DNA of 64,000 bases from an uncultured Opitutia bacterium (GTDB lineage: Bacteria; Verrucomicrobiota; Verrucomicrobiia; Opitutales; Opitutaceae): the NCBI GenBank assembly GCA_903825285.1, contig CAIJZY010000024.1:1-64000 (forward strand), in the 5' to 3' direction. Positions 1 through 64,000 of this stretch are shown piece after piece; positions within the stretch are counted from its first letter, which is position 1; every line of letters starts with the position of its first letter. The notes below the pieces were generated by a model. That model did no database searches, had not been told where the DNA came from, and was given only the letters and a program-made list of their open reading frames with translations. The position numbers and the translations under genes are program-made.

Positions 1-645
1 CGCCGCCGGCGCGGTCCGCGCGGGCCGCCCGTCCGCCGCGAGCCGCAGCGCGGCGGCCTTGGCGCGGGCCTTCAGCTCCGCCGCCGGGACGACCTCATCC
101 ACCAGCCCCGCCGCCAGCGCGTCCTTCGCGGGCACCAGCGCGGCCTTGAGAATGTGGTCGAGGGCGCCCTTCGCGCCGACCAGCCGCGGCAGCCGCGCGG
201 TGCCGCCCCAGCCCGGGATCGTGCCGATGCCGGTCTCCGGCAGGCCGAGCACCGTCTCCCGCGCGTCGCTCGCGAGGCGCCAGTCGCACGCCAGCGCGAG
301 CTCGTAGCCGCCGCCGGCGCAGGCGCCGTGGATGGCGCAGACGACCGGCACGCGGCTGCCGGCCAGCTGTTCAAAGGAGGCCTGGCCGTCGCGCGAGGCG
401 GCGGCCGCGGCCGCGGCGTCCGGCAGGCGGGTCAGCCACTTGAGGTCGGCGCCCGCGATGAAGATGCGCTCCTTCGCGCTCAGCACGACCAGCGCCTTGA
501 CGGGCGCCGCGGCGAGGGCGGCCAGCGCGGCGCGGAGGTCGGCGTGCACGGCGGGGGTGAAGACGTTGGCGCGGGCCGCGGGATCGTCGAACACGATCCA
601 GCCGATGCCGTCGCCGTCCACGGAATGGGTGACAGTGGGGCTCAT
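1..645 (-). CDS. Enoyl-CoA hydratase/isomerase, FadJ-like N-terminal part (3' end outside window)
   Basis: Reading down from ATG at 645 gives 215 codons open to the window edge, so the C-terminal part is missing. It is a crotonase-fold protein that hydrates 2-enoyl-CoA in fatty acid beta-oxidation. IAGADLKW (residues 63-70) matches the oxyanion-hole segment. GGGYELALACD and GLPETGIGTIPGWGGT supply the expected catalytic glutamates E115 and E137. Their spacing of 22 residues matches the FadJ type rather than the 20 of FadB or single-domain crotonases, so a fused 3-hydroxyacyl-CoA dehydrogenase probably follows off the window; that fusion is inference. A long-chain acyl-CoA dehydrogenase at 25.7 kb would supply the preceding pathway step. 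Confidence 0.9.
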   Translation of the reverse strand, partial: MSPTVTHSVDGDGIGWIVFDDPAARANVFTPAVHADLRAALAALAAAPVKALVVLSAKERIFIAGADLKWLTRLPDAAAAAAASRDGQASFEQLAGSRVPVVCAIHGACAGGGYELALACDWRLASDARETVLGLPETGIGTIPGWGGTARLPRLVGAKGALDHILKAALVPAKDALAAGLVDEVVPAAELKARAKAAALRLAADGRPARTAPAA

Positions 646-827
646 GGGGCGGGGTATTTTCCCTCCACCATGCGAGCCGCCCCGCCGGAGTAAACCGCCG
701 AGCGGTTCACGTCCGCATTATTAGGTCGGGTGTTGAGGGCCTTGCCGCGCCATCATCTCTGATCGAACGAGGCGCCGTCAGCCAAGTGGCACAGATCTAG
801 ACATCCGCCGCCATGAACCCGTCCTCC

Positions 828-1649
828 TCAGCGGGACCGGGTCGGCCGCGTAAACTTCCGCAGGTACTTCAGCGCGATCTCGTACTCCTCGGGCAGCGGG
901 GCGCGCAGCGTGATGGGCTCGCGCGAGACGGGGTGCCGGACGGTGAGCTCGTGCGCGTGCAGCGCCAGGCGCGTGAGCAGCGGCTTTTCCTCGTCGCGGC
1001 CCTTGTAGCCGCGCTTCAGCTCGGAGAGCAGCAGGCGGGTGTCGTCCGCGCCGTAGCATCGGTCGTTCAGCACCGGCGCGCCGGCGGCGGCGAGATGGAC
1101 GCGCAGCTGGTGCGGGCGGCCGGTCACGGGCCGCGCCTCCACCCACGCGAAGCGGCCGAAGCGCTCGAGGACGCGGAACTCGGTCGTGCAGTCCCGCGCG
1201 CCGCGGCCCGAGCCGACGCGCATGCGGCCCGGCTCGAGCCGGTCGTCCACCAGCGGCAGGTCCACCGTGAACGCGTCCGGCAGCCCGCCATCGGCGGGGC
1301 GCTGCGCCGCGAGCACCGGCAGGGCGCGCTCGGGCGGCTGCACCACCACGAACGCCAGGTAGCGCTTGTCGGCGGTCTTGGACTGGAACTGGCCGCTGAG
1401 GAAATCGAGCGCGACCTTGTTGCGCGCGCAGAGCAGGACGCCGCTCGCCTCCGCGTCGAGCCGGTGCACGTTCGCCACGTCGGCGCCGAAGCGGGCGCGC
1501 ACGCGCTCCATCAGCGGCACGCCGCCCGGCGCCGCGCGGTCGGCGGCCACGGGCAGGCCCGCCGGCTTGGCGAAGGCCAGCATGGACTCGTCCTCGTAGA
1601 GGAGCGGCGGGGGCGGCGGGACGGCGGTCGTGCGGTTCAAGCCGGCCAC
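828..1649 (-). CDS. RluA-family RNA pseudouridine synthase
   Basis: This enzyme isomerises uridine to pseudouridine in rRNA or tRNA in the cytoplasm. The family's catalytic motif is present as HRLDAEASG (usual form HRLDxxTSG), with the aspartate as nucleophile. The second conserved motif, GRPHQLRVHLAAAG, lies near two thirds of the protein. No S4 RNA-binding domain is seen at the N-terminus. The frame stays open to an ATG at 1736, but those extra 29 residues are Arg/Ala-rich and unlike the family, so I chose the GTG at 1649; no clear ribosome-binding site decides it. The gene is divergent from the alpha/beta hydrolase. Which position is modified cannot be told from sequence alone. Confidence 0.88.
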   Translation of the reverse strand: MAGLNRTTAVPPPPPLLYEDESMLAFAKPAGLPVAADRAAPGGVPLMERVRARFGADVANVHRLDAEASGVLLCARNKVALDFLSGQFQSKTADKRYLAFVVVQPPERALPVLAAQRPADGGLPDAFTVDLPLVDDRLEPGRMRVGSGRGARDCTTEFRVLERFGRFAWVEARPVTGRPHQLRVHLAAAGAPVLNDRCYGADDTRLLLSELKRGYKGRDEEKPLLTRLALHAHELTVRHPVSREPITLRAPLPEEYEIALKYLRKFTRPTRSR

Positions 1650-1786
1650 CAATGAACGCCGGGGCCGCGCGCCGCAATCCTGCAGCAGCCGCCCGCCGCG
1701 TGACGCCGCGGTGGCGCCCGGGCAACATTTCGGCAACGGCGACGCTTTCGCTTTGCCGCCGCGTCACCGGCGCGGAACGAACAGGC

Positions 1787-2905
1787 ATGCCCGCGCTGAG
1801 CCTCGCCCCCACCCTCTCGCTCCTCGCCGCGCTGCAGCGCGTCTCGCCCGTGCGCCCACTGCGCACCTTCCTCCGCGCCGCCGAGGAGAAGCGTCATCCC
1901 TCGCACGCGCTCCCGCACGCGCCCGCCGTGCGCGCCGCGCAGGACCGTGTCCTCGCCGCCGGCGCCGGGCCGCACCAGGCGGCGACGCTGCTCCGCGAGG
2001 CCGGCCGGGGCGCGCTGCCCACGATCGTGCTGGGCGGCTTCGTGCCGGACGCCACCGAGCAGGTCTTCCTGCTGCGCCACTTCCTGCTGCGGTCCGGCGA
2101 CGTCTATTATTTCAACTACCCGTGCCACGGTTTTTCCCTCGACCTCCTGTGCGCGCAGCTCGACGACCTCGTCGCCGAGCTGGCGGAGCGGCGCGGCCAG
2201 ACGCCGGTGCTGTTCTCGGTGAGCTTCGGCTCCGGCCTGCTGCTGGAGTGGCTCGCGCGCCGGCGGCGGGCGGGCAGTCCGCCGGTGCTGGCGGGCACCG
2301 TGCTGGTCAGCCCCGTCGCCTGCACCGCCGACCTGGTCCACCCGGCGGCGGCCAAGCCGGCCACGCTGCTCGGGCGGGCGCTGCAGCCGTACCTCGCGGC
2401 GACGGCGACGGCGGAGGCGGCCGACGGGGCGATCGAGCGCTCGCGCACGATCTTCGCGCGGATGTTCGAGGCCGGCGCGCAGAACAAGGCGGGCCTGGCC
2501 GGGCTGATGACCGCGGGCGAGCTGGCGCAGCTGCACGCGGCCGTGATGGCGACCATCCGCGGCATCTCCGGCGCCGGGGCCCGGGAGCGCGTCCGGGCGC
2601 TGCAGGCGATGACGGCGCCGCCCGGCTACTTCGCGCCGGGACTGCTGCCGCTCTCGCCGGCGCCGGCGCTCGTGCTCTACGCCGAGCGGGAGGAGGCGGT
2701 GCTGGAGGCCGGCTCGCCCACGCGGTTCGCGTTCACCACGGCGCTCCCGGCGTATTTTCCCCACGGCCGGCTGCAGCGGATCGGGAACCCGTTCGGCCCG
2801 CCGGTGCAGCACGCCTCGCTGATCTTCCACGTGTTCGAGTTTCTCCCCGCGCTCAGCGGGTTCTATCATCGGTTAAAATCCGGTAAGCTCCGCCACGCCG
2901 CGTGA
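1787..2905 (+). CDS. Alpha/beta-hydrolase-like protein coupled to GH3
   Basis: A 372-residue protein starting at the ATG MPALSLAP; a longer reading from 1652 adds only low-complexity residues. The core resembles an alpha/beta hydrolase: a strand PTIVLGGFVPDA, then a nucleophile-elbow-like SVSFGSG (the usual first Gly is Ser), and later strand LVLYAEREEAV followed by PVQHASLIFH, which could give the acid and His of a triad. No signal peptide is evident. Its TGA stop overlaps the GTG start of the downstream GH3 gene by four bases, which predicts translational coupling and a shared pathway. The substrate is unknown; the family call is moderate. Confidence 0.7.
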   Translation: MPALSLAPTLSLLAALQRVSPVRPLRTFLRAAEEKRHPSHALPHAPAVRAAQDRVLAAGAGPHQAATLLREAGRGALPTIVLGGFVPDATEQVFLLRHFLLRSGDVYYFNYPCHGFSLDLLCAQLDDLVAELAERRGQTPVLFSVSFGSGLLLEWLARRRRAGSPPVLAGTVLVSPVACTADLVHPAAAKPATLLGRALQPYLAATATAEAADGAIERSRTIFARMFEAGAQNKAGLAGLMTAGELAQLHAAVMATIRGISGAGARERVRALQAMTAPPGYFAPGLLPLSPAPALVLYAEREEAVLEAGSPTRFAFTTALPAYFPHGRLQRIGNPFGPPVQHASLIFHVFEFLPALSGFYHRLKSGKLRHAA

Positions 2906-4551
2906 ATGCGCTTGCGGCGGAACACCCGGCAGGGCTGCCTGAGGGACCGTCCGCCGCTCGGATGCCGGTCCTTCCCAAAAGTCTGCTGACCCTCGGGGCA
3001 AGCCTTGCCACCGCCCGCACGATGCGGCGCCTCCGGTCGCCGCGGACGGCGTGTGCCGCGCAGCAAAAGACCTTCCGGGCGCTGGTGCCCAGGTTTGCCG
3101 CCACCGCGTACGGCCGGCGCGCCGGGGTCGAGTCCCGGCTCGACTACGGGCAGTTCCAGGCGCGCGTGCCGCTCTGCACCTACGAGCAGCTGGCGCCCGC
3201 GATCGAGAAGATGAAGCGCGGCGAGCGCGACATCCTCTGGCCGGGCACGTGCTCGTTCTATGCCGTGTCGTCGGGCACGACCGCGGGCCGCACGAAGTTC
3301 ATCCCCGTCACGGCCGAGATGCTCGCGCACTTCAACCGCGCCGGGCTCGACTCGCTGCTCTACTACACCGCCCGCGCCGGCCACGCCGGCGTGTTCCGCG
3401 GCCGGCACCTCTTCCTCGGCGGCGCCACGGGCCTCGCCCCGATCCCGGACGTCGAGCCGTTTGTCGCCTACACCGGCGACCTCAGCGGCATCGCCGCGCT
3501 CAACATGCCGAGGACGGTCGAGCGCCACCTCTACGAACCCGGCCTGGACATCGCGCAGATCGCCGACTGGCCGCAGAAGCTCGCCGCCATCGTGCAGCGC
3601 ACGCAGGGGCTCGACATCTCCCTGGTCGCCGGCATCCCGAGCTGGCTGCTCATCCTCGCCGAGGCGATGCGCGAGGGCACCGCCACCGGCAAGGCCCGCG
3701 CGATCAACCTCCAGGGCCTCTGGCCGAACCTGGAATGCCTCATCCACGGCGGCGTGCCGCTCGCGCCGTTCCAGGAAGACCTCCGGCGCGCATTCGGGCC
3801 GACGGTGAACTTCCACGAGGTCTACCCGGCGTCCGAGGGCTTCATCGCGGCGCAGGACGCCACGCCGGGCGAGGGGCTGCGGCTGATGACGCAGGCGGGG
3901 CTGTTCTTCGAGTTCCTGCCGCTGGCGGACTACGACCCCGCCCGCCTCGCAACGCTCGGCCCCAAGGCCGTGCCGCTTGAGGGTGTCGCCACCGGCGTGG
4001 ACTACGCGCTGGTCCTGACCACCCCCGGCGGCCTGTGCCGGTACGTGCTCGGGGATGTCGTGCGGTTCGTCTCCACGGAGCCGCCGCGGCTGATCTACGT
4101 CGGCCGCACCAAGCTGCAGCTGAGCGCGTTCGGCGAGCACGTGATCGAGAAGGAGCTCACCGACTCCGTCGTCGCCGTCGCCCAGGCGCACGGCTGGACC
4201 ATCGTCAACTTCCACGTGGCCCCGCTCTTCGCCACGTCGCTGACGGGCCAGACCCGCGGCCGGCACGAGTGGTGGATCGAGCTGCGCCCCGGCACCGCGC
4301 AGACGCCCATCGGCACCGCGATGGCGACGGAGCTCGACGCGCAGCTGATGGCCCGCAACGACGACTACGAGGCCAAGCGGAAGGGCGGCGGGCTCGACCT
4401 CCCCGTCGTGCGCCTGGTCATGCCCGGCGTCTTCGAGCACTGGATGCGTCACCAGGGAAAATGGGGCGGCCAGAACAAGATGCCCCGCTGCCGCAGCGAC
4501 CGCGCCGTCGCCGACGGCCTCGCGCAGGTCGCACGGTTCAACGACGCCTAG
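2902..4551 (+). CDS. GH3 family acyl-acid adenylating enzyme
   Basis: This 549-residue protein belongs to the GH3 family, known from plants as enzymes that adenylate a carboxylic acid and conjugate it to an amino acid. The ATP-binding motif SSGTTAGRTKFIP is at residues 123-135. The C-terminal half has LVLTTPGGLCRYVLGDVVRF and YVGRTKLQLSAFGEHV, both typical of GH3. It starts with GTG in the GTGA overlap with the alpha/beta hydrolase gene. Bacterial members have mostly unknown substrates, and none can be read from the residues here. The pairing with a putative hydrolase suggests an acyl-amide or acyl-ester metabolite made or broken by the pair, which is inference. Confidence 0.9.
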   Translation: MNALAAEHPAGLPEGPSAARMPVLPKSLLTLGASLATARTMRRLRSPRTACAAQQKTFRALVPRFAATAYGRRAGVESRLDYGQFQARVPLCTYEQLAPAIEKMKRGERDILWPGTCSFYAVSSGTTAGRTKFIPVTAEMLAHFNRAGLDSLLYYTARAGHAGVFRGRHLFLGGATGLAPIPDVEPFVAYTGDLSGIAALNMPRTVERHLYEPGLDIAQIADWPQKLAAIVQRTQGLDISLVAGIPSWLLILAEAMREGTATGKARAINLQGLWPNLECLIHGGVPLAPFQEDLRRAFGPTVNFHEVYPASEGFIAAQDATPGEGLRLMTQAGLFFEFLPLADYDPARLATLGPKAVPLEGVATGVDYALVLTTPGGLCRYVLGDVVRFVSTEPPRLIYVGRTKLQLSAFGEHVIEKELTDSVVAVAQAHGWTIVNFHVAPLFATSLTGQTRGRHEWWIELRPGTAQTPIGTAMATELDAQLMARNDDYEAKRKGGGLDLPVVRLVMPGVFEHWMRHQGKWGGQNKMPRCRSDRAVADGLAQVARFNDA

Positions 4552-4602
4552 CGCGGCGTGGGGCGGCCCGGGAAAGCTGCCCCCCTGCCGCTCGTGAAGC
4601 CC

Positions 4603-5091
4603 TTACGGCTTCAGGTACTGCAGCAGCGTCTGCTCGTAGGTTTCCTCGTCCTCGCCGCCGACCTTGCGGTCCCGCAGGTTGCCGGCGCGGTCGATGATGA
4701 AGGTCGTCGGGATGGCCTCGATGCCGCCGAAGGCCGCCTGCACCTCCTCGGTGCCCATGACCATCGTGTAATTCACCTTTTTCTCGGCCATGAACTTCTT
4801 TACCACGTCCGGCCCCTGCTGGTCGAGGGAGATGCCGATGACGACCAGGCCCTGGTCGCGGTATTTCTGCTGCAGCGCCACGTAGCCGGGGATCTCCGCG
4901 CGGCAGGGCGGGCACCAGGTGGCCCAGAAGTCGATGACGACCACCTTGCCCTTGAACTGGTCGGAGCGGACGACCTGGCCGGCGACATCCTTCAGCTGCC
5001 ACACCGGGGCGGGCGCCGATTTCACGGGCTCGGCGCGCACGAGCGCGGCGGGCAACAGGGAGACAAGGACGAGAAGGCGGATCGACTTCAT
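4603..5091 (-). CDS. TlpA/ResA-like thiol:disulfide oxidoreductase
   Basis: A 162-residue exported thioredoxin-fold protein. Residues 1-20 form a signal peptide (KSIRLLVLVSLLPAALVRA, then EPVK). The redox motif WCPPC is at residues 59-63 in the context VVIDFWATWCPPCRAEIP, typical of TlpA/ResA proteins that reduce disulfides outside the cytoplasm, for example during cytochrome c maturation. Later GIEAIPTTFIIDRAG contains the cis-proline loop. It is convergent with GH3 (51 bp gap) and has no cytochrome genes beside it, so the physiological partner is unknown. Confidence 0.9.
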   Translation of the reverse strand: MKSIRLLVLVSLLPAALVRAEPVKSAPAPVWQLKDVAGQVVRSDQFKGKVVVIDFWATWCPPCRAEIPGYVALQQKYRDQGLVVIGISLDQQGPDVVKKFMAEKKVNYTMVMGTEEVQAAFGGIEAIPTTFIIDRAGNLRDRKVGGEDEETYEQTLLQYLKP

Positions 5092-5178
5092 GGATGATGC
5101 GAGAGCGGCTACGATGCATGGGAGCCGCCGCTCGGCAATTCATTCCCGGCGCCGCCGGGATCAATCGGATCCACCCGC

Positions 5179-6078
5179 TCAGCTGGCGACCGCATCGGGC
5201 AGGTCCAGCCCGAGCGTCTCGATGAATTTCTTCATCGCCGGCGTCAGCACGCGACCCTTGCGGTGGAGAATGGCGAGCGGACGCGTGAAGTCCTTCCCCT
5301 TGAAGTGCACCGCCGCGAGCGTGCCCTGCTTCACCTCCTGCAGCACGGTGGCCTGCGGGACGATCGCGATGCCGTGGTCGATCTCGACCGCGCGCTTCAC
5401 GGTCTCGATGTTGTCGAACTCCATCACGGGCTCGATCTCGAGCTTGTTGTCGCGGAAGATCTGGTCGACGGCCTTGCGCGTCGGGATGTCGGGGTCGAAG
5501 CCGATGAACTTCTGCCCGGCGAGCTGCTTCAGGTCGATCTCCCCGCTCTTCGCCAGCGGATGTCCCGGGTGCGCGATCAGCACCAGGTGGTCGTCGCGGA
5601 ACGGCAGCACCTCGATCTGGCGCTGCTTGATGGGGAACGCCACGAGGCCGAAATCCACCGCGTTGTGGAGGATGTCCTCGTAGACCAGGTTGGACCGCCG
5701 GTATTCCACCCGCACGTTCACCGAGGGATAGTCGTGGAGGAACTTCTTGATGTATGCAGGAAGCTCATGGAGGCCGATCGAGTAGATCGTGGAAATGCGG
5801 ATCGTGCCGCTGATCACCTTCTTCATCTCCTGCAGCTCGGACAGGAGCTTGTCGTACGTGTGCAGGATCTCCTTCGCCGACTCGTAAACCCGCTGGCCCT
5901 CGCGGGTGAGCTGGAACTGCTTCTGACTTCGGTCGATGAGCAGCGTCTTGAAATGTCGTTCCATCGCCCGGGCCTGCTGACTGACGGCCGATTGGGTGAT
6001 GCCATTAAGTTTGGCCGATTTCGAAAAGCTCTTCGTTTCGACTAGGTCGGCGAAAATTTTGAAATTCTCGATTTGCAT
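5179..6078 (-). CDS. LysR-family transcriptional regulator
   Basis: A full-length 299-residue LysR-type regulator. The N-terminal winged helix-turn-helix covers about residues 1-60 (SFSKSAKLNGITQSAVSQQ is the recognition region). The rest is a periplasmic-binding-protein-like effector domain, with the dimer linker around residues 60-90 and ligand-pocket segments such as STIYSIGLHELPAYI. It is transcribed divergently from the yggS-like gene across 75 bp, and LysR proteins often control their own divergent neighbour. The effector is not identifiable. Its base composition is slightly less GC-rich than the neighbours. Confidence 0.93.
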   Translation of the reverse strand: MQIENFKIFADLVETKSFSKSAKLNGITQSAVSQQARAMERHFKTLLIDRSQKQFQLTREGQRVYESAKEILHTYDKLLSELQEMKKVISGTIRISTIYSIGLHELPAYIKKFLHDYPSVNVRVEYRRSNLVYEDILHNAVDFGLVAFPIKQRQIEVLPFRDDHLVLIAHPGHPLAKSGEIDLKQLAGQKFIGFDPDIPTRKAVDQIFRDNKLEIEPVMEFDNIETVKRAVEIDHGIAIVPQATVLQEVKQGTLAAVHFKGKDFTRPLAILHRKGRVLTPAMKKFIETLGLDLPDAVAS

Positions 6079-6098
6079 GGATGAAGCGGAAGACCCGG

Positions 6099-6109
6099 AC
6101 CATAATGGT
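6099..6109. promoter_or_regulatory. Candidate LysR operator (ACCATAATGGT)
   Basis: A perfect dyad ACCAT-A-ATGGT lies in the AT-rich divergent space between the LysR gene and the yggS-like gene, 21 bp upstream of the LysR start. LysR proteins commonly bind interrupted dyads in such spaces. Only the symmetry and position support this. Confidence 0.3.
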
Positions 6110-6153
6110 CGCTAATTCAACAGCAACCTATAAGCAGATTATCTTCCCCGAGC

Positions 6154-6849
6154 ATGTTAATCACGTATGATGAGTTTCGCGTGCGGGCAGACGGGGTGAT
6201 GGCCGAGATCGCGGCCGCCTGCGCCGCCGCCGGGCGGGATCCCCGGGAGGTCAGCCTGCTGGCCGTGACCAAGACCCACCCGGCCGCCGCGGCCGACTAC
6301 GCCGCCCGCTACGGCCTCGCGGCGGTCGGGGAAAACCGCGTCCAGGAGGGCGTGGAGAAGCGCGCGCAGACCACGGCCGCCGTGCGCTGGGAGCTGATCG
6401 GACACCTGCAGTCCAACAAGGCGCGGCTGGCCGCCGAGCACTTTGACCGCGTGCAGAGCGTGGACAGCGAGAAGCTGCTCCGCCTCCTCGACCGCGCCGC
6501 CGGCGAGCTCGGCCGGACCCTCCCCGTCCTGCTCCAGATCAACGCCGGCCGTGATCCCGCCAAGTTCGGCGCGGAGCTGGAGGACGCCCCCGCCCTGCTG
6601 GCGGCCGCGCTGGCGCTGCCCCACCTGCGGGTGGACGGCCTGATGACCATTGCGCCGCTCAGCGAGGACCCCGCGGTTGCGATGAACACCTTCGCCAACC
6701 TGCGCGAGCTGCGCAACCGGCTCGCGGCGGCGACCGGAACGTCCCTGCGGGAGCTGTCCATGGGCATGAGCGGCGACTTTGCCGCCGCCATCGCCGCCGG
6801 CAGCACGCAGGTGCGCATTGGCACGGCCCTGTTTGGGTCGCGGACCTGA
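6154..6849 (+). CDS. YggS/PLPBP-family pyridoxal-phosphate homeostasis protein
   Basis: A 231-residue single-domain protein with the fold of the alanine racemase N-terminal barrel, known to buffer pyridoxal 5'-phosphate in the cytoplasm without clear catalytic activity. The PLP lysine is K40 in SLLAVTKTHP. GENRVQEGVEK, the signature IGHLQSNKAR and the C-terminal MGMSGDFAAAIAAGSTQVRIG, which holds the phosphate-binding loop, all match the family. Length is normal. It is divergent from the LysR gene; downstream comes the SirB1-like gene. Confidence 0.94.
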   Translation: MLITYDEFRVRADGVMAEIAAACAAAGRDPREVSLLAVTKTHPAAAADYAARYGLAAVGENRVQEGVEKRAQTTAAVRWELIGHLQSNKARLAAEHFDRVQSVDSEKLLRLLDRAAGELGRTLPVLLQINAGRDPAKFGAELEDAPALLAAALALPHLRVDGLMTIAPLSEDPAVAMNTFANLRELRNRLAAATGTSLRELSMGMSGDFAAAIAAGSTQVRIGTALFGSRT

Positions 6850-6861
6850 AGTGACAGGTAG

Positions 6862-6879
6862 CAAGGGCCAAGTGCCAAG
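6862..6879. repeat. Heptamer repeat, family H (CAAGGGC/CAAGTGC)
   Basis: Three CAAG cores at 6862, 6869 and 6876 give a 7 bp period directly after the yggS-like stop codon. A similar but longer copy with an inverted arm is at 15583-15641. Confidence 0.55.
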
Positions 6880-6925
6880 CGGCCCGCGCCAGGAATCGGC
6901 AGCTGCATTGCTTGGTCCCTGATCC

Positions 6926-7864
6926 GTGCAACTTGATACTATCCCCGGCCGCTCTTTCCGGATTGCCAGTGCGGGAAATCCTTTTTCCCCTCGGGCCGTG
7001 GACCACGTGAACCTTGACGAAGAGCGCCGCCAGGCGCTTCGGGGTCTGCTGGACGATTCCAGTCCGGCCGTCCGCCGCGCGCTGCTCGCGCACTTCACGC
7101 AGATGGGCGCGGACGCGGTGGATTTCCTGCAGGAGACGGCCCGCGGCACGAACCGCCCGCTGGCGCGCCACGCCGGGTGGTTCCTCGAGGAGCTGAAGTT
7201 TTCCGACCCGGTCACGGAGTTCCGCGGCTTCATCCGCTCGCTCAACTACGAGCTGGAGACCGGCGCCCTGCTGCTGAGCCGCACGGTCGCGCCGGCCCTC
7301 GACGCCGGGGCCTGCTGCCTCGAGCTCGACAAGATCGCCGCACGGTGCGCCGAGCTGATCTCCGAGCCCGCCACGCCCCGCGAGAAGTGCCGCATCCTCA
7401 ACCGCGTGCTCTTCCACGAGTGGGGCTTCCACGGCAACGTCGACCACTACACCGACCCGCTCAACAGCTTCCTCGACCAGGTCCTCGTCCGCCGCACGGG
7501 CATCCCGCTCTCGCTGAGCATCCTCTACCTGCTTATCGCGCAGCGGCTCGGCCTCGCGCTCGAGCCCGTCGGCCTGCCCGGCCACTTCATCGTGGGCTGC
7601 TTCGTGGACCAGCCGGCCTTCTTCGTGGACCCGTTCGACAAGGGCGTCTTCCTCGACCCGGACGAGATCTTCACGCTGCTGCGGGCCAACCAGATCGCGC
7701 CGAAGGACACCGACCTGGCGCCGACGCCCATCCGCGAGGTGCTCTGCCGCAGCTGCCGCAACCTCGCCCACCACTACACGTCCGCCGGCGACCACGAGCA
7801 CGCGCGCCTCTTTGCCAGCTTCGTCGAGGAGTTCGAGACCACCTACGAGCGCAACATGCGCTAG
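6926..7864 (+). CDS. SirB1/transglutaminase-like protein
   Basis: A 312-residue protein of the SirB1-like transglutaminase-related family (function poorly defined). The core is in the second half: CRILNRVLFHEWGFHGN, then NSFLDQVLVRRTGIPLSLSILYLLIAQRLG and VGLPGHFIVG, which are the family's conserved blocks. The N-terminal 100 residues look helical and repeat-like (RRQALRGLLDDSSPAVRRALL), possibly HEAT-like. The GTG start at 6926 is the furthest upstream; an internal start is possible. No signal peptide is seen. It lies between the yggS-like gene and a repeat cluster preceding aroE. Confidence 0.82.
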   Translation: MQLDTIPGRSFRIASAGNPFSPRAVDHVNLDEERRQALRGLLDDSSPAVRRALLAHFTQMGADAVDFLQETARGTNRPLARHAGWFLEELKFSDPVTEFRGFIRSLNYELETGALLLSRTVAPALDAGACCLELDKIAARCAELISEPATPREKCRILNRVLFHEWGFHGNVDHYTDPLNSFLDQVLVRRTGIPLSLSILYLLIAQRLGLALEPVGLPGHFIVGCFVDQPAFFVDPFDKGVFLDPDEIFTLLRANQIAPKDTDLAPTPIREVLCRSCRNLAHHYTSAGDHEHARLFASFVEEFETTYERNMR

Positions 7865-7873
7865 GACGGGTCG

Positions 7874-7901
7874 GGAATTCGGAATTCACCCTTCGGAATT
7901 C
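7874..7901. repeat. Heptamer repeat, family K (GGAATTC)
   Basis: GGAATTC occurs at 7874, 7881 and 7895, with a diverged unit ACCCTTC at 7888, so four units at exact 7 bp period. It begins 10 bp after the SirB1-like stop codon. Confidence 0.6.
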
Positions 7902-7936
7902 GGACCCAGGTGCCAGCCGGGGCCACGCAGCCGGGT

Positions 7937-8012
7937 CACCACGAAAGACACGAAACACCCGAAAAATTTGCCCCGGATTTTGGCCCACGGAATACACTGA
8001 ATACACGGATGA
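7937..8012. repeat. Adjacent arms of repeat families A and C
   Basis: 7937-7967 carries a family A arm (CACGAAAGACACGAAACA, 9 bp period, last unit diverged). 7983-8012 carries a family C arm (CACGGAATACACTGAATA and CACGGATGA, 9 bp period). Both are in the same orientation and no matching inverted arms follow before aroE, so this looks like a partial or decayed composite. Confidence 0.7.
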
Positions 8013-8127
8013 CTCGGAATGGCTGCACTCCGTTCGCAGCGGTAACGCGCTCCTCCCTGCCCCTGCTCCTTGCTCTCTACTCCCGCGCGCTTGCCAAACC
8101 GCGCTCCGCTCTCCGCAATCCGTCTCG

Positions 8128-9039
8128 ATGTCCCCTGTCCTGACCCTCCGCGAGCTCGAGGCCTGGTCGCGCCCCGGCGTCTCGCTGGCCGTGCTCGGGC
8201 ATCCCATCCGCCACTCGATCAGCCCGCCGATGCACAACGCGGCGCTGGCCGACCTCGCGCGCACCGACGCCCGCTTTGCCGACTGGGAATACTTCCGCTT
8301 TGAGGTCCCCGCCGCCGACCTGTCCGCCGCGCTGCGGCTGCTCCACGCCAAGCGTTTCAGAGGCGTCAATCTCACCGTGCCGCACAAGGTGCTCGCGTTC
8401 GACCAGGTCGCGGCCGTCGCCCCCGCGGCCCGGCCCGTCGGGGCGGTCAACACGCTGCTCTGGACCGACGCCGGCTGGCACGGCCACAACACCGACGGCT
8501 ACGGCCTCGCCGCCGCGCTGCAGGCGACCCTCGCCTGCGACCTGCGCGGCGCGCACGTCATCCTCCTCGGCGCCGGCGGCGCCGCCCGCAGCGCCGCCGT
8601 CGAGTGCCTCCAGCGCGGCTGCGCCTCGCTCAGCATCGCCAACCGCACCGCCGCCCACCTCGACGCCCTGCTCGCCGTGCTCGCGCCGCTCAGCCCCAAC
8701 ATCCCGCGGCGGGGCTTCGCCCCCGGCGCGCCGCCCGCCGACCTGCCCCCGGGGGCCGTCGTGATCAACGCCACCAGCGCGGGCCTGCACGACTCCGACC
8801 CCGCGCCGATTGATTTGCAGCGACTGCCCCGCCCCGCCAGCGTCTGCGACATGATCTACAACCCGCCGCGCACCCGCCTGCTGCGCCAGGCCGAGTCGCT
8901 CGGGCTCCCCTGCGCCAACGGCCTCGCGATGCTGGTCCACCAGGGGGCCAAGGCGCTGGAAATCTGGAGCGGCATCCCCGCCGCCCGCACCGCCCCCGTC
9001 ATGCAGGCCGCCGCCGCGCGCGCCCTCGGCCCGAACTGA
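8128..9039 (+). CDS. aroE: Shikimate dehydrogenase
   Basis: A 303-residue NADP-dependent enzyme that reduces 3-dehydroshikimate to shikimate in chorismate synthesis. The shikimate-binding GHPIRHSISPPMHN is at residues 24-37, the catalytic lysine is K87 in NLTVPHKVLAF, and NTDGYG follows at about residue 121. A Rossmann loop GAGGAARSAA with NRT downstream indicates NADP. The C-terminal ANGLAMLVHQGAKALEIW is typical. The ATG at 8128 is chosen because the frame upstream reads through repeats and the SirB1 gene. The prepilin peptidase gene starts 3 bp after the stop. The DAHP synthase gene of the same pathway is 5 kb downstream, separately transcribed. Confidence 0.95.
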   Translation: MSPVLTLRELEAWSRPGVSLAVLGHPIRHSISPPMHNAALADLARTDARFADWEYFRFEVPAADLSAALRLLHAKRFRGVNLTVPHKVLAFDQVAAVAPAARPVGAVNTLLWTDAGWHGHNTDGYGLAAALQATLACDLRGAHVILLGAGGAARSAAVECLQRGCASLSIANRTAAHLDALLAVLAPLSPNIPRRGFAPGAPPADLPPGAVVINATSAGLHDSDPAPIDLQRLPRPASVCDMIYNPPRTRLLRQAESLGLPCANGLAMLVHQGAKALEIWSGIPAARTAPVMQAAAARALGPN

Positions 9040-9042
9040 GCC

Positions 9043-9951
9043 ATGCCCGCCTACGCCGCCTTCGCCGCCGCCTGCCCGTGGTTCCTGCCGCTCGCCGCCG
9101 CCCTCTTCGGCGCGATCGTCGGCAGCTTCCTCAACGTCTGCATCTACCGGATCCCCGCCGGCAAATCCATCGTCCACCCCGGTTCCACCTGCGCGTGCGG
9201 CCAGCCGATCAAGTGGTACGACAACGTCCCGGTGCTGAGCTGGTTCATCCTCCGCGGCCGCGCCCGCTGCTGCGGCCGCCCCTACTCGTTCCGCTACGCG
9301 TTCGTCGAGCTGCTCACCGCGGGACTCTTCCTCGCCTGCTGGCTGCTGTTCCCGCCGGCCAAGGCCGCGTGCGGCATGGTCTTCGTCAGCGTGCTCATCG
9401 CCGCGACGTTCATCGACCTCGACCACATGATCATCCCCGACGTGTTCACGCTCGGGGCCGGCCTCTTCGGGGTGCTGCTGTCCTGCCTCGTGCCGGCGCT
9501 GCACGGCCCGACGGAGGGGATCTTCCTCGTGGACGGCCTCCGCAGCGGCACCGCCGCGCTGCAGGGGCTGCTGGTCGGTTCCGGCCTCGTGCTCTGGATC
9601 GCGCTGCTCGCCGAGCTGGCGCTGAAGAAGGAGGCGATGGGCTTCGGCGACGTGAAGTTCGTCGGCATGATCGGCGCCTTCTGCGGCTGGCAGGGCGCGG
9701 TCTTCGCCGTGTTCGGCGGCGCGATCGTCGGCACCGTCTGGTTTGCCGTGGCGCTGCTCTGGCAGAAGGGCTCCGGCAAGAGCGTCGAGCTTCCCGTCTC
9801 CGCGGAAACCCCCGAGCCCGCCCCGCCCGCCCTCGGCTTCGGGGTGCACGTGCCCTTCGGCCCGATGCTCGCCGTCGCCGGCCTGCTCTACTTTCTGTGC
9901 TTCCATCAGCTGGTCGCCGACTACTTCGCCACCGTGTCGGAGCTGCTGTAG
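9043..9951 (+). CDS. Type IV prepilin peptidase (A24 family)
   Basis: A 302-residue integral membrane aspartyl protease that cleaves and N-methylates type IV prepilin-like proteins. The N-terminal cytoplasmic domain has GSFLNVCIYRIP (residues 27-38) and a four-cysteine cluster (C50, C52, C76, C77) that fits zinc binding. The two catalytic aspartates lie in FIDLDHMIIPD (around residue 125) and GFGDVKFVG (D203). About seven hydrophobic segments are visible. It begins 3 bp after aroE, so the two are probably co-transcribed. No pilin genes are in the window. Confidence 0.94.
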   Translation: MPAYAAFAAACPWFLPLAAALFGAIVGSFLNVCIYRIPAGKSIVHPGSTCACGQPIKWYDNVPVLSWFILRGRARCCGRPYSFRYAFVELLTAGLFLACWLLFPPAKAACGMVFVSVLIAATFIDLDHMIIPDVFTLGAGLFGVLLSCLVPALHGPTEGIFLVDGLRSGTAALQGLLVGSGLVLWIALLAELALKKEAMGFGDVKFVGMIGAFCGWQGAVFAVFGGAIVGTVWFAVALLWQKGSGKSVELPVSAETPEPAPPALGFGVHVPFGPMLAVAGLLYFLCFHQLVADYFATVSELL

Positions 9952-9996
9952 CCCTCTGGCGTCCGCGGACCATCAGGCAGGACTGCGGCCTGGTTA

Positions 9997-10171
9997 TTTA
10001 CCACGAAGGGCACGAAGCACACGAAGCCATGCCTTGTAGGCTCGGGCTTGGCGACCTTGGCGCTCTTCGCGGTGAACCTGCTTTTCACCGATCCGGTTAA
10101 CCGCGAAGGCCGCTAAGAACGCGAAGTCTCGAGCAGCCCGGCTTCGTGCGCTTCGTGTCCTTCGTGGTAAA
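9997..10171. repeat. Composite inverted repeat A-B'-B-A'
   Basis: Outer family A arms at 9997-10028 and 10140-10171 are 32 nt each and pair at 30 of 32 positions; each is built of 9 bp CACGAA units. Nested within are family B arms at about 10055-10078 and 10095-10127 (CTTCGCGGTGAACC against GGTTAACCGCGAAG). The whole fills the gap between the convergent prepilin peptidase and galK genes and could fold into one long hairpin. The same order recurs at 31175-31362. Confidence 0.85.
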
Positions 10172-10191
10172 ACAGAAAACCGAACCGCCGC

Positions 10192-11340
10192 CTAAGCCTG
10201 GAGCAATTGCGCGCCGTCGCCGGTCTGGGTGTGCAGCACCTCGGGGGACTGGCCGAACTGCACCGCGTACGCCGACGTCACCGCCGCCGCCTGCGCGTTG
10301 CCAAACTCCGGGGTGGTCAGCGCCATCACCGCGCCGCCGAAGCCGCCGCCGCTCAGCCGGGCGCCGTGCACGTGCGGCGACGCCGCCAGCCGGTCCACCA
10401 GGAAGTCGAGCTCCGGCGTGCTGTTCTCGAAGAGGTGCTGGGAGCTGCGGTGCGAGGCGGTGAGCAACCGGCCGACCGTCGCCAGGTCCCCCGCCTGCAG
10501 CGCCACCACCGTGGCATCCACCCGCGCGATCTCCTCCACGATGTGCTTCGCGCGCCGGTAGGCCTCGGGTGCCAGCGTGGCGCGCGCCGCCTCCACCTGC
10601 GCGGGACTGGCGTCCGCCAGCAGCTTCACGCCCAGCGCCGCCGCGGCCGCCATGCACTCCCGGTGCCGCGCCGCGTAGAGTCCGTCCACCAGCGCGTGCT
10701 TGGTGTGCGTGTTGAAGATCCAGAAGCGCGCCGACGCCGGCAGCGGCACGGTGGCGAAGGTCGGGCCGCGGCAGTCGATGAACACCAGGTGATCCTTGCG
10801 GCCAAAGCCGGACACGCCCTGGTCGAGGATGCCACAGGGCACGCCGACGAAGTGGTTCTCCGCGTGCCGGCACAGCTTCACCAGCTCCGCGCGCGGCAGG
10901 TCCTGGCCGCAGCGCGCCAGCATCCCCAGCGCCGACGCGAGGAGCAGCGCCGCGCTGCTGCTCAAGCCGGCGCCCGTGGGAAGATCCGACAGGACCAGGC
11001 AGTCGAAGCCCGCGGGCGCCTGCCGCCCGAATGCCGCCAGCGACGCGATCACGCCCAGCGGGTAGTTCACCCAGCTGTTCGCGCCGGACTGCGGCGTCGG
11101 CGAGGCCGTGGCCGGCAGGGTCACGAGTCCGCCCCGGCCCTCGGTCGCGAAGCGCCACTGGCCGTCGTCGCGGGGCGCGACCGCCACCGTGACGCCGCGG
11201 TCAATCGACGCGCCCAGCACGGTGCCGCCGTTGTAGTCGGTGTGGTTGCCGATGAACTCGATGCGTCCTGGCGCGCGGGCGACATGCGCCGGCGCCCGCC
11301 CAAACCGGCCCCGGAATTTTTCCTCGAGCGAAGCTGTCAT
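10192..11340 (-). CDS. galK: Galactokinase (GHMP kinase)
   Basis: A 382-residue GHMP kinase, the ATP-dependent enzyme that makes galactose 1-phosphate. The N-terminal signature is PGRIEFIGNHTDYNGG; the usual Glu of IGEHTDY is Asn here, a change worth noting because this loop contacts the sugar. The ATP loop is LPTGAGLSSSAALLLAS. The C-terminal GARLSGGGFGGAVMAL is the third GHMP motif. The ATG at 11340 (MTASLEEKF) fits better than one five codons upstream. No other Leloir-pathway gene is adjacent. The start lies 21 bp from repeat element A/C'. Confidence 0.9.
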   Translation of the reverse strand: MTASLEEKFRGRFGRAPAHVARAPGRIEFIGNHTDYNGGTVLGASIDRGVTVAVAPRDDGQWRFATEGRGGLVTLPATASPTPQSGANSWVNYPLGVIASLAAFGRQAPAGFDCLVLSDLPTGAGLSSSAALLLASALGMLARCGQDLPRAELVKLCRHAENHFVGVPCGILDQGVSGFGRKDHLVFIDCRGPTFATVPLPASARFWIFNTHTKHALVDGLYAARHRECMAAAAALGVKLLADASPAQVEAARATLAPEAYRRAKHIVEEIARVDATVVALQAGDLATVGRLLTASHRSSQHLFENSTPELDFLVDRLAASPHVHGARLSGGGFGGAVMALTTPEFGNAQAAAVTSAYAVQFGQSPEVLHTQTGDGAQLLQA

Positions 11341-11360
11341 TCGTCCAGCACCCAATCAGA

Positions 11361-11526
11361 TTTCACCACGAAAGACACGAAACACACGAAATTCGGATTC
11401 CCAGAGTTTGAGCCCGCGGAACTCGCAGACTGAATGGGAACAGCCGAGCACGGACTTCCGTGTGTTCCGTGTATTCCGTGGGCCCAAGATCAGCTTTTCG
11501 TGTGATTCGTGTTTTTCGTGGTCACA
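11361..11526. repeat. Composite inverted repeat A-C'-A'
   Basis: Outer family A arms are at 11361-11396 and 11495-11526 (9 bp CACGAAAGA/CACGAAACA units). A single inverted family C arm is at 11455-11485 (TTCCGTGTGTTCCGTGTATT). The right outer arm runs into the HU gene: the last base of its TGA stop is the first base of the ACCACGAA arm. Confidence 0.8.
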
Positions 11527-11797
11527 ACAGTTCCTTCAGGTCGAGCCCGGCCTTGAACCGGATGGTCTTCATCGCCCGGATCTTCATCGGGCGCCGCGTG
11601 TGCGGGTTGTAGCCGCGGCGGGCGGCGCGCGTGGCGACGGCGAAGGCGCCGAAGCCGACGAGCTGGACCTCCCGGTCGCGCTTGAGGCCGTGGCCGACGG
11701 CGTGGAGCACCGCGTCCACCGCCCGTTCCGCCGCCGCCTTCGAGGCCCCGGCCCCGAGCCGTTGCTGCACCGCATCGATCAGTTCTGCTTTGTTCAT
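11522..11797 (-). CDS. HU/IHF-family DNA-binding protein
   Basis: A 91-residue histone-like protein that bends DNA non-specifically. MNKAELIDAVQQRLG, the helix SKAAAERAVDAVLHAV, GFGAFAVATRAARRGYNPHTR and the DNA-binding arm RRPMKIRAMKTIRFKAG are the HU pattern. A longer frame to 11863 adds 22 residues unlike the family. The C-terminal DLKELL ends in a TGA that overlaps repeat element A, so the tail may have been reset by the element. Confidence 0.92.
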   Translation of the reverse strand: MNKAELIDAVQQRLGAGASKAAAERAVDAVLHAVGHGLKRDREVQLVGFGAFAVATRAARRGYNPHTRRPMKIRAMKTIRFKAGLDLKELL

Positions 11798-11864
11798 CGG
11801 AAAAATGGCGTCACCGCGACGCCCGCCCACGAAGCAACGCCGCCCGGGGCGGCGCAACCCCAAT

Positions 11865-12089
11865 TCAGGCGCGGGGCGGCGCGATCGGCGGCAGGTCCGG
11901 CGGCACCTCGCCGTTGCGGCCCATGACCACCACCTTCAGCAGGTGCGCCATCGCCGCCTCGCGCGTGAGCCCACGCTCGGCGGCAAGCTGGGTGGCGCGC
12001 TTCATCAGCTGCGCGGCCATCGTGGCCGACTGCGCCGGATCCGCGCCGAGCCGCCCGCAGAATTCCCGCAGCCGCGTCTCCTCGTTCAT
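11865..12089 (-). CDS. Small conserved-looking protein of unknown function, coupled to ygfZ
   Basis: A 74-residue, probably cytoplasmic helical protein starting MNEETRLREFCGRLG; no family recognised. Its ATG overlaps the ygfZ stop codon (ATGA, 12086-12089), so it is translated after YgfZ from the same message. The sequence has helix-forming stretches (QSATMAAQLMKRATQLA, GLTREAAMAHLLKVV) and a Pro-rich tail. Candidate roles linked to YgfZ and iron-sulfur proteins rest on context only. Confidence 0.65.
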   Translation of the reverse strand: MNEETRLREFCGRLGADPAQSATMAAQLMKRATQLAAERGLTREAAMAHLLKVVVMGRNGEVPPDLPPIAPPRA

Positions 12090-12949
12090 GACCCTTGCTC
12101 CCAGTCGAGATGCGCCGGTCCGTCGGCCGTGAGCGCGAGCGGCTCGCCCGCCTTCACGGACAGCAACGCAATCATCGCCCATCCCACCCAGCCGGACTCA
12201 ACCGGCGCCATGCTGCGCACCTCTCCGACCTGGCGCCCGCCCTGGAAGACCGGCGCCAACCGGGCCGGCGGTGCCCCGGCCCCGCGCACCCGCACCAGCC
12301 GCCGCCGCACCTGGCCCATGGACTTCAGCCGCGCCATCACCTCCTGCCCGAGATAGCAGCCCTTCGTGTACGAGATCGCTTCCGTCTCGAGGCCGCCTTC
12401 GTTGGGCAGATCCCCCGGACCGATGTCCGCCGGCACCGCGGGAATCCCCGCCAGGATGCGCCGCCGCTCCATCTCCGCCGCCGTCAGCGGCACCGCGCCC
12501 GCCAGCAGCGCGTCCACCGCCTCCGCCGTTGAAAAGATGAGCTCAGCATGCGGCGCGCGCACCCGCCGCCCCGGAAATTTCCAGCCACCCACAGGCAGGA
12601 CCGCCGGCCATGTCCCCAGCAGCGTCACCGCGGACGTCCCGGGTGTGTGGTCCTCGACAACGACATCATCCGCGATGATGTAGGCCTCCAGGCGCTCCCG
12701 GATGACCGAAACCGGCGAAAAATAACTCACGATCCAGTGCTCCTGGTCCGATAATCTGTGCACAAACGCGTCCGCCAGCACTTTTCCCTTCTGATTCAGC
12801 CACAATCCATACACCGGCCCCACTCGTCCAGCTTCTTGCAAGTCATTAGTAAATTGGCCCTGTAGGAAAGTCCCTGCATCCGTGCCCGTCACCCGCAGGC
12901 AGGCGGCGGGTTGCCAGCGATGAAACTCCTTTTTTTCTGCCAGATTCAT
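12086..12949 (-). CDS. ygfZ: YgfZ/GcvT-like folate-binding protein
   Basis: A 287-residue tetrahydrofolate-binding protein of the GcvT-like family; YgfZ helps assembly or repair of iron-sulfur enzymes. The diagnostic motif K-G-C-Y-x-G-Q-E is present in SYTKGCYLGQEVMARL at about residue 200, followed by GQVRRRLV. The N-terminal half has TFLQGQFTNDL and GLWLNQKGKVLADAFV, also typical. The ATG at 12949 is preferred over a TTG at 12985 because the former matches the family N-terminus and a promoter-like pair sits between the two. It is followed without gap by the 74-residue gene. Confidence 0.92.
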   Translation of the reverse strand: MNLAEKKEFHRWQPAACLRVTGTDAGTFLQGQFTNDLQEAGRVGPVYGLWLNQKGKVLADAFVHRLSDQEHWIVSYFSPVSVIRERLEAYIIADDVVVEDHTPGTSAVTLLGTWPAVLPVGGWKFPGRRVRAPHAELIFSTAEAVDALLAGAVPLTAAEMERRRILAGIPAVPADIGPGDLPNEGGLETEAISYTKGCYLGQEVMARLKSMGQVRRRLVRVRGAGAPPARLAPVFQGGRQVGEVRSMAPVESGWVGWAMIALLSVKAGEPLALTADGPAHLDWEQGS

Positions 12950-12956
12950 CGTTTTA

Positions 12957-12985
12957 ATAAGATCCCATTTCTCAGCTACTAGCAA
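12957..12985 (-). promoter_or_regulatory. Candidate ygfZ promoter, possibly leaderless
   Basis: On the minus strand TTGCTA (12985-12980) and TCTTAT (12962-12957) are separated by 17 bp in an AT-rich stretch. The -10-like box ends 7 bases before the ATG at 12949, so transcription would begin at or next to the start codon. Hexamer matches are four of six each, so this is tentative. Confidence 0.35.
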
Positions 12986-13065
12986 AAGAAAGTGATAGAA
13001 TTTGATAACTTTGAGTTGACGATGCCGGAAACCCGGTTAGCTATCAATCCATCAGTTTAACACTT

Positions 13066-13086
13066 CTCCCGCCTAGCGGGAGTTTT
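13066..13086 (+). terminator. Intrinsic terminator-like hairpin 1
   Basis: A perfect 7 bp stem CTCCCGC/GCGGGAG with a three-base loop CTA is followed by TTTT. It lies in the space between the divergent ygfZ and DAHP synthase genes, where no annotated plus-strand gene ends. Confidence 0.65.
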
Positions 13087-13106
13087 GGGGTAACTAAGAA
13101 AGCAAA

Positions 13107-13144
13107 GGCCGGCCACTTAGGGGTAAGTGGCCGGCCACTTTTTT
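13107..13144 (+). terminator. Intrinsic terminator-like hairpin 2
   Basis: A perfect 13 bp stem (13107-13119 with 13124-13136, GGCCGGCCACTTA and its complement) with loop GGGG is followed by AC and six T residues. It is the strongest terminator-like structure seen in the window and lies 20 bp after hairpin 1. Confidence 0.75.
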
Positions 13145-13234
13145 GTCCGGATTTCGAGGATCCCCTCGCACCGAACAGAGGGATATCCACCCACAATCGA
13201 ACAACTCCGAAGGCATGCAACGCCACGGAGTAGT

Positions 13235-13265
13235 GCCCACGGAATACACGGAACACACGGAAGCG
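13235..13265. repeat. Single family C arm
   Basis: CACGGAATACACGGAACA plus a further CACGGAA unit, all at 9 bp spacing, with GCC before the first. No inverted partner is nearby. It lies in the DAHP synthase leader region. Confidence 0.7.
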
Positions 13266-13297
13266 TGGACGAACTCTCTTCAGTCCTGCTCCCTGCG

Positions 13298-13330
13298 GCG
13301 ATGGCTTGCGCCGAAGGTACAAGCCATCGC
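13298..13330. repeat. Hairpin immediately upstream of DAHP synthase
   Basis: A perfect 11 bp stem, GCGATGGCTTG (13298-13308) with CAAGCCATCGC (13320-13330), around an 11-base loop. It ends 13 bases before the ATG at 13344, so in mRNA it would sit over or next to the ribosome-binding region. It has no T run. Confidence 0.6.
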
Positions 13331-13343
13331 AGTCTGACAGTTC

Positions 13344-14402
13344 ATGCAGAGAACATCGGACATCAATGTCGTCGAGACACGCGCCCTGCCATCGCCGGCC
13401 GCCCTGCTCGCCGAGCTGCCCAAAAGCGCCGCCCAGGCCGACTTCGTCACGCAGGCCCGCCGCGAGATCCACCGGCTGATTTTCACCGACGACCAGCGCT
13501 TCCTCCTGATCGTCGGGCCCTGCTCCATCCACGACCTCGACGCCGGCCGCGACTACGCCCGCCGCCTCGCCGCGCTGGCGCGGGAGGTGTCGGACCGCGT
13601 CCTGATCGTGATGCGCGTGTATTTCGAGAAACCCCGCACCACCGTCGGCTGGAAGGGGCTCATCATGGATCCGCACCTGGACGGCTCCCATGACATCGCC
13701 GCCGGCCTGCGGCTTGCGCGGACCTTCCTCCGCGACGTGCTGGACCTCGGCCTGCCGACGGCCACCGAGCTGCTCGATCCGATCACGCCGCAGTACATCG
13801 CCGACCTGATCTGCTGGTCGGCGATCGGCGCGCGCACCGCGGAGTCGCAGACGCACCGCCAGATGGCGTCGGGCCTCTCGATGCCGCTCGGCTTCAAGAA
13901 CGGCACCGACGGGTCCATCGCCACCGCGATCAACGCCATCAAGGCCGCCGCGCAGCCGCACACCTTCCTCGGCATCAACCTCGACGGCTCCGCCTCGGCC
14001 ATCGTCACCCGCGGCAACCCCGACTGCCACATCGTCCTCCGCGGCGGCGCGACCGGGCCCAACTACTCGCCGGCGCACCTCGCGCAGACCGAGCAGCTCC
14101 TCGCCAAGGCCGGCCTGATGAAGGCGATCCTCGTGGACTGCTCCCACGACAACTCCGCCAAGCAGCCCGAGCGCCAGCCCGAGGTCATGCACGAGCTGCT
14201 CTCGCAGCTCGCCGCCGGCAACACCTCGCTCATGGGCGCCATGATCGAGAGCAACCTCGGCGCCGGCAGCCAGTCCTTCCCCGCGCCGAAGGACAAGCTG
14301 CGCTACGGCGTCTCCATCACCGACGCCTGCATCGACTGGCCGACCACCGAGAAGCTGGTGCGCGAGACGTACGCCGCCCTCGCCCCCCGGTTCAAGCGCT
14401 GA
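13344..14402 (+). CDS. 3-deoxy-7-phosphoheptulonate synthase (class I, AroF/G/H type)
   Basis: A 352-residue DAHP synthase, the first step of the shikimate pathway, condensing phosphoenolpyruvate and erythrose 4-phosphate. Family blocks are LLIVGPCSIHD, RVYFEKPRTTVGWKG, LPTATELLDPITPQY, ARTAESQTHRQMASGLS, MPLGFKNGTDG and DCSHDNSAKQP. Length matches the E. coli-type isoenzymes, so allosteric control by an aromatic amino acid is likely; which one cannot be told. The leader contains two terminator-like hairpins and a stem next to the start codon. The chosen ATG matches the family N-terminus. Confidence 0.95.
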   Translation: MQRTSDINVVETRALPSPAALLAELPKSAAQADFVTQARREIHRLIFTDDQRFLLIVGPCSIHDLDAGRDYARRLAALAREVSDRVLIVMRVYFEKPRTTVGWKGLIMDPHLDGSHDIAAGLRLARTFLRDVLDLGLPTATELLDPITPQYIADLICWSAIGARTAESQTHRQMASGLSMPLGFKNGTDGSIATAINAIKAAAQPHTFLGINLDGSASAIVTRGNPDCHIVLRGGATGPNYSPAHLAQTEQLLAKAGLMKAILVDCSHDNSAKQPERQPEVMHELLSQLAAGNTSLMGAMIESNLGAGSQSFPAPKDKLRYGVSITDACIDWPTTEKLVRETYAALAPRFKR

Positions 14403-14413
14403 GCCGGGCAGCC

Positions 14414-14500
14414 ATCGCGGAAACGCGGAGGGGCTGAAGCACGGAAAGTTCTGTGAGGTTTTCATGACTCTGCGACTCCGCCCCTCCGTGGTTTCGCGAT
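14414..14500. repeat. Family D inverted repeat (8 bp units)
   Basis: Left arm 14414-14448 has units CGCGGAAA and CGCGGAGG; right arm 14467-14500 is an imperfect inverted copy ending TTTCGCGAT. It begins 11 bp after the DAHP synthase stop codon and lies upstream of mdh, so it could act as a terminator or attenuating hairpin. Confidence 0.75.
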
Positions 14501-14579
14501 CCCAACCCCGGCCGCGGCCTTCGCGGTTAGGATTGCCCTCCCTCCCGATTTTCTCCGTGGTAGGCCCTTTCTTTTACAT

Positions 14580-15563
14580 ATGAAAAACCCCATCCGCGTC
14601 GCCGTCACCGGTGCAGCCGGCCAGATTGGTTACTCCCTCCTCTTCCGCATCGCTTCGGGCGCGATGTTCGGACCCGACCAGCCGGTCATCCTCCAGCTGA
14701 TTGAGGCGCCGATCGAGAAGGCCCTCAAGGCTCTCGAGGGCGTGGCCATGGAACTCGATGACTGCGCCTTCCCGCTGCTCAAGGGCATCGTGCAGACGTC
14801 CGACCCCGCCGTCGGCTTCAAGGACGCCAACTGGTGCCTCCTCGTCGGCGCCAAGCCCCGCGGCCCCGGCATGGAGCGCGCCGACCTGCTCAAGGACAAC
14901 GGCAGGATTTTCATCGGCCAGGGCCAGATCATCGACGCGGTCGCCGCCGCGGACGCCCGCGTCGCCGTGGTCGGCAATCCCGCCAACACGAACTGCATGA
15001 TCGCCGCCAGCCAGGCCAAGCGCCTGCCGGCCGAGCGCTTCACGGCCATGGTCCGGCTCGACCAGAACCGCGCGCAGACCCAGCTCGCCAAGAAGGCCGG
15101 CGTCGACCTCACCGCGGTGAAGGACATCTTCATCTACGGCAACCACAGCCCCTCGATGTTCCCGGCGTTCGAGCACGCCTCCATCGGCGGCAAGGCCGCC
15201 ACGCGCGTCATCACCGACCTCGCCTGGCTGCAGGGCCCGTTCTGCGAGACGGTGGGCAAGCGCGGCGCCGCCGTCATCGCGGCCCGCGGCGCCTCCTCCG
15301 CCGCCTCCGCCGCCAACGCGCTCGTGGACCATGTCCGCTCGCTCGTGACGCCCGGCGCCATCCACTCGGTCGCCGTGAAGTCCAAGGGCCATTACGGCTT
15401 CGATCCCGAGGTCTGGGCCGGCATGCCCGTGCGCACGACCACGGCCGGCTCCTACGAGGTCATCACCGGCTACGCCATGGACGACTTCGCGAAGTCCAAG
15501 CTCGCCGCGACCAACCAGGAGCTCGTCGAGGAGCGCGCCTTCGTCGCCGATATGATCAAGTAG
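14580..15563 (+). CDS. mdh: Malate dehydrogenase
   Basis: A 327-residue NAD-dependent malate dehydrogenase of the cytosolic-type (MalDH type 2) branch. The NAD loop is [15 protein letters not shown] at residues 7-21. Substrate-binding arginine is in [14 protein letters not shown], and the catalytic His is in [25 protein letters not shown] is typical of this branch. It acts in the TCA cycle. It follows DAHP synthase after a family D repeat and is convergent with the GH78 gene. Its TAG stop is the start of a small hairpin GGGCGCC-GCT-GGCGCCC (15563-15579). Confidence 0.96.
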
Positions 15564-15582
15564 GGCGCCGCTGGCGCCCAGA

Positions 15583-15641
15583 GGGCCAAGGATCAAGTGC
15601 CAAGAACCGGGATACTTCCTGATACTTGGCCCTTGTCCCTT
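15583..15641. repeat. Family H inverted repeat (7 bp units)
   Basis: Left arm 15583-15604 (GGGCCAAGGATCAAGTGCCA) and right arm 15625-15641 (CTTGGCCCTTGTCCCTT) lie in the gap between the convergent mdh and GH78 genes. The right arm touches the GH78 stop codon region at 15641. Confidence 0.6.
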
Positions 15642-18049
15642 CACCCCTTCACGCGCTGAGCCCCTGATTTCAGCGGCGTCTCGCGTCCCGCCCAGACGAA
15701 CACCCCCGTGGTCTCCGGCGGGAGCTCGACCTCGGCCTCGACCCGGCCGGCGGCGAACCGAGCGTTGAGTTTGATCGTGCCGCGCGGATGCGGCAGCTCG
15801 CTCGTGAGCGTCGTCAGCCGGCCGGGCTGCGGCGCGATGCGCACCTGGCGGAAGCCCGGCGCCACCGGCCGGATCCCCGCCACCGTCGCATGCAGGTGGA
15901 AAATCGGATGCGCGCCCCAGGCATGGCAGTCCGACCGCGCGGGCTCGGGTCCCTCGACCGGGGTCTTGAAGCCCTCCGTGATCATGGTGCGCCAGCGGTC
16001 GAGCCGCTCGACCACGAGGTCGCCGCGGCCGACGCGGCCCAGCGCCTCGAAGAGGTAGTGCTGGAAATACACCGTCGCCGCGAACAGCCCGTTCGCCGCC
16101 GCATCCGCCCAGCGCGCCGGGTCCGGCACGCGGAGGCCCGCGTTCACCGCCAGCGCCTGCGCATGCTGGCTGAAGCTCGCGTGACTCTCGTCGTCGGCCC
16201 ACAGGCCGCGGCCCTCGTCCCAGAAAATTCGCGCCAGCGACGCCGTCGTCGCCGCGGCGCGCTCCGTCCAGCGCTGCGCCATGCGCGCGTCGCCCACCCA
16301 GGTCTCAAGGTCCGCGGCGCGCTGCAGGGTCAGCAGGTACATCAGGTTGATGAGCGCCGAGCGCCGGCCCTCCAGCTGGCCCGGGGGACACCCGGCGAAC
16401 CAGCCCGGCACCCAGTCCATGAAGAGCCAGCCCGGCGGCTTCACCAGCAGCCCGTCGGCGTCCTCCTCGGTCAGCAGGCCCTCGATCAGCGCGCGCACGC
16501 CGGGCAGCCGCTGCCGCAGCCACGCCGGATCGTCGCGCCACAGCGCGAAGTCGTGCATCATCCACGGCCAGATCATCGCGAAGGTCGCGCTCTCCTGCCG
16601 GTCGTGCGTCGGATGCCGCATCGTCGGGAAGCCGCGCCGGCTCCGGCAGAGGTCGAACAGCTCCATGCCGCGGCGCGGCAGGCGGTCGTCGCCCGCCAGC
16701 GCATACGCGACCTGCATCTGGATGCGGGTGTCGGCCACATACATCATCTGCTCGTAGTACGGGCAGTCCACGAAGAGGTCGTGCATGCACCCGCGCAGCC
16801 CGCGCTCGCAGAGCTCGAGCACCGCGGGCAGGGTCGCGTCGTCCGACCGGAACACCGCGCGCGGCACGAGGGGAAAACCCGTGCGCTCCACGCCCAGCGT
16901 GTGCAGCACCACCGGCTGCGCGCCGACCTTCACGCGCACGAGCAGGTAGCGGCCGGAGCGCCACCACGGGCTGCTCGCCCAGCGGCGGCCTGTGCCGCCG
17001 AGCCGCCACGTGTCGCCGAAGCCGACGAACACCTTGCCCGCCACCGTGCCGCGGTTCCCCTTCGGCCCGGGCGTGTTGTCCGTCGTCGGGTCCTCGCGCT
17101 CGAACAGCGTCTCCGCCCACTCCACGCGCACCTGCGTGCCCGCGCCGCCGGAAAATTCCAGCACCGGGAAGCCGCAGAGATAGTCGTCCGTGTCCACCAC
17201 GAGCGTCACCTCGTGGCGCGCCGCGAGCCGCAGCGGCTTCGTCCCGGCCAGCAGCTCCGCCCAGCCCGCCGGCTCCTCCGGCCCCGTCTCCGCGCCAAAT
17301 TTCACCGATTTGGTCGCCGTCCACCGCGGCCGCCAGGCGCGGACGCGGCCGCCGCGCCAGAGATCGTGGCGCTGCTCCGGCAGCGCCGCCGGCTCGAGCC
17401 GCCAGCCGGGCGCCACCACGCCGTTGGGGTGGCTCGCGATCGGCGCCCGCGCCACCGCGGGCCGCACCCAGCGCGCGCGGCGCGGGTCGAATTTCGCCAG
17501 GTCCACCTGCGCGGAGCAGCCGATCACATGATACGAACGCGGGAGCGATCCGCCCCAGGCCAGGCCGTCGAGCTTCGCCACGCGCCAGGGGGCGACGCCC
17601 GTGGTGAAGCGCGGCCCGGCGCCGTCGAGTCCGGCGCAGGCAAAGCCGCCGCGCCACGACATGCGCCCCTCCGGGGCCTGCGGCACGTCCGCCCACCAGA
17701 CCAGCGCCTCCAGCTGGTGCGCGCCCTTGGCCAGCGCCAGCTCATAGGTGGCGAACGACCAGTGGGGCACGTCGCCCGTGTCGGGCCCGCGGGCGATCAG
17801 CGCGCCGTCGAGCGCGAGGGCAAAGCAGACATCCCCGCTCACCTGCAGCCGCACCTGCTCCGCGCGGGCCGAGGTCAGCTTGAGGCGGAACAGCGCGACG
17901 CCCGGCTCGCGCGGGCCGAGGTCCGGGTGCCACAGCCAGGCGGCGCCATCGAGCGCATGGCGCGGCTCCAGGTTCGGCGTGCCGTGCGGCGCCGCCGGGG
18001 CGGCCACGCGACGACAGATTCCCTCACCGGCAAAAGGGGCGAAGATCAT
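15641..18049 (-). CDS. GH78 family alpha-L-rhamnosidase-like protein
   Basis: An 802-residue protein with the GH78 layout: N-terminal beta-sandwich domains, an alpha/alpha-toroid catalytic domain and a C-terminal beta domain. The catalytic signature is DCPYYEQMMYVADTRIQM, corresponding to the family's DCPxRxE block with the general-acid Glu. GVERTGFPLVPRAVFRSDD precedes it, and SDCHAWGAHPIFHLHATVAGIRP near the C-terminus is also typical. No signal peptide is visible, so it may act on imported rhamnosides in the cytoplasm. The family's usual ERxGW is altered to EQMMY, so substrate specificity is uncertain. Confidence 0.85.
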   Translation of the reverse strand: MIFAPFAGEGICRRVAAPAAPHGTPNLEPRHALDGAAWLWHPDLGPREPGVALFRLKLTSARAEQVRLQVSGDVCFALALDGALIARGPDTGDVPHWSFATYELALAKGAHQLEALVWWADVPQAPEGRMSWRGGFACAGLDGAGPRFTTGVAPWRVAKLDGLAWGGSLPRSYHVIGCSAQVDLAKFDPRRARWVRPAVARAPIASHPNGVVAPGWRLEPAALPEQRHDLWRGGRVRAWRPRWTATKSVKFGAETGPEEPAGWAELLAGTKPLRLAARHEVTLVVDTDDYLCGFPVLEFSGGAGTQVRVEWAETLFEREDPTTDNTPGPKGNRGTVAGKVFVGFGDTWRLGGTGRRWASSPWWRSGRYLLVRVKVGAQPVVLHTLGVERTGFPLVPRAVFRSDDATLPAVLELCERGLRGCMHDLFVDCPYYEQMMYVADTRIQMQVAYALAGDDRLPRRGMELFDLCRSRRGFPTMRHPTHDRQESATFAMIWPWMMHDFALWRDDPAWLRQRLPGVRALIEGLLTEEDADGLLVKPPGWLFMDWVPGWFAGCPPGQLEGRRSALINLMYLLTLQRAADLETWVGDARMAQRWTERAAATTASLARIFWDEGRGLWADDESHASFSQHAQALAVNAGLRVPDPARWADAAANGLFAATVYFQHYLFEALGRVGRGDLVVERLDRWRTMITEGFKTPVEGPEPARSDCHAWGAHPIFHLHATVAGIRPVAPGFRQVRIAPQPGRLTTLTSELPHPRGTIKLNARFAAGRVEAEVELPPETTGVFVWAGRETPLKSGAQRVKG

Positions 18050-18129
18050 CCCTTCGCCTTAACCGAGCCTCGCCATCCCGCGAGCGCTTTCTCCCCGAAT
18101 GTTCTTGGGGCCCATCATTCACCACCTCG

Positions 18130-18825
18130 TCAGCCCGCCAGGCCCGCGAGGTCCTTGCTCACGCGGAAGGCGCTGCGCACCTCGGCGAAGGCGTCCATCA
18201 GCTCCCGCGGCGCGCCCGCGCGGGGAAAAACCAGCTCCAGCGCCGACCCGGTGCAGCGCACGCGGGCCGCGACGCCCTCCACCGTGATCGCGCACTCGCG
18301 GCAGTCCGAGGGATACGTCACGCCCAGCCCGCCCCCGCCGTCGAGCGCCTCGATCGCATCCACCACCGCCTCCACCCGCACGCCGCCGCGCAGCGCGAAG
18401 GCGATCTCCGTGAACTTGCCGGCGAACACCGCCGAGAACGCCTCGGTCCGCGCCAGCTCCGCGTTCCGCAGTCCCCGCAGGGTTGTCGTCACCGCGTACC
18501 GCTCCGGCGCCTCCGCCTCGAGCGCGTACGTGATCTCCACTGCAAAATCCCGTGCCGTCAGCACGGCGTTCCCGGGCGCCACGGCGAGGGCCGCGTCGCG
18601 GCGCTTGTAGCCCAGCTGTGCGCGCACGTCCTGGAACAGCCGCTCCGCCCGCGCGGCCAGCTCGGCCTCGGCGATCCGGGCGAGGAAGCCGTTGGTGACG
18701 GCGTTCGCCGCGTCCGGCACCGTGTGGTGCCCCTTCCGAAAGCCCGCGAGCTGCTTCACCAGCCCGCCGTCGCGGCCGATGAAGCTGATGTCCGCGATGA
18801 GGCTGGAGGGAAGCTCGTCCGTCAT
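18130..18825 (-). CDS. Protein of unknown function, 231 residues
   Basis: No family recognised. The protein starts MTDELPSSLIADISFIG; a longer frame reaches back to 19098 but only adds Arg/Gly-rich residues overlapping the next gene. It has no signal peptide or membrane segment. An N-terminal helical part (residues 20-70, KQLAGFRKGHHTVPDAANAV) is followed by two beta-rich halves of similar feel (RDFAVEITYALEAEAPERYAV and RECAITVEGVAARVRCTG), which may be two related domains. It lies 59 bp after the small membrane protein gene. Confidence 0.6.
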   Translation of the reverse strand: MTDELPSSLIADISFIGRDGGLVKQLAGFRKGHHTVPDAANAVTNGFLARIAEAELAARAERLFQDVRAQLGYKRRDAALAVAPGNAVLTARDFAVEITYALEAEAPERYAVTTTLRGLRNAELARTEAFSAVFAGKFTEIAFALRGGVRVEAVVDAIEALDGGGGLGVTYPSDCRECAITVEGVAARVRCTGSALELVFPRAGAPRELMDAFAEVRSAFRVSKDLAGLAG

Positions 18826-18884
18826 TCCGTCCCAGCAAACGGGCCGCCCGACCCGCCGCCAGCCCGAAAGCGGCCGGGCCTGCC

Positions 18885-19157
18885 TCAGTTCGCCTTCGCC
18901 GCGGGACGGCGGCGGCAGAGCGACACCAGGCCGCACACGGCCAGCACGGGCATCCACAACGGCGAGAGCACCACGAGGACCAGCAGCGCCACCGCCAGCA
19001 GGCCCACTGTCACGGCGGCGAGGACCCCCACCAGACCGGTGCCGAGGGCCAGCAGGGCGCCCACCCCGAACACGGCGGGCAGGATCAGCAGCGCGCACAG
19101 CTTGAAGGCGACAAACACCAGGACGACGCAGAGGAGGATCTTCAGCAGGGTGGTCAT
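18885..19157 (-). CDS. Small hydrophobic membrane protein, 90 residues
   Basis: Begins MTTLLKILLCVVLVFVAF and consists of two to three membrane segments separated by Gly-rich turns (FGVGALLALGTGLVGVLAAV), with a basic C-terminus (CRRRPAAKAN). No family recognised. It is divergent from the lipoprotein gene at 19278. Confidence 0.6.
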   Translation of the reverse strand: MTTLLKILLCVVLVFVAFKLCALLILPAVFGVGALLALGTGLVGVLAAVTVGLLAVALLVLVVLSPLWMPVLAVCGLVSLCRRRPAAKAN

Positions 19158-19277
19158 GTCTCCAGAACCCGGTCGCGGCCCAAAAGTCGCAGCCGCCGCC
19201 TGATTATTATCTCGTTCCCCCTCGTCATGGCCGGGTTTCCACTTATGGTGGTGAGGCCGTCCGAATTTCTTCCCCAC

Positions 19278-19778
19278 ATGAAAAAATACCTCGCCCCGCT
19301 TCTCTCCCTCGCGGTCCTTGCGTTTCTCGCCGGCTGCGAAACCTCGGGTGTCTCCACCCGCATTCAGGAAAAATCCGTCGTCTTCAACAGCCTCATGGCC
19401 TGGCAGCAGAAGGACATCCAGGAAGGCATCGTGGATCTCGGCTTCTCGACCGACATGGTCTACATGGCGCTCGGCAAGCCCTCCAAGGTGGTCACCTCGG
19501 CCAACGGCCAGGAGACCATCTGGACCTACGCCAACTACTACCCGCCGTCCACCCAGCCGCACGCCCAGGCCGCAAATTCCAACCCGGGCGGCGCCAATTA
19601 CACGTCAGGCGTGGAGTCCGCCAGCGCCCCGCGCAGCGGCAAGAGCCTCTCCGACACCAACCCGAAGGGCTATTCCTCGACGTCGCTCGATGTCCCGGAC
19701 ATGCCTTCCGACACACTGTATGTCACGTTCCGCGAGGGCCAGGTCACGGCAACCCGGTTCGAGAGCGACAGCAAGTGA
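19278..19778 (+). CDS. Lipoprotein of unknown function
   Basis: A 166-residue protein with a lipoprotein signal peptide: MKKYLAPLLSLAVLAFLAGC, the lipobox being LAGC. The mature part has MAWQQKDIQEGIVDLGFSTD and VYMALGKPSKVVTS, a pattern resembling the SmpA/OmlA (BamE)-like fold where a short helical region precedes GxP; that similarity is weak and a guess. The rest is Ser/Pro-rich (PPSTQPHAQAANSN). It ends with a beta-strand-like TLYVTFREGQVTATRFE. The PDZ-like gene follows 34 bp later. Confidence 0.75.
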   Translation: MKKYLAPLLSLAVLAFLAGCETSGVSTRIQEKSVVFNSLMAWQQKDIQEGIVDLGFSTDMVYMALGKPSKVVTSANGQETIWTYANYYPPSTQPHAQAANSNPGGANYTSGVESASAPRSGKSLSDTNPKGYSSTSLDVPDMPSDTLYVTFREGQVTATRFESDSK

Positions 19779-19812
19779 CCGCCAGCCCGTCGGCCGGATT
19801 CCCTTCCTCGGC

Positions 19813-20262
19813 ATGAAACTGCCGCGGTTCCTGCTGGCCAGCCTGGCGCTGGCCAGCCTCGTGGCCGGCGCCGAGCCGCGCCGGAAGCCGGCCTCGGAAC
19901 CGATCGAGCACCTGCCGCCCTTCAATGTGCGCGAGCAGGTCTTCCCCTCGATCGACGTGCACTTCGAGCTCGCCGGCATCCACCTCGCCGATCCCCTCGG
20001 CGACCCGATCCTGGAGGCGAAGATCACGGCGGTGGATGACGACGGCCTCGGCGCGCGCCTGGGCCTGCGGGTGGGCGACACGCTCACGACGTGCAACGGC
20101 ACCGTCATCCGCGGCCTCACCCTCCGGCAGTTGGCCGCGCTGGTCGCCCAGGTCCGCAACGCGAAGGGCACCCTCGTCTGGGAGGCCCGCCACGGCATCA
20201 CGCCCTTCACCGTCCGCTACAACGTGCGCTGGGACACCCCCCTGCCCGGCCAGACCCGCTAG
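19813..20262 (+). CDS. Small exported PDZ-domain protein
   Basis: A 149-residue protein with an N-terminal signal peptide (MKLPRFLLASLALASLVAGA). Residues 70-130 look like a PDZ domain: ITAVDDDGLGARLGLRVGDTLTTCNG, with the typical GD and NG turns, then LRQLAALVAQVRNAKGTLVW. No protease domain is attached, so it may be an adaptor in the envelope. It follows the lipoprotein gene closely and probably shares its transcript. Confidence 0.75.
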   Translation: MKLPRFLLASLALASLVAGAEPRRKPASEPIEHLPPFNVREQVFPSIDVHFELAGIHLADPLGDPILEAKITAVDDDGLGARLGLRVGDTLTTCNGTVIRGLTLRQLAALVAQVRNAKGTLVWEARHGITPFTVRYNVRWDTPLPGQTR

Positions 20263-20278
20263 GAGGCCAGGGGAAACC

Positions 20279-20348
20279 CGCTCATTTTCGCTCATCACCG
20301 CTAATCCGGATCGGACCGGTCGCGGACATGAGTGAAAATGAGTGGTCC
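20279..20348. repeat. Family E inverted repeat, copy 1 (10 bp units)
   Basis: CGCT-starting units recur every 10 bp in CGCTCATTTTCGCTCATCAC, and the right arm GCGGACATGAGTGAAAATGA (from 20322) is complementary. It begins 16 bp after the PDZ gene stop codon. Its right two thirds recur in the same orientation at 20546. Confidence 0.7.
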
Positions 20349-20410
20349 CTTCTCCGTCAGCCTGCCGATTGAGCGGTAAAGCGATTGGCTACCGTGGTGC
20401 AGGACCAAGC

Positions 20411-20503
20411 TGGGATCGCGGAAACGCGGAGAGGCAGAAGCACGGAGGTTCGGACGATGCCCAAGCCTCTGCGTCTCCGCCCTTCCGCGCCTCCGCGATC
20501 CAG
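20411..20503. repeat. Family D inverted repeat between two family E copies
   Basis: Left arm units CGCGGAAA, CGCGGAGA, GGCAGAAG, CACGGAGG follow at exact 8 bp spacing; the right arm (CTCTGCGTCTCCGCCCTTCC and following bases to GATC) is its imperfect inverse. It closely matches the element at 14414-14500. Confidence 0.75.
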
Positions 20504-20545
20504 GCTTGAACGGCCGTCAGCGTACGCCGGGCACGGAGAAAAATC

Positions 20546-20597
20546 CTCTAATCCGGATCGTGCCCAATAGCGGCCATGAGCGAAAATTGGCGGTTAA
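20546..20597. repeat. Family E repeat, copy 2, containing a stop codon
   Basis: CTAATCCGGATCG and GCGGCCATGAGCGAAAATTG match copy 1 in order and orientation. The minus-strand TAA stop of the binding-protein gene (20594-20596) lies at its edge. Confidence 0.65.
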
Positions 20598-22210
20598 CGC
20601 GGTTGGACCCCGCGCTCCTTGGCCGCATCCAGCGCCCGCCGAGTCTGGTACAGGATGCCCTCGGACATGGTCTGGCTGGTTTCCACCTCTGCCTGACGCC
20701 GGCGGTATTTTTCCCCGTCGGATGACGCGGCGGCGAGGTTGGCCTGGCCGATGATCACGGTGTCCTGCGGCTTCACCAGCAGGAGCGTGTTGCGCACGTC
20801 TTCCTTCAGGTCGGCCCGGATCGCCACCGGCATGTCACGGTCCAGGGCCGCGGCAAACTGCTCCACGCTTCCCTGGTCGCCGGTGAGGTGGTAAAAATCA
20901 CGGTCCCACACCATGCCGACATTCGAGCCGAGCGCATCGTACGGCGCCTGCCCGAAGGCATAGCCGACCGAGTAGTCGCGGAAGCCCTTGATCGCTTCGG
21001 GCACCTTCACGCCGTTGATCGCGGGCAGCCAGAGGCTGTGGTCCGTGAAGAGCTGGTTGCCCGGCACGCTCGTCAGGAAGCGGAGGAAATCGATCACCTC
21101 CTCGCGGTGCGCCGTCGTCTTGTTCAGGTACAGCGCCACCGAGGTCTCGCCCTGCCCCTCGCCCAGCGGCCCGCTGACATAGCGCCCCACCTCCGGGTCG
21201 TCCGGGGTCACGGCCGGCAGCTTCATGATGAGCATCTCGAACGGCACCATCTGCCGGAGCGTGGTCGCGTCCCACGTGCCATAGAAGAGGGCCAGCGCCT
21301 CGCCGCGGAAGAACTCGAGCATCGCGTCGTCGCGGCGCAGCTGGAGGAAACCTGGCTTCATCGCCTGCGCCACCTCGCGCACGAGGGTCAGCCCGGCCGT
21401 GACGTTCGGATGGTGGTAGTTCCAGCGCCCGGCGAGGTAGGCCGCGAGCACCTTCCGGTTGTAGAGGTAGAGGTAGCCGTCGTCGTCAAGGCGCTGGTCC
21501 AGGCCCAGCAGCGGGCCGGCGAAGACCGTCTCCGCGAGCGTCCGGCCGTTGTCACGGCTGCCGGCCAGCGCCGAGACGTGCTGGCCGGTCCGCGCGGCGT
21601 AGCGGCGGGTGAGCGCGAAGATCCGCCGCAGGTCGTCGAAGGTCCGCGGCGCGGCGTCCGAGCCGGTGATCGCGCGCAGCAGGGTCGCGTTCACATACAG
21701 CCGCACCGTCGTCTCGGTGAGCGTGACCGCATAGATCTGCCCGGGGTCCGGCGAGTCGCGCTTCGGGCCGATCAGGCCGTCGTGGAAGGTCTTCTCCCAC
21801 GGGATGTGCTCCTGCGAGGTGCCGCGGTTGTAGGGATTCGGCTTGGCCAGCTCGGCGGTGATCGGCGCGAAATAGCGCGCCGGGAGGTCGCGGTGCCCCT
21901 CCACCCACGCGCCCCACTCGATGATGTCCGGGCCGTTGTCGCCGGCGAGATTCGAGCGCAGCCACTGGCGGTAAATCGGACCGGGAATGAGCTGCTGCTC
22001 CACTTTCACGCGGGGGTTCAGCTCCTCGTAGCGCCGGATCGCAGCCGCGATGCCCTCGGGCGGGCCGCGCTCAATCTGCCAGTGCGCGAGGCGGATGGTC
22101 ACGGGCCGCTGCGCCACGATGGGCGTCGAGCGCGTGAACACCCAGTAGCAGGACGCCACAAAGGCGACCGCGAGGAGGAGCAGGCCGGGTTGCCGGCGAA
22201 GGAGGCTCAT
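20594..22210 (-). CDS. ABC-type extracellular solute-binding protein, membrane-anchored (copy 2 of tandem pair)
   Basis: A 538-residue family 1 sugar-binding-protein-like protein, larger than the usual 420-450. One hydrophobic segment at residues 8-25 (PGLLLLAVAFVASCYWVF) could be an anchor or lipoprotein signal; the Cys is not conserved in the paralogue, so an uncleaved anchor is more likely. Family blocks are IRRYEELNPRVKVEQQLI, PDIIEWGAWVEGHRDLPA and EEVIDFLRFLTSVPGNQLF. It overlaps the stop of the upstream helical-repeat gene by 4 bp. No permease gene is next to it. The C-terminal 60 residues are helical and charged (RRRQAEVETSQTMSEGIL). Confidence 0.85.
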   Translation of the reverse strand: MSLLRRQPGLLLLAVAFVASCYWVFTRSTPIVAQRPVTIRLAHWQIERGPPEGIAAAIRRYEELNPRVKVEQQLIPGPIYRQWLRSNLAGDNGPDIIEWGAWVEGHRDLPARYFAPITAELAKPNPYNRGTSQEHIPWEKTFHDGLIGPKRDSPDPGQIYAVTLTETTVRLYVNATLLRAITGSDAAPRTFDDLRRIFALTRRYAARTGQHVSALAGSRDNGRTLAETVFAGPLLGLDQRLDDDGYLYLYNRKVLAAYLAGRWNYHHPNVTAGLTLVREVAQAMKPGFLQLRRDDAMLEFFRGEALALFYGTWDATTLRQMVPFEMLIMKLPAVTPDDPEVGRYVSGPLGEGQGETSVALYLNKTTAHREEVIDFLRFLTSVPGNQLFTDHSLWLPAINGVKVPEAIKGFRDYSVGYAFGQAPYDALGSNVGMVWDRDFYHLTGDQGSVEQFAAALDRDMPVAIRADLKEDVRNTLLLVKPQDTVIIGQANLAAASSDGEKYRRRQAEVETSQTMSEGILYQTRRALDAAKERGVQPR

Positions 22211-23004
22211 GGCTTGGCCTCCCCGGCCAGCCCCCGCTGCGTCCGCTCCAGCAGCCGGGCCACGGCGTAGGCCCGGACGTTCGTGGGATATTCCTGGAGG
22301 AAGCGCGTGAGGTAGGCCTGCGCCTGCGGGTACTCGCCCGCGCGGAATGAGAGGGTGCCGATCTGCACGATGAGGTCCTCCAGCGCCGCGCCAGTGAGGC
22401 CGCCGAGGCGGTCCGCCGCCACGAAGTGCGGGAGGAACCGGCGCGTGGGCAGCCCCAGCGTCACGCCCGCCTGGCCGATCTGCAGGTGGAGGTCGCGCTG
22501 CAGCTGCGGCTCGTGGATGCGCGCCAGCAGCGCCTCCGCCGGGGCCAGCCGGTTGGTCGCCGGACCGGATGAATCATACAGGCGCATCATCGCCAGCTTC
22601 ACGAGGCCCAGCTGCGCCCAGTGGCTCTGCGGCCGGCGGTCCGCCAGCGCCAGGAACAGTTCCGCCGCCCGCGCCGGGTCCGGCGTGGCATAGTGCAGCT
22701 GGTAAAGGCGCGCCCGCAGGTACTCCGCCTGCGCGCCGATCTCGTCGTCGCCTCGCGCCAGCTCCGTCACGACCTGCTCCGTCGCCCGCACGTGGTCGTC
22801 CGTCACCGGCTGCCGGCCCAGCTCCGCCGCCGCCCACGCCAGCTGCTCGGCGCGCGTGGCCGGCTCCGGCCCGATCCGGCGCTGCGCCTCGTCGGGGCGG
22901 CCGTTGGCCAGCGCGGTCCACGCCGGGACCAGCTCCGCCGCCGTCAGCAGGCCGGGCACGAGACCGCACAGGAGAAAATACCGGGGACGAAGAACCGAAC
23001 GCAC
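22207..23004 (-). CDS. Exported helical-repeat (TPR-like) protein (copy 2 of tandem pair)
   Basis: A 265-residue protein with an N-terminal signal peptide (RYFLLCGLVPGLLTAA). The remainder is helical with TPR-like features: ADRRPQSHWAQLGLVKLAMM and FRAGEYPQAQAYLTRFLQEY. It aligns along its length with the product at 24661-25494, sharing RARLYQ, RRPQSHWAQLGLVKLA and RAGxYxQ. Its stop overlaps the start of the binding-protein gene (ATGA). The two products probably act together at the outer face of the membrane; function is unknown. Confidence 0.75.
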   Translation of the reverse strand: MRSVLRPRYFLLCGLVPGLLTAAELVPAWTALANGRPDEAQRRIGPEPATRAEQLAWAAAELGRQPVTDDHVRATEQVVTELARGDDEIGAQAEYLRARLYQLHYATPDPARAAELFLALADRRPQSHWAQLGLVKLAMMRLYDSSGPATNRLAPAEALLARIHEPQLQRDLHLQIGQAGVTLGLPTRRFLPHFVAADRLGGLTGAALEDLIVQIGTLSFRAGEYPQAQAYLTRFLQEYPTNVRAYAVARLLERTQRGLAGEAKP

Positions 23005-23059
23005 CCCGCCATCGTGGGAGATTGCGCGGGCCGGACAAGACCGGAGCGCGCGGCTCCCG

Positions 23060-24664
23060 TCATTCCCCCGCGGCCGTCAGCTGCCGCTGCATCTGGAACA
23101 GCAGCGCCTCGGTCTGGGTCTGCGAGCTCTCGAGCCGCTCCCGCGCCACCGCCAGCTCCGGGTTGCGGGGCGTCCGGCGGAAGAGCTCGTGCAGCGCCAC
23201 GACCTGCGGGTCCTGCGGCCGCACCGCGATGTAGCGGTTGTTGATCTCCTTGCGCAGGTCGGTCCGCGCCGCCTCGGGCATCACGGCCTCCATCGCCGCG
23301 ACGAACTTGTCCACGCTCCCCTGCGGGCCCACCAGCTGGTGCATGTTCCGGGCGACCTGCGAGAGCACGGAGGAGCCGATCATCACGTACGGCATGCCGA
23401 AGGTGTAGCAGTCGCGCGGCGTCTCGTAGGCCTTGATCGCGTCGGGCACCTTCACGCCGCGGATCGCCGGGAGCCAGCCGCTGTTGTCGGTGAACAGCTG
23501 GCTGCCCTCGACGCTGCTCATGAACCGCAGGAAATCCACGGCCTCCTGCGGATGCCGGCTCTGCTTGTTCAGGTAGAGCTCCATGCACGTCCCGCCGCCG
23601 CCATCGGCGAACCGGCCGAAGAAGTACTTTCCGACGACCGGGTCGTCCGCCGTCGCCCGGGGAAAGCGCAGCACGTCGACCGGGAACGTGGCCAGGCGCC
23701 GCAGGCTGGTGCCGTCCCAGGTGCCGGCAAAGATGAACACCGAGTCGCCGCGCAGCCACTCCATCGTGGCGGCGTCCCGCATCGACTGCAGGTAGCCCGG
23801 CTTCATGTTCAGGCCCACCTCGCGCGCGAGCTCCAGCCCGGCCCGGACCTCCGGCGAGTTGAAGCTCCAGCGGCCCTCGAGGTAGTGCCCGAGCTCGTCC
23901 CACTGGTAGAGCGCGAGCACGCCGAGGCGGTCGTTGCGCTGGCTCATCTGCATCGTGGCGCCCTGCATGAGGAACTCCAGGAGCCACTCCGCGTTGTCCC
24001 GCGATCCGGCCAGCGTGAAGTACGGGTGGCCGGTGCGCGCCGTATAGGCCCGCACCTTCACCGACAGGGCCCGCAGGTCGATCAGCGTCTCCGGCAGCTT
24101 GTCCGACCCGGTGATCCTCCGCAGCAGCTCGCGGTTGCAGAACAGCCGGGTCGAGACCTCCGAGAGCGTCGCCGCGTAGAACTGGCCCGGCACCGGGGCC
24201 GTCACCTGCTGGACGACCAGCCCGTCCGTGAACGTCTCCGCCCAGGGCACGTGCTCGAGCGGCGTGCCGCGGTTGTACGGGTTCGGCGCCAGCATCTCCT
24301 TCGTGATCGGCGCGAAGTACCGCGCCGGGATGTCCGACATGCCGTCGAGCCAGAAGCCGTACTCGATGAGGTCCACGCCCGTGCCGCCGATCAGGTTGGA
24401 CCGCATCCACTGCCGGTAGATCGGGCCGCCGCCCGGGACGAGCACCTGCTCGACCTTCACCCGGGGGTTGAGCTGCTCATAGCGGCGGATGACCGCGTCC
24501 AGGCCCTCGGGCGGACCCTTCTCGATCTGCCAGTGCGCCACGCGGATCGTGATGGGCCGGTCCGTGACGATCGGCGCCGAGCGCGTGAACACCCAGTAGA
24601 CGGCAAAGGCGTAGCCCATGACGAACAGGACCAGCCCGAGACGGGAGCGAAGGCGGTCGATCAT
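23060..24664 (-). CDS. ABC-type extracellular solute-binding protein, membrane-anchored (copy 1 of tandem pair)
   Basis: A 534-residue paralogue of the product at 20594-22210. The N-terminal segment GLVLFVMGYAFAVYWVFTRS has no Cys, so it is a membrane anchor rather than a lipoprotein signal. Shared blocks include THE core AHWQIEKGPPEG, RRYEQLNPRVKVEQ, NPYNRGT and FLRFMSSVEGSQLFTDNSGW. The start at 24664 is fixed by the ATGA overlap with the upstream helical-repeat gene; the longer open frame upstream is not coding. Again no permease follows. The C-terminal tail is helical (RNPELAVARERLESSQTQTE), similar to the paralogue. Confidence 0.85.
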   Translation of the reverse strand: MIDRLRSRLGLVLFVMGYAFAVYWVFTRSAPIVTDRPITIRVAHWQIEKGPPEGLDAVIRRYEQLNPRVKVEQVLVPGGGPIYRQWMRSNLIGGTGVDLIEYGFWLDGMSDIPARYFAPITKEMLAPNPYNRGTPLEHVPWAETFTDGLVVQQVTAPVPGQFYAATLSEVSTRLFCNRELLRRITGSDKLPETLIDLRALSVKVRAYTARTGHPYFTLAGSRDNAEWLLEFLMQGATMQMSQRNDRLGVLALYQWDELGHYLEGRWSFNSPEVRAGLELAREVGLNMKPGYLQSMRDAATMEWLRGDSVFIFAGTWDGTSLRRLATFPVDVLRFPRATADDPVVGKYFFGRFADGGGGTCMELYLNKQSRHPQEAVDFLRFMSSVEGSQLFTDNSGWLPAIRGVKVPDAIKAYETPRDCYTFGMPYVMIGSSVLSQVARNMHQLVGPQGSVDKFVAAMEAVMPEAARTDLRKEINNRYIAVRPQDPQVVALHELFRRTPRNPELAVARERLESSQTQTEALLFQMQRQLTAAGE

Positions 24665-25494
24665 GGCCGGGCCTTCCGGGCCTGGGCCTCGAGGGTCGCC
24701 AGGTCCTCCAGCCGGCGGCGGACCGTGACCTGCCGCATGTTGTAGGTGAATTCGCGCAGGTACCGCTCGAAATACGTGCGGGACTGCGCGTAGTGCCCGG
24801 CGCGCAGCGAAAGCTCGCCGATCATCACGATCAGCTCCTCGTTGGCCTGGCCGACGAGCCCGCCGATGTGGTCCGCCGCCAGCAGGTGCGGCAGCGCGGT
24901 GTCGGGCGGCAGCGAATAGAACGCCGCCGCGCGCCCGAGCTGCAGCTCCAGGTCGCGCACCAGTGCCGGCTCCTCCAGCCGCGACCGCAGTTCCGCGGCC
25001 GCCGCGATCCGGTCCGCCGGCGCCGCGGGCTCGGGTGGCGCGTACAGCCGCAGCAGCGCCAGCTTCACCAGCCCCAGCTGCGCCCAATGGCTGTGCGGCT
25101 GCCGCCGGGCCAGCGCCTCGTAGAGCTCCGCGGCCCGCGCGTAGTCATGCTCCTGAAAATGCACCTGGTACAGGCGCGCCTGCAGGTACGCCGCGCCCGC
25201 CGCCAGCTCGTCGTCCCCGCGCGCCAGCTCCGCCAGCGTCGCCCCGGAGGACTGCAGGCGGCTCTGCGTCACCGGCTGGTAGTCGATCGCCACCACCGCC
25301 TGCGCAAAGGTCCGCTCCCGCGTCGCGGGCCCCGGCAGCTGGTCGAGCCGGACGTACGCGTCGCGCCCGAGGTGGTCCGCCACCAGCTGCCAGGCCTCGC
25401 GGACATCGTCGGTGGCCGCGCGGCCAGCCGACGCCAGCAGGCCGGCCAGCGCGAGGCGGGCCAACGTGCGCATGATCGGGGTGGAAACCAGCAC
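24661..25494 (-). CDS. Exported helical-repeat (TPR-like) protein (copy 1 of tandem pair)
   Basis: A 277-residue protein, first gene of a four-gene run. A signal peptide is at the N-terminus (RTLARLALAGLLASAGRA). TPR-like segments include QARLYQVHFQEHDYARAAEL and RAGHYAQSRTYFERYLREFT. It matches the product at 22207-23004 across most of its length. ATGA overlap couples it to the binding-protein gene downstream. The presence of the same two-gene unit twice indicates an old tandem duplication. Confidence 0.75.
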   Translation of the reverse strand: MLVSTPIMRTLARLALAGLLASAGRAATDDVREAWQLVADHLGRDAYVRLDQLPGPATRERTFAQAVVAIDYQPVTQSRLQSSGATLAELARGDDELAAGAAYLQARLYQVHFQEHDYARAAELYEALARRQPHSHWAQLGLVKLALLRLYAPPEPAAPADRIAAAAELRSRLEEPALVRDLELQLGRAAAFYSLPPDTALPHLLAADHIGGLVGQANEELIVMIGELSLRAGHYAQSRTYFERYLREFTYNMRQVTVRRRLEDLATLEAQARKARP

Positions 25495-25664
25495 CCCGCC
25501 ATCGTGGAAGCCCGCCCCGCCGCGACAAGTCCTACCTGTCGGGCGGGGAAGAACGTTCAGCCGGGGGAACCACCAGGGTGGATCTTCAAACTCCCTCCCT
25601 ATTGGACGTCATCCTGAGCGAATGCGAAGGATGACGGGGAAGGGATGCGGCTTGAAAACACTTC

Positions 25665-27557
25665 CTAGACGATCCCGCGCTCGAGCCACTGGTGCTCGCC
25701 CTTGATCACCTGCTGCGCGAGGTCGTAGCCGTGCTGGTCCGCGTTGTGCCCGACCCCGGCGAAGTTCTGCGCGATGCGCGTCCCCGCCTGCGCGGCGAAG
25801 TCGTCCACCACCGCAAGGATCCTCGCCTCCGGCTCGCCGTCCCGGAGGAGCTTCTGCGCCAGCACGCAGCTGGCGGCCAGGGCAAAGAGGTCCGCGCCGA
25901 TGTCGGCGAGCCGCCCTAGCAGGACCTGCCGCTTCTCGAGCTGTGGGCCGAACCGCACCATCTGGTGGAACAGCGTGCGCGCCAGGCGGCGGCTCTGCGT
26001 CGCGACGCCGCGGAAGTGCGCGGCCAGGCGGGGGTGCATGTCCGCCGGGGCGCTGCCGCCGAACGGCAGCCACTGCGCGGGATACCACCGCGCGTAGAAC
26101 TTCGCCGCGGCCCAGGCGCTCTTCAGCCGCTCGCCCCACGGGCGCTCGGAGTTGAGTGCGATGCCCGCGATCTTCAGGTGCGGGTCCAGCGCCTCGCGCA
26201 TGATGAAGAGCCGCATGATCTCCGAGGAGCCCTCGAAGATCATCGCCACGCGGCTGTCGCGCATCAGGCGCTCGACCGGGAACGGTTTCTCCCCGCGCGC
26301 CGTCAGCGAGGACACGGTCTCGTAGCCGCGCCCGCCGCGCACCTGCATGATGTCGTCGAGGCACATCCACGCCTTCTCCGTGCCCCACATCTTGCACATC
26401 GAGGCCTCGAGGCGGATGTCCGCCTTCTTGTCGCGGTCCACGATGCGCGACGTGACGATCAGCATCGCCTCCATCGCAAAGGTGTGCGCCGCGATCCGGC
26501 GGATCTTGTCCGCCACCGCGGCGTGCTGCCCGATCGGCGCGCCCCACTGGATGCGCTCGGCGCCCCACTCGCGCGCGATCGCGAGCGAGCGCTTGGCGGC
26601 GCCCAGGCTCGACGCGGGGATGGAGAGCCGGCCGGCGTTGAGCGTGCTGAGCGCGACCTTCAGGCCGCGGCCCTCGCCGCCGACGATGTTCGCCTTCGGC
26701 ACGCGCACGTTGGTGAAGCCCACCACGCCGTTGTACAGCGCGTGCAGGCCCATGAACTGGCAGCGGTGCCGGATCTCGATGCCGGGGGACTTCGCCTCGA
26801 CGACGAACGCCGTCAGCTGCGTGCGCGGCTTGCCGTCCACGAGCTTCGGCGGCGTCCGGGCCACGACGATGAAGAGGCCGGCGCGCGTGGCGTTGGAGGA
26901 CCAGAGCTTCTCGCCGGTGATGAGGTAGTCGTCGCCGTCCGGCTTCGCCTCGGTGGTGAGCCGCGCCGGGTCGGAGCCGACGCCCGGCTCCGTCAGCGCG
27001 AAGGCCGACAGCTCCCCGCCCGCGACGCGGGGCAGGAACTGCTGCTTCTGCTCGGGCGTGCCGAACAGCACGAGGGGCTGGGAGACGCCGACCGACTGGT
27101 GCACCGAGATGTGCGCGAAGATGTTCATGCAGTGGCTGGCGAGCAGCATGCAGGCGCGGCAGTACGTGGTCTGCGAGAAGCCGAGGCCGCCATACTCGCG
27201 CGGCACCTTGATGCCGTAGGCCCCGAGCCGGGCGAGGCCGGCCATGACCTCGTCGGGGATCTCCCCCGTGCGGTCGATCTGGTCGGGATCCACGTGCGCC
27301 CGCAGGAACGCGCCCAGCTCCGCGAGGAAGACGTCGGCGCGCGCCTTTTCCACGGCGTCGATCTCGGTGACCGGGTACAGCTTGCCGGGACGGAAGCGGC
27401 CCATGAAGAGATGCGCGACGAAGCTGAGGTCGTCGTGGGACTCGCGGGCAGCCTCGGTGACCTGAAGGGCGGCACGCTGCCCTTCGTTCATCTTGGACAT
27501 GTCGATGACGGAACGGTCGCCATCGGTTTTGGGGGTGGGGGTGACAGGCGCGGACAT
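25665..27557 (-). CDS. Long-chain acyl-CoA dehydrogenase (VLCAD-like)
   Basis: A 630-residue flavoprotein that makes the first oxidation of fatty acyl-CoA. Family signatures are AFALTEPGVGSDPARL (residues about 184-200), QVRGGRGYE, and FEGSSEIMRLF with the catalytic Glu. The C-terminal extension of about 160 residues (KFYARWYPAQWLPFGG onward) is the arrangement of very-long-chain enzymes rather than the 380-residue short forms. The N-terminal 60 residues are extra and include FVAHLFMGRFRPGKLYP, common in this branch. It would feed the FadJ-like enzyme at the left edge of the window. Confidence 0.92.
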   Translation of the reverse strand: MSAPVTPTPKTDGDRSVIDMSKMNEGQRAALQVTEAARESHDDLSFVAHLFMGRFRPGKLYPVTEIDAVEKARADVFLAELGAFLRAHVDPDQIDRTGEIPDEVMAGLARLGAYGIKVPREYGGLGFSQTTYCRACMLLASHCMNIFAHISVHQSVGVSQPLVLFGTPEQKQQFLPRVAGGELSAFALTEPGVGSDPARLTTEAKPDGDDYLITGEKLWSSNATRAGLFIVVARTPPKLVDGKPRTQLTAFVVEAKSPGIEIRHRCQFMGLHALYNGVVGFTNVRVPKANIVGGEGRGLKVALSTLNAGRLSIPASSLGAAKRSLAIAREWGAERIQWGAPIGQHAAVADKIRRIAAHTFAMEAMLIVTSRIVDRDKKADIRLEASMCKMWGTEKAWMCLDDIMQVRGGRGYETVSSLTARGEKPFPVERLMRDSRVAMIFEGSSEIMRLFIMREALDPHLKIAGIALNSERPWGERLKSAWAAAKFYARWYPAQWLPFGGSAPADMHPRLAAHFRGVATQSRRLARTLFHQMVRFGPQLEKRQVLLGRLADIGADLFALAASCVLAQKLLRDGEPEARILAVVDDFAAQAGTRIAQNFAGVGHNADQHGYDLAQQVIKGEHQWLERGIV

Positions 27558-27752
27558 GGGGTTGGCGGCAAGGGGGAGCCGCGTTGAGTTTTCCCCAGTA
27601 GACCGGACTTTATGACACGGTCAACGGCCCCGACGCTCACCGCGGCCCGCCGAGTGCCTTCCCGACGCCATTTACTTCCTTTGGCGTAACAAAAACCATT
27701 TCCCCTATCATCCCACCGCCAAGTCGCCCAGCGTGCGCCGCTCAATCCGGCC

Positions 27753-27785
27753 GGGCTTCGTGCCCTTGGCGCCCTTCGTGGTCAC
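27753..27785. repeat. Single family A' arm at a stop codon
   Basis: CTTCGTGCC, CTTGGCGCC and CTTCGTGGT follow at 9 bp spacing. The minus-strand TGA stop of the Gfo/Idh gene (27782-27784) has its final A as the first base of the arm, as at the HU gene. Confidence 0.7.
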
Positions 27786-28936
27786 CCCACGCCGGGCGCC
27801 CCGCCGAGGTCAGGAATCTCCAGCTGCGCGCCGCCGCGCTCGGCCGACTCGTGCGCGATCAGGCCGGGGATCAGGTAGCGCGCGGCCTGCCAGACGTTGT
27901 TCGGCGGTGTCTCGCCGGTCACGCAGGCCCGCACAAAATCGTCCACGAGGAACTGGTGCGAGCCCCAGTGGTTGTTCGGCAGGTTGGCAAACGACGCCGG
28001 CAGCCGTGCCACGTCCTGCACCGCCGCCGTCCCGCCGAAAACGTCCGGCCGCAGCGTCAGGATGTCATCGAGCCGCTTCGTGTCCTCAAAGCCCTTCCCG
28101 ATCACGACGCGCCCCGCCTGGGTGTACTCGAACGACGCCTCGGTGCCGCACACGCTCATGAACTCGCCGCCGGGATGCCCCACGCGGCGAAACTCGTTCA
28201 CGCAGGCGCACGAGCCGTCGCTCATGGTGAGGAGCGCGGTCTCGTTCGAGAAGGCGTTGCGGTACTTGTTCACCGCCGGGTCGTAGATGCCGTCCGGATG
28301 ATGGTCGCGAAACCCGAGCGCCGACACGCGCGTCATGCGCGCGCCCGTCACCCCGATGACCTGGCTCATGGTGTGGGTCGGGTAGTGCATCGGGGGCTCG
28401 CCCGCCAGCTCGAGGAACCGGTCGCCGGTGCGGGCCCGGATGATGCCGCGGGAATCGATGCTCTTGATGTCCCAGTCGTGGTGGTAGTTCGCCTCCGAGT
28501 AGACCACGTCGCCGAAGCCGCCGCGCCGGAAATGCTCCCGGCACCACACGACATGCGGGTAATAGTAGCTCGTCTCCCCCATCATGTAGATGCGGCCGGT
28601 CTGCTCGACGGTGCGCACCAGCTGCGTGACCTCCTCGAGGGAGGCGCCGCACGGCACGGCCGAATAGACGTGCTTGCCCGCGCGCAGCGCCTGCATCGCC
28701 TGCGGGCCGTGCATCCAGTGCTGCGTGATGATCGCCACCGCATCCACGTCGGTGTCGAGGATCGCGTCGAGCGACGGGCAGGTGCGCCCGATGCCGAACT
28801 GGTCCGCGGCCCGGCGCAGCTTCGTGGGGTCCAGGTCGCAGAGGACGACCTCGCGCACCCCGGGGTGCGCCTTGAACAAAGGGATGAAGTGCTGGGCGAA
28901 CTGCCCGACTCCGACCATGCCGAGTTTGATGCTCAT
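27782..28936 (-). CDS. Gfo/Idh/MocA-family oxidoreductase
   Basis: A 384-residue NAD(P)-dependent sugar or cyclitol oxidoreductase-like protein. The Rossmann loop is MVGVGQFAQHFIPLF near residue 10, and DAVAIITQHWMHGPQAM and GKHVYSAVPCGASLEEV follow. The family's usual EKP after GKHVY is replaced by AVP, so the lysine normally in the active site is missing; this is known in some sub-branches and makes the reaction uncertain. The ATG overlaps the stop of the upstream DUF4091 gene (ATGA), linking it to polysaccharide use. The C-terminal GGAPGVG runs into repeat A. Confidence 0.88.
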   Translation of the reverse strand: MSIKLGMVGVGQFAQHFIPLFKAHPGVREVVLCDLDPTKLRRAADQFGIGRTCPSLDAILDTDVDAVAIITQHWMHGPQAMQALRAGKHVYSAVPCGASLEEVTQLVRTVEQTGRIYMMGETSYYYPHVVWCREHFRRGGFGDVVYSEANYHHDWDIKSIDSRGIIRARTGDRFLELAGEPPMHYPTHTMSQVIGVTGARMTRVSALGFRDHHPDGIYDPAVNKYRNAFSNETALLTMSDGSCACVNEFRRVGHPGGEFMSVCGTEASFEYTQAGRVVIGKGFEDTKRLDDILTLRPDVFGGTAAVQDVARLPASFANLPNNHWGSHQFLVDDFVRACVTGETPPNNVWQAARYLIPGLIAHESAERGGAQLEIPDLGGAPGVG

Positions 28937-31107
28937 TTCAAAGTAATCGGCGCCCGCGCCGCCGCCTCGATCGCCGCCCGCATCGCGGCCACGTCGTGGC
29001 ACACGGCCGCGTCGTCGCCCAGCTGCTTCGGGTCGCGGAACGCCGCCAGCGCCGCCGCCACCGCCGGCGGCAGCGTGCCGTCGTTGTGCGCGCGCAGCCA
29101 GCGCAGCTTCTCAAACTCCTCGATGCCGTCGCGCATCATCTCCCAGTGGACCGAGGCCCGCGGCCCGGGATACATGAGGAACTCGTCGCCCGGCGGCAGG
29201 TCGCGCCGCCACGGATGGCACGAGTACAGGGTCTCGTGCAGAGGATTCTCGGGCCAGGTCGTGTAGGCCCAGCGCGCCATGCCGTCGTAGCCGTTCACCG
29301 ACGCGTAGTAGCCCAGCCACACCGCCTCGGCCGGCGGGCTCGTCACGAAGGTGTTCGGGCGCTTCGGGTCGAGGCACACGTAAAACGTCGTCACCCGCCC
29401 CTCCTGGCGGCGCTGGGCGATGTCGCGCAGGAGCTCGTCGGTCGCATGGTCGAGGATGATGGTGAAGTCGGCGAGGTCGATGCCGGCGTAGTGCGACGAC
29501 ACCTGGTTGCCCGCCAGCGCGGCCTTCAGGCGCGGCGCATTCTCATGCACCACCGCCATCATGGCCTTCATCATCGCGGCCGGCGCCTCGTCCACGCCCA
29601 GCCGCGTGCGCTCCAGCCAGCCCTTCGCCGCGAGGTGCTGCTCGAAGTCCTTCAGGAACGGACCCCAGTAGTCCGCGTACTCCGCCGTGCCCGGCTCGCA
29701 CATCGCCGTCCGCAGGTCCCCGGAGGCGGCGTCGGTGTACTCCATCCGTCCGGACCACGTGAGCATCGCGTAGCAGTTGATCTGCCGCGAAATCCCGCAG
29801 CTCATCGCGAACTCCACGTACCGGTCGAACACGGTGTAATCAAATTTCCACGAGCCGTCGGGCTGCTTCAGGTGCGCGACCATCGAGCCGTAGTCGTCAT
29901 AGTCGCGCTTGCCCCAGGGCCGCGCGGTGATGGTTGTGGTGATCACTTTCTGCCCGGCCTGGGCAAGCTCGATCATGTAGGGACGCATGATCTGAAAATG
30001 CTCGTCGCTCCACGGCTTGACGCCGTGCCAGCGTGCGATGGACCAGGGGTGCTGGAAGATATCCAGGTGAAATTTCCAGTCCGCCGGCGCCGGCAGCGTC
30101 GCGGGCAGCACCTCGAGCGTCAGCGGAAATTGCCGCGGCTCCGTCCCGTCTGCCCGCACCGTGAGCGTGCCGCGATAGAGTCCGGGCACCGCGTCGCGGG
30201 GCGTCGCCACCGTGAGCCAGACCGCGCGGTACGAGCCCATCGGCATGTCCACGCTGTCCGCGTCGTCGAGCACGTCCCCCACCGGCCGGCCATCGGCCAG
30301 CACCTGGCGCACCCACCGGGTCTGCACCGCGCCGGGCGGCAGCGCGTGGCCGGCGGCGTCGCGCAGCGCCGAGACGGACGCGCGCAGGCCCAGCCGCTCC
30401 GGCGAGCTCCACAGCACGAACTGCCCGTGCACGCGCTCGCCGCGCCACGCCGTGCCGCGCCATTCCCCGCGACCGTCCGCCAGCGGCACCTGGTCGGGAC
30501 CGTACTGGCGGTCAAGTTCACCCACCGCCCCCTCGAGTCCGCCGGCGGTCGGCCGCGCAAAGGCGGCGAGCTCGCAGACAAACGGGCCCTCGTCCGGCTT
30601 CGAGCTGCCCGTCACCGTCAGCCGCAGCGCGCGCAGGCGCACGGGCGCGGGCAGCACGAGCTCCAGCCCGCCGGCCGGGATCAGCGCCGTGCCGGTGCGC
30701 TGGTCGTGGAGCAGCTGCCAGGCGGTGCCGTCGGCCGAGCCCTCGATCAGGAAATGATAGACCCGCGTGCCGGGCGCGCGGAGGTGCAGGTTGACCTGCG
30801 CGACCGTGCGCGGCTCCGGCAGGTCGAGCCGCACCCACGAGGGGAACACCTTCGACGTCCAGAACCGCACCGTGTCGTTCGTGACCCCGTCCTGGACGAA
30901 CTCCGGCCGCTGCTCCTCGTCGTACCCCGAGGCCGTCACCTTCGCGCCATCGAGCACGTTGCCGAAGTCGGCCCGGTGCAGCAGCGGTGCGGCGGGCTCG
31001 TAGGGAAAATGCAGCGGGCCAAACGGCGCCGAGGCCGTGGCGGCCGACGCCGCCGGGATCAGGCCACCCAGACCCAGCGCGAGGCGAACCGCCAGCTTCA
31101 GCTTCAT
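28933..31107 (-). CDS. Exported DUF4091-type glycoside hydrolase-like protein with discoidin-like domain
   Basis: A 724-residue protein with a signal peptide (MKLKLAVRLALGLGGLIPAASA). Residues about 40-180 resemble an F5/8 type C (discoidin) domain: VTASGYDEEQRPEFVQDG, RFWTSKVFPSWVRLDL and RALRLTVTGSSKPDEG. A beta-sandwich follows, then a TIM-barrel-like region with PADWKFHLDIFQHPWSIAR and LGVDEAPAAMMKAMM, matching proteins annotated as DUF4091/glycoside hydrolase domain. It probably degrades an extracellular glycan. The ATG at 31107 precedes a good signal peptide; an upstream ATG at 31143 is less likely. Confidence 0.82.
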   Translation of the reverse strand: MKLKLAVRLALGLGGLIPAASAATASAPFGPLHFPYEPAAPLLHRADFGNVLDGAKVTASGYDEEQRPEFVQDGVTNDTVRFWTSKVFPSWVRLDLPEPRTVAQVNLHLRAPGTRVYHFLIEGSADGTAWQLLHDQRTGTALIPAGGLELVLPAPVRLRALRLTVTGSSKPDEGPFVCELAAFARPTAGGLEGAVGELDRQYGPDQVPLADGRGEWRGTAWRGERVHGQFVLWSSPERLGLRASVSALRDAAGHALPPGAVQTRWVRQVLADGRPVGDVLDDADSVDMPMGSYRAVWLTVATPRDAVPGLYRGTLTVRADGTEPRQFPLTLEVLPATLPAPADWKFHLDIFQHPWSIARWHGVKPWSDEHFQIMRPYMIELAQAGQKVITTTITARPWGKRDYDDYGSMVAHLKQPDGSWKFDYTVFDRYVEFAMSCGISRQINCYAMLTWSGRMEYTDAASGDLRTAMCEPGTAEYADYWGPFLKDFEQHLAAKGWLERTRLGVDEAPAAMMKAMMAVVHENAPRLKAALAGNQVSSHYAGIDLADFTIILDHATDELLRDIAQRRQEGRVTTFYVCLDPKRPNTFVTSPPAEAVWLGYYASVNGYDGMARWAYTTWPENPLHETLYSCHPWRRDLPPGDEFLMYPGPRASVHWEMMRDGIEEFEKLRWLRAHNDGTLPPAVAAALAAFRDPKQLGDDAAVCHDVAAMRAAIEAAARAPITLK

Positions 31108-31174
31108 GCGCCCGACGCTGCCCGCCGCCCGCACGCGCATCAACGCGTTTCCCGGCGAATATTCCCAGGCCGGG

Positions 31175-31362
31175 TTTTCACCACGAAGGACACGAAGCCA
31201 GGCAGGTCTTCCTTCGCGTCCTTCGCGATCTTGGCGGTATATGGTTTGGGCAGGTTGGGTTCACCGCCAAGGCCGCGAAGGGCGCGAAGTTAGGTCAGGG
31301 CTTCGTGTGCTTCGCCTGCCCTTCGTAGCCTTGGCGAAGAAGGGTGATCTTCGTGGTAAAAA
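31175..31362. repeat. Composite inverted repeat A-B'-B-A' in a divergent promoter region
   Basis: Family A arm 31175-31199; inverted B arm 31208-31239; direct B arm 31260-31290 (these pair at 24 of 27 core positions); inverted A arm from 31298, interrupted, ending CTTCGTGGTAAAA at 31362. Same order as 9997-10171. It fills most of the 373 bp between the divergent DUF4091 and glpX genes. Confidence 0.85.
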
Positions 31363-31480
31363 TAAGCCTCAGTCGGTCCGCCTCCCCTGGCATCCACCGG
31401 CCCTTATAGCCGCCGCGTGAGCGATAATCGCGTCGCCAAATGGGGCCGTGCTTCCAAGCCTGCCTTCACCCCTGTTGCCC

Positions 31481-32563
31481 ATGCCCTCCAAGCACGAAGA
31501 GCCCTACCTCAGCCTCAACGAGCGCCATCCGGAGCGCTCCCTCCAGTTCGACTTCGTCCGCGCCACCGAGAACGCCGCGCTGAGCGCGATCGACTGGCTC
31601 GGCCGCGGCGACAAGGAATCCGCGGACGCCGCCGCCAGCGACGCCATCCGCGGCACGCTCGAGCAGAGCGACCTCTGCGGCCAGGTCGTCATCGGCGAGG
31701 GCATCAAGGACAACGCCCCGGGCATCTTCCTCGGCGAGCGCCTCGGCTCGTGGAAGTTCCCCTCCCCGCGCTTCAACATCGCCGTGGACCCGATCGACGG
31801 CACCACCAACATCTCCAAGGGCCTGCCCAACTCCATCTCCGTCATGGCCGCCGCCCACGTGCCGCACGGCGCCGAGGCGGCGATGGTCAACATCCCGACC
31901 TTCTACTCGGAGAAGCTCGCCTACGGGCCCGACGTCGCCGCGGCCATGACGCGCGACCCGGCGCTGCGCTTCGACCTCGACACCCCCGTCGCGCAGGTGC
32001 TCGCGCGCGTCGCCACCGCCCTCGGCAAGCCGGTCCGCCAGGTCTACGTGGTCATCCTTGACCGCCCGCGCCACGCCCGGCTCATCGCCGAGATCCGCGC
32101 GGCCGGCGCCGCGCTGCGGCTGATCTCCGACGGCGATGTCACCGCCGCCGTCTCGCCCTCGCTGCACGACAGCGGCATGGACCTCTACATGGGCATCGGC
32201 GGCTCGCCCGAGGGCGTGCTCACCGCCGCCGGCGTGCTCGCGCTGGGCGGCGACCAGCAGCTGCGCATGTGGCCGCGCGACGACGCCGAGCGCGCCGAGA
32301 TCCAGGCCTCGCCCGCCGCCGCCAACCTCGGCCGGATCTACTTCGCCAAGGACCTCGTCATTGGCCCCAGCGCCATCTTCTGCGCCACCGGCATCAGCGA
32401 CAGCCCGCTGCTGCCGGGCGTGCGGCTCATCGGCCGCAAGGTGATCACGCACTCGATCCTGATGCGCTCCCAGAGCCGCTCGGTCCGCTACATCCGCACG
32501 GTCCACGACCTCGACTTCAAGACCATCCGCCGCTCGCCCGACCGCAAGGATCACTACGTCTGA
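31481..32563 (+). CDS. glpX: Class II fructose-1,6-bisphosphatase
   Basis: A 360-residue GlpX-type phosphatase that makes fructose 6-phosphate in gluconeogenesis. Metal-binding blocks are GQVVIGEGIKDNAPG, NIAVDPIDGTTNISKGLPN, and the later YMGIGGSPEGVLTAAG. The N-terminal FDFVRATENAALSAIDWLGRG is typical. It is the only bisphosphatase in the window. The ATG at 31481 (MPSKHEEPYLSL) is preferred over an upstream in-frame ATG at 31448. Confidence 0.96.
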   Translation: MPSKHEEPYLSLNERHPERSLQFDFVRATENAALSAIDWLGRGDKESADAAASDAIRGTLEQSDLCGQVVIGEGIKDNAPGIFLGERLGSWKFPSPRFNIAVDPIDGTTNISKGLPNSISVMAAAHVPHGAEAAMVNIPTFYSEKLAYGPDVAAAMTRDPALRFDLDTPVAQVLARVATALGKPVRQVYVVILDRPRHARLIAEIRAAGAALRLISDGDVTAAVSPSLHDSGMDLYMGIGGSPEGVLTAAGVLALGGDQQLRMWPRDDAERAEIQASPAAANLGRIYFAKDLVIGPSAIFCATGISDSPLLPGVRLIGRKVITHSILMRSQSRSVRYIRTVHDLDFKTIRRSPDRKDHYV

Positions 32564-32584
32564 GGCGGTGGCGGGCAGTTGATC

Positions 32585-32700
32585 GTGGACGGTTGAAAAT
32601 TGAAAGGCCCGAGGCCGGCCGGCCGGGCGTGGGCCAAGGGCACGGTGCGTGACCTCGGACCGGCGGCTTTCGACTTTCATCTTTCAACTTTCAACCGCCC
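32585..32700. repeat. Family J inverted repeat (CTTTCAA heptamers)
   Basis: Right arm 32667-32700 reads CTTTCGACTTTCATCTTTCA and two further CTTTCAA-type units at 7 bp period; left arm 32585-32607 (GGTTGAAAATTGAAAGG) is complementary. It lies between glpX and the next secreted protein gene. Confidence 0.65.
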
Positions 32701-32726
32701 CATCCCAGCCGCAGGCTGCGCTTCTC

Positions 32727-34355
32727 ATGCGCCCCCTGACCCGCCCCGTCCTCGCCGCCGTGCTGCTGGCGGCGGTCATGCCCCTCACCTCCGCCCGGGC
32801 CGCGACCCGGACCCCGCCGACCATCGCCGGGCCGATCCTCAACCTCGACAGCACGCAGTTCTTCTTCGAGCACTCCGCCGCCGAGATGAACGGGGAGACG
32901 GTCGACGCCTACATCGACCTGGTGGCGCGCAGCGGCATCCGGACCTTCATCACCTGCGTCAACGCCCAGAAGGCCAACTACGCCAGCCGCGTGTGGGAGC
33001 ACGACTGGAGTGGGTACGACCCGAAGGGCCCCGACGACCAGCCGGTCCTCCGCTACCTCGCGCCCGGCGCCATCGCCATGACCCGCCACCGGCTCGAGGC
33101 CGCCAAGCGCCTCGCCGACGAGGGCATCAACCTGCACGCGCGGATGCTCGCGCGCTGCCGCCAGCAGGGGATCGGGGCCTGGGTCAGCGTGCGGATGAAC
33201 GACCTGCACGACTGCCTGCTCGAGGACAGCTCCCTGCTGAGCACGTTCTACAAGGCGCACCGCGCCGCCGGGCAGCTCCGCGCGCCTTACCGCGGCGGCG
33301 CCTGGTGGGCCGACCGCGGGCTCGACTGGGAGCAGCCCGACGTGCAGGAGCATTATTTCCAGCTCGTGACCGAGCAGCTCGACACGCTCGACCTCGACGG
33401 CCTGGAGCTCGACTGGATGCGCTTCGTGTTCCACTTCCGGCCGGGCCATGAGCTCGAGGGCGGGCGGATCATCACGGCCTGGATGCGCCGCGTGCGCACC
33501 GCGTGCGACCAGGCCGCCGTGCGCCGGGGTCATCCGGTGCTGCTGGGCGTGCGCGTGCCCTCGCGCCCGGAGACGGCGCGCCGCTGCGGCCTCGACGGCG
33601 CCGCCTGGGCGCGCGAGGGACTGGTGGACCTCGTCGTCCCCACCCCGTTCTGGGCGACGACCGACTTCGACATGCCCATGACCGAATGGCAGCGGCTGCT
33701 CGCGGGCACCGGCGCCCGGCTCGCCGGCGGCATCGAGATCCGCTACCAGCCCGTGCCCAACGGCCCGGCGGTGATGATGTCGCCGGAGCTCACCGTGGGC
33801 GCCGCCCTGCCGGTGCTGCACGACGGCGCCGACCTCGTCTATCTCTTCAACTACGACCCGCTGCCGCTGGAGCGCATGACGACCGCCAACGGGAAGACCC
33901 CGCTGTGGTCCGCGAAGTCGCTCGGCACCGTCTTCCACGCCCTGCAGTCCGAGGCCGCGCTGGCCGCCCAGCCGCGCCTGCACGCCGTGACGTTCCACGA
34001 CATCCGCGCCCCCGGCGAACCGGCGGACAACCCGCTGCCCGCCACCGACACGCGCCAGGACTTCCAGTGGCCGCCGGGCTGCGCGATCCGCATTGCCACC
34101 GGCCCGAAGCCCGCGGGCCGCGCGGCCGAGCTGCGCATCGAGTATGACGCCGCCACCGTCGGGTCCGAGAAGCTCCGTGTCTTCGTCAACAGCACCGAGT
34201 GCCCCGCCACCCCCGGCGGCCACGGCCCCGGGCGCACCTACCCGGTGCCGAACGCGGTGCTGCAGGACGAGGCCCAGGTCGTCGAGGTGGTGTCGGCGCC
34301 GGAGGCGTCCTACCACATCGTTCGCCTCGAGTTGTTCATCCCCGGCGCGAACTAG
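32727..34355 (+). CDS. Exported TIM-barrel glycosidase-like protein
   Basis: A 542-residue protein with a signal peptide (RPVLAAVLLAAVMPLTSARA). The central region resembles a family-10-like/DUF4091-neighbour TIM barrel, with ARSGIRTFITCVNAQKANY, GIGAWVSVRMNDLHD, TLDLDGLELDWMRFVFHFRPG and GAALPVLHDGADLVYLFNY. The acidic pair in LDGLELDW is a reasonable active-site candidate, but the family is not firmly recognised. The last 100 residues are beta-rich and may be a carbohydrate-binding domain. It ends just before the toxin-antitoxin pair. Confidence 0.7.
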   Translation: MRPLTRPVLAAVLLAAVMPLTSARAATRTPPTIAGPILNLDSTQFFFEHSAAEMNGETVDAYIDLVARSGIRTFITCVNAQKANYASRVWEHDWSGYDPKGPDDQPVLRYLAPGAIAMTRHRLEAAKRLADEGINLHARMLARCRQQGIGAWVSVRMNDLHDCLLEDSSLLSTFYKAHRAAGQLRAPYRGGAWWADRGLDWEQPDVQEHYFQLVTEQLDTLDLDGLELDWMRFVFHFRPGHELEGGRIITAWMRRVRTACDQAAVRRGHPVLLGVRVPSRPETARRCGLDGAAWAREGLVDLVVPTPFWATTDFDMPMTEWQRLLAGTGARLAGGIEIRYQPVPNGPAVMMSPELTVGAALPVLHDGADLVYLFNYDPLPLERMTTANGKTPLWSAKSLGTVFHALQSEAALAAQPRLHAVTFHDIRAPGEPADNPLPATDTRQDFQWPPGCAIRIATGPKPAGRAAELRIEYDAATVGSEKLRVFVNSTECPATPGGHGPGRTYPVPNAVLQDEAQVVEVVSAPEASYHIVRLELFIPGAN

Positions 34356-34471
34356 GCGGCTCACCCGCACCGGCCGGGACCGACCCAGGCCGGTGGCGGT
34401 GACCCGTTTTCCCGTTGATTTCCTTCTTTATACTTTTGACTTACTTTTTCGTGATTCTCCTCTTCCAGCTG

Positions 34472-34717
34472 ATGCAAGCGCTGTTCAAGACCGAGGTCGC
34501 GCAGTTCACGACCAAGGGGCAGATCGTGATCCCGGCGCGCATGCGGCGGGAGCTGCAGATCGAGGCGGGCACGAGGGCGGCGATCACGGTGACGCGGGAT
34601 GGCATCCTGCTTCGGCCCATCACGCGCCACTACCTCAAGGAACTGCGGGGATCACTCAAGGGCCGCGGGGCCTTGAAGGCCCTGCTGGCGGACCGGAAGC
34701 TCGAGCGCGCGCGCTGA
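34472..34717 (+). CDS. AbrB/SpoVT-type antitoxin
   Basis: An 81-residue DNA-binding antitoxin of the AbrB (swapped-hairpin) family. EVAQFTTKGQIVIPARMRRE is the family pattern (TxKGQIVIPxxxR), and the C-terminal half (HYLKELRGSLKGRGALKALL) would bind and block the toxin. The TGA is one base before the toxin ATG, so the two are translated together. Antitoxins of this kind usually repress their own promoter. The upstream AT-rich stretch 34410-34460 may be that promoter. Confidence 0.9.
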   Translation: MQALFKTEVAQFTTKGQIVIPARMRRELQIEAGTRAAITVTRDGILLRPITRHYLKELRGSLKGRGALKALLADRKLERAR

Positions 34718-34718
34718 C

Positions 34719-35129
34719 ATGGCGGGATGCGTGTTGGACAGTTGGGCGCTGCTGGCGTTCTTCGAGGATGAGCCCGCGGCGCCCGCCGTAGAGGAACTGC
34801 TCCACCAGGCCGGCCGGGGCCGGCATCGGCTGCTCCTGACCACCGTCAACTGGGCCGAGGTTTACTACGCCACCATGCGGGCCGTGTCGCCGGAGGCGGC
34901 CGAGCAGCAGGCGCGCACCATCGCGGGCCTGCCCATCGAGCTCATTGGTATCAGCGACGACCTGAAACTCGCCCGCGCAGCTGCCAGGATCAAGGGTCGC
35001 CATCGCCTGAGCCTGGCCGACGCCTTTGCCGCGGCCCTCGCCCAGGAGACGAAGGCGGAACTGGTCACCGGCGACCGCGAGTTCAAGCCGCTCGAGCGTG
35101 AACTCCGCATCCGCTGGCTGACCGCCTGA
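34719..35129 (+). CDS. PIN-domain ribonuclease toxin (VapC-like)
   Basis: A 136-residue PIN-domain protein. The four acidic metal ligands are in place: D7 (VLDSWALLAF), E47 (VNWAEVYYA), D101 (LADAFAAAL) and D119 (VTGDREF). Such toxins cleave tRNA or rRNA and are held inactive by the partner antitoxin, here the AbrB-type gene one base upstream. Length is normal for VapC. Confidence 0.93.
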   Translation: MAGCVLDSWALLAFFEDEPAAPAVEELLHQAGRGRHRLLLTTVNWAEVYYATMRAVSPEAAEQQARTIAGLPIELIGISDDLKLARAAARIKGRHRLSLADAFAAALAQETKAELVTGDREFKPLERELRIRWLTA

Positions 35130-35202
35130 AGGCCGCAGCCACGCCCGCCGGCGCGAAAGATCATTTCGCGGAGTTTGATTCGGGCCGGTTCCCCCTCCAT
35201 TC

Positions 35203-36456
35203 GTGTCCGCCTTGAAACTCCGCGACGCCATCTCCGCCACCCGCTCGTACATCGACGCCAACTGGGAAAAGACCTTCCGCGTGTCCCGCGAGGAGACGGC
35301 CAAGGAGATCTCGCTGCCCCGGCCACACACGGTGCCGTCCACCGACCCGTGCATGTGGCTCTTCTTCTACTGGGACACCTACTTCACGAACCTGGGGCTG
35401 ATCCGCCAGGGCCGCTTCGACCAGGCCCTCAACAACGCCGAGAACATCATCTACCTGATCGAGCGGCTGGGCTTCATCCCCAACATCTCGGTCAAGATCG
35501 CGCTGAACCGCTCGCAGGTCCCCGTCTCCGCCGTCCTGCTCGCGGAGATCTACCAGCACTCGCGCGACAAAACCTGGCTGGCCCGCGCCTATGCGGCGGT
35601 GTCGAAGGAATATGCCTTCTGGATGTCCCTGCGGCTCGCGCCCAACGGCCTCAACACCTGCGGCACGCACGCGGACCCGGTCACGCTCGCCGACTTCTAC
35701 CACGTCATCAAACACCGCCTGCGCGACATCCCCGACGAGCCCGTCGCGCGGCTGATCTACCTCCGGCACAAGATGGCCGAGTGCGAGGTGTGGGACTTCA
35801 ACCCGCGGTTCGACCAGCACGCGGCGGACTTCAACCCGGTGGACACGAATGCGATCCTCTACCAGTTCGAGACGATCGCCGGGGACTTCGCCCGCGAGCT
35901 GGGCCTCGCGGCGGACGAGACCGTGTGGCGCGAGCGCGCCGCGTGCCGCCGCCGGCTGGTGGACCAGTACCTGTGGAACGAGGCCCAGGGCTTCTATTAT
36001 GACTACGACTGGGCCCACGACCGGCCGGGGACGGTGATCTCCGCCGCGCCCTACTTCGCGCTGTGGTCGGGCATCTGCTCCGAGGCCCAGGCCGCGGCCC
36101 TCGTGCACAACCTCCCGCTCGTCGAGCGCGACCACGGCATCATGGCGTGCGCCGAGGGCAGCAACACCTCCATCAACACCTACCAGTGGGACGCCCCGAA
36201 CGCGTGGCCACCCCACCAGACCGCGGCGATCCTGGGCCTGCTGCAGCACGGCTACGCGTCCGACGCCCGCCGCATCGCGGAAAAGTACGTCCTCACCTGC
36301 GCGCGCAACCTCGAGACCACCGGCCAGCTGTGGGAGAAGTACAACGCGCTGACCGGCCGCATCGACGTGGCCGACGAGTACAAGATGCCCCAGATGATGG
36401 GCTGGACCGCCGGCGGCTGCATCCACGCCTGCGAGGTGCTCGAGTCCACCGCCTGA
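35203..36456 (+). CDS. GH37-like trehalase, apparently cytoplasmic
   Basis: A 417-residue protein of the trehalase fold. Signature 2, QWDAPNAWPP, is exact (residues 328-337). The general acid corresponds to D198 in ECEVWDFNPRF, and the general base to E392 in ADEYKMPQMMGWTAGG, as in known trehalases (GGGEY...GWTNG). The N-terminal FYWDTYF matches the end of signature 1. No signal peptide is seen, so it hydrolyses an internal disaccharide. It is somewhat shorter than the 500-550 of E. coli enzymes. Exact substrate is unproven; members of the wider GH37/63 group act on other alpha-glucosides. The ATG-independent start at 35203 is GTG. Confidence 0.85.
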   Translation: MSALKLRDAISATRSYIDANWEKTFRVSREETAKEISLPRPHTVPSTDPCMWLFFYWDTYFTNLGLIRQGRFDQALNNAENIIYLIERLGFIPNISVKIALNRSQVPVSAVLLAEIYQHSRDKTWLARAYAAVSKEYAFWMSLRLAPNGLNTCGTHADPVTLADFYHVIKHRLRDIPDEPVARLIYLRHKMAECEVWDFNPRFDQHAADFNPVDTNAILYQFETIAGDFARELGLAADETVWRERAACRRRLVDQYLWNEAQGFYYDYDWAHDRPGTVISAAPYFALWSGICSEAQAAALVHNLPLVERDHGIMACAEGSNTSINTYQWDAPNAWPPHQTAAILGLLQHGYASDARRIAEKYVLTCARNLETTGQLWEKYNALTGRIDVADEYKMPQMMGWTAGGCIHACEVLESTA

Positions 36457-36484
36457 CCCGCCGCGCGCGCACCGCCGCGGGATT

Positions 36485-39364
36485 ATGGTCTGTATGTCCG
36501 GCGGCTTTTCATGCGAGGCTGCGCCATCGCCCGCGATGGAGATGCCGCCCGATGCCCAGCCCCCGGTGAAAAAAAACGTCCCGCGCTCCGCCGCCGCGGT
36601 GCTGCCGTTCTTCTTCCTGAACCACCGCCTGGAGCCGGCCCGGCTGCAGGCGCGCATCCGCGAGATCCACGCGGCGGGCGGCGACGGGTTTTTCCTCCAC
36701 GCCCGCGAGGGCCTGGCGACGCCGTACCTCTCGGAGGAATGGTTCGCCGCCGTGGCCACCTGCCTCGACTGCGCGCGCCAGCTCGGCCTGCGCGCGTGGC
36801 TCTATGACGAGATGCCGTACCCGAGCGGCGCGGCCGGCGGCGAGGTCGTGCGACGCCGGCCCGAGTTCATCGAGCAGTCCCTCCACCTCCAGCAGCGCCG
36901 CGCGGCCGGCGGCCGGCGCCTCGCGTGGCCGCTCGGCGACGGCGTGATGCTCGCCTGCTACGCGCGCCGCCGCACCGGCCGGCGCGAGATCCTCAACCTG
37001 CGCGATCACGTGGGCCCCGTTGCGGACACCTGGCGGAGAACCGACGCGATCGACAGCCGGCTGTATTACCCCACGGGCCCGGCCGAGGTGTTCAACTGCC
37101 CGCGCGCCATCTGCGTGCTGCCCGAGAACGTCCTCGCCGTCACGCTGCCCGCCGGCGCCTGGGACCTTGTCGCCGTCACGGTCCGGGCCGGCGGCGATCT
37201 GCTCGAGCCGTTCGGGCAGTACGTCGACGTCTCCAATCCGAAGGCGACCGCGCTGTTCCTCGAGCTGACGCACGAGGCCTATCGGCGGCGCTTCGGCCGG
37301 CACCTGGGACGGCTGGTGCCTGGAATCTTCGTGGACGAGCCCAAGTTCCGGAACCCGCTGCCGTGGGGCCAGGGCGTCGCCGCACGACTGGGCACGGTCT
37401 CGGCGTCGCTGGCCTTCGCCCTCGCCGGTGACCAGGGCGCGGCGGCCGACGCGGAGCGCCGGCGCTACCGGCGCGTGACCGCGGAGGCGTTCCGGCAAAA
37501 CTGGACCACGCCCATCAGCCGTTGGTGCCAGCGCCACCGGCTCGCCCTCACCGGCCACATCAGTCCCGAGGAGGAATGGTGGTACGAGTCCCGCCACGTC
37601 GGCAGCATCCTCGCCAACCTGCGCCGGTTCCATGTCCCGGGCTGCGACGTGATCATCCCCGCGGCCGGCGACCGGAAGAACGCGCTGCTCAACCTCACCG
37701 CCGGCCTCGCCGTCTCGGCCGCCGCGCAAGGCGGGCGGAAGCAGGCGCTGTGCGAGGTCTTCGGCGCGTGCGACTTCACCCTCGACCTGCGCACGATGAA
37801 GCGCATGGGCGACTGGCTCGCCGTGTCGGGGATCAACGTGGCCGTGCCGCACGGCTTCCTCTACTCGCTCGACGGCTACCGGAAGCTGGACGCGCCCCCG
37901 AGCTTCGCCCCGCCGGCGTTCGCGGCCGCGGACATGCGGGCCTGGTCCGATGCATTCCGCGCCGCCGCCGCCGCGCTCGGGCCCGGCACCGCGGCCGATG
38001 TCCTGATCGTCCGGCCCATCGACGGCCTGCGCGGCCTGCCCGACTCCGAGCGCCCCCGCGCCGACCGCCTGCTCGCGCGCGCCGCGCGGCTGGCGACCGA
38101 CCTCGCCCGCCGCGGGCTGCGCGTGCACTGGATCGACGACGACGAACTCGCCGGGGTGAAATGGAGCCACGGCCAGTTTAGGTTCATGGCCGGCCGCTAC
38201 CGGCAGCTGGCTTATTTCCCGGACTTCACGCCCGCGCCCATCCGCCGCCAGCTGCGCGCGCTGGCCTCCGCCGGCGGCGCCGTGCTGCCGGAGCGGACCG
38301 CGCACCGGACGCTGCGCGGTCCGCTTCACACGACCGGCGACATCCACGCCGCCCGCCGCCGCGACGGCCTTTGGTTCTGCGCCAACGTCGGCACGCGTCC
38401 CGCCGCGTTCACGCTCGGCCAGGCACGCGGCGTCCTGCAGGGCGGTGAGAGCCGGATCGTTGACGCCGCGATTGCGCCAGCCGCCGCGCCGCGGACGCGC
38501 ACCGTCATCACCCTGCCCGACCGCTGGACGGTGGACTGGACCGGACCCAACCGCGCCGTGCTCGACCGCTGGACGCTGAACGGCCGGCCCGTCGAGCTCA
38601 CGCCGGCCTTCGACCTGCGGCCCGGGTGGTCGTCCGCCTCCGGCCAGACACTGTTCGGGCCCGTGCCGCTGCAACCCGAACTGCCGAAACCCCAGTCGTG
38701 GATCTATCGCACGCAGTTCACCGTGAAGGGCCGGCCGAAACTGGAGCTCGTATGCGAGTCGGGACACCTCCGCGGCGAGTGGACCGCGCGGCTCAACGGC
38801 CGCCCGCTGCGCCAGTGGCGCGAGTCCGGCGACTTCGAGCTGCGGCACACGCTCGCCGGACTCCGTGCGGGCGTCAATCGCCTCGAATTCCATTTCACAC
38901 TCCGGCGCTCCACCGACGGCCTGATCGGCCCGTGCCATCTCGAGGGCAACTGCCTCGTGCGCCCGGGTCCGCAGCTCCGGCCGCGGCCCGCCGGACGCAT
39001 CACCGCCACCGCCCGCACCACGCGGAGCCAGCTGGGCCTGCCCCATCACGGCGGCGGCGTGCGCTACCGGCAGTCGTTCCAGCTGGCCGAGGTCCCAGCG
39101 GCGGGATCAGCGATCCCGCCCTACATTATGACCTGCGCCGGGATCGCCGGCACGGGCGCGACCGTGCGCGTCAACGGCGCGCCGTGCGGCGCGGTACGCT
39201 GGGCGCCCGACGAGGTGGACGTGACCTCCGCGCTGCGGCGCGGGACCAATGTCGTCGAGCTCGAGCTGCGCGGCTCGCCCGTCGTGCTCACCGGCCGCAC
39301 GGACCCCACCCGCCTCGGCTGCCGCGTGCGGCTCATCGCTCAGACTGTAGGGCGGGGTCGCTGA
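36485..39364 (+). CDS. GH106-like glycoside hydrolase with in-frame repeat element
   Basis: A 959-residue protein. GFFLHAREGLATPYLSEEW and WLYDEMPYPSGAAGGEV near the N-terminus, and GIFVDEPKF at about residue 280, match the GH106-like (alpha-L-rhamnosidase) group with an N-terminal barrel and C-terminal beta-sandwich domains (GEWTARLNGRPLRQWRESG and ATVRVNGAPCG). No signal peptide; start could also be ATG at 36542. Residues A872-Y880 are encoded by palindromic element F (39100-39127), and the last six residues and the stop come from another F copy at 39346-39371, so the original C-terminus was altered. Substrate unknown. Confidence 0.72.
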   Translation: MVCMSGGFSCEAAPSPAMEMPPDAQPPVKKNVPRSAAAVLPFFFLNHRLEPARLQARIREIHAAGGDGFFLHAREGLATPYLSEEWFAAVATCLDCARQLGLRAWLYDEMPYPSGAAGGEVVRRRPEFIEQSLHLQQRRAAGGRRLAWPLGDGVMLACYARRRTGRREILNLRDHVGPVADTWRRTDAIDSRLYYPTGPAEVFNCPRAICVLPENVLAVTLPAGAWDLVAVTVRAGGDLLEPFGQYVDVSNPKATALFLELTHEAYRRRFGRHLGRLVPGIFVDEPKFRNPLPWGQGVAARLGTVSASLAFALAGDQGAAADAERRRYRRVTAEAFRQNWTTPISRWCQRHRLALTGHISPEEEWWYESRHVGSILANLRRFHVPGCDVIIPAAGDRKNALLNLTAGLAVSAAAQGGRKQALCEVFGACDFTLDLRTMKRMGDWLAVSGINVAVPHGFLYSLDGYRKLDAPPSFAPPAFAAADMRAWSDAFRAAAAALGPGTAADVLIVRPIDGLRGLPDSERPRADRLLARAARLATDLARRGLRVHWIDDDELAGVKWSHGQFRFMAGRYRQLAYFPDFTPAPIRRQLRALASAGGAVLPERTAHRTLRGPLHTTGDIHAARRRDGLWFCANVGTRPAAFTLGQARGVLQGGESRIVDAAIAPAAAPRTRTVITLPDRWTVDWTGPNRAVLDRWTLNGRPVELTPAFDLRPGWSSASGQTLFGPVPLQPELPKPQSWIYRTQFTVKGRPKLELVCESGHLRGEWTARLNGRPLRQWRESGDFELRHTLAGLRAGVNRLEFHFTLRRSTDGLIGPCHLEGNCLVRPGPQLRPRPAGRITATARTTRSQLGLPHHGGGVRYRQSFQLAEVPAAGSAIPPYIMTCAGIAGTGATVRVNGAPCGAVRWAPDEVDVTSALRRGTNVVELELRGSPVVLTGRTDPTRLGCRVRLIAQTVGRGR
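39100..39127. repeat. Palindromic element F, copy 1, inside coding sequence
   Basis: A 9 bp perfect stem (GGCGGGATC with GATCCCGCC) around AGC, followed by CTACATT. It is read in frame within the GH106-like gene as AAGSAIPPY. It matches copy 3 (39390-39417) at 26 of 28 bases. Confidence 0.85.
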
Positions 39365-39417
39365 CCCCGCCTTTCTCGGCCTTCCAAGCGACGGGATCAG
39401 CGATCCCGCCTTACATT
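39346..39417. repeat. Palindromic element F, copies 2 and 3, inverted to each other
   Basis: Copy 2 is TGTAGGGCGGGGTC-GCT-GACCCCGCC (39346-39371). Copy 3 is in the opposite orientation (39390-39417, ending GCCTTACATT). They form a 72 bp unit of inverted palindromes. The stop codon of the GH106-like gene (39362-39364) is inside copy 2. Confidence 0.85.
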
Positions 39418-39530
39418 GCTTTTCCTGCGCTCCGCGGCAGGAGCGCTTGGCCCACCAGCGCTTTTCAGTTGTCTCAATCGGCCGTTGCCCGATGGCTTGC
39501 CCCGGTCGCGGCTCCCGCGCACTTTCGAGC

Positions 39531-40316
39531 ATGGCCCCGCCTTCCTCCCCCGCGCGATCCTTCCAGGCGGACCGGCTGTCCGTCCGGATCTTCGCCACGC
39601 CCGAGGCGCTCGCGGTGGCCGCGGCCGAGGATGCCGCGGCGGTCCTGCGCACCGCGCTCGCCGCGCGGCCCCGCGCCCGCGTGATCCTCGCCACGGGCAA
39701 TTCCCAGCTCCGGTTCCTCGAGCACCTGACGCAGCGGTCCGACCTCGCGTGGTCCCGCATCGAGGTGTTCCACATGGACGAGTACCTCGGCATGCCCGCC
39801 ACGCATCCCGCGTCCTTCCGCCGCTACCTGCAGGAGCGCGTGGTCGGCCGCGTGAAACCGGCAGCCTTTCATGGCGTGGAGGGCGACGCGCTCGAGCCGC
39901 TGTCGGCCCTGCGCGCCTATGCCGCCGCGCTCGCCGCGGCGCCGATCGACCTCTGCTGCCTCGGCATCGGCGAGAACGGCCACCTCGCGTTCAACGACCC
40001 GCCGGTGGCCGACTTCACGGACCCGGAGGCCATCAAGCTCGTGCGCCTCGACGAGGCCTGTCGCCGGCAGCAGGTTGGCGAGGGGCATTTTCCCAATCTC
40101 GACGCCGTGCCCGCCTACGCGATGACGCTCACGATTCCCGCACTCTGCCGCGCCGGGCGCATGATCGCGGTCGTGCCGGAGGCGCGCAAGGCCGGGGCCG
40201 TCCAGCAGGCGCTCGAGGGTCCGGTCGCCCCGGCGTGCCCCGCGAGCTTCCTCCGCCGGCAGGCCCACGCCGCGCTCTACCTCGACGCCGAGTCGTCCGC
40301 GCGGCTCGCGCGCTGA
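39531..40316 (+). CDS. nagB: Glucosamine-6-phosphate deaminase-like protein
   Basis: A 261-residue NagB-family protein converting glucosamine 6-phosphate to fructose 6-phosphate and ammonia. RVILATGNSQLRFLEHL is the phosphate loop, the proton-relay Asp is D83 in VFHMDEYLG, and the ring-opening His is in GIGENGHLAFNDPP. The ATG at 39531 is chosen because it fits the family N-terminus. It is followed 10 bp later by nagA, an amino-sugar catabolic operon. The usual GxGxDGH is GIGENGH, seen in some members. Confidence 0.92.
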   Translation: MAPPSSPARSFQADRLSVRIFATPEALAVAAAEDAAAVLRTALAARPRARVILATGNSQLRFLEHLTQRSDLAWSRIEVFHMDEYLGMPATHPASFRRYLQERVVGRVKPAAFHGVEGDALEPLSALRAYAAALAAAPIDLCCLGIGENGHLAFNDPPVADFTDPEAIKLVRLDEACRRQQVGEGHFPNLDAVPAYAMTLTIPALCRAGRMIAVVPEARKAGAVQQALEGPVAPACPASFLRRQAHAALYLDAESSARLAR

Positions 40317-40326
40317 ACCTCCACCC

Positions 40327-41481
40327 ATGCCCACGGCCCCACTTGACGCCCTGGACTCACGCACCGGCCGGGCCGTGCGCCTGACCTGCGCGGACGGGCG
40401 CATCACGTCGCTCGCGCCGCTGGCCACCGGCCCGGCCGGGCTGCCGGTGCTGCTGCCGCCGCTGGTGGATCTCCAGGTGAACGGCTTCGCCGGCGTGGAC
40501 TTCCAGGACGACGCCTGCACCGGCGCCGACCTCGAGCGCGCGGTCACGGCCCTCGCCGCCGCGGCGTGTCATCGCTTTCTCCTCACGCTCATCACTGACC
40601 GCTGGGACCGGCTGCTGGCCCGCCTCCGCCACCACCGCGCGCTGCGCGCCGCCTCGCCGCGGTTGACCCGGACCATCGCGGGCTGGCACATCGAGGGACC
40701 CTTTCTCAGCCCGCGGGAGGGATTCCACGGCGCGCATCCGCCGGAGTTCATGCTCGCGCCGACGCCGGAGCGGCTCCGCGAGCTCCGGGCGGCGGCGGGC
40801 GACGATCTGGTGCTGCTGACAATGGCCGCCGAGTGGCCCGAATCCCCCGCGGCGATCCGCTGCGCCCGGGAGCTGGGATTCCGCGTGTGGCTCGGCCACA
40901 CCGACGCCAGCCCGGCCCAGCTCGCCGCCGCGGTCGCCGCGGGCGCGGAGGGCTTCACGCACCTCGGCAACGGCTGCCCGGTCGAGTGGCACCGGCACGA
41001 CAACATCGTCTTCCGCGTGCTCGATGAGCCCGGCCTGCGCGTCAGCCTGATTCCCGACGGCATCCACGTCTCCACCTCGCTGTTCCGGCTGTTTCACCGC
41101 GCCCTCGATCCCTCGCGGATCTGCTACACCACCGACGCCATCTCGGCGGGCGGCGCGGGCCCGGGCCGCTACCGGCTCGCCGGCAAGGAGCTCGAGGTCG
41201 GCGCCGACGGCGTCGTGCGCGAGCCCGGCCGGTCCAACTACGCCGGCTCCAGCCTCGCCCCGCTCGAGGGCGTCCGCCGCGCCGCGGACATGCTGCACCG
41301 CCCGGTGGCCGAAATCTGGCCGCGCTTCTCCACGCGACCGGCGGCCTTCCTCGGCCTCGCGCCCACCCTGGTCCCGGGCGCGCCGGCCGATTTCTGCCTG
41401 CTGCACGACACCGCGCCCGGGTCGCGGATTGAGATTCACCTGTCCGGCGAGCCGGTGCACGAGGTCGTTTGGCCGACATGA
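40327..41481 (+). CDS. nagA: N-acetylglucosamine-6-phosphate deacetylase
   Basis: A 384-residue amidohydrolase-fold enzyme that removes acetate from GlcNAc 6-phosphate. The first metal site reads LVDLQVNGFAGVDF, i.e. Q-x-N instead of H-x-H, the single-metal arrangement seen in E. coli NagA. HIEGPFLSPREGFHGAH, WLGHTDAS, GFTHLGNGCPVEWHR and CYTTDAISAGG give the metal ligands and catalytic Asp. It sits between nagB and an esterase, overlapping the latter's start (ATGA). Confidence 0.94.
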   Translation: MPTAPLDALDSRTGRAVRLTCADGRITSLAPLATGPAGLPVLLPPLVDLQVNGFAGVDFQDDACTGADLERAVTALAAAACHRFLLTLITDRWDRLLARLRHHRALRAASPRLTRTIAGWHIEGPFLSPREGFHGAHPPEFMLAPTPERLRELRAAAGDDLVLLTMAAEWPESPAAIRCARELGFRVWLGHTDASPAQLAAAVAAGAEGFTHLGNGCPVEWHRHDNIVFRVLDEPGLRVSLIPDGIHVSTSLFRLFHRALDPSRICYTTDAISAGGAGPGRYRLAGKELEVGADGVVREPGRSNYAGSSLAPLEGVRRAADMLHRPVAEIWPRFSTRPAAFLGLAPTLVPGAPADFCLLHDTAPGSRIEIHLSGEPVHEVVWPT

Positions 41482-42635
41482 AACCGAGTCCCTCCCTGCC
41501 CTCGATGATCGGCGCCTACGGCCCGTGGGCCGCGGGACTGCTGCCCGCCACGCCCGGGCCGCTCTCGCTGCAGGCGTGCCCGCCGGCGGAATTCGCCGCG
41601 CGCCGCGCCGCCGCCCGCGCGCGGGTCGAGGCCTGCATGGCGCCACCCCCGCGTCCCGGCGCGGCGAAACCCGAGGTCCGCCGCCGCCTCGTCCATGACG
41701 GCCTCGCCATCGAGGAACTCGCCTGGCAGCTCCCCTACGGCCCGCCGACCGAGGCGTGGGTGCTCAAGCCCGCCGGCGCCACCGGCCGTCTGCCCGGCAT
41801 CCTCGCGATGCACGACCACGGGCGCTTCAAGTTTTTCGGCAAGGAGAAGGTCGCCCAGATCGGCCCCGCGGTGCATCCGCTGGTGGTCGAGCACCGCGCC
41901 GGGGCCTACGAAGGCCTCGCGTGGGTGAACGAGCTCGCGCGCCGCGGCCATGTCGTGCTCGTGGCCGATGCGTTCGCGTTTGGCTCCCGCCGCGTGCGCC
42001 TGACCGACGTGCCGCCCGAGCTGCGCGGCGTCATTGCCGACGACACCGGCGACACGCCCGCGACCATCACCGCCTACAACGACTGGGCCGCCGACCATGA
42101 ATCGGTGATGGCGAAGTCCCTGCTCAGCGCCGGCACCACCTGGCCCGGGGTGTTCGTAAACGAGGACCGCGTGGCGCTCGACGTCCTCTGCGCGCGGCCC
42201 GACGTCGATCCCGACCGCATCGGCTGCGCCGGCCTCTCCGGCGGCGGGCTGCGCGTGGGCTTCCTCGCCGGCCTCGACGACCGCATCCGCGCCGCCGTGT
42301 GCGTGGGCATGATGACGACCTGGCGCGACTTCCTGCTCCAGAAAAGCTACACGCACACCTGGATGTGCTTCGTGCCGCACCTCCCCCGTGACCTCGACTT
42401 TCCGGAGATCGCCGGCCTGCGCGCGCCGCGACCGCTGCTTGTGATGAACACCCGCGAGGACGCGCTCTTCTCCCTCGACGAGATGCAGCGCGCTGCGGCC
42501 GTGCTCGCGCAGGTCTACGCGGCGGCAGGCGCCCCGGAGAAGTTTTCCTGCGCGTGGCATCCCGGCCACCACCAGTTCAACCGCGCGATGCAGGCCGAGG
42601 CCTTCGCCTGGCTGGAGCGCTGGCTCGCCGTTTAG
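41478..42635 (+). CDS. Alpha/beta hydrolase (dienelactone hydrolase/acetyl esterase type)
   Basis: A 385-residue hydrolase. The triad is visible: Ser in GCAGLSGGGLRVG, Asp in LVMNTREDALF, and His in AWHPGHHQFN. PGILAMHDHGRFKFFGKEK gives the oxyanion-hole region. No signal peptide is seen, so it is cytoplasmic. The ATGA overlap with nagA suggests a role in deacylating imported amino-sugar or glycan fragments, for example O-acetyl groups; this is inference. It is convergent with the symporter gene with only 12 bp between stops. Confidence 0.83.
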   Translation: MKPSPSLPSMIGAYGPWAAGLLPATPGPLSLQACPPAEFAARRAAARARVEACMAPPPRPGAAKPEVRRRLVHDGLAIEELAWQLPYGPPTEAWVLKPAGATGRLPGILAMHDHGRFKFFGKEKVAQIGPAVHPLVVEHRAGAYEGLAWVNELARRGHVVLVADAFAFGSRRVRLTDVPPELRGVIADDTGDTPATITAYNDWAADHESVMAKSLLSAGTTWPGVFVNEDRVALDVLCARPDVDPDRIGCAGLSGGGLRVGFLAGLDDRIRAAVCVGMMTTWRDFLLQKSYTHTWMCFVPHLPRDLDFPEIAGLRAPRPLLVMNTREDALFSLDEMQRAAAVLAQVYAAAGAPEKFSCAWHPGHHQFNRAMQAEAFAWLERWLAV

Positions 42636-42647
42636 GCGAAGCCGGCG

Positions 42648-44762
42648 TCACTTGACCCGCGGCACCGGGTTGGGCAGCGGCGCCGGCCTCCGGGCCACCA
42701 TGCCGTCGTCCGAGTCCTCGCTGCGCACGGAGTTCAGCGAAATGAAGAGCCGCCGCAGGTCGATGATCATGCCCCAGGAAAGCCAGACCGTGGTGATCAG
42801 GCCGATCACTAGCGGCAGCAGGATCAGGTAGAACCACCAGAGGCCCGACCACGCCGCGAGCGACCAGCGCGCCACTACCATGTTCCAGGTCGTCACCCCG
42901 GTGAAGATCACGAACGACGCCGCGGTCCAGGCGAACAGGCAGCCGGAGATCCACTTGTCGCCGCGCGTGAAGTGCCGGTCCCAGCCAAGCACGCGGACGA
43001 CCCAGTGGCGCTGTGCCCCGTCGTAGACCGACGCGGCCTGGTCCGTGCTCACCGCGTAGGGCCCGCGCCGCAGCAGCTGCTCCATGTTGAACGGCGCGCG
43101 GCAGGTGAGCAGCGAGACGACGATGTAGGCCGCGATGGCGACGAGCACGGAGACGAAGGCGATCTCCCGGCCGTTCATGACGTGGCCCCACGGGAGCGTG
43201 ATGAGTCGCAGCCAGAAGGCGCGGCCCGCCGCGTCGCCGGCCCGCCCACAGTAGGCGGCCAGCTGCTGCACGCCCATGCCGAGGATGGGCGTGAGCGCGC
43301 CCGTGAGCATCGCGGCCCACGCGCCGGCGTTGGTGCCGCGCTTCCAGTAGAGGCCGCCGATGATCACCGCGCCCGCGCCGCCGCCGAAGATTGCGCCCGT
43401 GATGCCGAAGAAGAGGACGATCGCGTCGGTCTGCCGGAACAGCAGGCTGAAGAGGAACGCGAAGATCGCCACGCCGGCGATCGCCCAGCGCAGCAGCCGG
43501 ATGTGTTGCACCGGCGTGAACGGCGTCCGGCGGAAGGGCATGACGACATCCTGCAGGAAGATGCTGCCCCACGAGTGGAGGTAGGAGCCGTCGCAGGCCA
43601 GCATCGCGAAGAGCATGATCGCGGCAAAGCAGCCCTTGATCCCGGGCGGCAGCACGTGGCCGAGCGTCACGGGCACCAGCATCTGCGAACGGATCTGCGG
43701 CTGGTCGATCCGGTTCACGTCGGCCAGGATCGCGCCGGCCTGGTCGCGGTACTCCGGGGCGCGGAGCACCGTGAGCGCGCACAGCCCGAGCAGCGTGATC
43801 ATCACCGAGCGCGCGAACACGCGCCAGTTGCCGAGGATGTTGCCCATCTTGGCCTCGTGCGGGTTGGCGGCCGAGCAGTTGAAGGCCTGGTTCCCCTGCC
43901 AGGCCATGTAGAGGTACGTGAGCAGGAAGGCGCCGATCAGCACGTACCAGATGTTGAAGTCCTCCGTCGCGCTCGGGGAGTCGAACGGGTCCACCAGCCA
44001 GTTGCCCGACGAACCCGCGGGCGCCGCGTAGATCAGCTGGCCGCCGGGGTCGCGCAGCCCGATCGCGCCGCCGCCGGCCGAGAGCGCGCGGAAGATGCCG
44101 GTCCAGTCGAACTTCAGCAGCAGCGCCACGGCGACGATCAGGTAGAGCACGCCGGAGATCAGGCCCTCCACCGCATCCGTCACCATGATGGTCAGCTGCC
44201 CGCCGACCAGCGCCGTCGCCAGCGCCGCGCCGAGCAGGCCGACCATCAAAAGGCCGAAGGTCGGCACCGTCTGGCCGAGGATGATGACCTGCTGCGGCAG
44301 GCCGATGTAGTTGACGAAGAAGCGGGCGCTGACCGCCGGGAAGATGGCGAAGTTGATCAGGCCGGAAAAGAAGCACAGCGAGCCGGCGAGGATCCGGAAG
44401 CCGCGGCTGTACCGGACCTCGAACAGCTGGGCCAGGGTCAGGGCGCGCGTCTCGCGGTAGCGGTAGATGATGAAGCCGGACAGCGCCAGGAACAGCATGA
44501 TGGCGCCGCTCGGGCCCAGCACGATCTCCCACCAGGTGACGGTGACGCCGGAGCGCAGCATGATCTCGAAGTACATGATGGCCGTGATCGCGCCGAAGGC
44601 GGCTGTGCCCGCCGAGGTGGCCACGAGGTAGCGGCCCGCCGTGCGCCGGGCCGAGAGGAAATCCGCGACTGAGCGCATGTGGCGCTGCGTGCGCCACGCG
44701 ATCACCACGACCACCATCAGCGGCAGCGCGACGATGGCCCAGTCGAGCGGCGTCATGCGCAT
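42648..44762 (-). CDS. Sodium:solute symporter (SSS family)
   Basis: A 704-residue integral membrane transporter with about 13-15 hydrophobic segments, longer than the 500-550 of simple SSS proteins owing to hydrophilic insertions and a C-terminal extension. FLSARRTAGRYLVATSAGTAAFG is the typical first-helix region, and YRYRETRALTLAQLFEVRYSRGFR is the conserved loop after the third segment. It imports a sugar or organic solute with sodium. The start is taken at 44762 (MRMTPLDWAIVALP). Substrate unknown; it lies next to the nag genes but is transcribed towards them. Confidence 0.9.
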   Translation of the reverse strand: MRMTPLDWAIVALPLMVVVVIAWRTQRHMRSVADFLSARRTAGRYLVATSAGTAAFGAITAIMYFEIMLRSGVTVTWWEIVLGPSGAIMLFLALSGFIIYRYRETRALTLAQLFEVRYSRGFRILAGSLCFFSGLINFAIFPAVSARFFVNYIGLPQQVIILGQTVPTFGLLMVGLLGAALATALVGGQLTIMVTDAVEGLISGVLYLIVAVALLLKFDWTGIFRALSAGGGAIGLRDPGGQLIYAAPAGSSGNWLVDPFDSPSATEDFNIWYVLIGAFLLTYLYMAWQGNQAFNCSAANPHEAKMGNILGNWRVFARSVMITLLGLCALTVLRAPEYRDQAGAILADVNRIDQPQIRSQMLVPVTLGHVLPPGIKGCFAAIMLFAMLACDGSYLHSWGSIFLQDVVMPFRRTPFTPVQHIRLLRWAIAGVAIFAFLFSLLFRQTDAIVLFFGITGAIFGGGAGAVIIGGLYWKRGTNAGAWAAMLTGALTPILGMGVQQLAAYCGRAGDAAGRAFWLRLITLPWGHVMNGREIAFVSVLVAIAAYIVVSLLTCRAPFNMEQLLRRGPYAVSTDQAASVYDGAQRHWVVRVLGWDRHFTRGDKWISGCLFAWTAASFVIFTGVTTWNMVVARWSLAAWSGLWWFYLILLPLVIGLITTVWLSWGMIIDLRRLFISLNSVRSEDSDDGMVARRPAPLPNPVPRVK

Positions 44763-44919
44763 GCCGACACCCTGCCCTTCCAACCCAAATGGGGCGGGAG
44801 ACAAATCCAATGGAGCGCGGGGCGGGGCGGCACTTGGCTTGGTCCGCCGCCGGAATGACTCCAGCGGCGAGCCAAGGCTCGGGCAATTACCGACCGTTGT
44901 CCATCACTGTCGCCCGCGC

Positions 44920-47559
44920 TCAGTCCTTGAGGCTCTTCCCCGGGAAGGTGGCGAGGTAGGCCTCGATGTGCGCCTGCTCCTTCGCGCGCATCCGCTGCCG
45001 GACCGTCATGCGCTCGGAGGACTTGGTGATGTTGACCTCCGCGTATTCCGTGCGACGGCCAGGAGCCAGGAGGAAGTCGCGGAGCTGGTTGAACAGCTCG
45101 GGCGTGCCCGCCGCGGCGACGCCGATGAGCCGGTCCGTGTACTCCGGCGGGGCCTTGGCCCGGATTTCGTCGAAGTGCTTCATCACCCAGTTCGTGGCCA
45201 GCTCGCTGTGGTCGGGGTCGCCGGCCGTGCGGAGGGTGATCATGAGGAACTCGGTCGAGTTGAGCGCCGGGGTCAGCGAAAAGTCCATGGCCTGCGTCGC
45301 AATCGCCGGGTCGTGGAAGCCGGCGAGCGCGCCGATGACCACGGTGCGGACCAGCGGGCTGCGCGTCTTCTGCAGCGTGGCCGTCAGCGCGGCAAAGAAG
45401 GCCGCGTCGCCATGATAGGCCGTGACGCCGAGGACCTCCGCGCGCAGCGCCGGGCCGACCTTGCGCGGGTCCTCCAGGAACAGCGCGGCCTGGCGGCGGC
45501 ACTCCGCCACCACGTCCGGATCACCCACGCTGTGGCCGAGGGCCGAGTAGAGCGCGCTGCGCAGCGGCTCGTTGGTGGGCGGCTCGCCCGCGACCGGGCG
45601 GAGGCCGATGCGGTCCAGCGCCGGGCGGAGCATGGCCTCCATGTAGGCGCGGTACGCCGGCATCGAGCGCGGCGTGACGTACGTCCCGCGGAGCTCGGAG
45701 GCCATGGCGATCACGCTGGCGCTGACATCCGGGTCGGTGTCGCCGCCGAAGGTCGTCACGTAGGCGAGGTAATCCGTCCCGTCCATCTCGCCGGCGGTGA
45801 AGAGCGCCGAGGCGTTGTCGAGCAGGCCGATGCGCTCGATGGGCTTGAGCGCGGCGGCATGCCGCACCAGGCGGGCGTTGAGCGCCGGCGCCAGGCTCCA
45901 CCGGTAGTAGCCGGCCTCGTCGGCGTTGGGATAAATCCAGTCGGCCGTGTCCAGGCCGGGCACCGCGAAGACCTGCGTCTGCTCCTTGAGCAGGAGGCGA
46001 GTGCGGTGGACCTGGCCGCCCTGTCCCCAGACGACCACGAGCGGGACCTGCCAGTGCCCGGCGAGCTGCGGGTCGCCGAGGTTGTGGAACCGTCGCTGCG
46101 AGATCCGCAGCTGGCCGTCGGGCTCGAAGGCGAGCGAGACGATGGGCACGCCGGGCTGCTCGACGTAGGGCGTCAGGAGCGCCGTGATGTCATCCCCCGA
46201 GGTGGCGCTGAACGCCGCCCAGAGGTCGTTGGCGACGGTGTTGCCCCAGCTGTGCTGCAGGAAATAGGTGCGCATCGCCGCGCGGAACTGCGCCGGCCCG
46301 ATCCAGTTCTCGACCATGCCGAGGATGCCCTTGCCCTTGCTGTAGGTGAGCTCGTCGGCGAGCTGGGCGAGGTCCGTGCTGGCCGTGACCTTGCGGCGGA
46401 TGGCCGTGATGGACGGCAGCGCGTCGCTGCGCATCGCGCCGCGGATCTCGCGCGTCTGCTGGATCTGGATGCGGAACTCGGGGAACTGGTGCTCGACGAT
46501 GCGGGCGCACATCCAGTCCGCGAACGACTCGTTCAGCCACAGGTCGTCCCACCAGGCCATGGTGACGAGGTCGCCGAACCACATGTGGGCCATCTCGTGG
46601 GCCATCACGTTGGCCAGGCGCCGGCGCTGGCTGAAGGAGGGACGCTCCGGGTCCTGGAGCAGCAGCCGGTCGGTGTACGTGATGAACCCGGCGTTCTCCA
46701 TCGCGCCGTAGACATATTCCGGCACCGCGATCTGATCGAGTTTGGCGTAGGGATACGGAATCCCGAAATACTCCTCCAGCCGCGAGAGCAGCGGCGGGGC
46801 GAGGCGGGCCGCCTCGGCGCCGAGCGCGGCCTGGCCGCGCGGCGTGACAATCCGGCCAGGCACCGGAAGTCCGGGGACCGGCACATATTCAAAGGGTCCG
46901 ACGGCCAGCGCCACGAGGTAGCTCGGCATCGGCGGCGTGCGCCCGAAGATGATCGTGCGCCACTGCGCGTCCTTGCTCTCGTTGGCCACGGCCGCGTTCG
47001 AGACCGCCTCCAGCCCGACCGGGATCTTCAGGGTGAGCTGCCAGTTGATCTTGAACGAGGGCTCGTCCCAGCACGGGAAGCCCTTGCGCGCATGCCGGTC
47101 CTCAAACTGCGTGAAGAGATAGGGGTCGTGGTTGCTGACCGTCTTGTAGATCCCGAGTCCGTCGTGCTGGTAGTGGGCGGAAAACTCCAGCGTGAGCCGG
47201 TAGTTGCCGATCCCCAGCGGCGCCGGCGCCGTGAGCGCGACGAGCCCCTGCTCCGCGTTGACCATCTGCACCGTGAAGGTGGTGCTCACGCCGTCGCCCG
47301 AGACCGCGATGGCCGAGGAGATCACCGGGCCCTGCGCGTGCAGGCGGATCGTGCTGAACGGGCTCGAGGCCACGAGGTCCACCAGCACGCGGCCGGTGTA
47401 GTCATCGCGGGCCGGGTCGAGCGTGAGCTCCACGTTCTCCGAGAGCGGCAGGACGTCGCGGGTGAGTCGGAGCGGATCGGGCGCCTCAGCCGCGCCGAGC
47501 GTCAGCGCGGAAAAACACAGCACAAGCAGTCGGAGCAGCTGGCGGGGTTGGGTATGCAT
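44920..47559 (-). CDS. M1 family aminopeptidase, exported
   Basis: An 879-residue zinc metallopeptidase. A signal peptide leads (RQLLRLLVLCFSALTLGAAEA). The exopeptidase motif GAMEN is at residues 285-289, the zinc site HEMAH at 321-325 with E344 in WLNESFADW as third ligand, and the catalytic Glu is E322. The C-terminal ERAP1-like helical domain extends from about residue 520. The ATG at 47559 fits the signal peptide; the frame continues upstream without coding character. It removes N-terminal residues from peptides in the periplasm. It is divergent from the gene at 47681. Confidence 0.94.
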   Translation of the reverse strand: MHTQPRQLLRLLVLCFSALTLGAAEAPDPLRLTRDVLPLSENVELTLDPARDDYTGRVLVDLVASSPFSTIRLHAQGPVISSAIAVSGDGVSTTFTVQMVNAEQGLVALTAPAPLGIGNYRLTLEFSAHYQHDGLGIYKTVSNHDPYLFTQFEDRHARKGFPCWDEPSFKINWQLTLKIPVGLEAVSNAAVANESKDAQWRTIIFGRTPPMPSYLVALAVGPFEYVPVPGLPVPGRIVTPRGQAALGAEAARLAPPLLSRLEEYFGIPYPYAKLDQIAVPEYVYGAMENAGFITYTDRLLLQDPERPSFSQRRRLANVMAHEMAHMWFGDLVTMAWWDDLWLNESFADWMCARIVEHQFPEFRIQIQQTREIRGAMRSDALPSITAIRRKVTASTDLAQLADELTYSKGKGILGMVENWIGPAQFRAAMRTYFLQHSWGNTVANDLWAAFSATSGDDITALLTPYVEQPGVPIVSLAFEPDGQLRISQRRFHNLGDPQLAGHWQVPLVVVWGQGGQVHRTRLLLKEQTQVFAVPGLDTADWIYPNADEAGYYRWSLAPALNARLVRHAAALKPIERIGLLDNASALFTAGEMDGTDYLAYVTTFGGDTDPDVSASVIAMASELRGTYVTPRSMPAYRAYMEAMLRPALDRIGLRPVAGEPPTNEPLRSALYSALGHSVGDPDVVAECRRQAALFLEDPRKVGPALRAEVLGVTAYHGDAAFFAALTATLQKTRSPLVRTVVIGALAGFHDPAIATQAMDFSLTPALNSTEFLMITLRTAGDPDHSELATNWVMKHFDEIRAKAPPEYTDRLIGVAAAGTPELFNQLRDFLLAPGRRTEYAEVNITKSSERMTVRQRMRAKEQAHIEAYLATFPGKSLKD

Positions 47560-47680
47560 TCCGGGGATGACAGGTGGTTCGCCGGGGGGTTGGCAAGAGT
47601 GGAGCGTCGCCGGGGATTGGCTCGATTTCACAGGTGAACGGGTGTCTCGTACTGCTGCCCCGACTACGCGCGCCAATCTG

Positions 47681-48448
47681 ATGAACCAGAAACCTTTCCC
47701 GGCCGTCCCTTCCTGCCTCGTGCGCCCGGCCGTGGCGGCAGGGCTGGTGGCCGCGGCGCTGCTCCTCCCCGTCTCGCCCGCCCGCGCGGACGAGCGGGCC
47801 ATGTTGCTCGCGGTGGACCTGACCCGCGAGGGGCGCCAGGTCGCGCCGCCCACGCCGGAGCATCCGGCCTACTACGTGCCGGTTTTCCTCGGCTACCACG
47901 AGCGCGGCCTGCAGGCCCAGCATTTCCAGCGGAAGCCCGCGGACGAGGGCCAGATCCAGCGGCAGCTCGTCGGGATGCTGGCCAAGCAGGGCTACCTGCT
48001 CGCCTCGCATGAGCACCCGCCCACCCTGACGATCGCGTTCGAGTGGGGCACGATCTCGCCGGTCTACGACCCGACGCGGCGCGTGATCAACGCCGCCGAG
48101 ATCCGCACCTGCGTGCTGGGCGCCACGCTGTGGGATGTGTCCACCGCCCACGGCGCCTTCACCCAGGAGATGCTGAGCCTCTCCGCCCGCCACTACCTGC
48201 TGATCACCGCGTTCGCCTACCAGCGCCAGGCGGTCAGGGAGGACGTCATGCTCTGGCGCGCCCACGCCACGACCGACGCGTGGGGCAACTACCTCGACGA
48301 GGTGATCGAGCCCCTGATCATGACCGCCCGCCCCGGGCTGGGCCGCGAGACCAAGCCGGACATGCACTGGCACGAGCGGCCGGGCCGCGTCATCATCGGC
48401 GAACCCGTGGTCACCGATCCCCCGACCGGGCCGGCCCAGCCGAAGTGA
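47681..48448 (+). CDS. Exported protein of unknown function
   Basis: A 255-residue protein with a signal peptide (LVRPAVAAGLVAAALLLPVSPARA). The mature part is mixed alpha/beta with PAYYVPVFLGYHERGLQAQHF, TLTIAFEWGTISPVYDPTRR and HYLLITAFAYQRQA. No family recognised. It is preceded by the divergent M1 aminopeptidase gene and followed 124 bp later by a methyltransferase gene. Confidence 0.75.
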   Translation: MNQKPFPAVPSCLVRPAVAAGLVAAALLLPVSPARADERAMLLAVDLTREGRQVAPPTPEHPAYYVPVFLGYHERGLQAQHFQRKPADEGQIQRQLVGMLAKQGYLLASHEHPPTLTIAFEWGTISPVYDPTRRVINAAEIRTCVLGATLWDVSTAHGAFTQEMLSLSARHYLLITAFAYQRQAVREDVMLWRAHATTDAWGNYLDEVIEPLIMTARPGLGRETKPDMHWHERPGRVIIGEPVVTDPPTGPAQPK

Positions 48449-48572
48449 GCCGCGGCCGCGCGCCGGGCGCGCAGAAACCAAAGTCGCGGGCGGAGTCAAC
48501 CCGGCGCTGCAACGATCCGTGCAAAGTCCGGCGTGACTCCCACCCCGCGGACGGTAATTCTCCGCGTTTCGC

Positions 48573-49289
48573 GTGAATTTCTACCGCAAGAGCTACCTGC
48601 AGCCCAGGGAACTGGAATTTCTCGCCCGCTACGACGAGGCGATCCTGAGCCGGCTCGGCGCGAGCTATCCGTTTCCCGTGCGCATGCGCGACTGGGAGCT
48701 GTGCCAGGTGCTGCAGGCCATCGAGACCGTGCCGACCGACAGCCGCATCCTCGACACCGGGGCGTTCAACACCTACCTCGGCCTGTACGTGAGCCGGACG
48801 CACTCCCGCATCACGGTTTCCGACCTCCTCCGGGCGCGCGCCTGGAAAAGCCTGCTGCGCCGCCTCGGCCTGGCGCCGGCGAAGCCGACCGAGGCGGGCT
48901 ACCTGACCTGGGTGCGGGCGATGCGTCGCCTCGGCCTGGAGGTCATCAACCTCGACCTCACCCGCATCGGGTTTCCCGACCACACCTTTGACTGCATCGT
49001 CTCCCTCTCGGTGATCGAGCACATCCCCGCGGTGGAGCAGGCCCTCGCGGAAATGTACCGCACACTCGCGCCCGGCGGACGCATCCTCCTCACCACCGAC
49101 TGCGCGCAGACCGCGCGGCCGTTCGCGCACGGCGTGCGCTACTTCAGCCTCGAGGAACTGGACCGGCTGTTCGCCGGCTACCCCATCACCTCGCCGCGCA
49201 ACCGCCCGGATTTCTCCCCGGAGAACTGGTGCTACGGCGGCAAGGAGCCGGTCGTCACCTGCTTCATCGAGATCACGAAGCCGCGCTGA
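48573..49289 (+). CDS. Class I SAM-dependent methyltransferase
   Basis: A 238-residue protein with a Rossmann-like SAM domain. Motif I is altered to ILDTGAFNTYLGLYVS (the usual GxGxG is GAFNTYLG), and post-I motifs are HSRITVSDLL and FDCIVSLSVIEHIPAVEQAL, followed by MYRTLAPGGRILLTTDCAQ, which is the Methyltransf_11 pattern. It starts with GTG. It ends 17 bp inside the 3' end of the convergent glycosidase gene. Substrate unknown. Confidence 0.85.
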   Translation: MNFYRKSYLQPRELEFLARYDEAILSRLGASYPFPVRMRDWELCQVLQAIETVPTDSRILDTGAFNTYLGLYVSRTHSRITVSDLLRARAWKSLLRRLGLAPAKPTEAGYLTWVRAMRRLGLEVINLDLTRIGFPDHTFDCIVSLSVIEHIPAVEQALAEMYRTLAPGGRILLTTDCAQTARPFAHGVRYFSLEELDRLFAGYPITSPRNRPDFSPENWCYGGKEPVVTCFIEITKPR

Positions 49290-50478
49290 GTTTTTTCCAC
49301 GCGGCGTAGGGCAGGCAGGCGGAGGAGAGGTTGTTGGCGACGCGCGCGTAGCCATCGGGCCCGATGCATTCCCAGATGCCGTGGGCCTCAAAATCGGCGG
49401 CGAGCTCGCGCAGCAAGGCGAGGCCCGCCCCGGGAGCGGCCAGCTCGAGCATCTCCGCCATCCAGCCCGAGGCCGTGCCCCAGTACGGGCCGTTTTGAAA
49501 GGTCCCCGGCTCGGTCCACTCCGCGACCACCACGCGGCGCTGCCAGAACTCCGGCAGCAGGAGGTGCCGCACCTGGCCGCGGAGGAGAAAGCGCTCGCGC
49601 CCGGCCCGCAGCGTGGCGGCGACCAGGCGGTGCCGGGCCGGGTCCAGCGCGCCGATCACCCCCGCGTAGGCCGAGCCCCACACGTCGGCCTGGCGACAGT
49701 CCGCCGAACCGGCCAGGTACAGCCCGTGCTCGGGCGACCAGAGGTGCTCGAGGCTCGCGCGGATGCGCGCCGCCTCGGCGGTGTAACGCTCGGCCGGCTC
49801 GCGCTGACCGAGCCGGTCCGCCAGCTCGGCCAGGATTCCCGCGGCCTCGAAGCGCAGCAGCGAGCAGAAGAAATGGCGTCCCGTGATCGCGATGGTGTCC
49901 GTGAAGCCGTACGCGGTGTGCGGATGCGCGGGGTCAATCCACACCAGCCCCGTCGACGCCTCCACCGGCACGGTGGCGAAGGTGCGCTCCAGCACGGGGA
50001 AAATCTCCGCGAGCCAGGCCGTGTCGCCGCCGTGGCGCAGGTAGGCGCGCGCGAGCTTGGCGAAGAACAAGGGGGCGTCCGTCACGGGACGCCCGCCATG
50101 GCAGACATAGAACACCTCACCGTCGTTGCCGATGCGCTCCGGGCAAAGTCCCTCGGGCGACACGCGGGCCGCGAACAGCGCGAGGATGGCGCGCACGTGC
50201 TCGGGCGGGATGAACTCCGGCGCGGACTCCGCCATGTAGGTGAAGTCGCGCAGGTACAGCGCCGGGTACTCCGCGCCAAAGGCGGCCGGGGTGTAGGCGG
50301 TGACGCCGAGCGGATGAGCGCAGCGCGCGTTCGCAATCAGCCCGGCGACGCGGCCCTGGAGCTTGGCGAACAACGGATCCAGTTCGCGCTTCGCCGCAGC
50401 GGTGGTGGGTGAGGTCACAGGGAAGGCTGTTGATAACTGCGCCCGGACGTGAATCGAGGCGAATTCCCCGGATCTCAT
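49273..50478 (-). CDS. Alpha/alpha-toroid glycosidase-like protein
   Basis: A 401-residue protein resembling GH63/glycogen-debranching-like (six-hairpin) enzymes: LYLRDFTYMAESAPEFIPPEH, HGLYLAGSADCRQADVWGSAY and EWTEPGTFQNGPYWGTASGWM carry acidic residues typical of such sites. No signal peptide. The open frame extends to 50613, but that stretch overlaps the tmRNA terminator, so the ATG at 50478 or a GTG at 50418 is the real start. The 3' end overlaps the convergent methyltransferase gene by 17 bp. Confidence 0.75.
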   Translation of the reverse strand: MRSGEFASIHVRAQLSTAFPVTSPTTAAAKRELDPLFAKLQGRVAGLIANARCAHPLGVTAYTPAAFGAEYPALYLRDFTYMAESAPEFIPPEHVRAILALFAARVSPEGLCPERIGNDGEVFYVCHGGRPVTDAPLFFAKLARAYLRHGGDTAWLAEIFPVLERTFATVPVEASTGLVWIDPAHPHTAYGFTDTIAITGRHFFCSLLRFEAAGILAELADRLGQREPAERYTAEAARIRASLEHLWSPEHGLYLAGSADCRQADVWGSAYAGVIGALDPARHRLVAATLRAGRERFLLRGQVRHLLLPEFWQRRVVVAEWTEPGTFQNGPYWGTASGWMAEMLELAAPGAGLALLRELAADFEAHGIWECIGPDGYARVANNLSSACLPYAAWKKLSAAS

Positions 50479-50538
50479 GTCGCCATTGCTCACGGCTTGG
50501 CACATGCCGCGAGAGTTGGCGGGCCTGACCTGGGGCAC

Positions 50539-50566
50539 AAAAAAGCCGGCTCTTGCGAGCCGGCTT
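50539..50566 (-). terminator. Intrinsic terminator of the tmRNA gene
   Basis: On the minus strand a 10 bp stem AAGCCGGCTC/GAGCCGGCTT with loop GCAA is followed by six T residues. It ends the ssrA transcript 57 bases downstream of the mature 3' end. Confidence 0.85.
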
Positions 50567-50622
50567 GGAAGCCCGCCGTCGCCCGTTGGGCTATGGCGGG
50601 GCATTCTATTCATTGAAAAGAA

Positions 50623-50974
50623 TGGAGGTGGCGGGAGTTGAACCCGCGTCCCCCTGACCTTTGCGCACCGCGTCTACCATGCATAGCGTGAGTTTAATCT
50701 CGCCGAGGCCAAGCGATCACGCGCGCTAAGGCCCCAGCCAGTCCCCGGATGAAGATACGGCGCGCACACCGCGGACGGCTCCGCGCGCTATGCCTGCTGT
50801 CGACGTTCGTTCCGGCTAGCAGGTGTCGCCGGGCAAACGTGGGTGCTTAATTAAGCAGCCAGGGGCATTTCTTCGTAGTTGCCTATTATTTTTTTGAAGG
50901 AGGATTTACGAGAAACCTTCATTCTCGGCAGGCAGCGGCGCACTCCAACCAAGGGTAGAATCCGGAACACCCCC
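50623..50974 (-). ncRNA. ssrA: Transfer-messenger RNA (tmRNA)
   Basis: About 352 nt. The 5' end GGGGGTG (from 50974) pairs with CACCTCC (50630-50624) as acceptor stem, with one G-U pair, and discriminator A at 50623. The T-arm GGGTTCAACTCCC and 5' GTTCCGGATTCTACCC match the family. CCA is not encoded. The tag reading frame ends at TAA (50851-50853) and reads NYEEMPLAA, with resume codon probably GGC (50883-50881). It rescues stalled ribosomes and marks their products for proteolysis by the LAA end. Confidence 0.95.
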
Positions 50975-51166
50975 AAAAATGAGGCAATGTGACTGGAACG
51001 AGTGCGTGCCAATCAAAGAACGGGAGGGGCAATGTGCGCCTTTCCCCCCGGAATACAAGCCCAGCGTCCCAGCCCGGCCCATCATGGGGAAATCAGGGAA
51101 TCAGGATCCTGCCCCCTCTGACGGGGGATTGTTTCCCGCCTTCCTGAGTTCCACGTAAAAAGTTTC

Positions 51167-52027
51167 TCACCCCTTCACGCCGCTCGCCGCCACGCCCTCG
51201 ACGAAGCGGCGCTGCACGAACGCGAAGAGCACGATCACCGGCGTCACCATCACCGTCGCCAGCGCCATGACCAAGTGCCACGGCACCTGGCCGATGCTAC
51301 CGCCGGTCAGCTGCTCCGCCCGCGCGATGAAGTACAGCAGCCCCACCGGCAGCGTGCCAAGCGACTCGCTCTGCAGGTACACCAGGGGATTGAAGAGGTC
51401 GTTCCAGCTCCAGAGGAAAGTGAAAACCGCCACCGTCAGCACCGCCGGCAGGCTCATGGGCACCACCAGCCGCCACAGAATCGCCCACTCCGACGCGCCA
51501 TCGAGCCGCGCCGCCTCGATGAAGCTCCGCGGGATCGTCCGGAAAAACTGCCGCAGCAGGAAAATGCCAAAGACATTGCCGCCGAGCCACGAGGGCACGA
51601 TCAACGGCAGATAGGTGTTCACCCAGTGCAGCGTCGCGAAGGCCTTGAACAGCGGGATCACCGTCACCTGCGCCGGCAGCATCAGGGTGGCGAGCAGCGC
51701 GCCGAAGATCAGGTCCTTGTGCTTCACGTCGTAGAACGCGAACGCGTACGCCGCCGGGCAGCACGTGAGGATCGTCCCCGCGATCACCATCACCGCGACA
51801 AACACCGAGTTCAGGAAGAACCGGTAGTACGCGAACCCGGCCAGCACCGCGCTGTAGTTGCCCCACTGCGGACGCGCCGGCAGCCAGGGCGCGGGATTGC
51901 GCAGGATCTCCGGGTAGGTCTTCAGGCTCGTCAACAGCATCCACGCCAGCGGCAGCAGCATTACGAGCGCGCCGAACGCGAGCGTGGCATAGAGCGCCAG
52001 CGTGGCCGGAGTGGAACGGCGGTTCAT
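51167..52027 (-). CDS. Sugar ABC transporter permease, MalG/LacG type
   Basis: A 286-residue inner membrane protein with six hydrophobic segments. The EAA loop is SFIEAARLDGASEWAILWRL. An N-terminal signal-anchor (ALYATLAFGALVMLLPLAW) and LGGNVFGIFLLRQFFRTIPR are typical of the CUT1 MalG branch. It is the last gene of a binding protein-permease-permease operon. Unlike the other joins here, 147 bp and a family C repeat separate it from the MalF-type gene. Confidence 0.94.
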   Translation of the reverse strand: MNRRSTPATLALYATLAFGALVMLLPLAWMLLTSLKTYPEILRNPAPWLPARPQWGNYSAVLAGFAYYRFFLNSVFVAVMVIAGTILTCCPAAYAFAFYDVKHKDLIFGALLATLMLPAQVTVIPLFKAFATLHWVNTYLPLIVPSWLGGNVFGIFLLRQFFRTIPRSFIEAARLDGASEWAILWRLVVPMSLPAVLTVAVFTFLWSWNDLFNPLVYLQSESLGTLPVGLLYFIARAEQLTGGSIGQVPWHLVMALATVMVTPVIVLFAFVQRRFVEGVAASGVKG

Positions 52028-52057
52028 GACGAAAAAACCTCCGGAACCCGATTTGGG

Positions 52058-52151
52058 TGCCCACGGAATACACGGAAGGATGAGACCCAGCCCCGGAGCC
52101 CGGAACCCGCGACGAATTTCTTCCGTGTGTTCCGTGTATTCCGTGGGCCAC
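52058..52151. repeat. Family C inverted repeat between permease genes
   Basis: Left arm GCCCACGGAATACACGGAA (52059-52077) and right arm 52119-52151 with three 9 bp units ending TTCCGTGGGC are complementary over 19 bases; the left arm has one unit fewer. The hairpin lies between the two permease genes of one transporter. Confidence 0.8.
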
Positions 52152-52174
52152 CCCCGGTTGCGGTCGTATGCGGG

Positions 52175-53074
52175 TCAGTCGCCATAGTGCACCCAGCGCC
52201 GGCCGGCGCGGAAGTTGATGAAGGTGATGACGAGGATGAACGCGAACAGCAGCCACGCCATCGCGCTCGCCAGGCCCATGTGGAAGTAGCCGAACGCCTG
52301 CTCGTAGAGGTTGAGCCCGTAGAAGAGCGTCGCCCGCGCCGGCCCGCCGGGCGTCGGCTGCGCCTGCGCCACGCTGAACGCGTAGGCGAGGTCGAAGACC
52401 TTCAGCGCGCTGATCACGCCCATCACGACGTTGAAGAAGATGATCGGGGAGATCAGCGGCAGCGTGACGTGCCGGAACCGCGCCCACGCGCCGGCCCCGT
52501 CAATGTGCGCCGCCTCGTACAGCTCGCGGGGCACGTCCTGCAGCGCGGCGAGGAAGATCACCATCGGATAGCCGAAGCCCCACAGGCTGATCACGATCAG
52601 CACCGGCAGCGCCCAGGTGGGCGAGGTCGTCCACGCGGTGCCCGGCACGCCGAACAGCGCGAGCCCGCGGTTCAGCAGGCCGCCGTCGGCCTGGAAGATG
52701 TAGCCGAACACCACTGCGAACGCCGCCTGCGGGAGGATCGAGGGCAGGAAGTAGACCGCGCGCCAGAAGCCCCGCCCGCGCACGGGCTGGTTCAGCAGCA
52801 GCGCCAGCGCCAGCGCCGCCCCGATCGCCAGCGGCACCTGCACGGCGGTGAACACGAGCGTGACCTTCACCGAGGGCCAGAACGAGGGGTCGTAGGTGAA
52901 GAGGTAGCGGTAGTTCTGCAGCCCGATGAACCGCGGCGGCGCGATCACCTCGTACTGGCAGAAGCTCAGCCAGAGCGAGTCGAGCATCGGCCAGAGGTTG
53001 AACGCCACGAAGCCCAGCAGCGCGGGACCCGCGAAGAGACAGAACCAGAAAAGCTCGGCGCGGCGGCGGTTCAT
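52175..53074 (-). CDS. Sugar ABC transporter permease, MalF type
   Basis: A 299-residue membrane protein with six hydrophobic segments. The EAA loop is ELYEAAHIDGAGAWARFRHV. N-terminal FWFCLFAGPALLGFVAF is the first segment. Its ATG overlaps the stop of the binding-protein gene (ATGA at 53071-53074), showing co-translation. The cognate ATPase is not in the window; CUT1 systems often share one MsmX-type ATPase encoded elsewhere. Confidence 0.94.
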   Translation of the reverse strand: MNRRRAELFWFCLFAGPALLGFVAFNLWPMLDSLWLSFCQYEVIAPPRFIGLQNYRYLFTYDPSFWPSVKVTLVFTAVQVPLAIGAALALALLLNQPVRGRGFWRAVYFLPSILPQAAFAVVFGYIFQADGGLLNRGLALFGVPGTAWTTSPTWALPVLIVISLWGFGYPMVIFLAALQDVPRELYEAAHIDGAGAWARFRHVTLPLISPIIFFNVVMGVISALKVFDLAYAFSVAQAQPTPGGPARATLFYGLNLYEQAFGYFHMGLASAMAWLLFAFILVITFINFRAGRRWVHYGD

Positions 53075-54375
53075 GGGGCGGGGGGATCAAAGGTGGCCAG
53101 GAACTCGTTCACCGCCGTCGCCGCGCGCCGGCCGGTCTCCTCCGGGGTCAGTTCGCCAAGGAGCATGCGGTCCACCTCGGGCTGCACGACCTGGAACATG
53201 ATCTCGATGTAGTTCGGGTGATGCGGGATCGGCTCGCTGAACTCGAACTGCCGGTAGGCCGCGGCGAGGTTCTGCGGATGCGCATGCGTGCCGGGGGCGT
53301 TCATCACCGCCGCCGCCACCGAGCGCCGCACCGCCAGGTGGCCGTGCCGCACCACCTCCGCGATCGCCTCGCGCCGCGTGAGGTACTTCACCAGCGCCCA
53401 GGTCTCCTCCGGATGCCGGCAGTCGCGGCTGATACTGTAGCCCGCGATCGCGAGCTCCCCGCCGCTGCGCCCGGCCGGGCCCGCCGGCAGCAGCTGGATG
53501 TCCCAGTCGAGCCCCGGCACCTGGTTGTAGTTGAGCCAGTAGTTGGTGTGCCCGCCCACGACCATCGCCACGCGCTGGTTGACGAAGCCGTTGATGGGCT
53601 CGAAACCCGCCGGCGCGCTGATGCGGTGGCGGGTGGATTTCTCGAGGTAGAACTTCAGCCCGGCGACGGCCGCCGGCGAGTCGAGCAGGCAGCGGTGGCC
53701 GTCGGGCGTGAACACCTTGCCGCCCGCCTGCCGCACGTAGATCAGCCACTCGCCCCACCAGCCCTCGACGCGGGCGGCGCCCCAGACCGGCGTCGCGCCG
53801 TCCGCCCCCGCGTGGGTCAGCGCCCGGCCGGCGTGCACGAGGTCGGCCCAGGTCCAGTCGCCCGTCGGCTCCGGCTGGTGCGCCGCCGCGAACATCCCGC
53901 GGTTGTAGTACAGCAGCGAGAGGTTCGCGTACTCGGGCAGGATGTAATACTTCCCGTTGAGCTGCATCGCCCGCTGGATCTCGGGAAAGAAGTCGTCGAG
54001 CCCGATCTCCGCCGCGTCGCGCTTCACCAGCGGCGTGAGGTCGCGCGTGAACGGCAGCAGGTAGCTCAGCCAGACGTCGCCGGTGAAAAAAAGGTCCGGC
54101 ACCTGGTGCGCCGCCGCGAGGGTCTTGAGCTTCACGTTGAACTCGCTGCCGGGCACCCAGAAGATGTGGACCTTGACCCCGGGGTGCAGCCGCTCGAATT
54201 CCGCCACCTGCGCCTCGTAGACCTCACGCAGGGGCGTGATGAGCACGTACCAGGAGATGTCCACCTGCCCCGGCCGCGAGGCCGGCTCGCGGTTGTGTCC
54301 CGCCCACCAGAAGCCCAGCCCCGCCAGCAGCAGGGCCGGCGTCCAGAGGAGCATGACGCGGAGGCGGGAGAACAT
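53071..54375 (-). CDS. Sugar ABC transporter solute-binding protein
   Basis: A 434-residue family 1 binding protein. The N-terminal segment VMLLWTPALLLAGLGFWWAG has no lipobox Cys, so it is probably an uncleaved anchor. Family blocks are YEAQVAEFERLHPGVKVHIF, PDLFFTGDVWLSYLLPF, NGKYYILPEYANLSLLYYNR and AGYSISRDCRHPEETWALVK. The ATG at 54375 is preferred over one 8 codons upstream. It leads the three-gene operon 54375-51167. Confidence 0.9.
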   Translation of the reverse strand: MFSRLRVMLLWTPALLLAGLGFWWAGHNREPASRPGQVDISWYVLITPLREVYEAQVAEFERLHPGVKVHIFWVPGSEFNVKLKTLAAAHQVPDLFFTGDVWLSYLLPFTRDLTPLVKRDAAEIGLDDFFPEIQRAMQLNGKYYILPEYANLSLLYYNRGMFAAAHQPEPTGDWTWADLVHAGRALTHAGADGATPVWGAARVEGWWGEWLIYVRQAGGKVFTPDGHRCLLDSPAAVAGLKFYLEKSTRHRISAPAGFEPINGFVNQRVAMVVGGHTNYWLNYNQVPGLDWDIQLLPAGPAGRSGGELAIAGYSISRDCRHPEETWALVKYLTRREAIAEVVRHGHLAVRRSVAAAVMNAPGTHAHPQNLAAAYRQFEFSEPIPHHPNYIEIMFQVVQPEVDRMLLGELTPEETGRRAATAVNEFLATFDPPAP

Positions 54376-54482
54376 GGGGGGCGCCGGTCGCGGGAGCACT
54401 CCCGGCCGGCAGGGAAACCTCCATCAGGGGTCAAGACCGCCCGATTGACAAGATCGCGCGCAGGAGAGTGCCGGCACTTGGG

Positions 54483-54514
54483 CGTTGAACGTTGAACGTT
54501 GAGCGTTGAGCGTT
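54483..54514. repeat. Tandem heptamer, family I (GTTGAAC/GTTGAGC)
   Basis: CGTTGAA, CGTTGAA, CGTTGAG, CGTTGAG and CGTT follow at exact 7 bp period, 16 bp upstream of the amidohydrolase ATG. Confidence 0.8.
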
Positions 54515-54530
54515 CCTCCCCGGATCCCCC

Positions 54531-55436
54531 ATGCCCTCCCCTTCGCGGATCGTCGACTCCCACCAGCACGTGCGCTGGCACCAGCGGAACGAGCATGAGC
54601 TCGTCGCCGACCTCGACGCCCACGGCATCGACTACGCCTGGCTGCTCAGCTGGTGCCTGGGCCCGGCCGAGCAGTCGCCGGACCACGCGAACTACCTCAA
54701 TCCCGCGCTGACCCTGCCCGACGGCACGCATCCGGGCATCCCACTCTCCGAACTGCTCGCCACGCGCGTCCAGTACCCGCGGCGTTTCGTCGTCGGATTC
54801 TGCCCCCACCCCGCCTGGCCCAACGCGCCGCAGCTGCTCGAGGCGGCCTGCCGCATGCACGACGTCCGCGTCTGCGGCGAGTGGAAGTTCCGGCTCAACT
54901 TCGACGATCCCCGCTGCCTCGCCGTGTTCCGCATGGCCGGGAAGCTGCGCCTGCCCGTCGTGCTGCACCTCGATGTGCCCTGGCTGCCGCATCCGCAGAC
55001 CGGCGAGCGCACCTTCCAGCCCGCCTGGTACGGCGGGACGGTCGAGCGCCTCGAGCGCGCGCTGCAGGCGTGCCCGGAAACGACGTTCGTCGGCCACGCG
55101 CCTGGCTTCTGGCGCGAGATCAGCGGCGACGCCGACGCCAGCCCCGATCCCTATCCGTCGTCGCCCGTCGCGCCGGGCGGCCGGCTCTACCGGCTGTTCG
55201 ACTCGCATCCCAACCTCGTCGCCGACCTCTCCGCCGGCTCCGGCCGCAACGCGCTCGCGCGCGACCCGGCCCACGCCGTGACGTTTCTCACGCGCTTCGC
55301 CGACCGCCTACTCTTCGGCCGCGACTACTACGGCCACGAGCTGCACGACTTCCTGCAGCCGCTCCCGCTGCCCGCCGACGTCGTGGAAAAGATCTACTGG
55401 CGCAACGCCGAGCGCCTCGTGGCCAAGCCGAGTTGA
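54531..55436 (+). CDS. Amidohydrolase-2-type metal-dependent hydrolase
   Basis: A 301-residue TIM-barrel hydrolase of the amidohydrolase family 2. The metal ligands are H11 and H13 (IVDSHQHVRWHQ), a His in VVLHLDVPW, a His in TFVGHAPGFW and an Asp in LLFGRDYYGHELHD. WYGGTVERLERALQACPET is also typical. No signal peptide. It lies next to the divergent sugar transporter and may act on its substrate, e.g. a lactone; that is inference. The ATG follows a family I tandem repeat. Confidence 0.87.
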   Translation: MPSPSRIVDSHQHVRWHQRNEHELVADLDAHGIDYAWLLSWCLGPAEQSPDHANYLNPALTLPDGTHPGIPLSELLATRVQYPRRFVVGFCPHPAWPNAPQLLEAACRMHDVRVCGEWKFRLNFDDPRCLAVFRMAGKLRLPVVLHLDVPWLPHPQTGERTFQPAWYGGTVERLERALQACPETTFVGHAPGFWREISGDADASPDPYPSSPVAPGGRLYRLFDSHPNLVADLSAGSGRNALARDPAHAVTFLTRFADRLLFGRDYYGHELHDFLQPLPLPADVVEKIYWRNAERLVAKPS

Positions 55437-55442
55437 TTTCTC

Positions 55443-55907
55443 ATGTCCTCCCCCATACCATCGTCGGTCAGCCCCTACACGCGCACCAAGAACCTCGTCT
55501 GGTTTGCGCGCATGCTGCACAAGGCCCGGCTGCACGCCGCCGGCCAGCTGGGCCCTGACTACCTGCCTTGGATCGGCAAGGGTTTCGATGGCCGCTGCCT
55601 GCGCTTTTTGCGGATCGAATATGCCGCGCTTCGCCAGCGCATCGAAGCCGGCGGCACGGATGAGGAGATCCTGGAGTGGTGCTTTGCCCAGGGCCGCCGG
55701 CCCACCGAGGAGGAAATCCTGATCTTCAATGAATTCATGGTGAAGCGCGGCATCCGTGACACCGACAACCCGGGCCAGGTCGAGGGCTACAAGGAGAAGA
55801 ACAACTTTGGCGGGCGCACCGATATCCAGACCTACTTTGACGTGATCGAGGCGGACGAGGGTCGTTTCACTCCGGATGCTGTTCCGAACCCAAAGCCAAA
55901 AGCTTGA
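55443..55907 (+). CDS. DUF5069-like protein
   Basis: A 154-residue protein. YTRTKNLVWFARMLHKARLH and DYLPWIGKGFDGRCLRFLRI are blocks I associate with DUF5069, whose function is unknown. It has no signal peptide or membrane segment. It follows the amidohydrolase gene by 6 bp, and its last 32 bp overlap the next gene in another frame. Confidence 0.75.
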   Translation: MSSPIPSSVSPYTRTKNLVWFARMLHKARLHAAGQLGPDYLPWIGKGFDGRCLRFLRIEYAALRQRIEAGGTDEEILEWCFAQGRRPTEEEILIFNEFMVKRGIRDTDNPGQVEGYKEKNNFGGRTDIQTYFDVIEADEGRFTPDAVPNPKPKA

Positions 55908-56349
55908 TCTCGAGTGGTCGTGGCACCGCGGGGACCGGGCGTTTTTCCAGGCCGGGGCCTGCCACATTCTCGCTGACGCCTTCCTGCGTCGGTATCCCGG
56001 CTCTAAATTCCGGCCACTGCTGATCCAGCCCCTGCCCGGTTTTCGCGGCAGTCACATCGTGGCGGCGAGCCCCACCGTCGTCTTCGACTGGCATGGGTTC
56101 TCCGAGCGAGCGACTTTCCTGACCCACTATTTTCGCAAGCTCCGGCGGTTCTTCCCTGGCTGGGATGCGACGCTTGTCGAGCCCGCGTCCTTCATGTCGT
56201 CTGAATTCTTTGCGCGATACGACCACCGTGCACCGCATCAATTTCTACACGACCCGACCATTCGGGCTGAGGCCTTCGTCACCCGGCTCGTGTCACGCGC
56301 CCAAACAGTGGGCCCGGCGCTCCACTGCCAGCATACCAAGCCGACCTGA
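55876..56349 (+). CDS. Protein of unknown function, 157 residues
   Basis: No family recognised. It starts inside the 3' end of the DUF5069-like gene (32 bp overlap, different frame). The protein is rich in aromatic residues (DRAFFQAGACHILADAFLRR, FDWHGFSERATFLTHYFRKL) and has no signal peptide. Codon use is less extreme in GC than its neighbours. A start a little further downstream is possible. The TGA stop is followed after 1 bp by repeat element B. Confidence 0.6.
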   Translation: MLFRTQSQKLDLEWSWHRGDRAFFQAGACHILADAFLRRYPGSKFRPLLIQPLPGFRGSHIVAASPTVVFDWHGFSERATFLTHYFRKLRRFFPGWDATLVEPASFMSSEFFARYDHRAPHQFLHDPTIRAEAFVTRLVSRAQTVGPALHCQHTKPT

Positions 56350-56350
56350 T

Positions 56351-56473
56351 TTCTCACCGCCAAGGTCGCGAAGAACGCGAAGCGGCTGATGCCTTCAGCG
56401 GTCCTATCTTCGCGCCCTTCGCGAGCTTCGCGGTAAAATTGGATCGATTTCCGTGCCTCCGCGCTTCCGCGAT
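56351..56473. repeat. Family B inverted repeat followed by a single family D' arm
   Basis: Family B left arm 56351-56382 (CACCGCCAAGGTCGCGAAGA and next unit, 9 bp period) and right arm 56408-56438 form an imperfect hairpin. An inverted D arm, CTCCGCGCTTCCGCGATC, ends at 56473. They fill the gap between convergent genes. Confidence 0.8.
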
Positions 56474-56493
56474 CAATCCAAAACCGTGCCCCA

Positions 56494-58692
56494 TCATTTC
56501 AGCCACTCCAGCCGCCACGTGAACACCGCGCGGCGGCCGCACCGGGCCACCACGATTTCCGTGCCGACCGTGCCCTCGTGCGGGTACGCCGCGACAAACT
56601 GCTCCGGCTGCACGTGCACCTGCGTGCCGGCCACGGGCTCGATTTTCAGCCGCGCCAAGCAGCCCGGACCCTTCAGCTCGAACTCCGCCCCGCCGGCGCG
56701 CACCTGCGCCCAGGTGTGCCAGTGCCACGCGATCTCCGCCGGCTGCGCCAGCTCGACCACATCCTCGCCGCGCAGCGAGCCGTCCGCCGCGATTACCACC
56801 ATGCGCCGGTGTCGGCGCACGCCCAGCTGCGGCAAATACGCCGCCGCCAGTTCTGTCACGATTTGGGTGACTTTCCCGCGGCAGGTCATGCGGGGCTCCG
56901 GCGGCATAAACCTGTCCTCCAGAAAATCCGGGTACCACACGCAGCTGTCACCGACCTGCCCGCGGCCGTCGATCGTCACGAGGTTGTGCAGCGCCGTGTC
57001 CCGCCGATAGAGCGGTCCGGGCCCGCTGCCCACAAACGTGCCGCCGCGCCAGACCAGCACCGCGCCGTTGCACGGGTCCGAGTGACCATAGCCGCCGACC
57101 TCGCCCGCCGCCCGCCGCTGACGCCCAAGCGGCGCCCCCGCACGCAGCGTCACGAGTGTTTCGCCCCACCGCACGAAGACCTGGCCGCCGTCGCGGAACC
57201 ACTGCACGCCGTCACCCGCCGCGCGCGCGACCTGGGCCGGGGCATGCCAGAGCAGCTCATAGACCCGCCGCCGCGGCGGCGCGTGACGGTGATCGGTGCC
57301 CACCGGCGACTGCGCCAGCAGCTGTTGTCCCAGCGCCTGCGCCGCGGCGGACCCGGTTCGCTGCGCGATGAGCAGATGACACCACGCATCGCCCGTGACG
57401 CGGTACTGCGGGTCGCCGAAGGTGATGCCGTGGCCGCCCTCGGGTGACGTCGCCGCCGCCCGGAACCGCGAAGCCGCCGACAAATACGGCGTGCTTCGCC
57501 ACAGGTCCTCGCCGGTGCACTGCCGGAACAGTTCCAGCCAGCGCAGCAGGAAGCCGTGCTCGTAGATCCAGAGGTTGAGCCCGTGCGGGAAAAACCCGTC
57601 CGCCGGCATCATCGCCAGCACGCGTCCCAGCGCCCCGCGGAGTTCCGCCGCCCACGCCGGCGCCTCGGGATGCTCGTCCCAGAACAGGAACGAGAACGCC
57701 AGCAGCCCAAGACCGCAGCCGAGATAATGCGCCTGCGCGTAATCGCGCCGCGCCGGGTCGAGGTGACGCCGACAAATCGCCGCCACCTCCCACAGCCGCC
57801 GTTTCGCGCGGGTGCGTTGCGCCGCCGACAGCGTCGGCTGCAGCCAGTCGTAAGCCACGCAGAGCACGTACAGCACCTCGCCGCTCTGCGTGTCGATGCC
57901 GAGCGGACCGAAGTCCGGCCGGGCCGTTTCCCGCAGGTAGGCGAAAAATGTGCGCTGCGCCCACGCCACCGTCTTCCGCTCCGGCCGCAGCAGCGCCATC
58001 GCCGCCGCGACCAGCGTGCGGTCCGCCCCGGTGAGCCGCTCGGGACCCGGCAGCACTTTCCCCTCGGGCGTGGTCGCGTACGGACGGGACCAGGAGTTTT
58101 TCACCAACGCTTTCAGTCGTGCCCAGTGCGGCGCGAGCGGGCCGCGGAGCTGGCGGCGCAGCACCGACACTTCTCCGGCCGACACCACCAGCCGGGGATG
58201 CGCGCCCCGCAGCTCATCGCGCAACATCACCGGCTTGGGCTTCGCCCGGTCCGGCATCCGGGCCAGAATCTGCGCGCGCACCGGTTGCAGCCGACGGTCC
58301 GCGCTGCGCAGCGTCACCTTCGTGCCCACACCCGCCTCGCAGGGAAACATCACGCGCAGCTCGCCCGCGATCTCCTCGTCGCCGAGGAAATAGTATTTTC
58401 CCGTCACGCGGCCGCGACCGGTGTCGAGTGTCAGCACCGGCAGCTCTGGAATCCCGCGCCACCCAGGCCACGGCCCCACCCGCCGTCCGGGCGGTTGGAC
58501 GGAATACTCCGTGTTGAGAAACGTCGGGGCCTGTCCCGCCACGCGCGGCCGCGCGTAGCGACAGAAACACTCTAGATATCCGGGCGGGAGCGCCAAACCC
58601 ACTTCCACCAGCACGGCCCGCGACACCGGACGGCCCACACGGGCGCGGTGGGCGCCGGGTCCAAATTTCCGAAAGTGGAGCGTTCGGGTCAT
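56494..58692 (-). CDS. Heparinase II/III-like (DUF4962-type) polysaccharide lyase-related protein
   Basis: A 732-residue protein. The first half is an alpha/alpha-toroid (LYVLCVAYDWLQPTLSAAQR, YLGCGLGLLAFSFLFW, DGFFPHGLNLWIYEHGFLLR), and the second half is beta-sheet with GGQVFVRWGETLVTLRAG, GGYGHSDPCNGAVLVWRG and LHNLVTIDGRGQVGD, the arrangement of heparinase II/III and DUF4962 proteins. His in GYGHSDPC is a candidate catalytic residue. No signal peptide is seen. It is the last gene of the operon that encodes an ABC transporter, so it likely cleaves an imported uronate-containing glycan. Confidence 0.8.
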   Translation of the reverse strand: MTRTLHFRKFGPGAHRARVGRPVSRAVLVEVGLALPPGYLECFCRYARPRVAGQAPTFLNTEYSVQPPGRRVGPWPGWRGIPELPVLTLDTGRGRVTGKYYFLGDEEIAGELRVMFPCEAGVGTKVTLRSADRRLQPVRAQILARMPDRAKPKPVMLRDELRGAHPRLVVSAGEVSVLRRQLRGPLAPHWARLKALVKNSWSRPYATTPEGKVLPGPERLTGADRTLVAAAMALLRPERKTVAWAQRTFFAYLRETARPDFGPLGIDTQSGEVLYVLCVAYDWLQPTLSAAQRTRAKRRLWEVAAICRRHLDPARRDYAQAHYLGCGLGLLAFSFLFWDEHPEAPAWAAELRGALGRVLAMMPADGFFPHGLNLWIYEHGFLLRWLELFRQCTGEDLWRSTPYLSAASRFRAAATSPEGGHGITFGDPQYRVTGDAWCHLLIAQRTGSAAAQALGQQLLAQSPVGTDHRHAPPRRRVYELLWHAPAQVARAAGDGVQWFRDGGQVFVRWGETLVTLRAGAPLGRQRRAAGEVGGYGHSDPCNGAVLVWRGGTFVGSGPGPLYRRDTALHNLVTIDGRGQVGDSCVWYPDFLEDRFMPPEPRMTCRGKVTQIVTELAAAYLPQLGVRRHRRMVVIAADGSLRGEDVVELAQPAEIAWHWHTWAQVRAGGAEFELKGPGCLARLKIEPVAGTQVHVQPEQFVAAYPHEGTVGTEIVVARCGRRAVFTWRLEWLK

Positions 58693-58694
58693 GG

Positions 58695-60065
58695 TCAGCG
58701 GAGTCGCTCCAGCACGACGTCGTCGAACCAGACACGCCCGGTGCCGTCGAGCTCGAGCAGCAGGTGCACGCGGTCCGGCGCCGGTGTGAGCGGCGGGGTC
58801 ACGACGACCAGCTCGCGCCACTCCTGGTCCCCGCGCAGCGGCGCGCTCTGGAAAATCTCGTAGCCCGCCACGGCGAACACGCTGCCGCACCCGGTGCGGT
58901 GCACGCGGAGCGCCACGCGCGCCCGGCCGCGCACGCCGCGGGTGCGAACACGCGCCGTGAGCCGCAGACGCACACCGCGCGGAAATGCCGGCTCGCCGAA
59001 TGCCGGACCCAGCGTCGTCGCCTGCCAGCAGCCGAGCGCCGGGGTCCGCTGGCTGATGCGCAGCGAGCAGCGGTCGCTGCAGCCGATCCGCGTGTCGCGG
59101 GCGAAGGCCGACGCGCGCGCCCGCCCGTGCGCCAACACCCGCTGCCAGGGCCAGGCCGTGTTGGGGTCGAGCTCCGCGGAGCGAAACGTGACCCGGAAAT
59201 CATGCCGGGCACCCGTGTAGGCCGGCGTGTCCGCCGCCGCGCCCGGCGAGCGCAGCACCGCGCGGCGTTGCAGCTGCCGCGCCGCCGATCGGTCCAGCGC
59301 GCCGAGCGTGTAGGCGGCGGTGCGCACCGTGCCGGGCCGCAGCGTCACCGCCGCGCCCCGGCAAACGCGCAGACCAAAATGCGTGTCCCACATGTACGCG
59401 CAGACTCCCGCCTCCGCCCGGGTGCCCGGGCCGAGCGTGAGGACCGGGTTCCAGTCCTCCACACCCCAGGCGAAGCGGTCGCCCGGCCCCAGCCGCAGAC
59501 GCTGCTTGTCGGGACTCTCCAGATGATGATGCGCGATGGCCTGGACGCGCGTACCGCGCTGCACGAGGCAGACTTGAAATCGCTTCCGCGGACGCCCCGA
59601 CGGCGCGAACACGCCCGCCGGCCACAAGGTGCAGAACGCCAGCTCGCCGTGGTCCGGCTGGGGCGTCACGCGCCAGCCCGGGCCCGGCGGAATCTCCAGC
59701 CGCGCCGTCACCGCCATGGTCACGCGACCGCGCGCGTCGGCGCGGAAGGTCACGTCGAAATTGCTGAGCGCCCGGCGTGCCCGTGTGGCGCCCGTGGCGC
59801 GCAGCCGCAGCCAGCCCGGGCCCGACTCGGGATCGCCGAGGCGACGGTGCGAACCCAGGTTGCGCTCGGGATCCTGGTGATCCGCGTACTGTCGCCAGTA
59901 CAGCGGCACACCCGCATCGGAGGTGACGAGCGGCGGCGCGCCCGGCGCGGGACGAAAATCAACCAGCGTCAGTTGCCGGATCTCGGCGACAAGCCGGCCG
60001 CCCAGCCGGAGGCGTCCGCCGTCGCGGGCGGTGCGGGTGAAGGAGAAGGTGGGAATCCGGGCCAT
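58695..60065 (-). CDS. Protein of unknown function with C-terminal carbohydrate-binding-like domain
   Basis: A 456-residue, mostly beta protein with no recognised catalytic family. The last 150 residues (GDQEWRELVVVTPPLTPAPD to TGRVWFDDVVLERLR) look like a jelly-roll carbohydrate-binding domain, where FDDVxLE is a common ending. The N-terminal part contains VPLYWRQYADHQDPERNLGSH and is also beta-rich. It is 2 bp upstream of the heparinase-like gene start and 3 bp after the binding-protein gene, so it belongs to the same operon. Confidence 0.65.
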   Translation of the reverse strand: MARIPTFSFTRTARDGGRLRLGGRLVAEIRQLTLVDFRPAPGAPPLVTSDAGVPLYWRQYADHQDPERNLGSHRRLGDPESGPGWLRLRATGATRARRALSNFDVTFRADARGRVTMAVTARLEIPPGPGWRVTPQPDHGELAFCTLWPAGVFAPSGRPRKRFQVCLVQRGTRVQAIAHHHLESPDKQRLRLGPGDRFAWGVEDWNPVLTLGPGTRAEAGVCAYMWDTHFGLRVCRGAAVTLRPGTVRTAAYTLGALDRSAARQLQRRAVLRSPGAAADTPAYTGARHDFRVTFRSAELDPNTAWPWQRVLAHGRARASAFARDTRIGCSDRCSLRISQRTPALGCWQATTLGPAFGEPAFPRGVRLRLTARVRTRGVRGRARVALRVHRTGCGSVFAVAGYEIFQSAPLRGDQEWRELVVVTPPLTPAPDRVHLLLELDGTGRVWFDDVVLERLR

Positions 60066-60068
60066 GGT

Positions 60069-61469
60069 TCAGTGGGGTGCGTCCGCCAGGGCGCGCTCCA
60101 GCGCGGCTTTCCAGGCCGGCCGCAGCGCCGTGGAGCGGGCCTGGCGCGCGAGGTCGGCGCGCACGCCGGCGTTGATCCCGGGCACGGCCGCCACGACCTC
60201 GTCGAGCGTCGCGTCGCCGGCCCACAGCCGGTCGAGCCACGGCTGCAGCCGCGTCATCACCGGCGCCATCGACCAGCTGGCGAACCGCACGAAGTACCGC
60301 GGGTCCCCGCCAGCGTGCTGCTCGGACAGGCTCCACACCTCGCGAAAGCCCGTGCCGCGCAGCCGCGGGTATTTTTGCTCCCACGCCACGGCGAAATCGG
60401 CGTCGGCCAGCACCGGGTTCGGCTGGTAGGGCGCGGCCTCGCCGATGAGCCAGGCCAGCGTCCGCCACGCGTCCGCCGGGTGGCGCGTGTCGGCGCTGAT
60501 CGACAGCCCGCCGCTCGCCGAGCGAAAATACTGTGGCGACTTCGCCCCGAAGCACGGCAGTGGCGCCACGCCCCAGTCGATGGTGAGCGTCTCGATCAGC
60601 CCCGGATGCGGCACCGCCTCGACCAGCATCGCCACGCGACCGGCCTGCAGCAGCTGCGCCGCCTGCATCCCCATCGCCTGCACGCGGCGCGGGTCGGGCA
60701 TGACGCCGTCGTGGACCAGCCGGAGATACGCCGCGTAGACCTCGCGCGACTCCGGCGGCAGGTCGAGCAGCAGCGCGTCGCGCGGGATCGGCGCGTGGTT
60801 CATCTGCTCGAGGGCCTCGATGAAGTGCGCCGGGATGTACACGCCGTAGCGCGCCGGACGCGCGCCGGGCGCGGCGGGGGTCGTGAGCCGCCGCGCCGCC
60901 GCGGTGAAGTCGTCCCAGGTCCAGTCCGCCGTCGGCGCCGGCACGCCCGCCGCAGCGAAGGCCGCGCGGTCGTAGTAGACTCCGCAGGTGTGGGTCCAGT
61001 TGCTGAGGCTGTAGATGCCGCCGTCAACCGAGGCCGCAGCGGCCCGGATCTCGGGACGCAGCCGGGCGAACAGCGGGTCTTTTTCCGCGTACGGCCGGAG
61101 GTCAAGCAGCCGTCCCTCGGCGGCGAGCCGGTCGCGCACCGCGCCGTTGGTGTAGAAGACGTCCGGCGCCTGTCCCGCCGCGATCATGGCATAGAGCTTT
61201 TCCTCGCCGCTGAACGGATTCAGCCGGAGCTCGATGCCGGTCCGGGCGCGGAAGTCCGCCGCCGCGAGTTGCAGCGCGGCGATGTCCGAGGTGCTCGCGG
61301 CGCAGTTGTAGGTGATGATGCGCTCATCCGCGGCCGGCCGGCCGCAGCCGGCCAGCAACCCAGTCAGCAGCAGCAAGGTGGGAGCGAGCTGGCTCGCGAC
61401 TCGCCGGGCCGGGCGATCCAAACGGTCGCGAGCCAGCTCGCTCCCACCGTCTTCCCTTGGCCGGCTCAT
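60069..61469 (-). CDS. ABC transporter solute-binding lipoprotein with in-frame repeat in its signal peptide
   Basis: A 466-residue binding protein. The start is fixed by ATGA overlap with the upstream permease gene. Residues 8-31 (24 codons) are encoded exactly by the 72 bp palindrome G (61377-61448); the hydrophobic segment and lipobox LLLLTGLLAGC follow. Without the insert the leader would be a normal short lipoprotein signal. Binding-protein blocks are YAMIAAGQAPDVFYTNGAVR, GGIYSLSNWTHTCGVYYDR and GGLSISADTRHPADAWRTLA. It serves the operon's two permeases. Confidence 0.9.
   Translation of the reverse strand: MSRPREDGGSELARDRLDRPARRVASQLAPTLLLLTGLLAGCGRPAADERIITYNCAASTSDIAALQLAAADFRARTGIELRLNPFSGEEKLYAMIAAGQAPDVFYTNGAVRDRLAAEGRLLDLRPYAEKDPLFARLRPEIRAAAASVDGGIYSLSNWTHTCGVYYDRAAFAAAGVPAPTADWTWDDFTAAARRLTTPAAPGARPARYGVYIPAHFIEALEQMNHAPIPRDALLLDLPPESREVYAAYLRLVHDGVMPDPRRVQAMGMQAAQLLQAGRVAMLVEAVPHPGLIETLTIDWGVAPLPCFGAKSPQYFRSASGGLSISADTRHPADAWRTLAWLIGEAAPYQPNPVLADADFAVAWEQKYPRLRGTGFREVWSLSEQHAGGDPRYFVRFASWSMAPVMTRLQPWLDRLWAGDATLDEVVAAVPGINAGVRADLARQARSTALRPAWKAALERALADAPH
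61377..61448. repeat. Palindromic element G: perfect 24 bp inverted repeat inside a gene
   Basis: Arms 61377-61400 and 61425-61448 are perfectly complementary over 24 bases (left arm begins GGTGGGAGCGAGCTGGCTCG), with a 24 base spacer. The whole is 72 bp, a multiple of three, and is read in frame in the signal peptide of the binding protein. Confidence 0.93.
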
Positions 61470-62320
61470 TTGCCCACCCCCATGGTCAGGCCGCGCAGGA
61501 AGTGCCGCTGCGCGGCGAAGAACAGGATGACATTGGGCAGCAGCACGAGCAGCGACGCCGCCATCAGGATGTTCCACTCGACCACGCCGGAGCCGAGCAC
61601 CTGGGTCTTCATGAGGTTGAGCCCGAGGGTGAGCGTGGCCTTCTCGGGCGAGTTGAGGTACAGCAGCGGGCCGAAGAAATCGTTCCACGTGCCGATGAAC
61701 GTGAAGATCAGCACGGTGGCGACGGCCGGCCGCGCCTGCGGCAGCACGATGCTCCACCAGATGCGGAGCCGCGACGCGCCGTCGATGAGCGCCGCCTCCT
61801 CGCTGTCGCGCGGGATCGTCAGAAAAAACTGCCGGAGCAGGAAAATATAGAACGGCGACCCGAACAGGCTCGGCACGATCAGCGGCAGGTACGTGTCCAC
61901 CCAGCCCAGCCACGCGAACAGCCGGTAGAGCGGGATCATCGTCACCTGCCCCGGCAGCATCATCGTGGCGAGGCACAGCGCGAAGAGCGCGTCGCGGCCC
62001 GGGAACCGGAACCGCGCGAAGCCGTAGGCCACGAGCGCGGAGGAGACGAGCGTGGCGGCCATGACCGGCGCCGTGATGATCACGGTGTTCAGCAGGAACC
62101 GCGGCACGGGCAGGATCGTGACCGCCCGCACGTAGTTCTCCCAGTGCGGCGGCGCGGGCAGCCAGCGGAACGGCTGGGCGAAGACGCCGGCGAGCCCGTG
62201 GAGCGACGAGCTGAACATCCAGACGACGGGCGCGCTGAAAATCGCCCCGAGGGCGACGAGCGCCACGTAGGTGAGCCCGAGGCGGGCCACGGCGGCGGGA
62301 CCGGCGCGCGGCGCGCTCAC
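61466..62320 (-). CDS. Sugar ABC transporter permease, MalG type
   Basis: A 284-residue membrane protein with six hydrophobic segments. The EAA loop is EEAALIDGASRLRIWWSIVL. GSPFYIFLLRQFFLTIPRD and LLNTVIITAPVMAATLVSSA are typical of CUT1 permeases. ATGA overlaps join it to genes on both sides (62317-62320 and 61466-61469), so the three transporter genes are one translational unit. Confidence 0.94.
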   Translation of the reverse strand: MSAPRAGPAAVARLGLTYVALVALGAIFSAPVVWMFSSSLHGLAGVFAQPFRWLPAPPHWENYVRAVTILPVPRFLLNTVIITAPVMAATLVSSALVAYGFARFRFPGRDALFALCLATMMLPGQVTMIPLYRLFAWLGWVDTYLPLIVPSLFGSPFYIFLLRQFFLTIPRDSEEAALIDGASRLRIWWSIVLPQARPAVATVLIFTFIGTWNDFFGPLLYLNSPEKATLTLGLNLMKTQVLGSGVVEWNILMAASLLVLLPNVILFFAAQRHFLRGLTMGVGK

Positions 62321-63213
62321 GGTGTCCCTCCCTCGTAATGCACCCGCTCCCGCGCCAGCCGCCAGGCGAGCGCGGTGCAGCCGACGATGATCACGAACAG
62401 CGCCCAGGCCAGGGCCGACGCGTAGCCGAGGTCGAATTCCTGGAACGCCTTCTTATAAATATAGAGGACGATGAAGAGCGTGGCCTGGTTGGGCCCGCCC
62501 TCGCTGCCGGGCTGCACGCCACCGGTGAGCACGAACGCCTGCGTGAACACCTGCAGCGCGCCCACGAGGCCCATGATGAGGTTGAAGAGCAGCGCCGGGG
62601 AAATCAGCGGCAGGGTCACCGCCAGGAACCGCCGCACCGGCCCGGCCCCGTCGATCGCCGCGGCCTCGGTCAGCTCGCGCGGCACGCCCTGCAGCGCCGC
62701 GAGGAAGATCACCGCCTGCCCGCCGGCGGTCCACAGTGACATCAGCACAAGCGCGGGCTTGGCCCACGTCTCGCTCTGCAGCCAGAGCGGGCCTTCCACG
62801 CCGCAGGCGCGCAGGCCGGCGTTGAGCAGGCCGAACTCCGGGTTGAGCAGCCAGAGCCAGAGGACCGCGAGCGCGACGGTGTTCGTGACCGACGGCAGGA
62901 AAAACAGCGTGCGGAAGAACCCGATCCCGCACACCGGCGCGTTCAGCAGCAGCGCCAGGCCGAGCGCGAGCAGCAGTCCCGCCGGCACGCCCATCGCCGC
63001 GTACGCCGCGGTGTTGCCGAGGCTGCGGTAGAAGAGCGGGTCCGACGCCATCCGCCGGTAGTTCTCCAGGCCGATCCACTGCGGCGGCGACAGCAGCGTC
63101 GCGGACGTGCCGCTGAGGTAGAGCGAGTACAGCATCGGCCCCGCCGTGAGCAGCAGGAACCCGAGCGCCCATGGCGCCACGAAGAGCCAGCCCTGGCGGT
63201 GCTCAGCCTTCAT
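62317..63213 (-). CDS. Sugar ABC transporter permease, MalF type
   Basis: A 298-residue membrane protein starting MKAEHRQGWLFVAPWALGF. The EAA loop is ELTEAAAIDGAGPVRRFLAV, followed by LPLISPALLFNLIMGLVGAL. The ATG at 63213 overlaps the stop of the preceding gene (ATGA). It shares order and spacing with the MalF-type gene at 52175, but the ABC operon here has no gap between permeases. Confidence 0.94.
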   Translation of the reverse strand: MKAEHRQGWLFVAPWALGFLLLTAGPMLYSLYLSGTSATLLSPPQWIGLENYRRMASDPLFYRSLGNTAAYAAMGVPAGLLLALGLALLLNAPVCGIGFFRTLFFLPSVTNTVALAVLWLWLLNPEFGLLNAGLRACGVEGPLWLQSETWAKPALVLMSLWTAGGQAVIFLAALQGVPRELTEAAAIDGAGPVRRFLAVTLPLISPALLFNLIMGLVGALQVFTQAFVLTGGVQPGSEGGPNQATLFIVLYIYKKAFQEFDLGYASALAWALFVIIVGCTALAWRLARERVHYEGGTP

Positions 63214-64000
63214 CGGTTCGGTGCGGTCAGGTCGTAGGCCTCGCCGCCATAGAGGGTCGGAGGATCCAGCAGGGGCGCGCCGTCCGGCCCGCCGCTCGCC
63301 TCGAAGCATGGCCCGCGCGCGTCGGCGCCGTTGACGGTGGCGTGCTCGATCTCCTCCGCCCACGGGTTGACCGCCAGCTCGAGCACCTCGCCTCCGCTCC
63401 GCACGCGCGCCACGCGCAGGCGGCCGCCCGGGGCCAGGGTGTCGGTCAGCTCGATCGCCGCCGCGTGCGCGTCCAGGGCCGCGAGATTGGGAAAGTCGTC
63501 CACCGTCCAGAGCTCGCAGTAGAACCCGTTCTGCCAGCCGCGGATCTCGTCGCGCGGCCAGTCGCGCGCCGGGCCGTCGTAGTTCGCGATCGAGAGCACG
63601 AGGCAGCCGTCCACCGTCCGCAGCGTGACCGGGTGCAACCCCGCCGCCGGCTGCGGCGTGAGCGGACGCAGCACGCCAAGGGTGCGGGCGTCGCGGAACA
63701 CGAGGCGGCTGTCCGCCCGGAGCGCCAGCGGCCGCGGGCCCGCGGGGCGGCCGTCGACCCAGAGCTCGTCGAACGGCGCGTCATGCGAGAAGATCACGTC
63801 GACGCGGAATTTCGCCACCCCGCGGTGCCCCACGCCCTTGGGGGCGTACAGCACGAGCGCGCGGTTGCGGTGCTGGAGCGCGAGGGTGCGGCCCTCCTCG
63901 TAGAGGAAGCTGGCGTCGGTGGACCCGCCGGTCACGTGCACACGGTTGGGCCGGTGGACCTCGGCGTCGTTGAACACGCCGCGCGCGAAGATCGAGCGGA
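63210..64000 (-). CDS. Beta-rich protein of unknown function (5' end outside window)
   Basis: The frame is open to the window edge, so the N-terminus is missing; about 263 residues are seen. The sequence is beta-rich with HVTGGSTDASFLYEEGRTLA, NRALVLYAPKGVGHRGVAKF and DVIFSHDAPFDELWVDG, as in the beta domain of heparinase-like or alginate-lyase-like proteins, but the family is not certain. The ATGA overlap with the permease gene makes it the first gene visible of the operon. Confidence 0.65.
   Translation of the reverse strand, partial: RSIFARGVFNDAEVHRPNRVHVTGGSTDASFLYEEGRTLALQHRNRALVLYAPKGVGHRGVAKFRVDVIFSHDAPFDELWVDGRPAGPRPLALRADSRLVFRDARTLGVLRPLTPQPAAGLHPVTLRTVDGCLVLSIANYDGPARDWPRDEIRGWQNGFYCELWTVDDFPNLAALDAHAAAIELTDTLAPGGRLRVARVRSGGEVLELAVNPWAEEIEHATVNGADARGPCFEASGGPDGAPLLDPPTLYGGEAYDLTAPNR

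Follow-up and report, generated by a model that had tools for sequence, protein, structure and literature searches.

A palindrome in the signal peptide of an Opitutaceae lipoprotein as a probable REPIN insertion just past a permease stop codon

How does a perfect palindrome come to lie inside an export signal and leave the reading frame of the gene open? The question is raised by a 64,000-nucleotide stretch of DNA (hereafter, the window) from an uncultured Opitutia bacterium of the family Opitutaceae (assembly GCA_903825285.1, contig CAIJZY010000024.1), in which such an element falls near the start of a gene for a solute-binding lipoprotein (PF01547 match, 84.6 bits; Table 1). The initial annotation described a perfect palindrome of 72 bp built from three parts of 24 bp, and the inverted-repeat listing of the window bears this out, with two arms of 24 nt that are 100% complementary and 24 nt between them. 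The predicted protein begins with MSRPRED, continues with the GGSELARDRLDRPARRVASQLAPT encoded by the element and resumes with LLLLTGLLAGC; the element thus accounts for residues 8-31, with LAGC, which we take to be the lipobox, placed behind it as had been annotated.

Table 1. Positions in the window of the palindrome, its parts and the genes around it
Feature	Position	Strand	Remark
Predicted REPIN: inverted REP pair with outward GTGG heads	61378..61447	.	palindrome of 72 bp (61377-61448) once the next base on either side is included
Arm 1, REP with variant loop TGG (consensus TTG)	61377..61400	+	
Spacer, 24 nt	61401..61424	.	family range 12 to 41 nt
Arm 2, REP inverted	61425..61448	-	TGG variant as in arm 1
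Solute-binding lipoprotein gene, PF01547, 466 residues	60069..61469	-	residues 8-31 from the element
ABC permease gene, upstream	61466..62320	-	TGA 61466-61468 overlaps binding-protein ATG 61467-61469 (ATGA)
Presumed lipobox LAGC, residues 39-42	61344..61355	-	
In-frame TTG in spacer, codon 17, possible alternative start	61419..61421	-	read by eye

Each arm is laid out as GTGG, then GA, then GCGAGC-loop-GCTCGC. In the GTAG superfamily of REPs (PMC3733652), one end of the stem-loop bears an unpaired tetranucleotide of GTAG type, to which the GTGG here corresponds. The element as a whole is an inverted pair of short REPs with a conserved head and a spacer, repeated throughout the genome, as REPINs are. 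The match to the repeat family leaves the outermost G and C of the palindrome as one extra base per end. By these sequence characters, we identify the palindrome as a REPIN, that is, an inverted pair of REP sequences of the GTAG/GTGG kind.

Searching the bacterium's own genome (3.74 Mb, 62 contigs) for further copies brought out about forty. The palindrome region has 84 matches there, both strands counted, and the arm pattern recurs far beyond chance, as it occurs at 91 sites when up to three mismatches are allowed and the same pattern read backwards occurs at none. Seven of these 91 matches are part of short palindromes of related form. Such short palindromes, GTGGGAGCGAGC-loop-GCTCGCTC, are found at C37:5983, C38:84995, C60:10373 and C46:14284 of this genome (G000), and are perhaps REPINs that have lost their inner halves and spacer. 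We examined 43 elements, taken from the stretches around the region matches and not from the whole genome, a set that leaves some arms (for example, C31:46695) outside; two weak matches (L017 near 188 and L026 near 3669) were dropped before this count. Forty of the 43 elements are paired, with 12-15 nt between arms of 23 nt in 33 of the pairs, and the spacer of the window copy is therefore longer than usual. The loop of the window copy is TGG, a variant present in four pairs only, most copies having TTG. The four TGG pairs are located at C24:61378 (the window copy), C14:153014, C10:12868 and C36:22420; two of them are intragenic and three have decayed arms. They may perhaps represent an older subfamily with better survival inside genes.

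The initial annotation concluded from the perfect arms that the event was recent or that correction is still at work. This is not supported, because the arms are identical in 31 of the 40 pairs; identity is the usual state in this family and is no argument for local correction. A correction process specific to this locus could be read from the fact that both arms of the window copy have the rare TGG loop and agree at every other position, when the arms of the three other TGG pairs (L013, L024 and L034) differ at 2, 3 and 2 positions. However, a TGG-TGG pair could have moved to the window locus as such, and frequent identity is expected of elements that are copied as a unit; we consider such correction highly improbable and have dropped it. 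Recency seems better argued from the distribution of the arms than from their perfection. Of 252 Opitutaceae genomes, 46 (own genome included) have exact arms, but among the 12 genomes of the genus only 2 do (own genome and G169), which suggests that the arms either arrived or expanded here recently or were lost elsewhere.

Three proteins encoded in the genome match Y1_Tnp. One of these, P0002 (at C14:31903), passes the NCBI model for REP-associated tyrosine transposases (RAYTs; NF047646) with 87 bits against a cutoff of 80, is similar to the solved TnpArep 4er8 (E = 3.7e-4) and has an HVH that aligns to the HMH of that protein. Exact copies of the window REP lie at both ends of its gene, and the genome thus holds a RAYT tied to the same REP, as expected for a REPIN. 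Among 29 RAYT loci of relatives, exact copies of the window REP are found in 5, copies with four mismatches in one more and none in 23; the mononucleotide-shuffled control gave 0. As a mobile element, the REPIN would be non-autonomous and presumably depends for its movement on the RAYT of the same genome, acting through a single-strand reaction of the HUH type, and we infer that P0002 is this RAYT.

The P0002 gene lies inside a histidine-utilisation operon, with hutU and hutG on either side (L012 1881-3221; G000:C14:31880-33220), and has ATGA overlaps at both its ends. REP sequence codes for the final residues of HutU and, at either end of the RAYT, for part of that protein. At the equivalent place in the hut genes of G162 there is no RAYT.

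Comparison with related junctions reveals an empty site. All ten orthologues of the binding protein in the family (59-82% identity) lack the 24 residues. The distance from the permease stop to the lipobox cysteine is 119 bp in the window and 47 bp in L131 (G165) and L133 (G166), both from the same genus; 119 is 47 plus 72, which agrees with the annotation that a palindrome of 72 bp was inserted in the signal peptide. Other short junctions measure 41 (L132), 56 (L137) and 86 bp (L138). The net insertion would be 72 bp, unless small compensating indels are hidden in this sum, and the empty site in the congeners shows, at the level of sequence comparison, that the whole doublet was inserted.

The place of insertion is the usual one for family members between co-directional genes. 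There, 13 of 18 elements follow a stop codon at a distance of 7-31 bp, a range that was picked post hoc on the calls of our own simple gene finder, whereas 4.6 would be expected under uniform placement and none of 20,000 simulations gave so high a count. Without the window copy, the figure is 12 of 17 (3.9 expected, P = 0.0001). For genes in convergent orientation the excess falls short of significance (10 of 16, 8.3 expected, P = 0.26). This test covers 34 of the 43 elements, with five between divergent genes, three in the hut cluster and the L013 copy excluded. Closeness of REPs to the 3' ends of genes has been described in other species (PMC3733652). The same pattern would be expected if copies near promoters had been lost, instead of through targeting.

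From the permease stop to the window copy the distance is 18 bp, and since the ATG of the binding-protein gene already overlaps that stop (ATGA), this landing place is inside codons 7/8 of the next gene. We consider it very probable that a REPIN landed a short way 3' of the permease stop, at the customary site between co-directional genes, within the overlapping gene, and thereby added 24 residues to its signal peptide. A net length of 72 bp and arms that contain no stop codon in any of the six frames would have kept the binding-protein gene open, with the gain falling in the weakly constrained n-region of a lipoprotein signal. The longer n-region would presumably be tolerated, and most likely the insertion was tolerated rather than selected.

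This explanation depends on where translation begins. The ATG had been regarded as fixed by the overlap with the permease. The part of this claim that stands is the overlap itself: the overlap with the permease stop, together with a G-rich leader, is kept in the orthologues L132, L133 and L137, which supports the ATG as the probable start. It is less firmly fixed than annotated, given that the TTG in the spacer is still a candidate start. Translation from this codon would make the element only partly coding, and the insertion would then have brought in a new start, with the n-region shortened to MDRPARRVASQLAPTLLLLTGLLAGC. Read by eye, this codon is in frame and the n-region would keep a positive charge, and PMC3733652 cautions that many N-terminal REPs may fall outside the true gene. 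However, no ribosome-binding sequence is evident ahead of the TTG, which is within the hairpin, and the ATG has the conserved leader and overlap in its favour; we regard a start at the TTG as unlikely. The simple gene finder chose another TTG, beyond the element, which we discount because LAGC would then be residues 2-5 and no signal would be left. We also dropped a Tat signal built on ARRVAS, in which RR alone fits the consensus.

Alternatively, the element might have been exapted as an RNA device, a hairpin just after the start that tunes the output of binding protein relative to permease or protects the mRNA. The region has a predicted fold of high stability (-112 kcal/mol over 171 nt, z = -6.4), and a role of REPs in mRNA has been proposed (PMC3733652). 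Such folding is nevertheless common to any REPIN, the element is absent from all 10 orthologous junctions and no T run follows the hairpin, so that it is not a standard terminator; we find this reading improbable, slightly more so than a start at the TTG. An intrinsic terminator was rejected on the same reading by eye, the coding strand past the hairpin being TTGCTGCTG.

That the palindrome was inserted without breaking the frame, as the initial annotation stressed, is true and unremarkable. Counting the window and five orthologues, six junctions are long, and in two of them (the window and L129) the phase of the overlapping start is kept, which is the one in three expected by chance. Retention of the frame is a matter of survivorship and needs no special cause.

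The gene finder placed two of the 43 elements inside genes, namely hutG and the gene of a membrane protein in L013; the window copy is not among them because the TTG start beyond the element had been chosen. The in-frame REPIN of hutG (L012 3163-3221) corresponds to residues 203-229, which the G162 orthologue lacks, and the loop around it is variable in G162 too. The L013 copy is in a linker of a 626-residue membrane protein, where orthologues have different residues at similar length, so that it may not be a net insertion. The peptides encoded by the two arms are GSELARD and VASQLAP in the window, VGASLLA and VASKLAP in hutG, and GASWLA and SRASSPP in L013. No two of the three copies share both phases, which disfavours a conserved peptide, and we dropped the idea of a peptide kept by selection because reading phases differ among them.

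The window case belongs to a known kind of element, the in-frame REP dimer of GTAG/GTGG type, and no new kind is needed. Head-outward, in-frame dimers of GTAG-type REPs that encode 20-30 residues are described inside open reading frames of Opitutus terrae, the species with the most intragenic GTAG repeats, where most GTAG-20 elements have GTGG heads (PMC3733652). The window element is likewise an outward, GTGG-headed REP pair, in frame and in the same family. It differs from what is reported for O. terrae in that it comes from another species and has the empty site and landing distance given here. A literature search returned no REPINs in Opitutaceae under that name; the REPs of O. terrae are covered by PMC3733652.

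In Pseudomonas fluorescens, where REPINs and RAYTs have been described, the inverted REP doublet is the mobile unit (PMC3116915). As there, we found an inverted doublet with a RAYT in its own genome; unlike there, the spacers here vary widely and the window copy is coding. For one TTG copy of this genome (L014), the arms match a plasmid of Pseudomonas asturiensis at 100%, in two pieces that cover 72% of the query. Rickettsia palindromic elements are also palindromic repeats in frame in protein genes (PMC10969869 and PMC3733652). They are about 150 bp long and encode a conserved peptide (PMC10969869), whereas the window element is 72 bp and the three intragenic copies here do not show the single reading phase and conserved peptide of those elements.

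What is new is the empty site in sister species and a reason for the coding location, namely the landing distance combined with gene overlap. The locus is a clear example of how a mobile palindrome becomes part of an export signal, and suggests a testable rule, whereby the usual landing distance after a stop, where genes overlap, turns 'extragenic' palindromes into coding ones.

Other long junctions have other content (L129, 170 bp; L130, 277; L134, 127; L135, 160; L136, 178). In G037, from another genus, the same junction contains, 14 bp past the stop, a different REP dimer that has 35 matches in its genome; in G170 the junction contains another repeat family with 55 matches. Both counts take in the two strands and the query itself at its own place. 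In G162 the long junction consists mainly of unique sequence, apart from one other partial match in that genome (29 nt at 90%). The inserts of G037 and G170 are independent insertions at the same permease/binding-protein junction. It is conceivable, although we hold it doubtful, that unrelated REPIN families repeatedly land just past stops and that ATGA junctions are a recurrent route to N-terminal protein. If true, REPIN-made protein sequence and new start codons would have a lasting way in at permease/lipoprotein junctions, where the n-regions of the signals would accept almost any stop-free sequence.

The two other Y1-type transposases of the genome have flanks of their own. One (C28; L047 1368-1979) has inverted copies of TGTAGGGCGGGGTCGCCGACCCCGCCT on its flanks, and the other (C37; L046 1467-2632) has perfect 32-nt inverted repeats that are unlike REPs. 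The insert at the G037 junction is the same kind of REP as the copies that flank the C28 gene, and the window has one GTAGGGCGGGGT at 39347. A separate repeat type, imperfect inverted repeats of CACGAAG / CGCGAAG units, occurs in the window at 9997-10171, 11365-11522 and 31212-31289.
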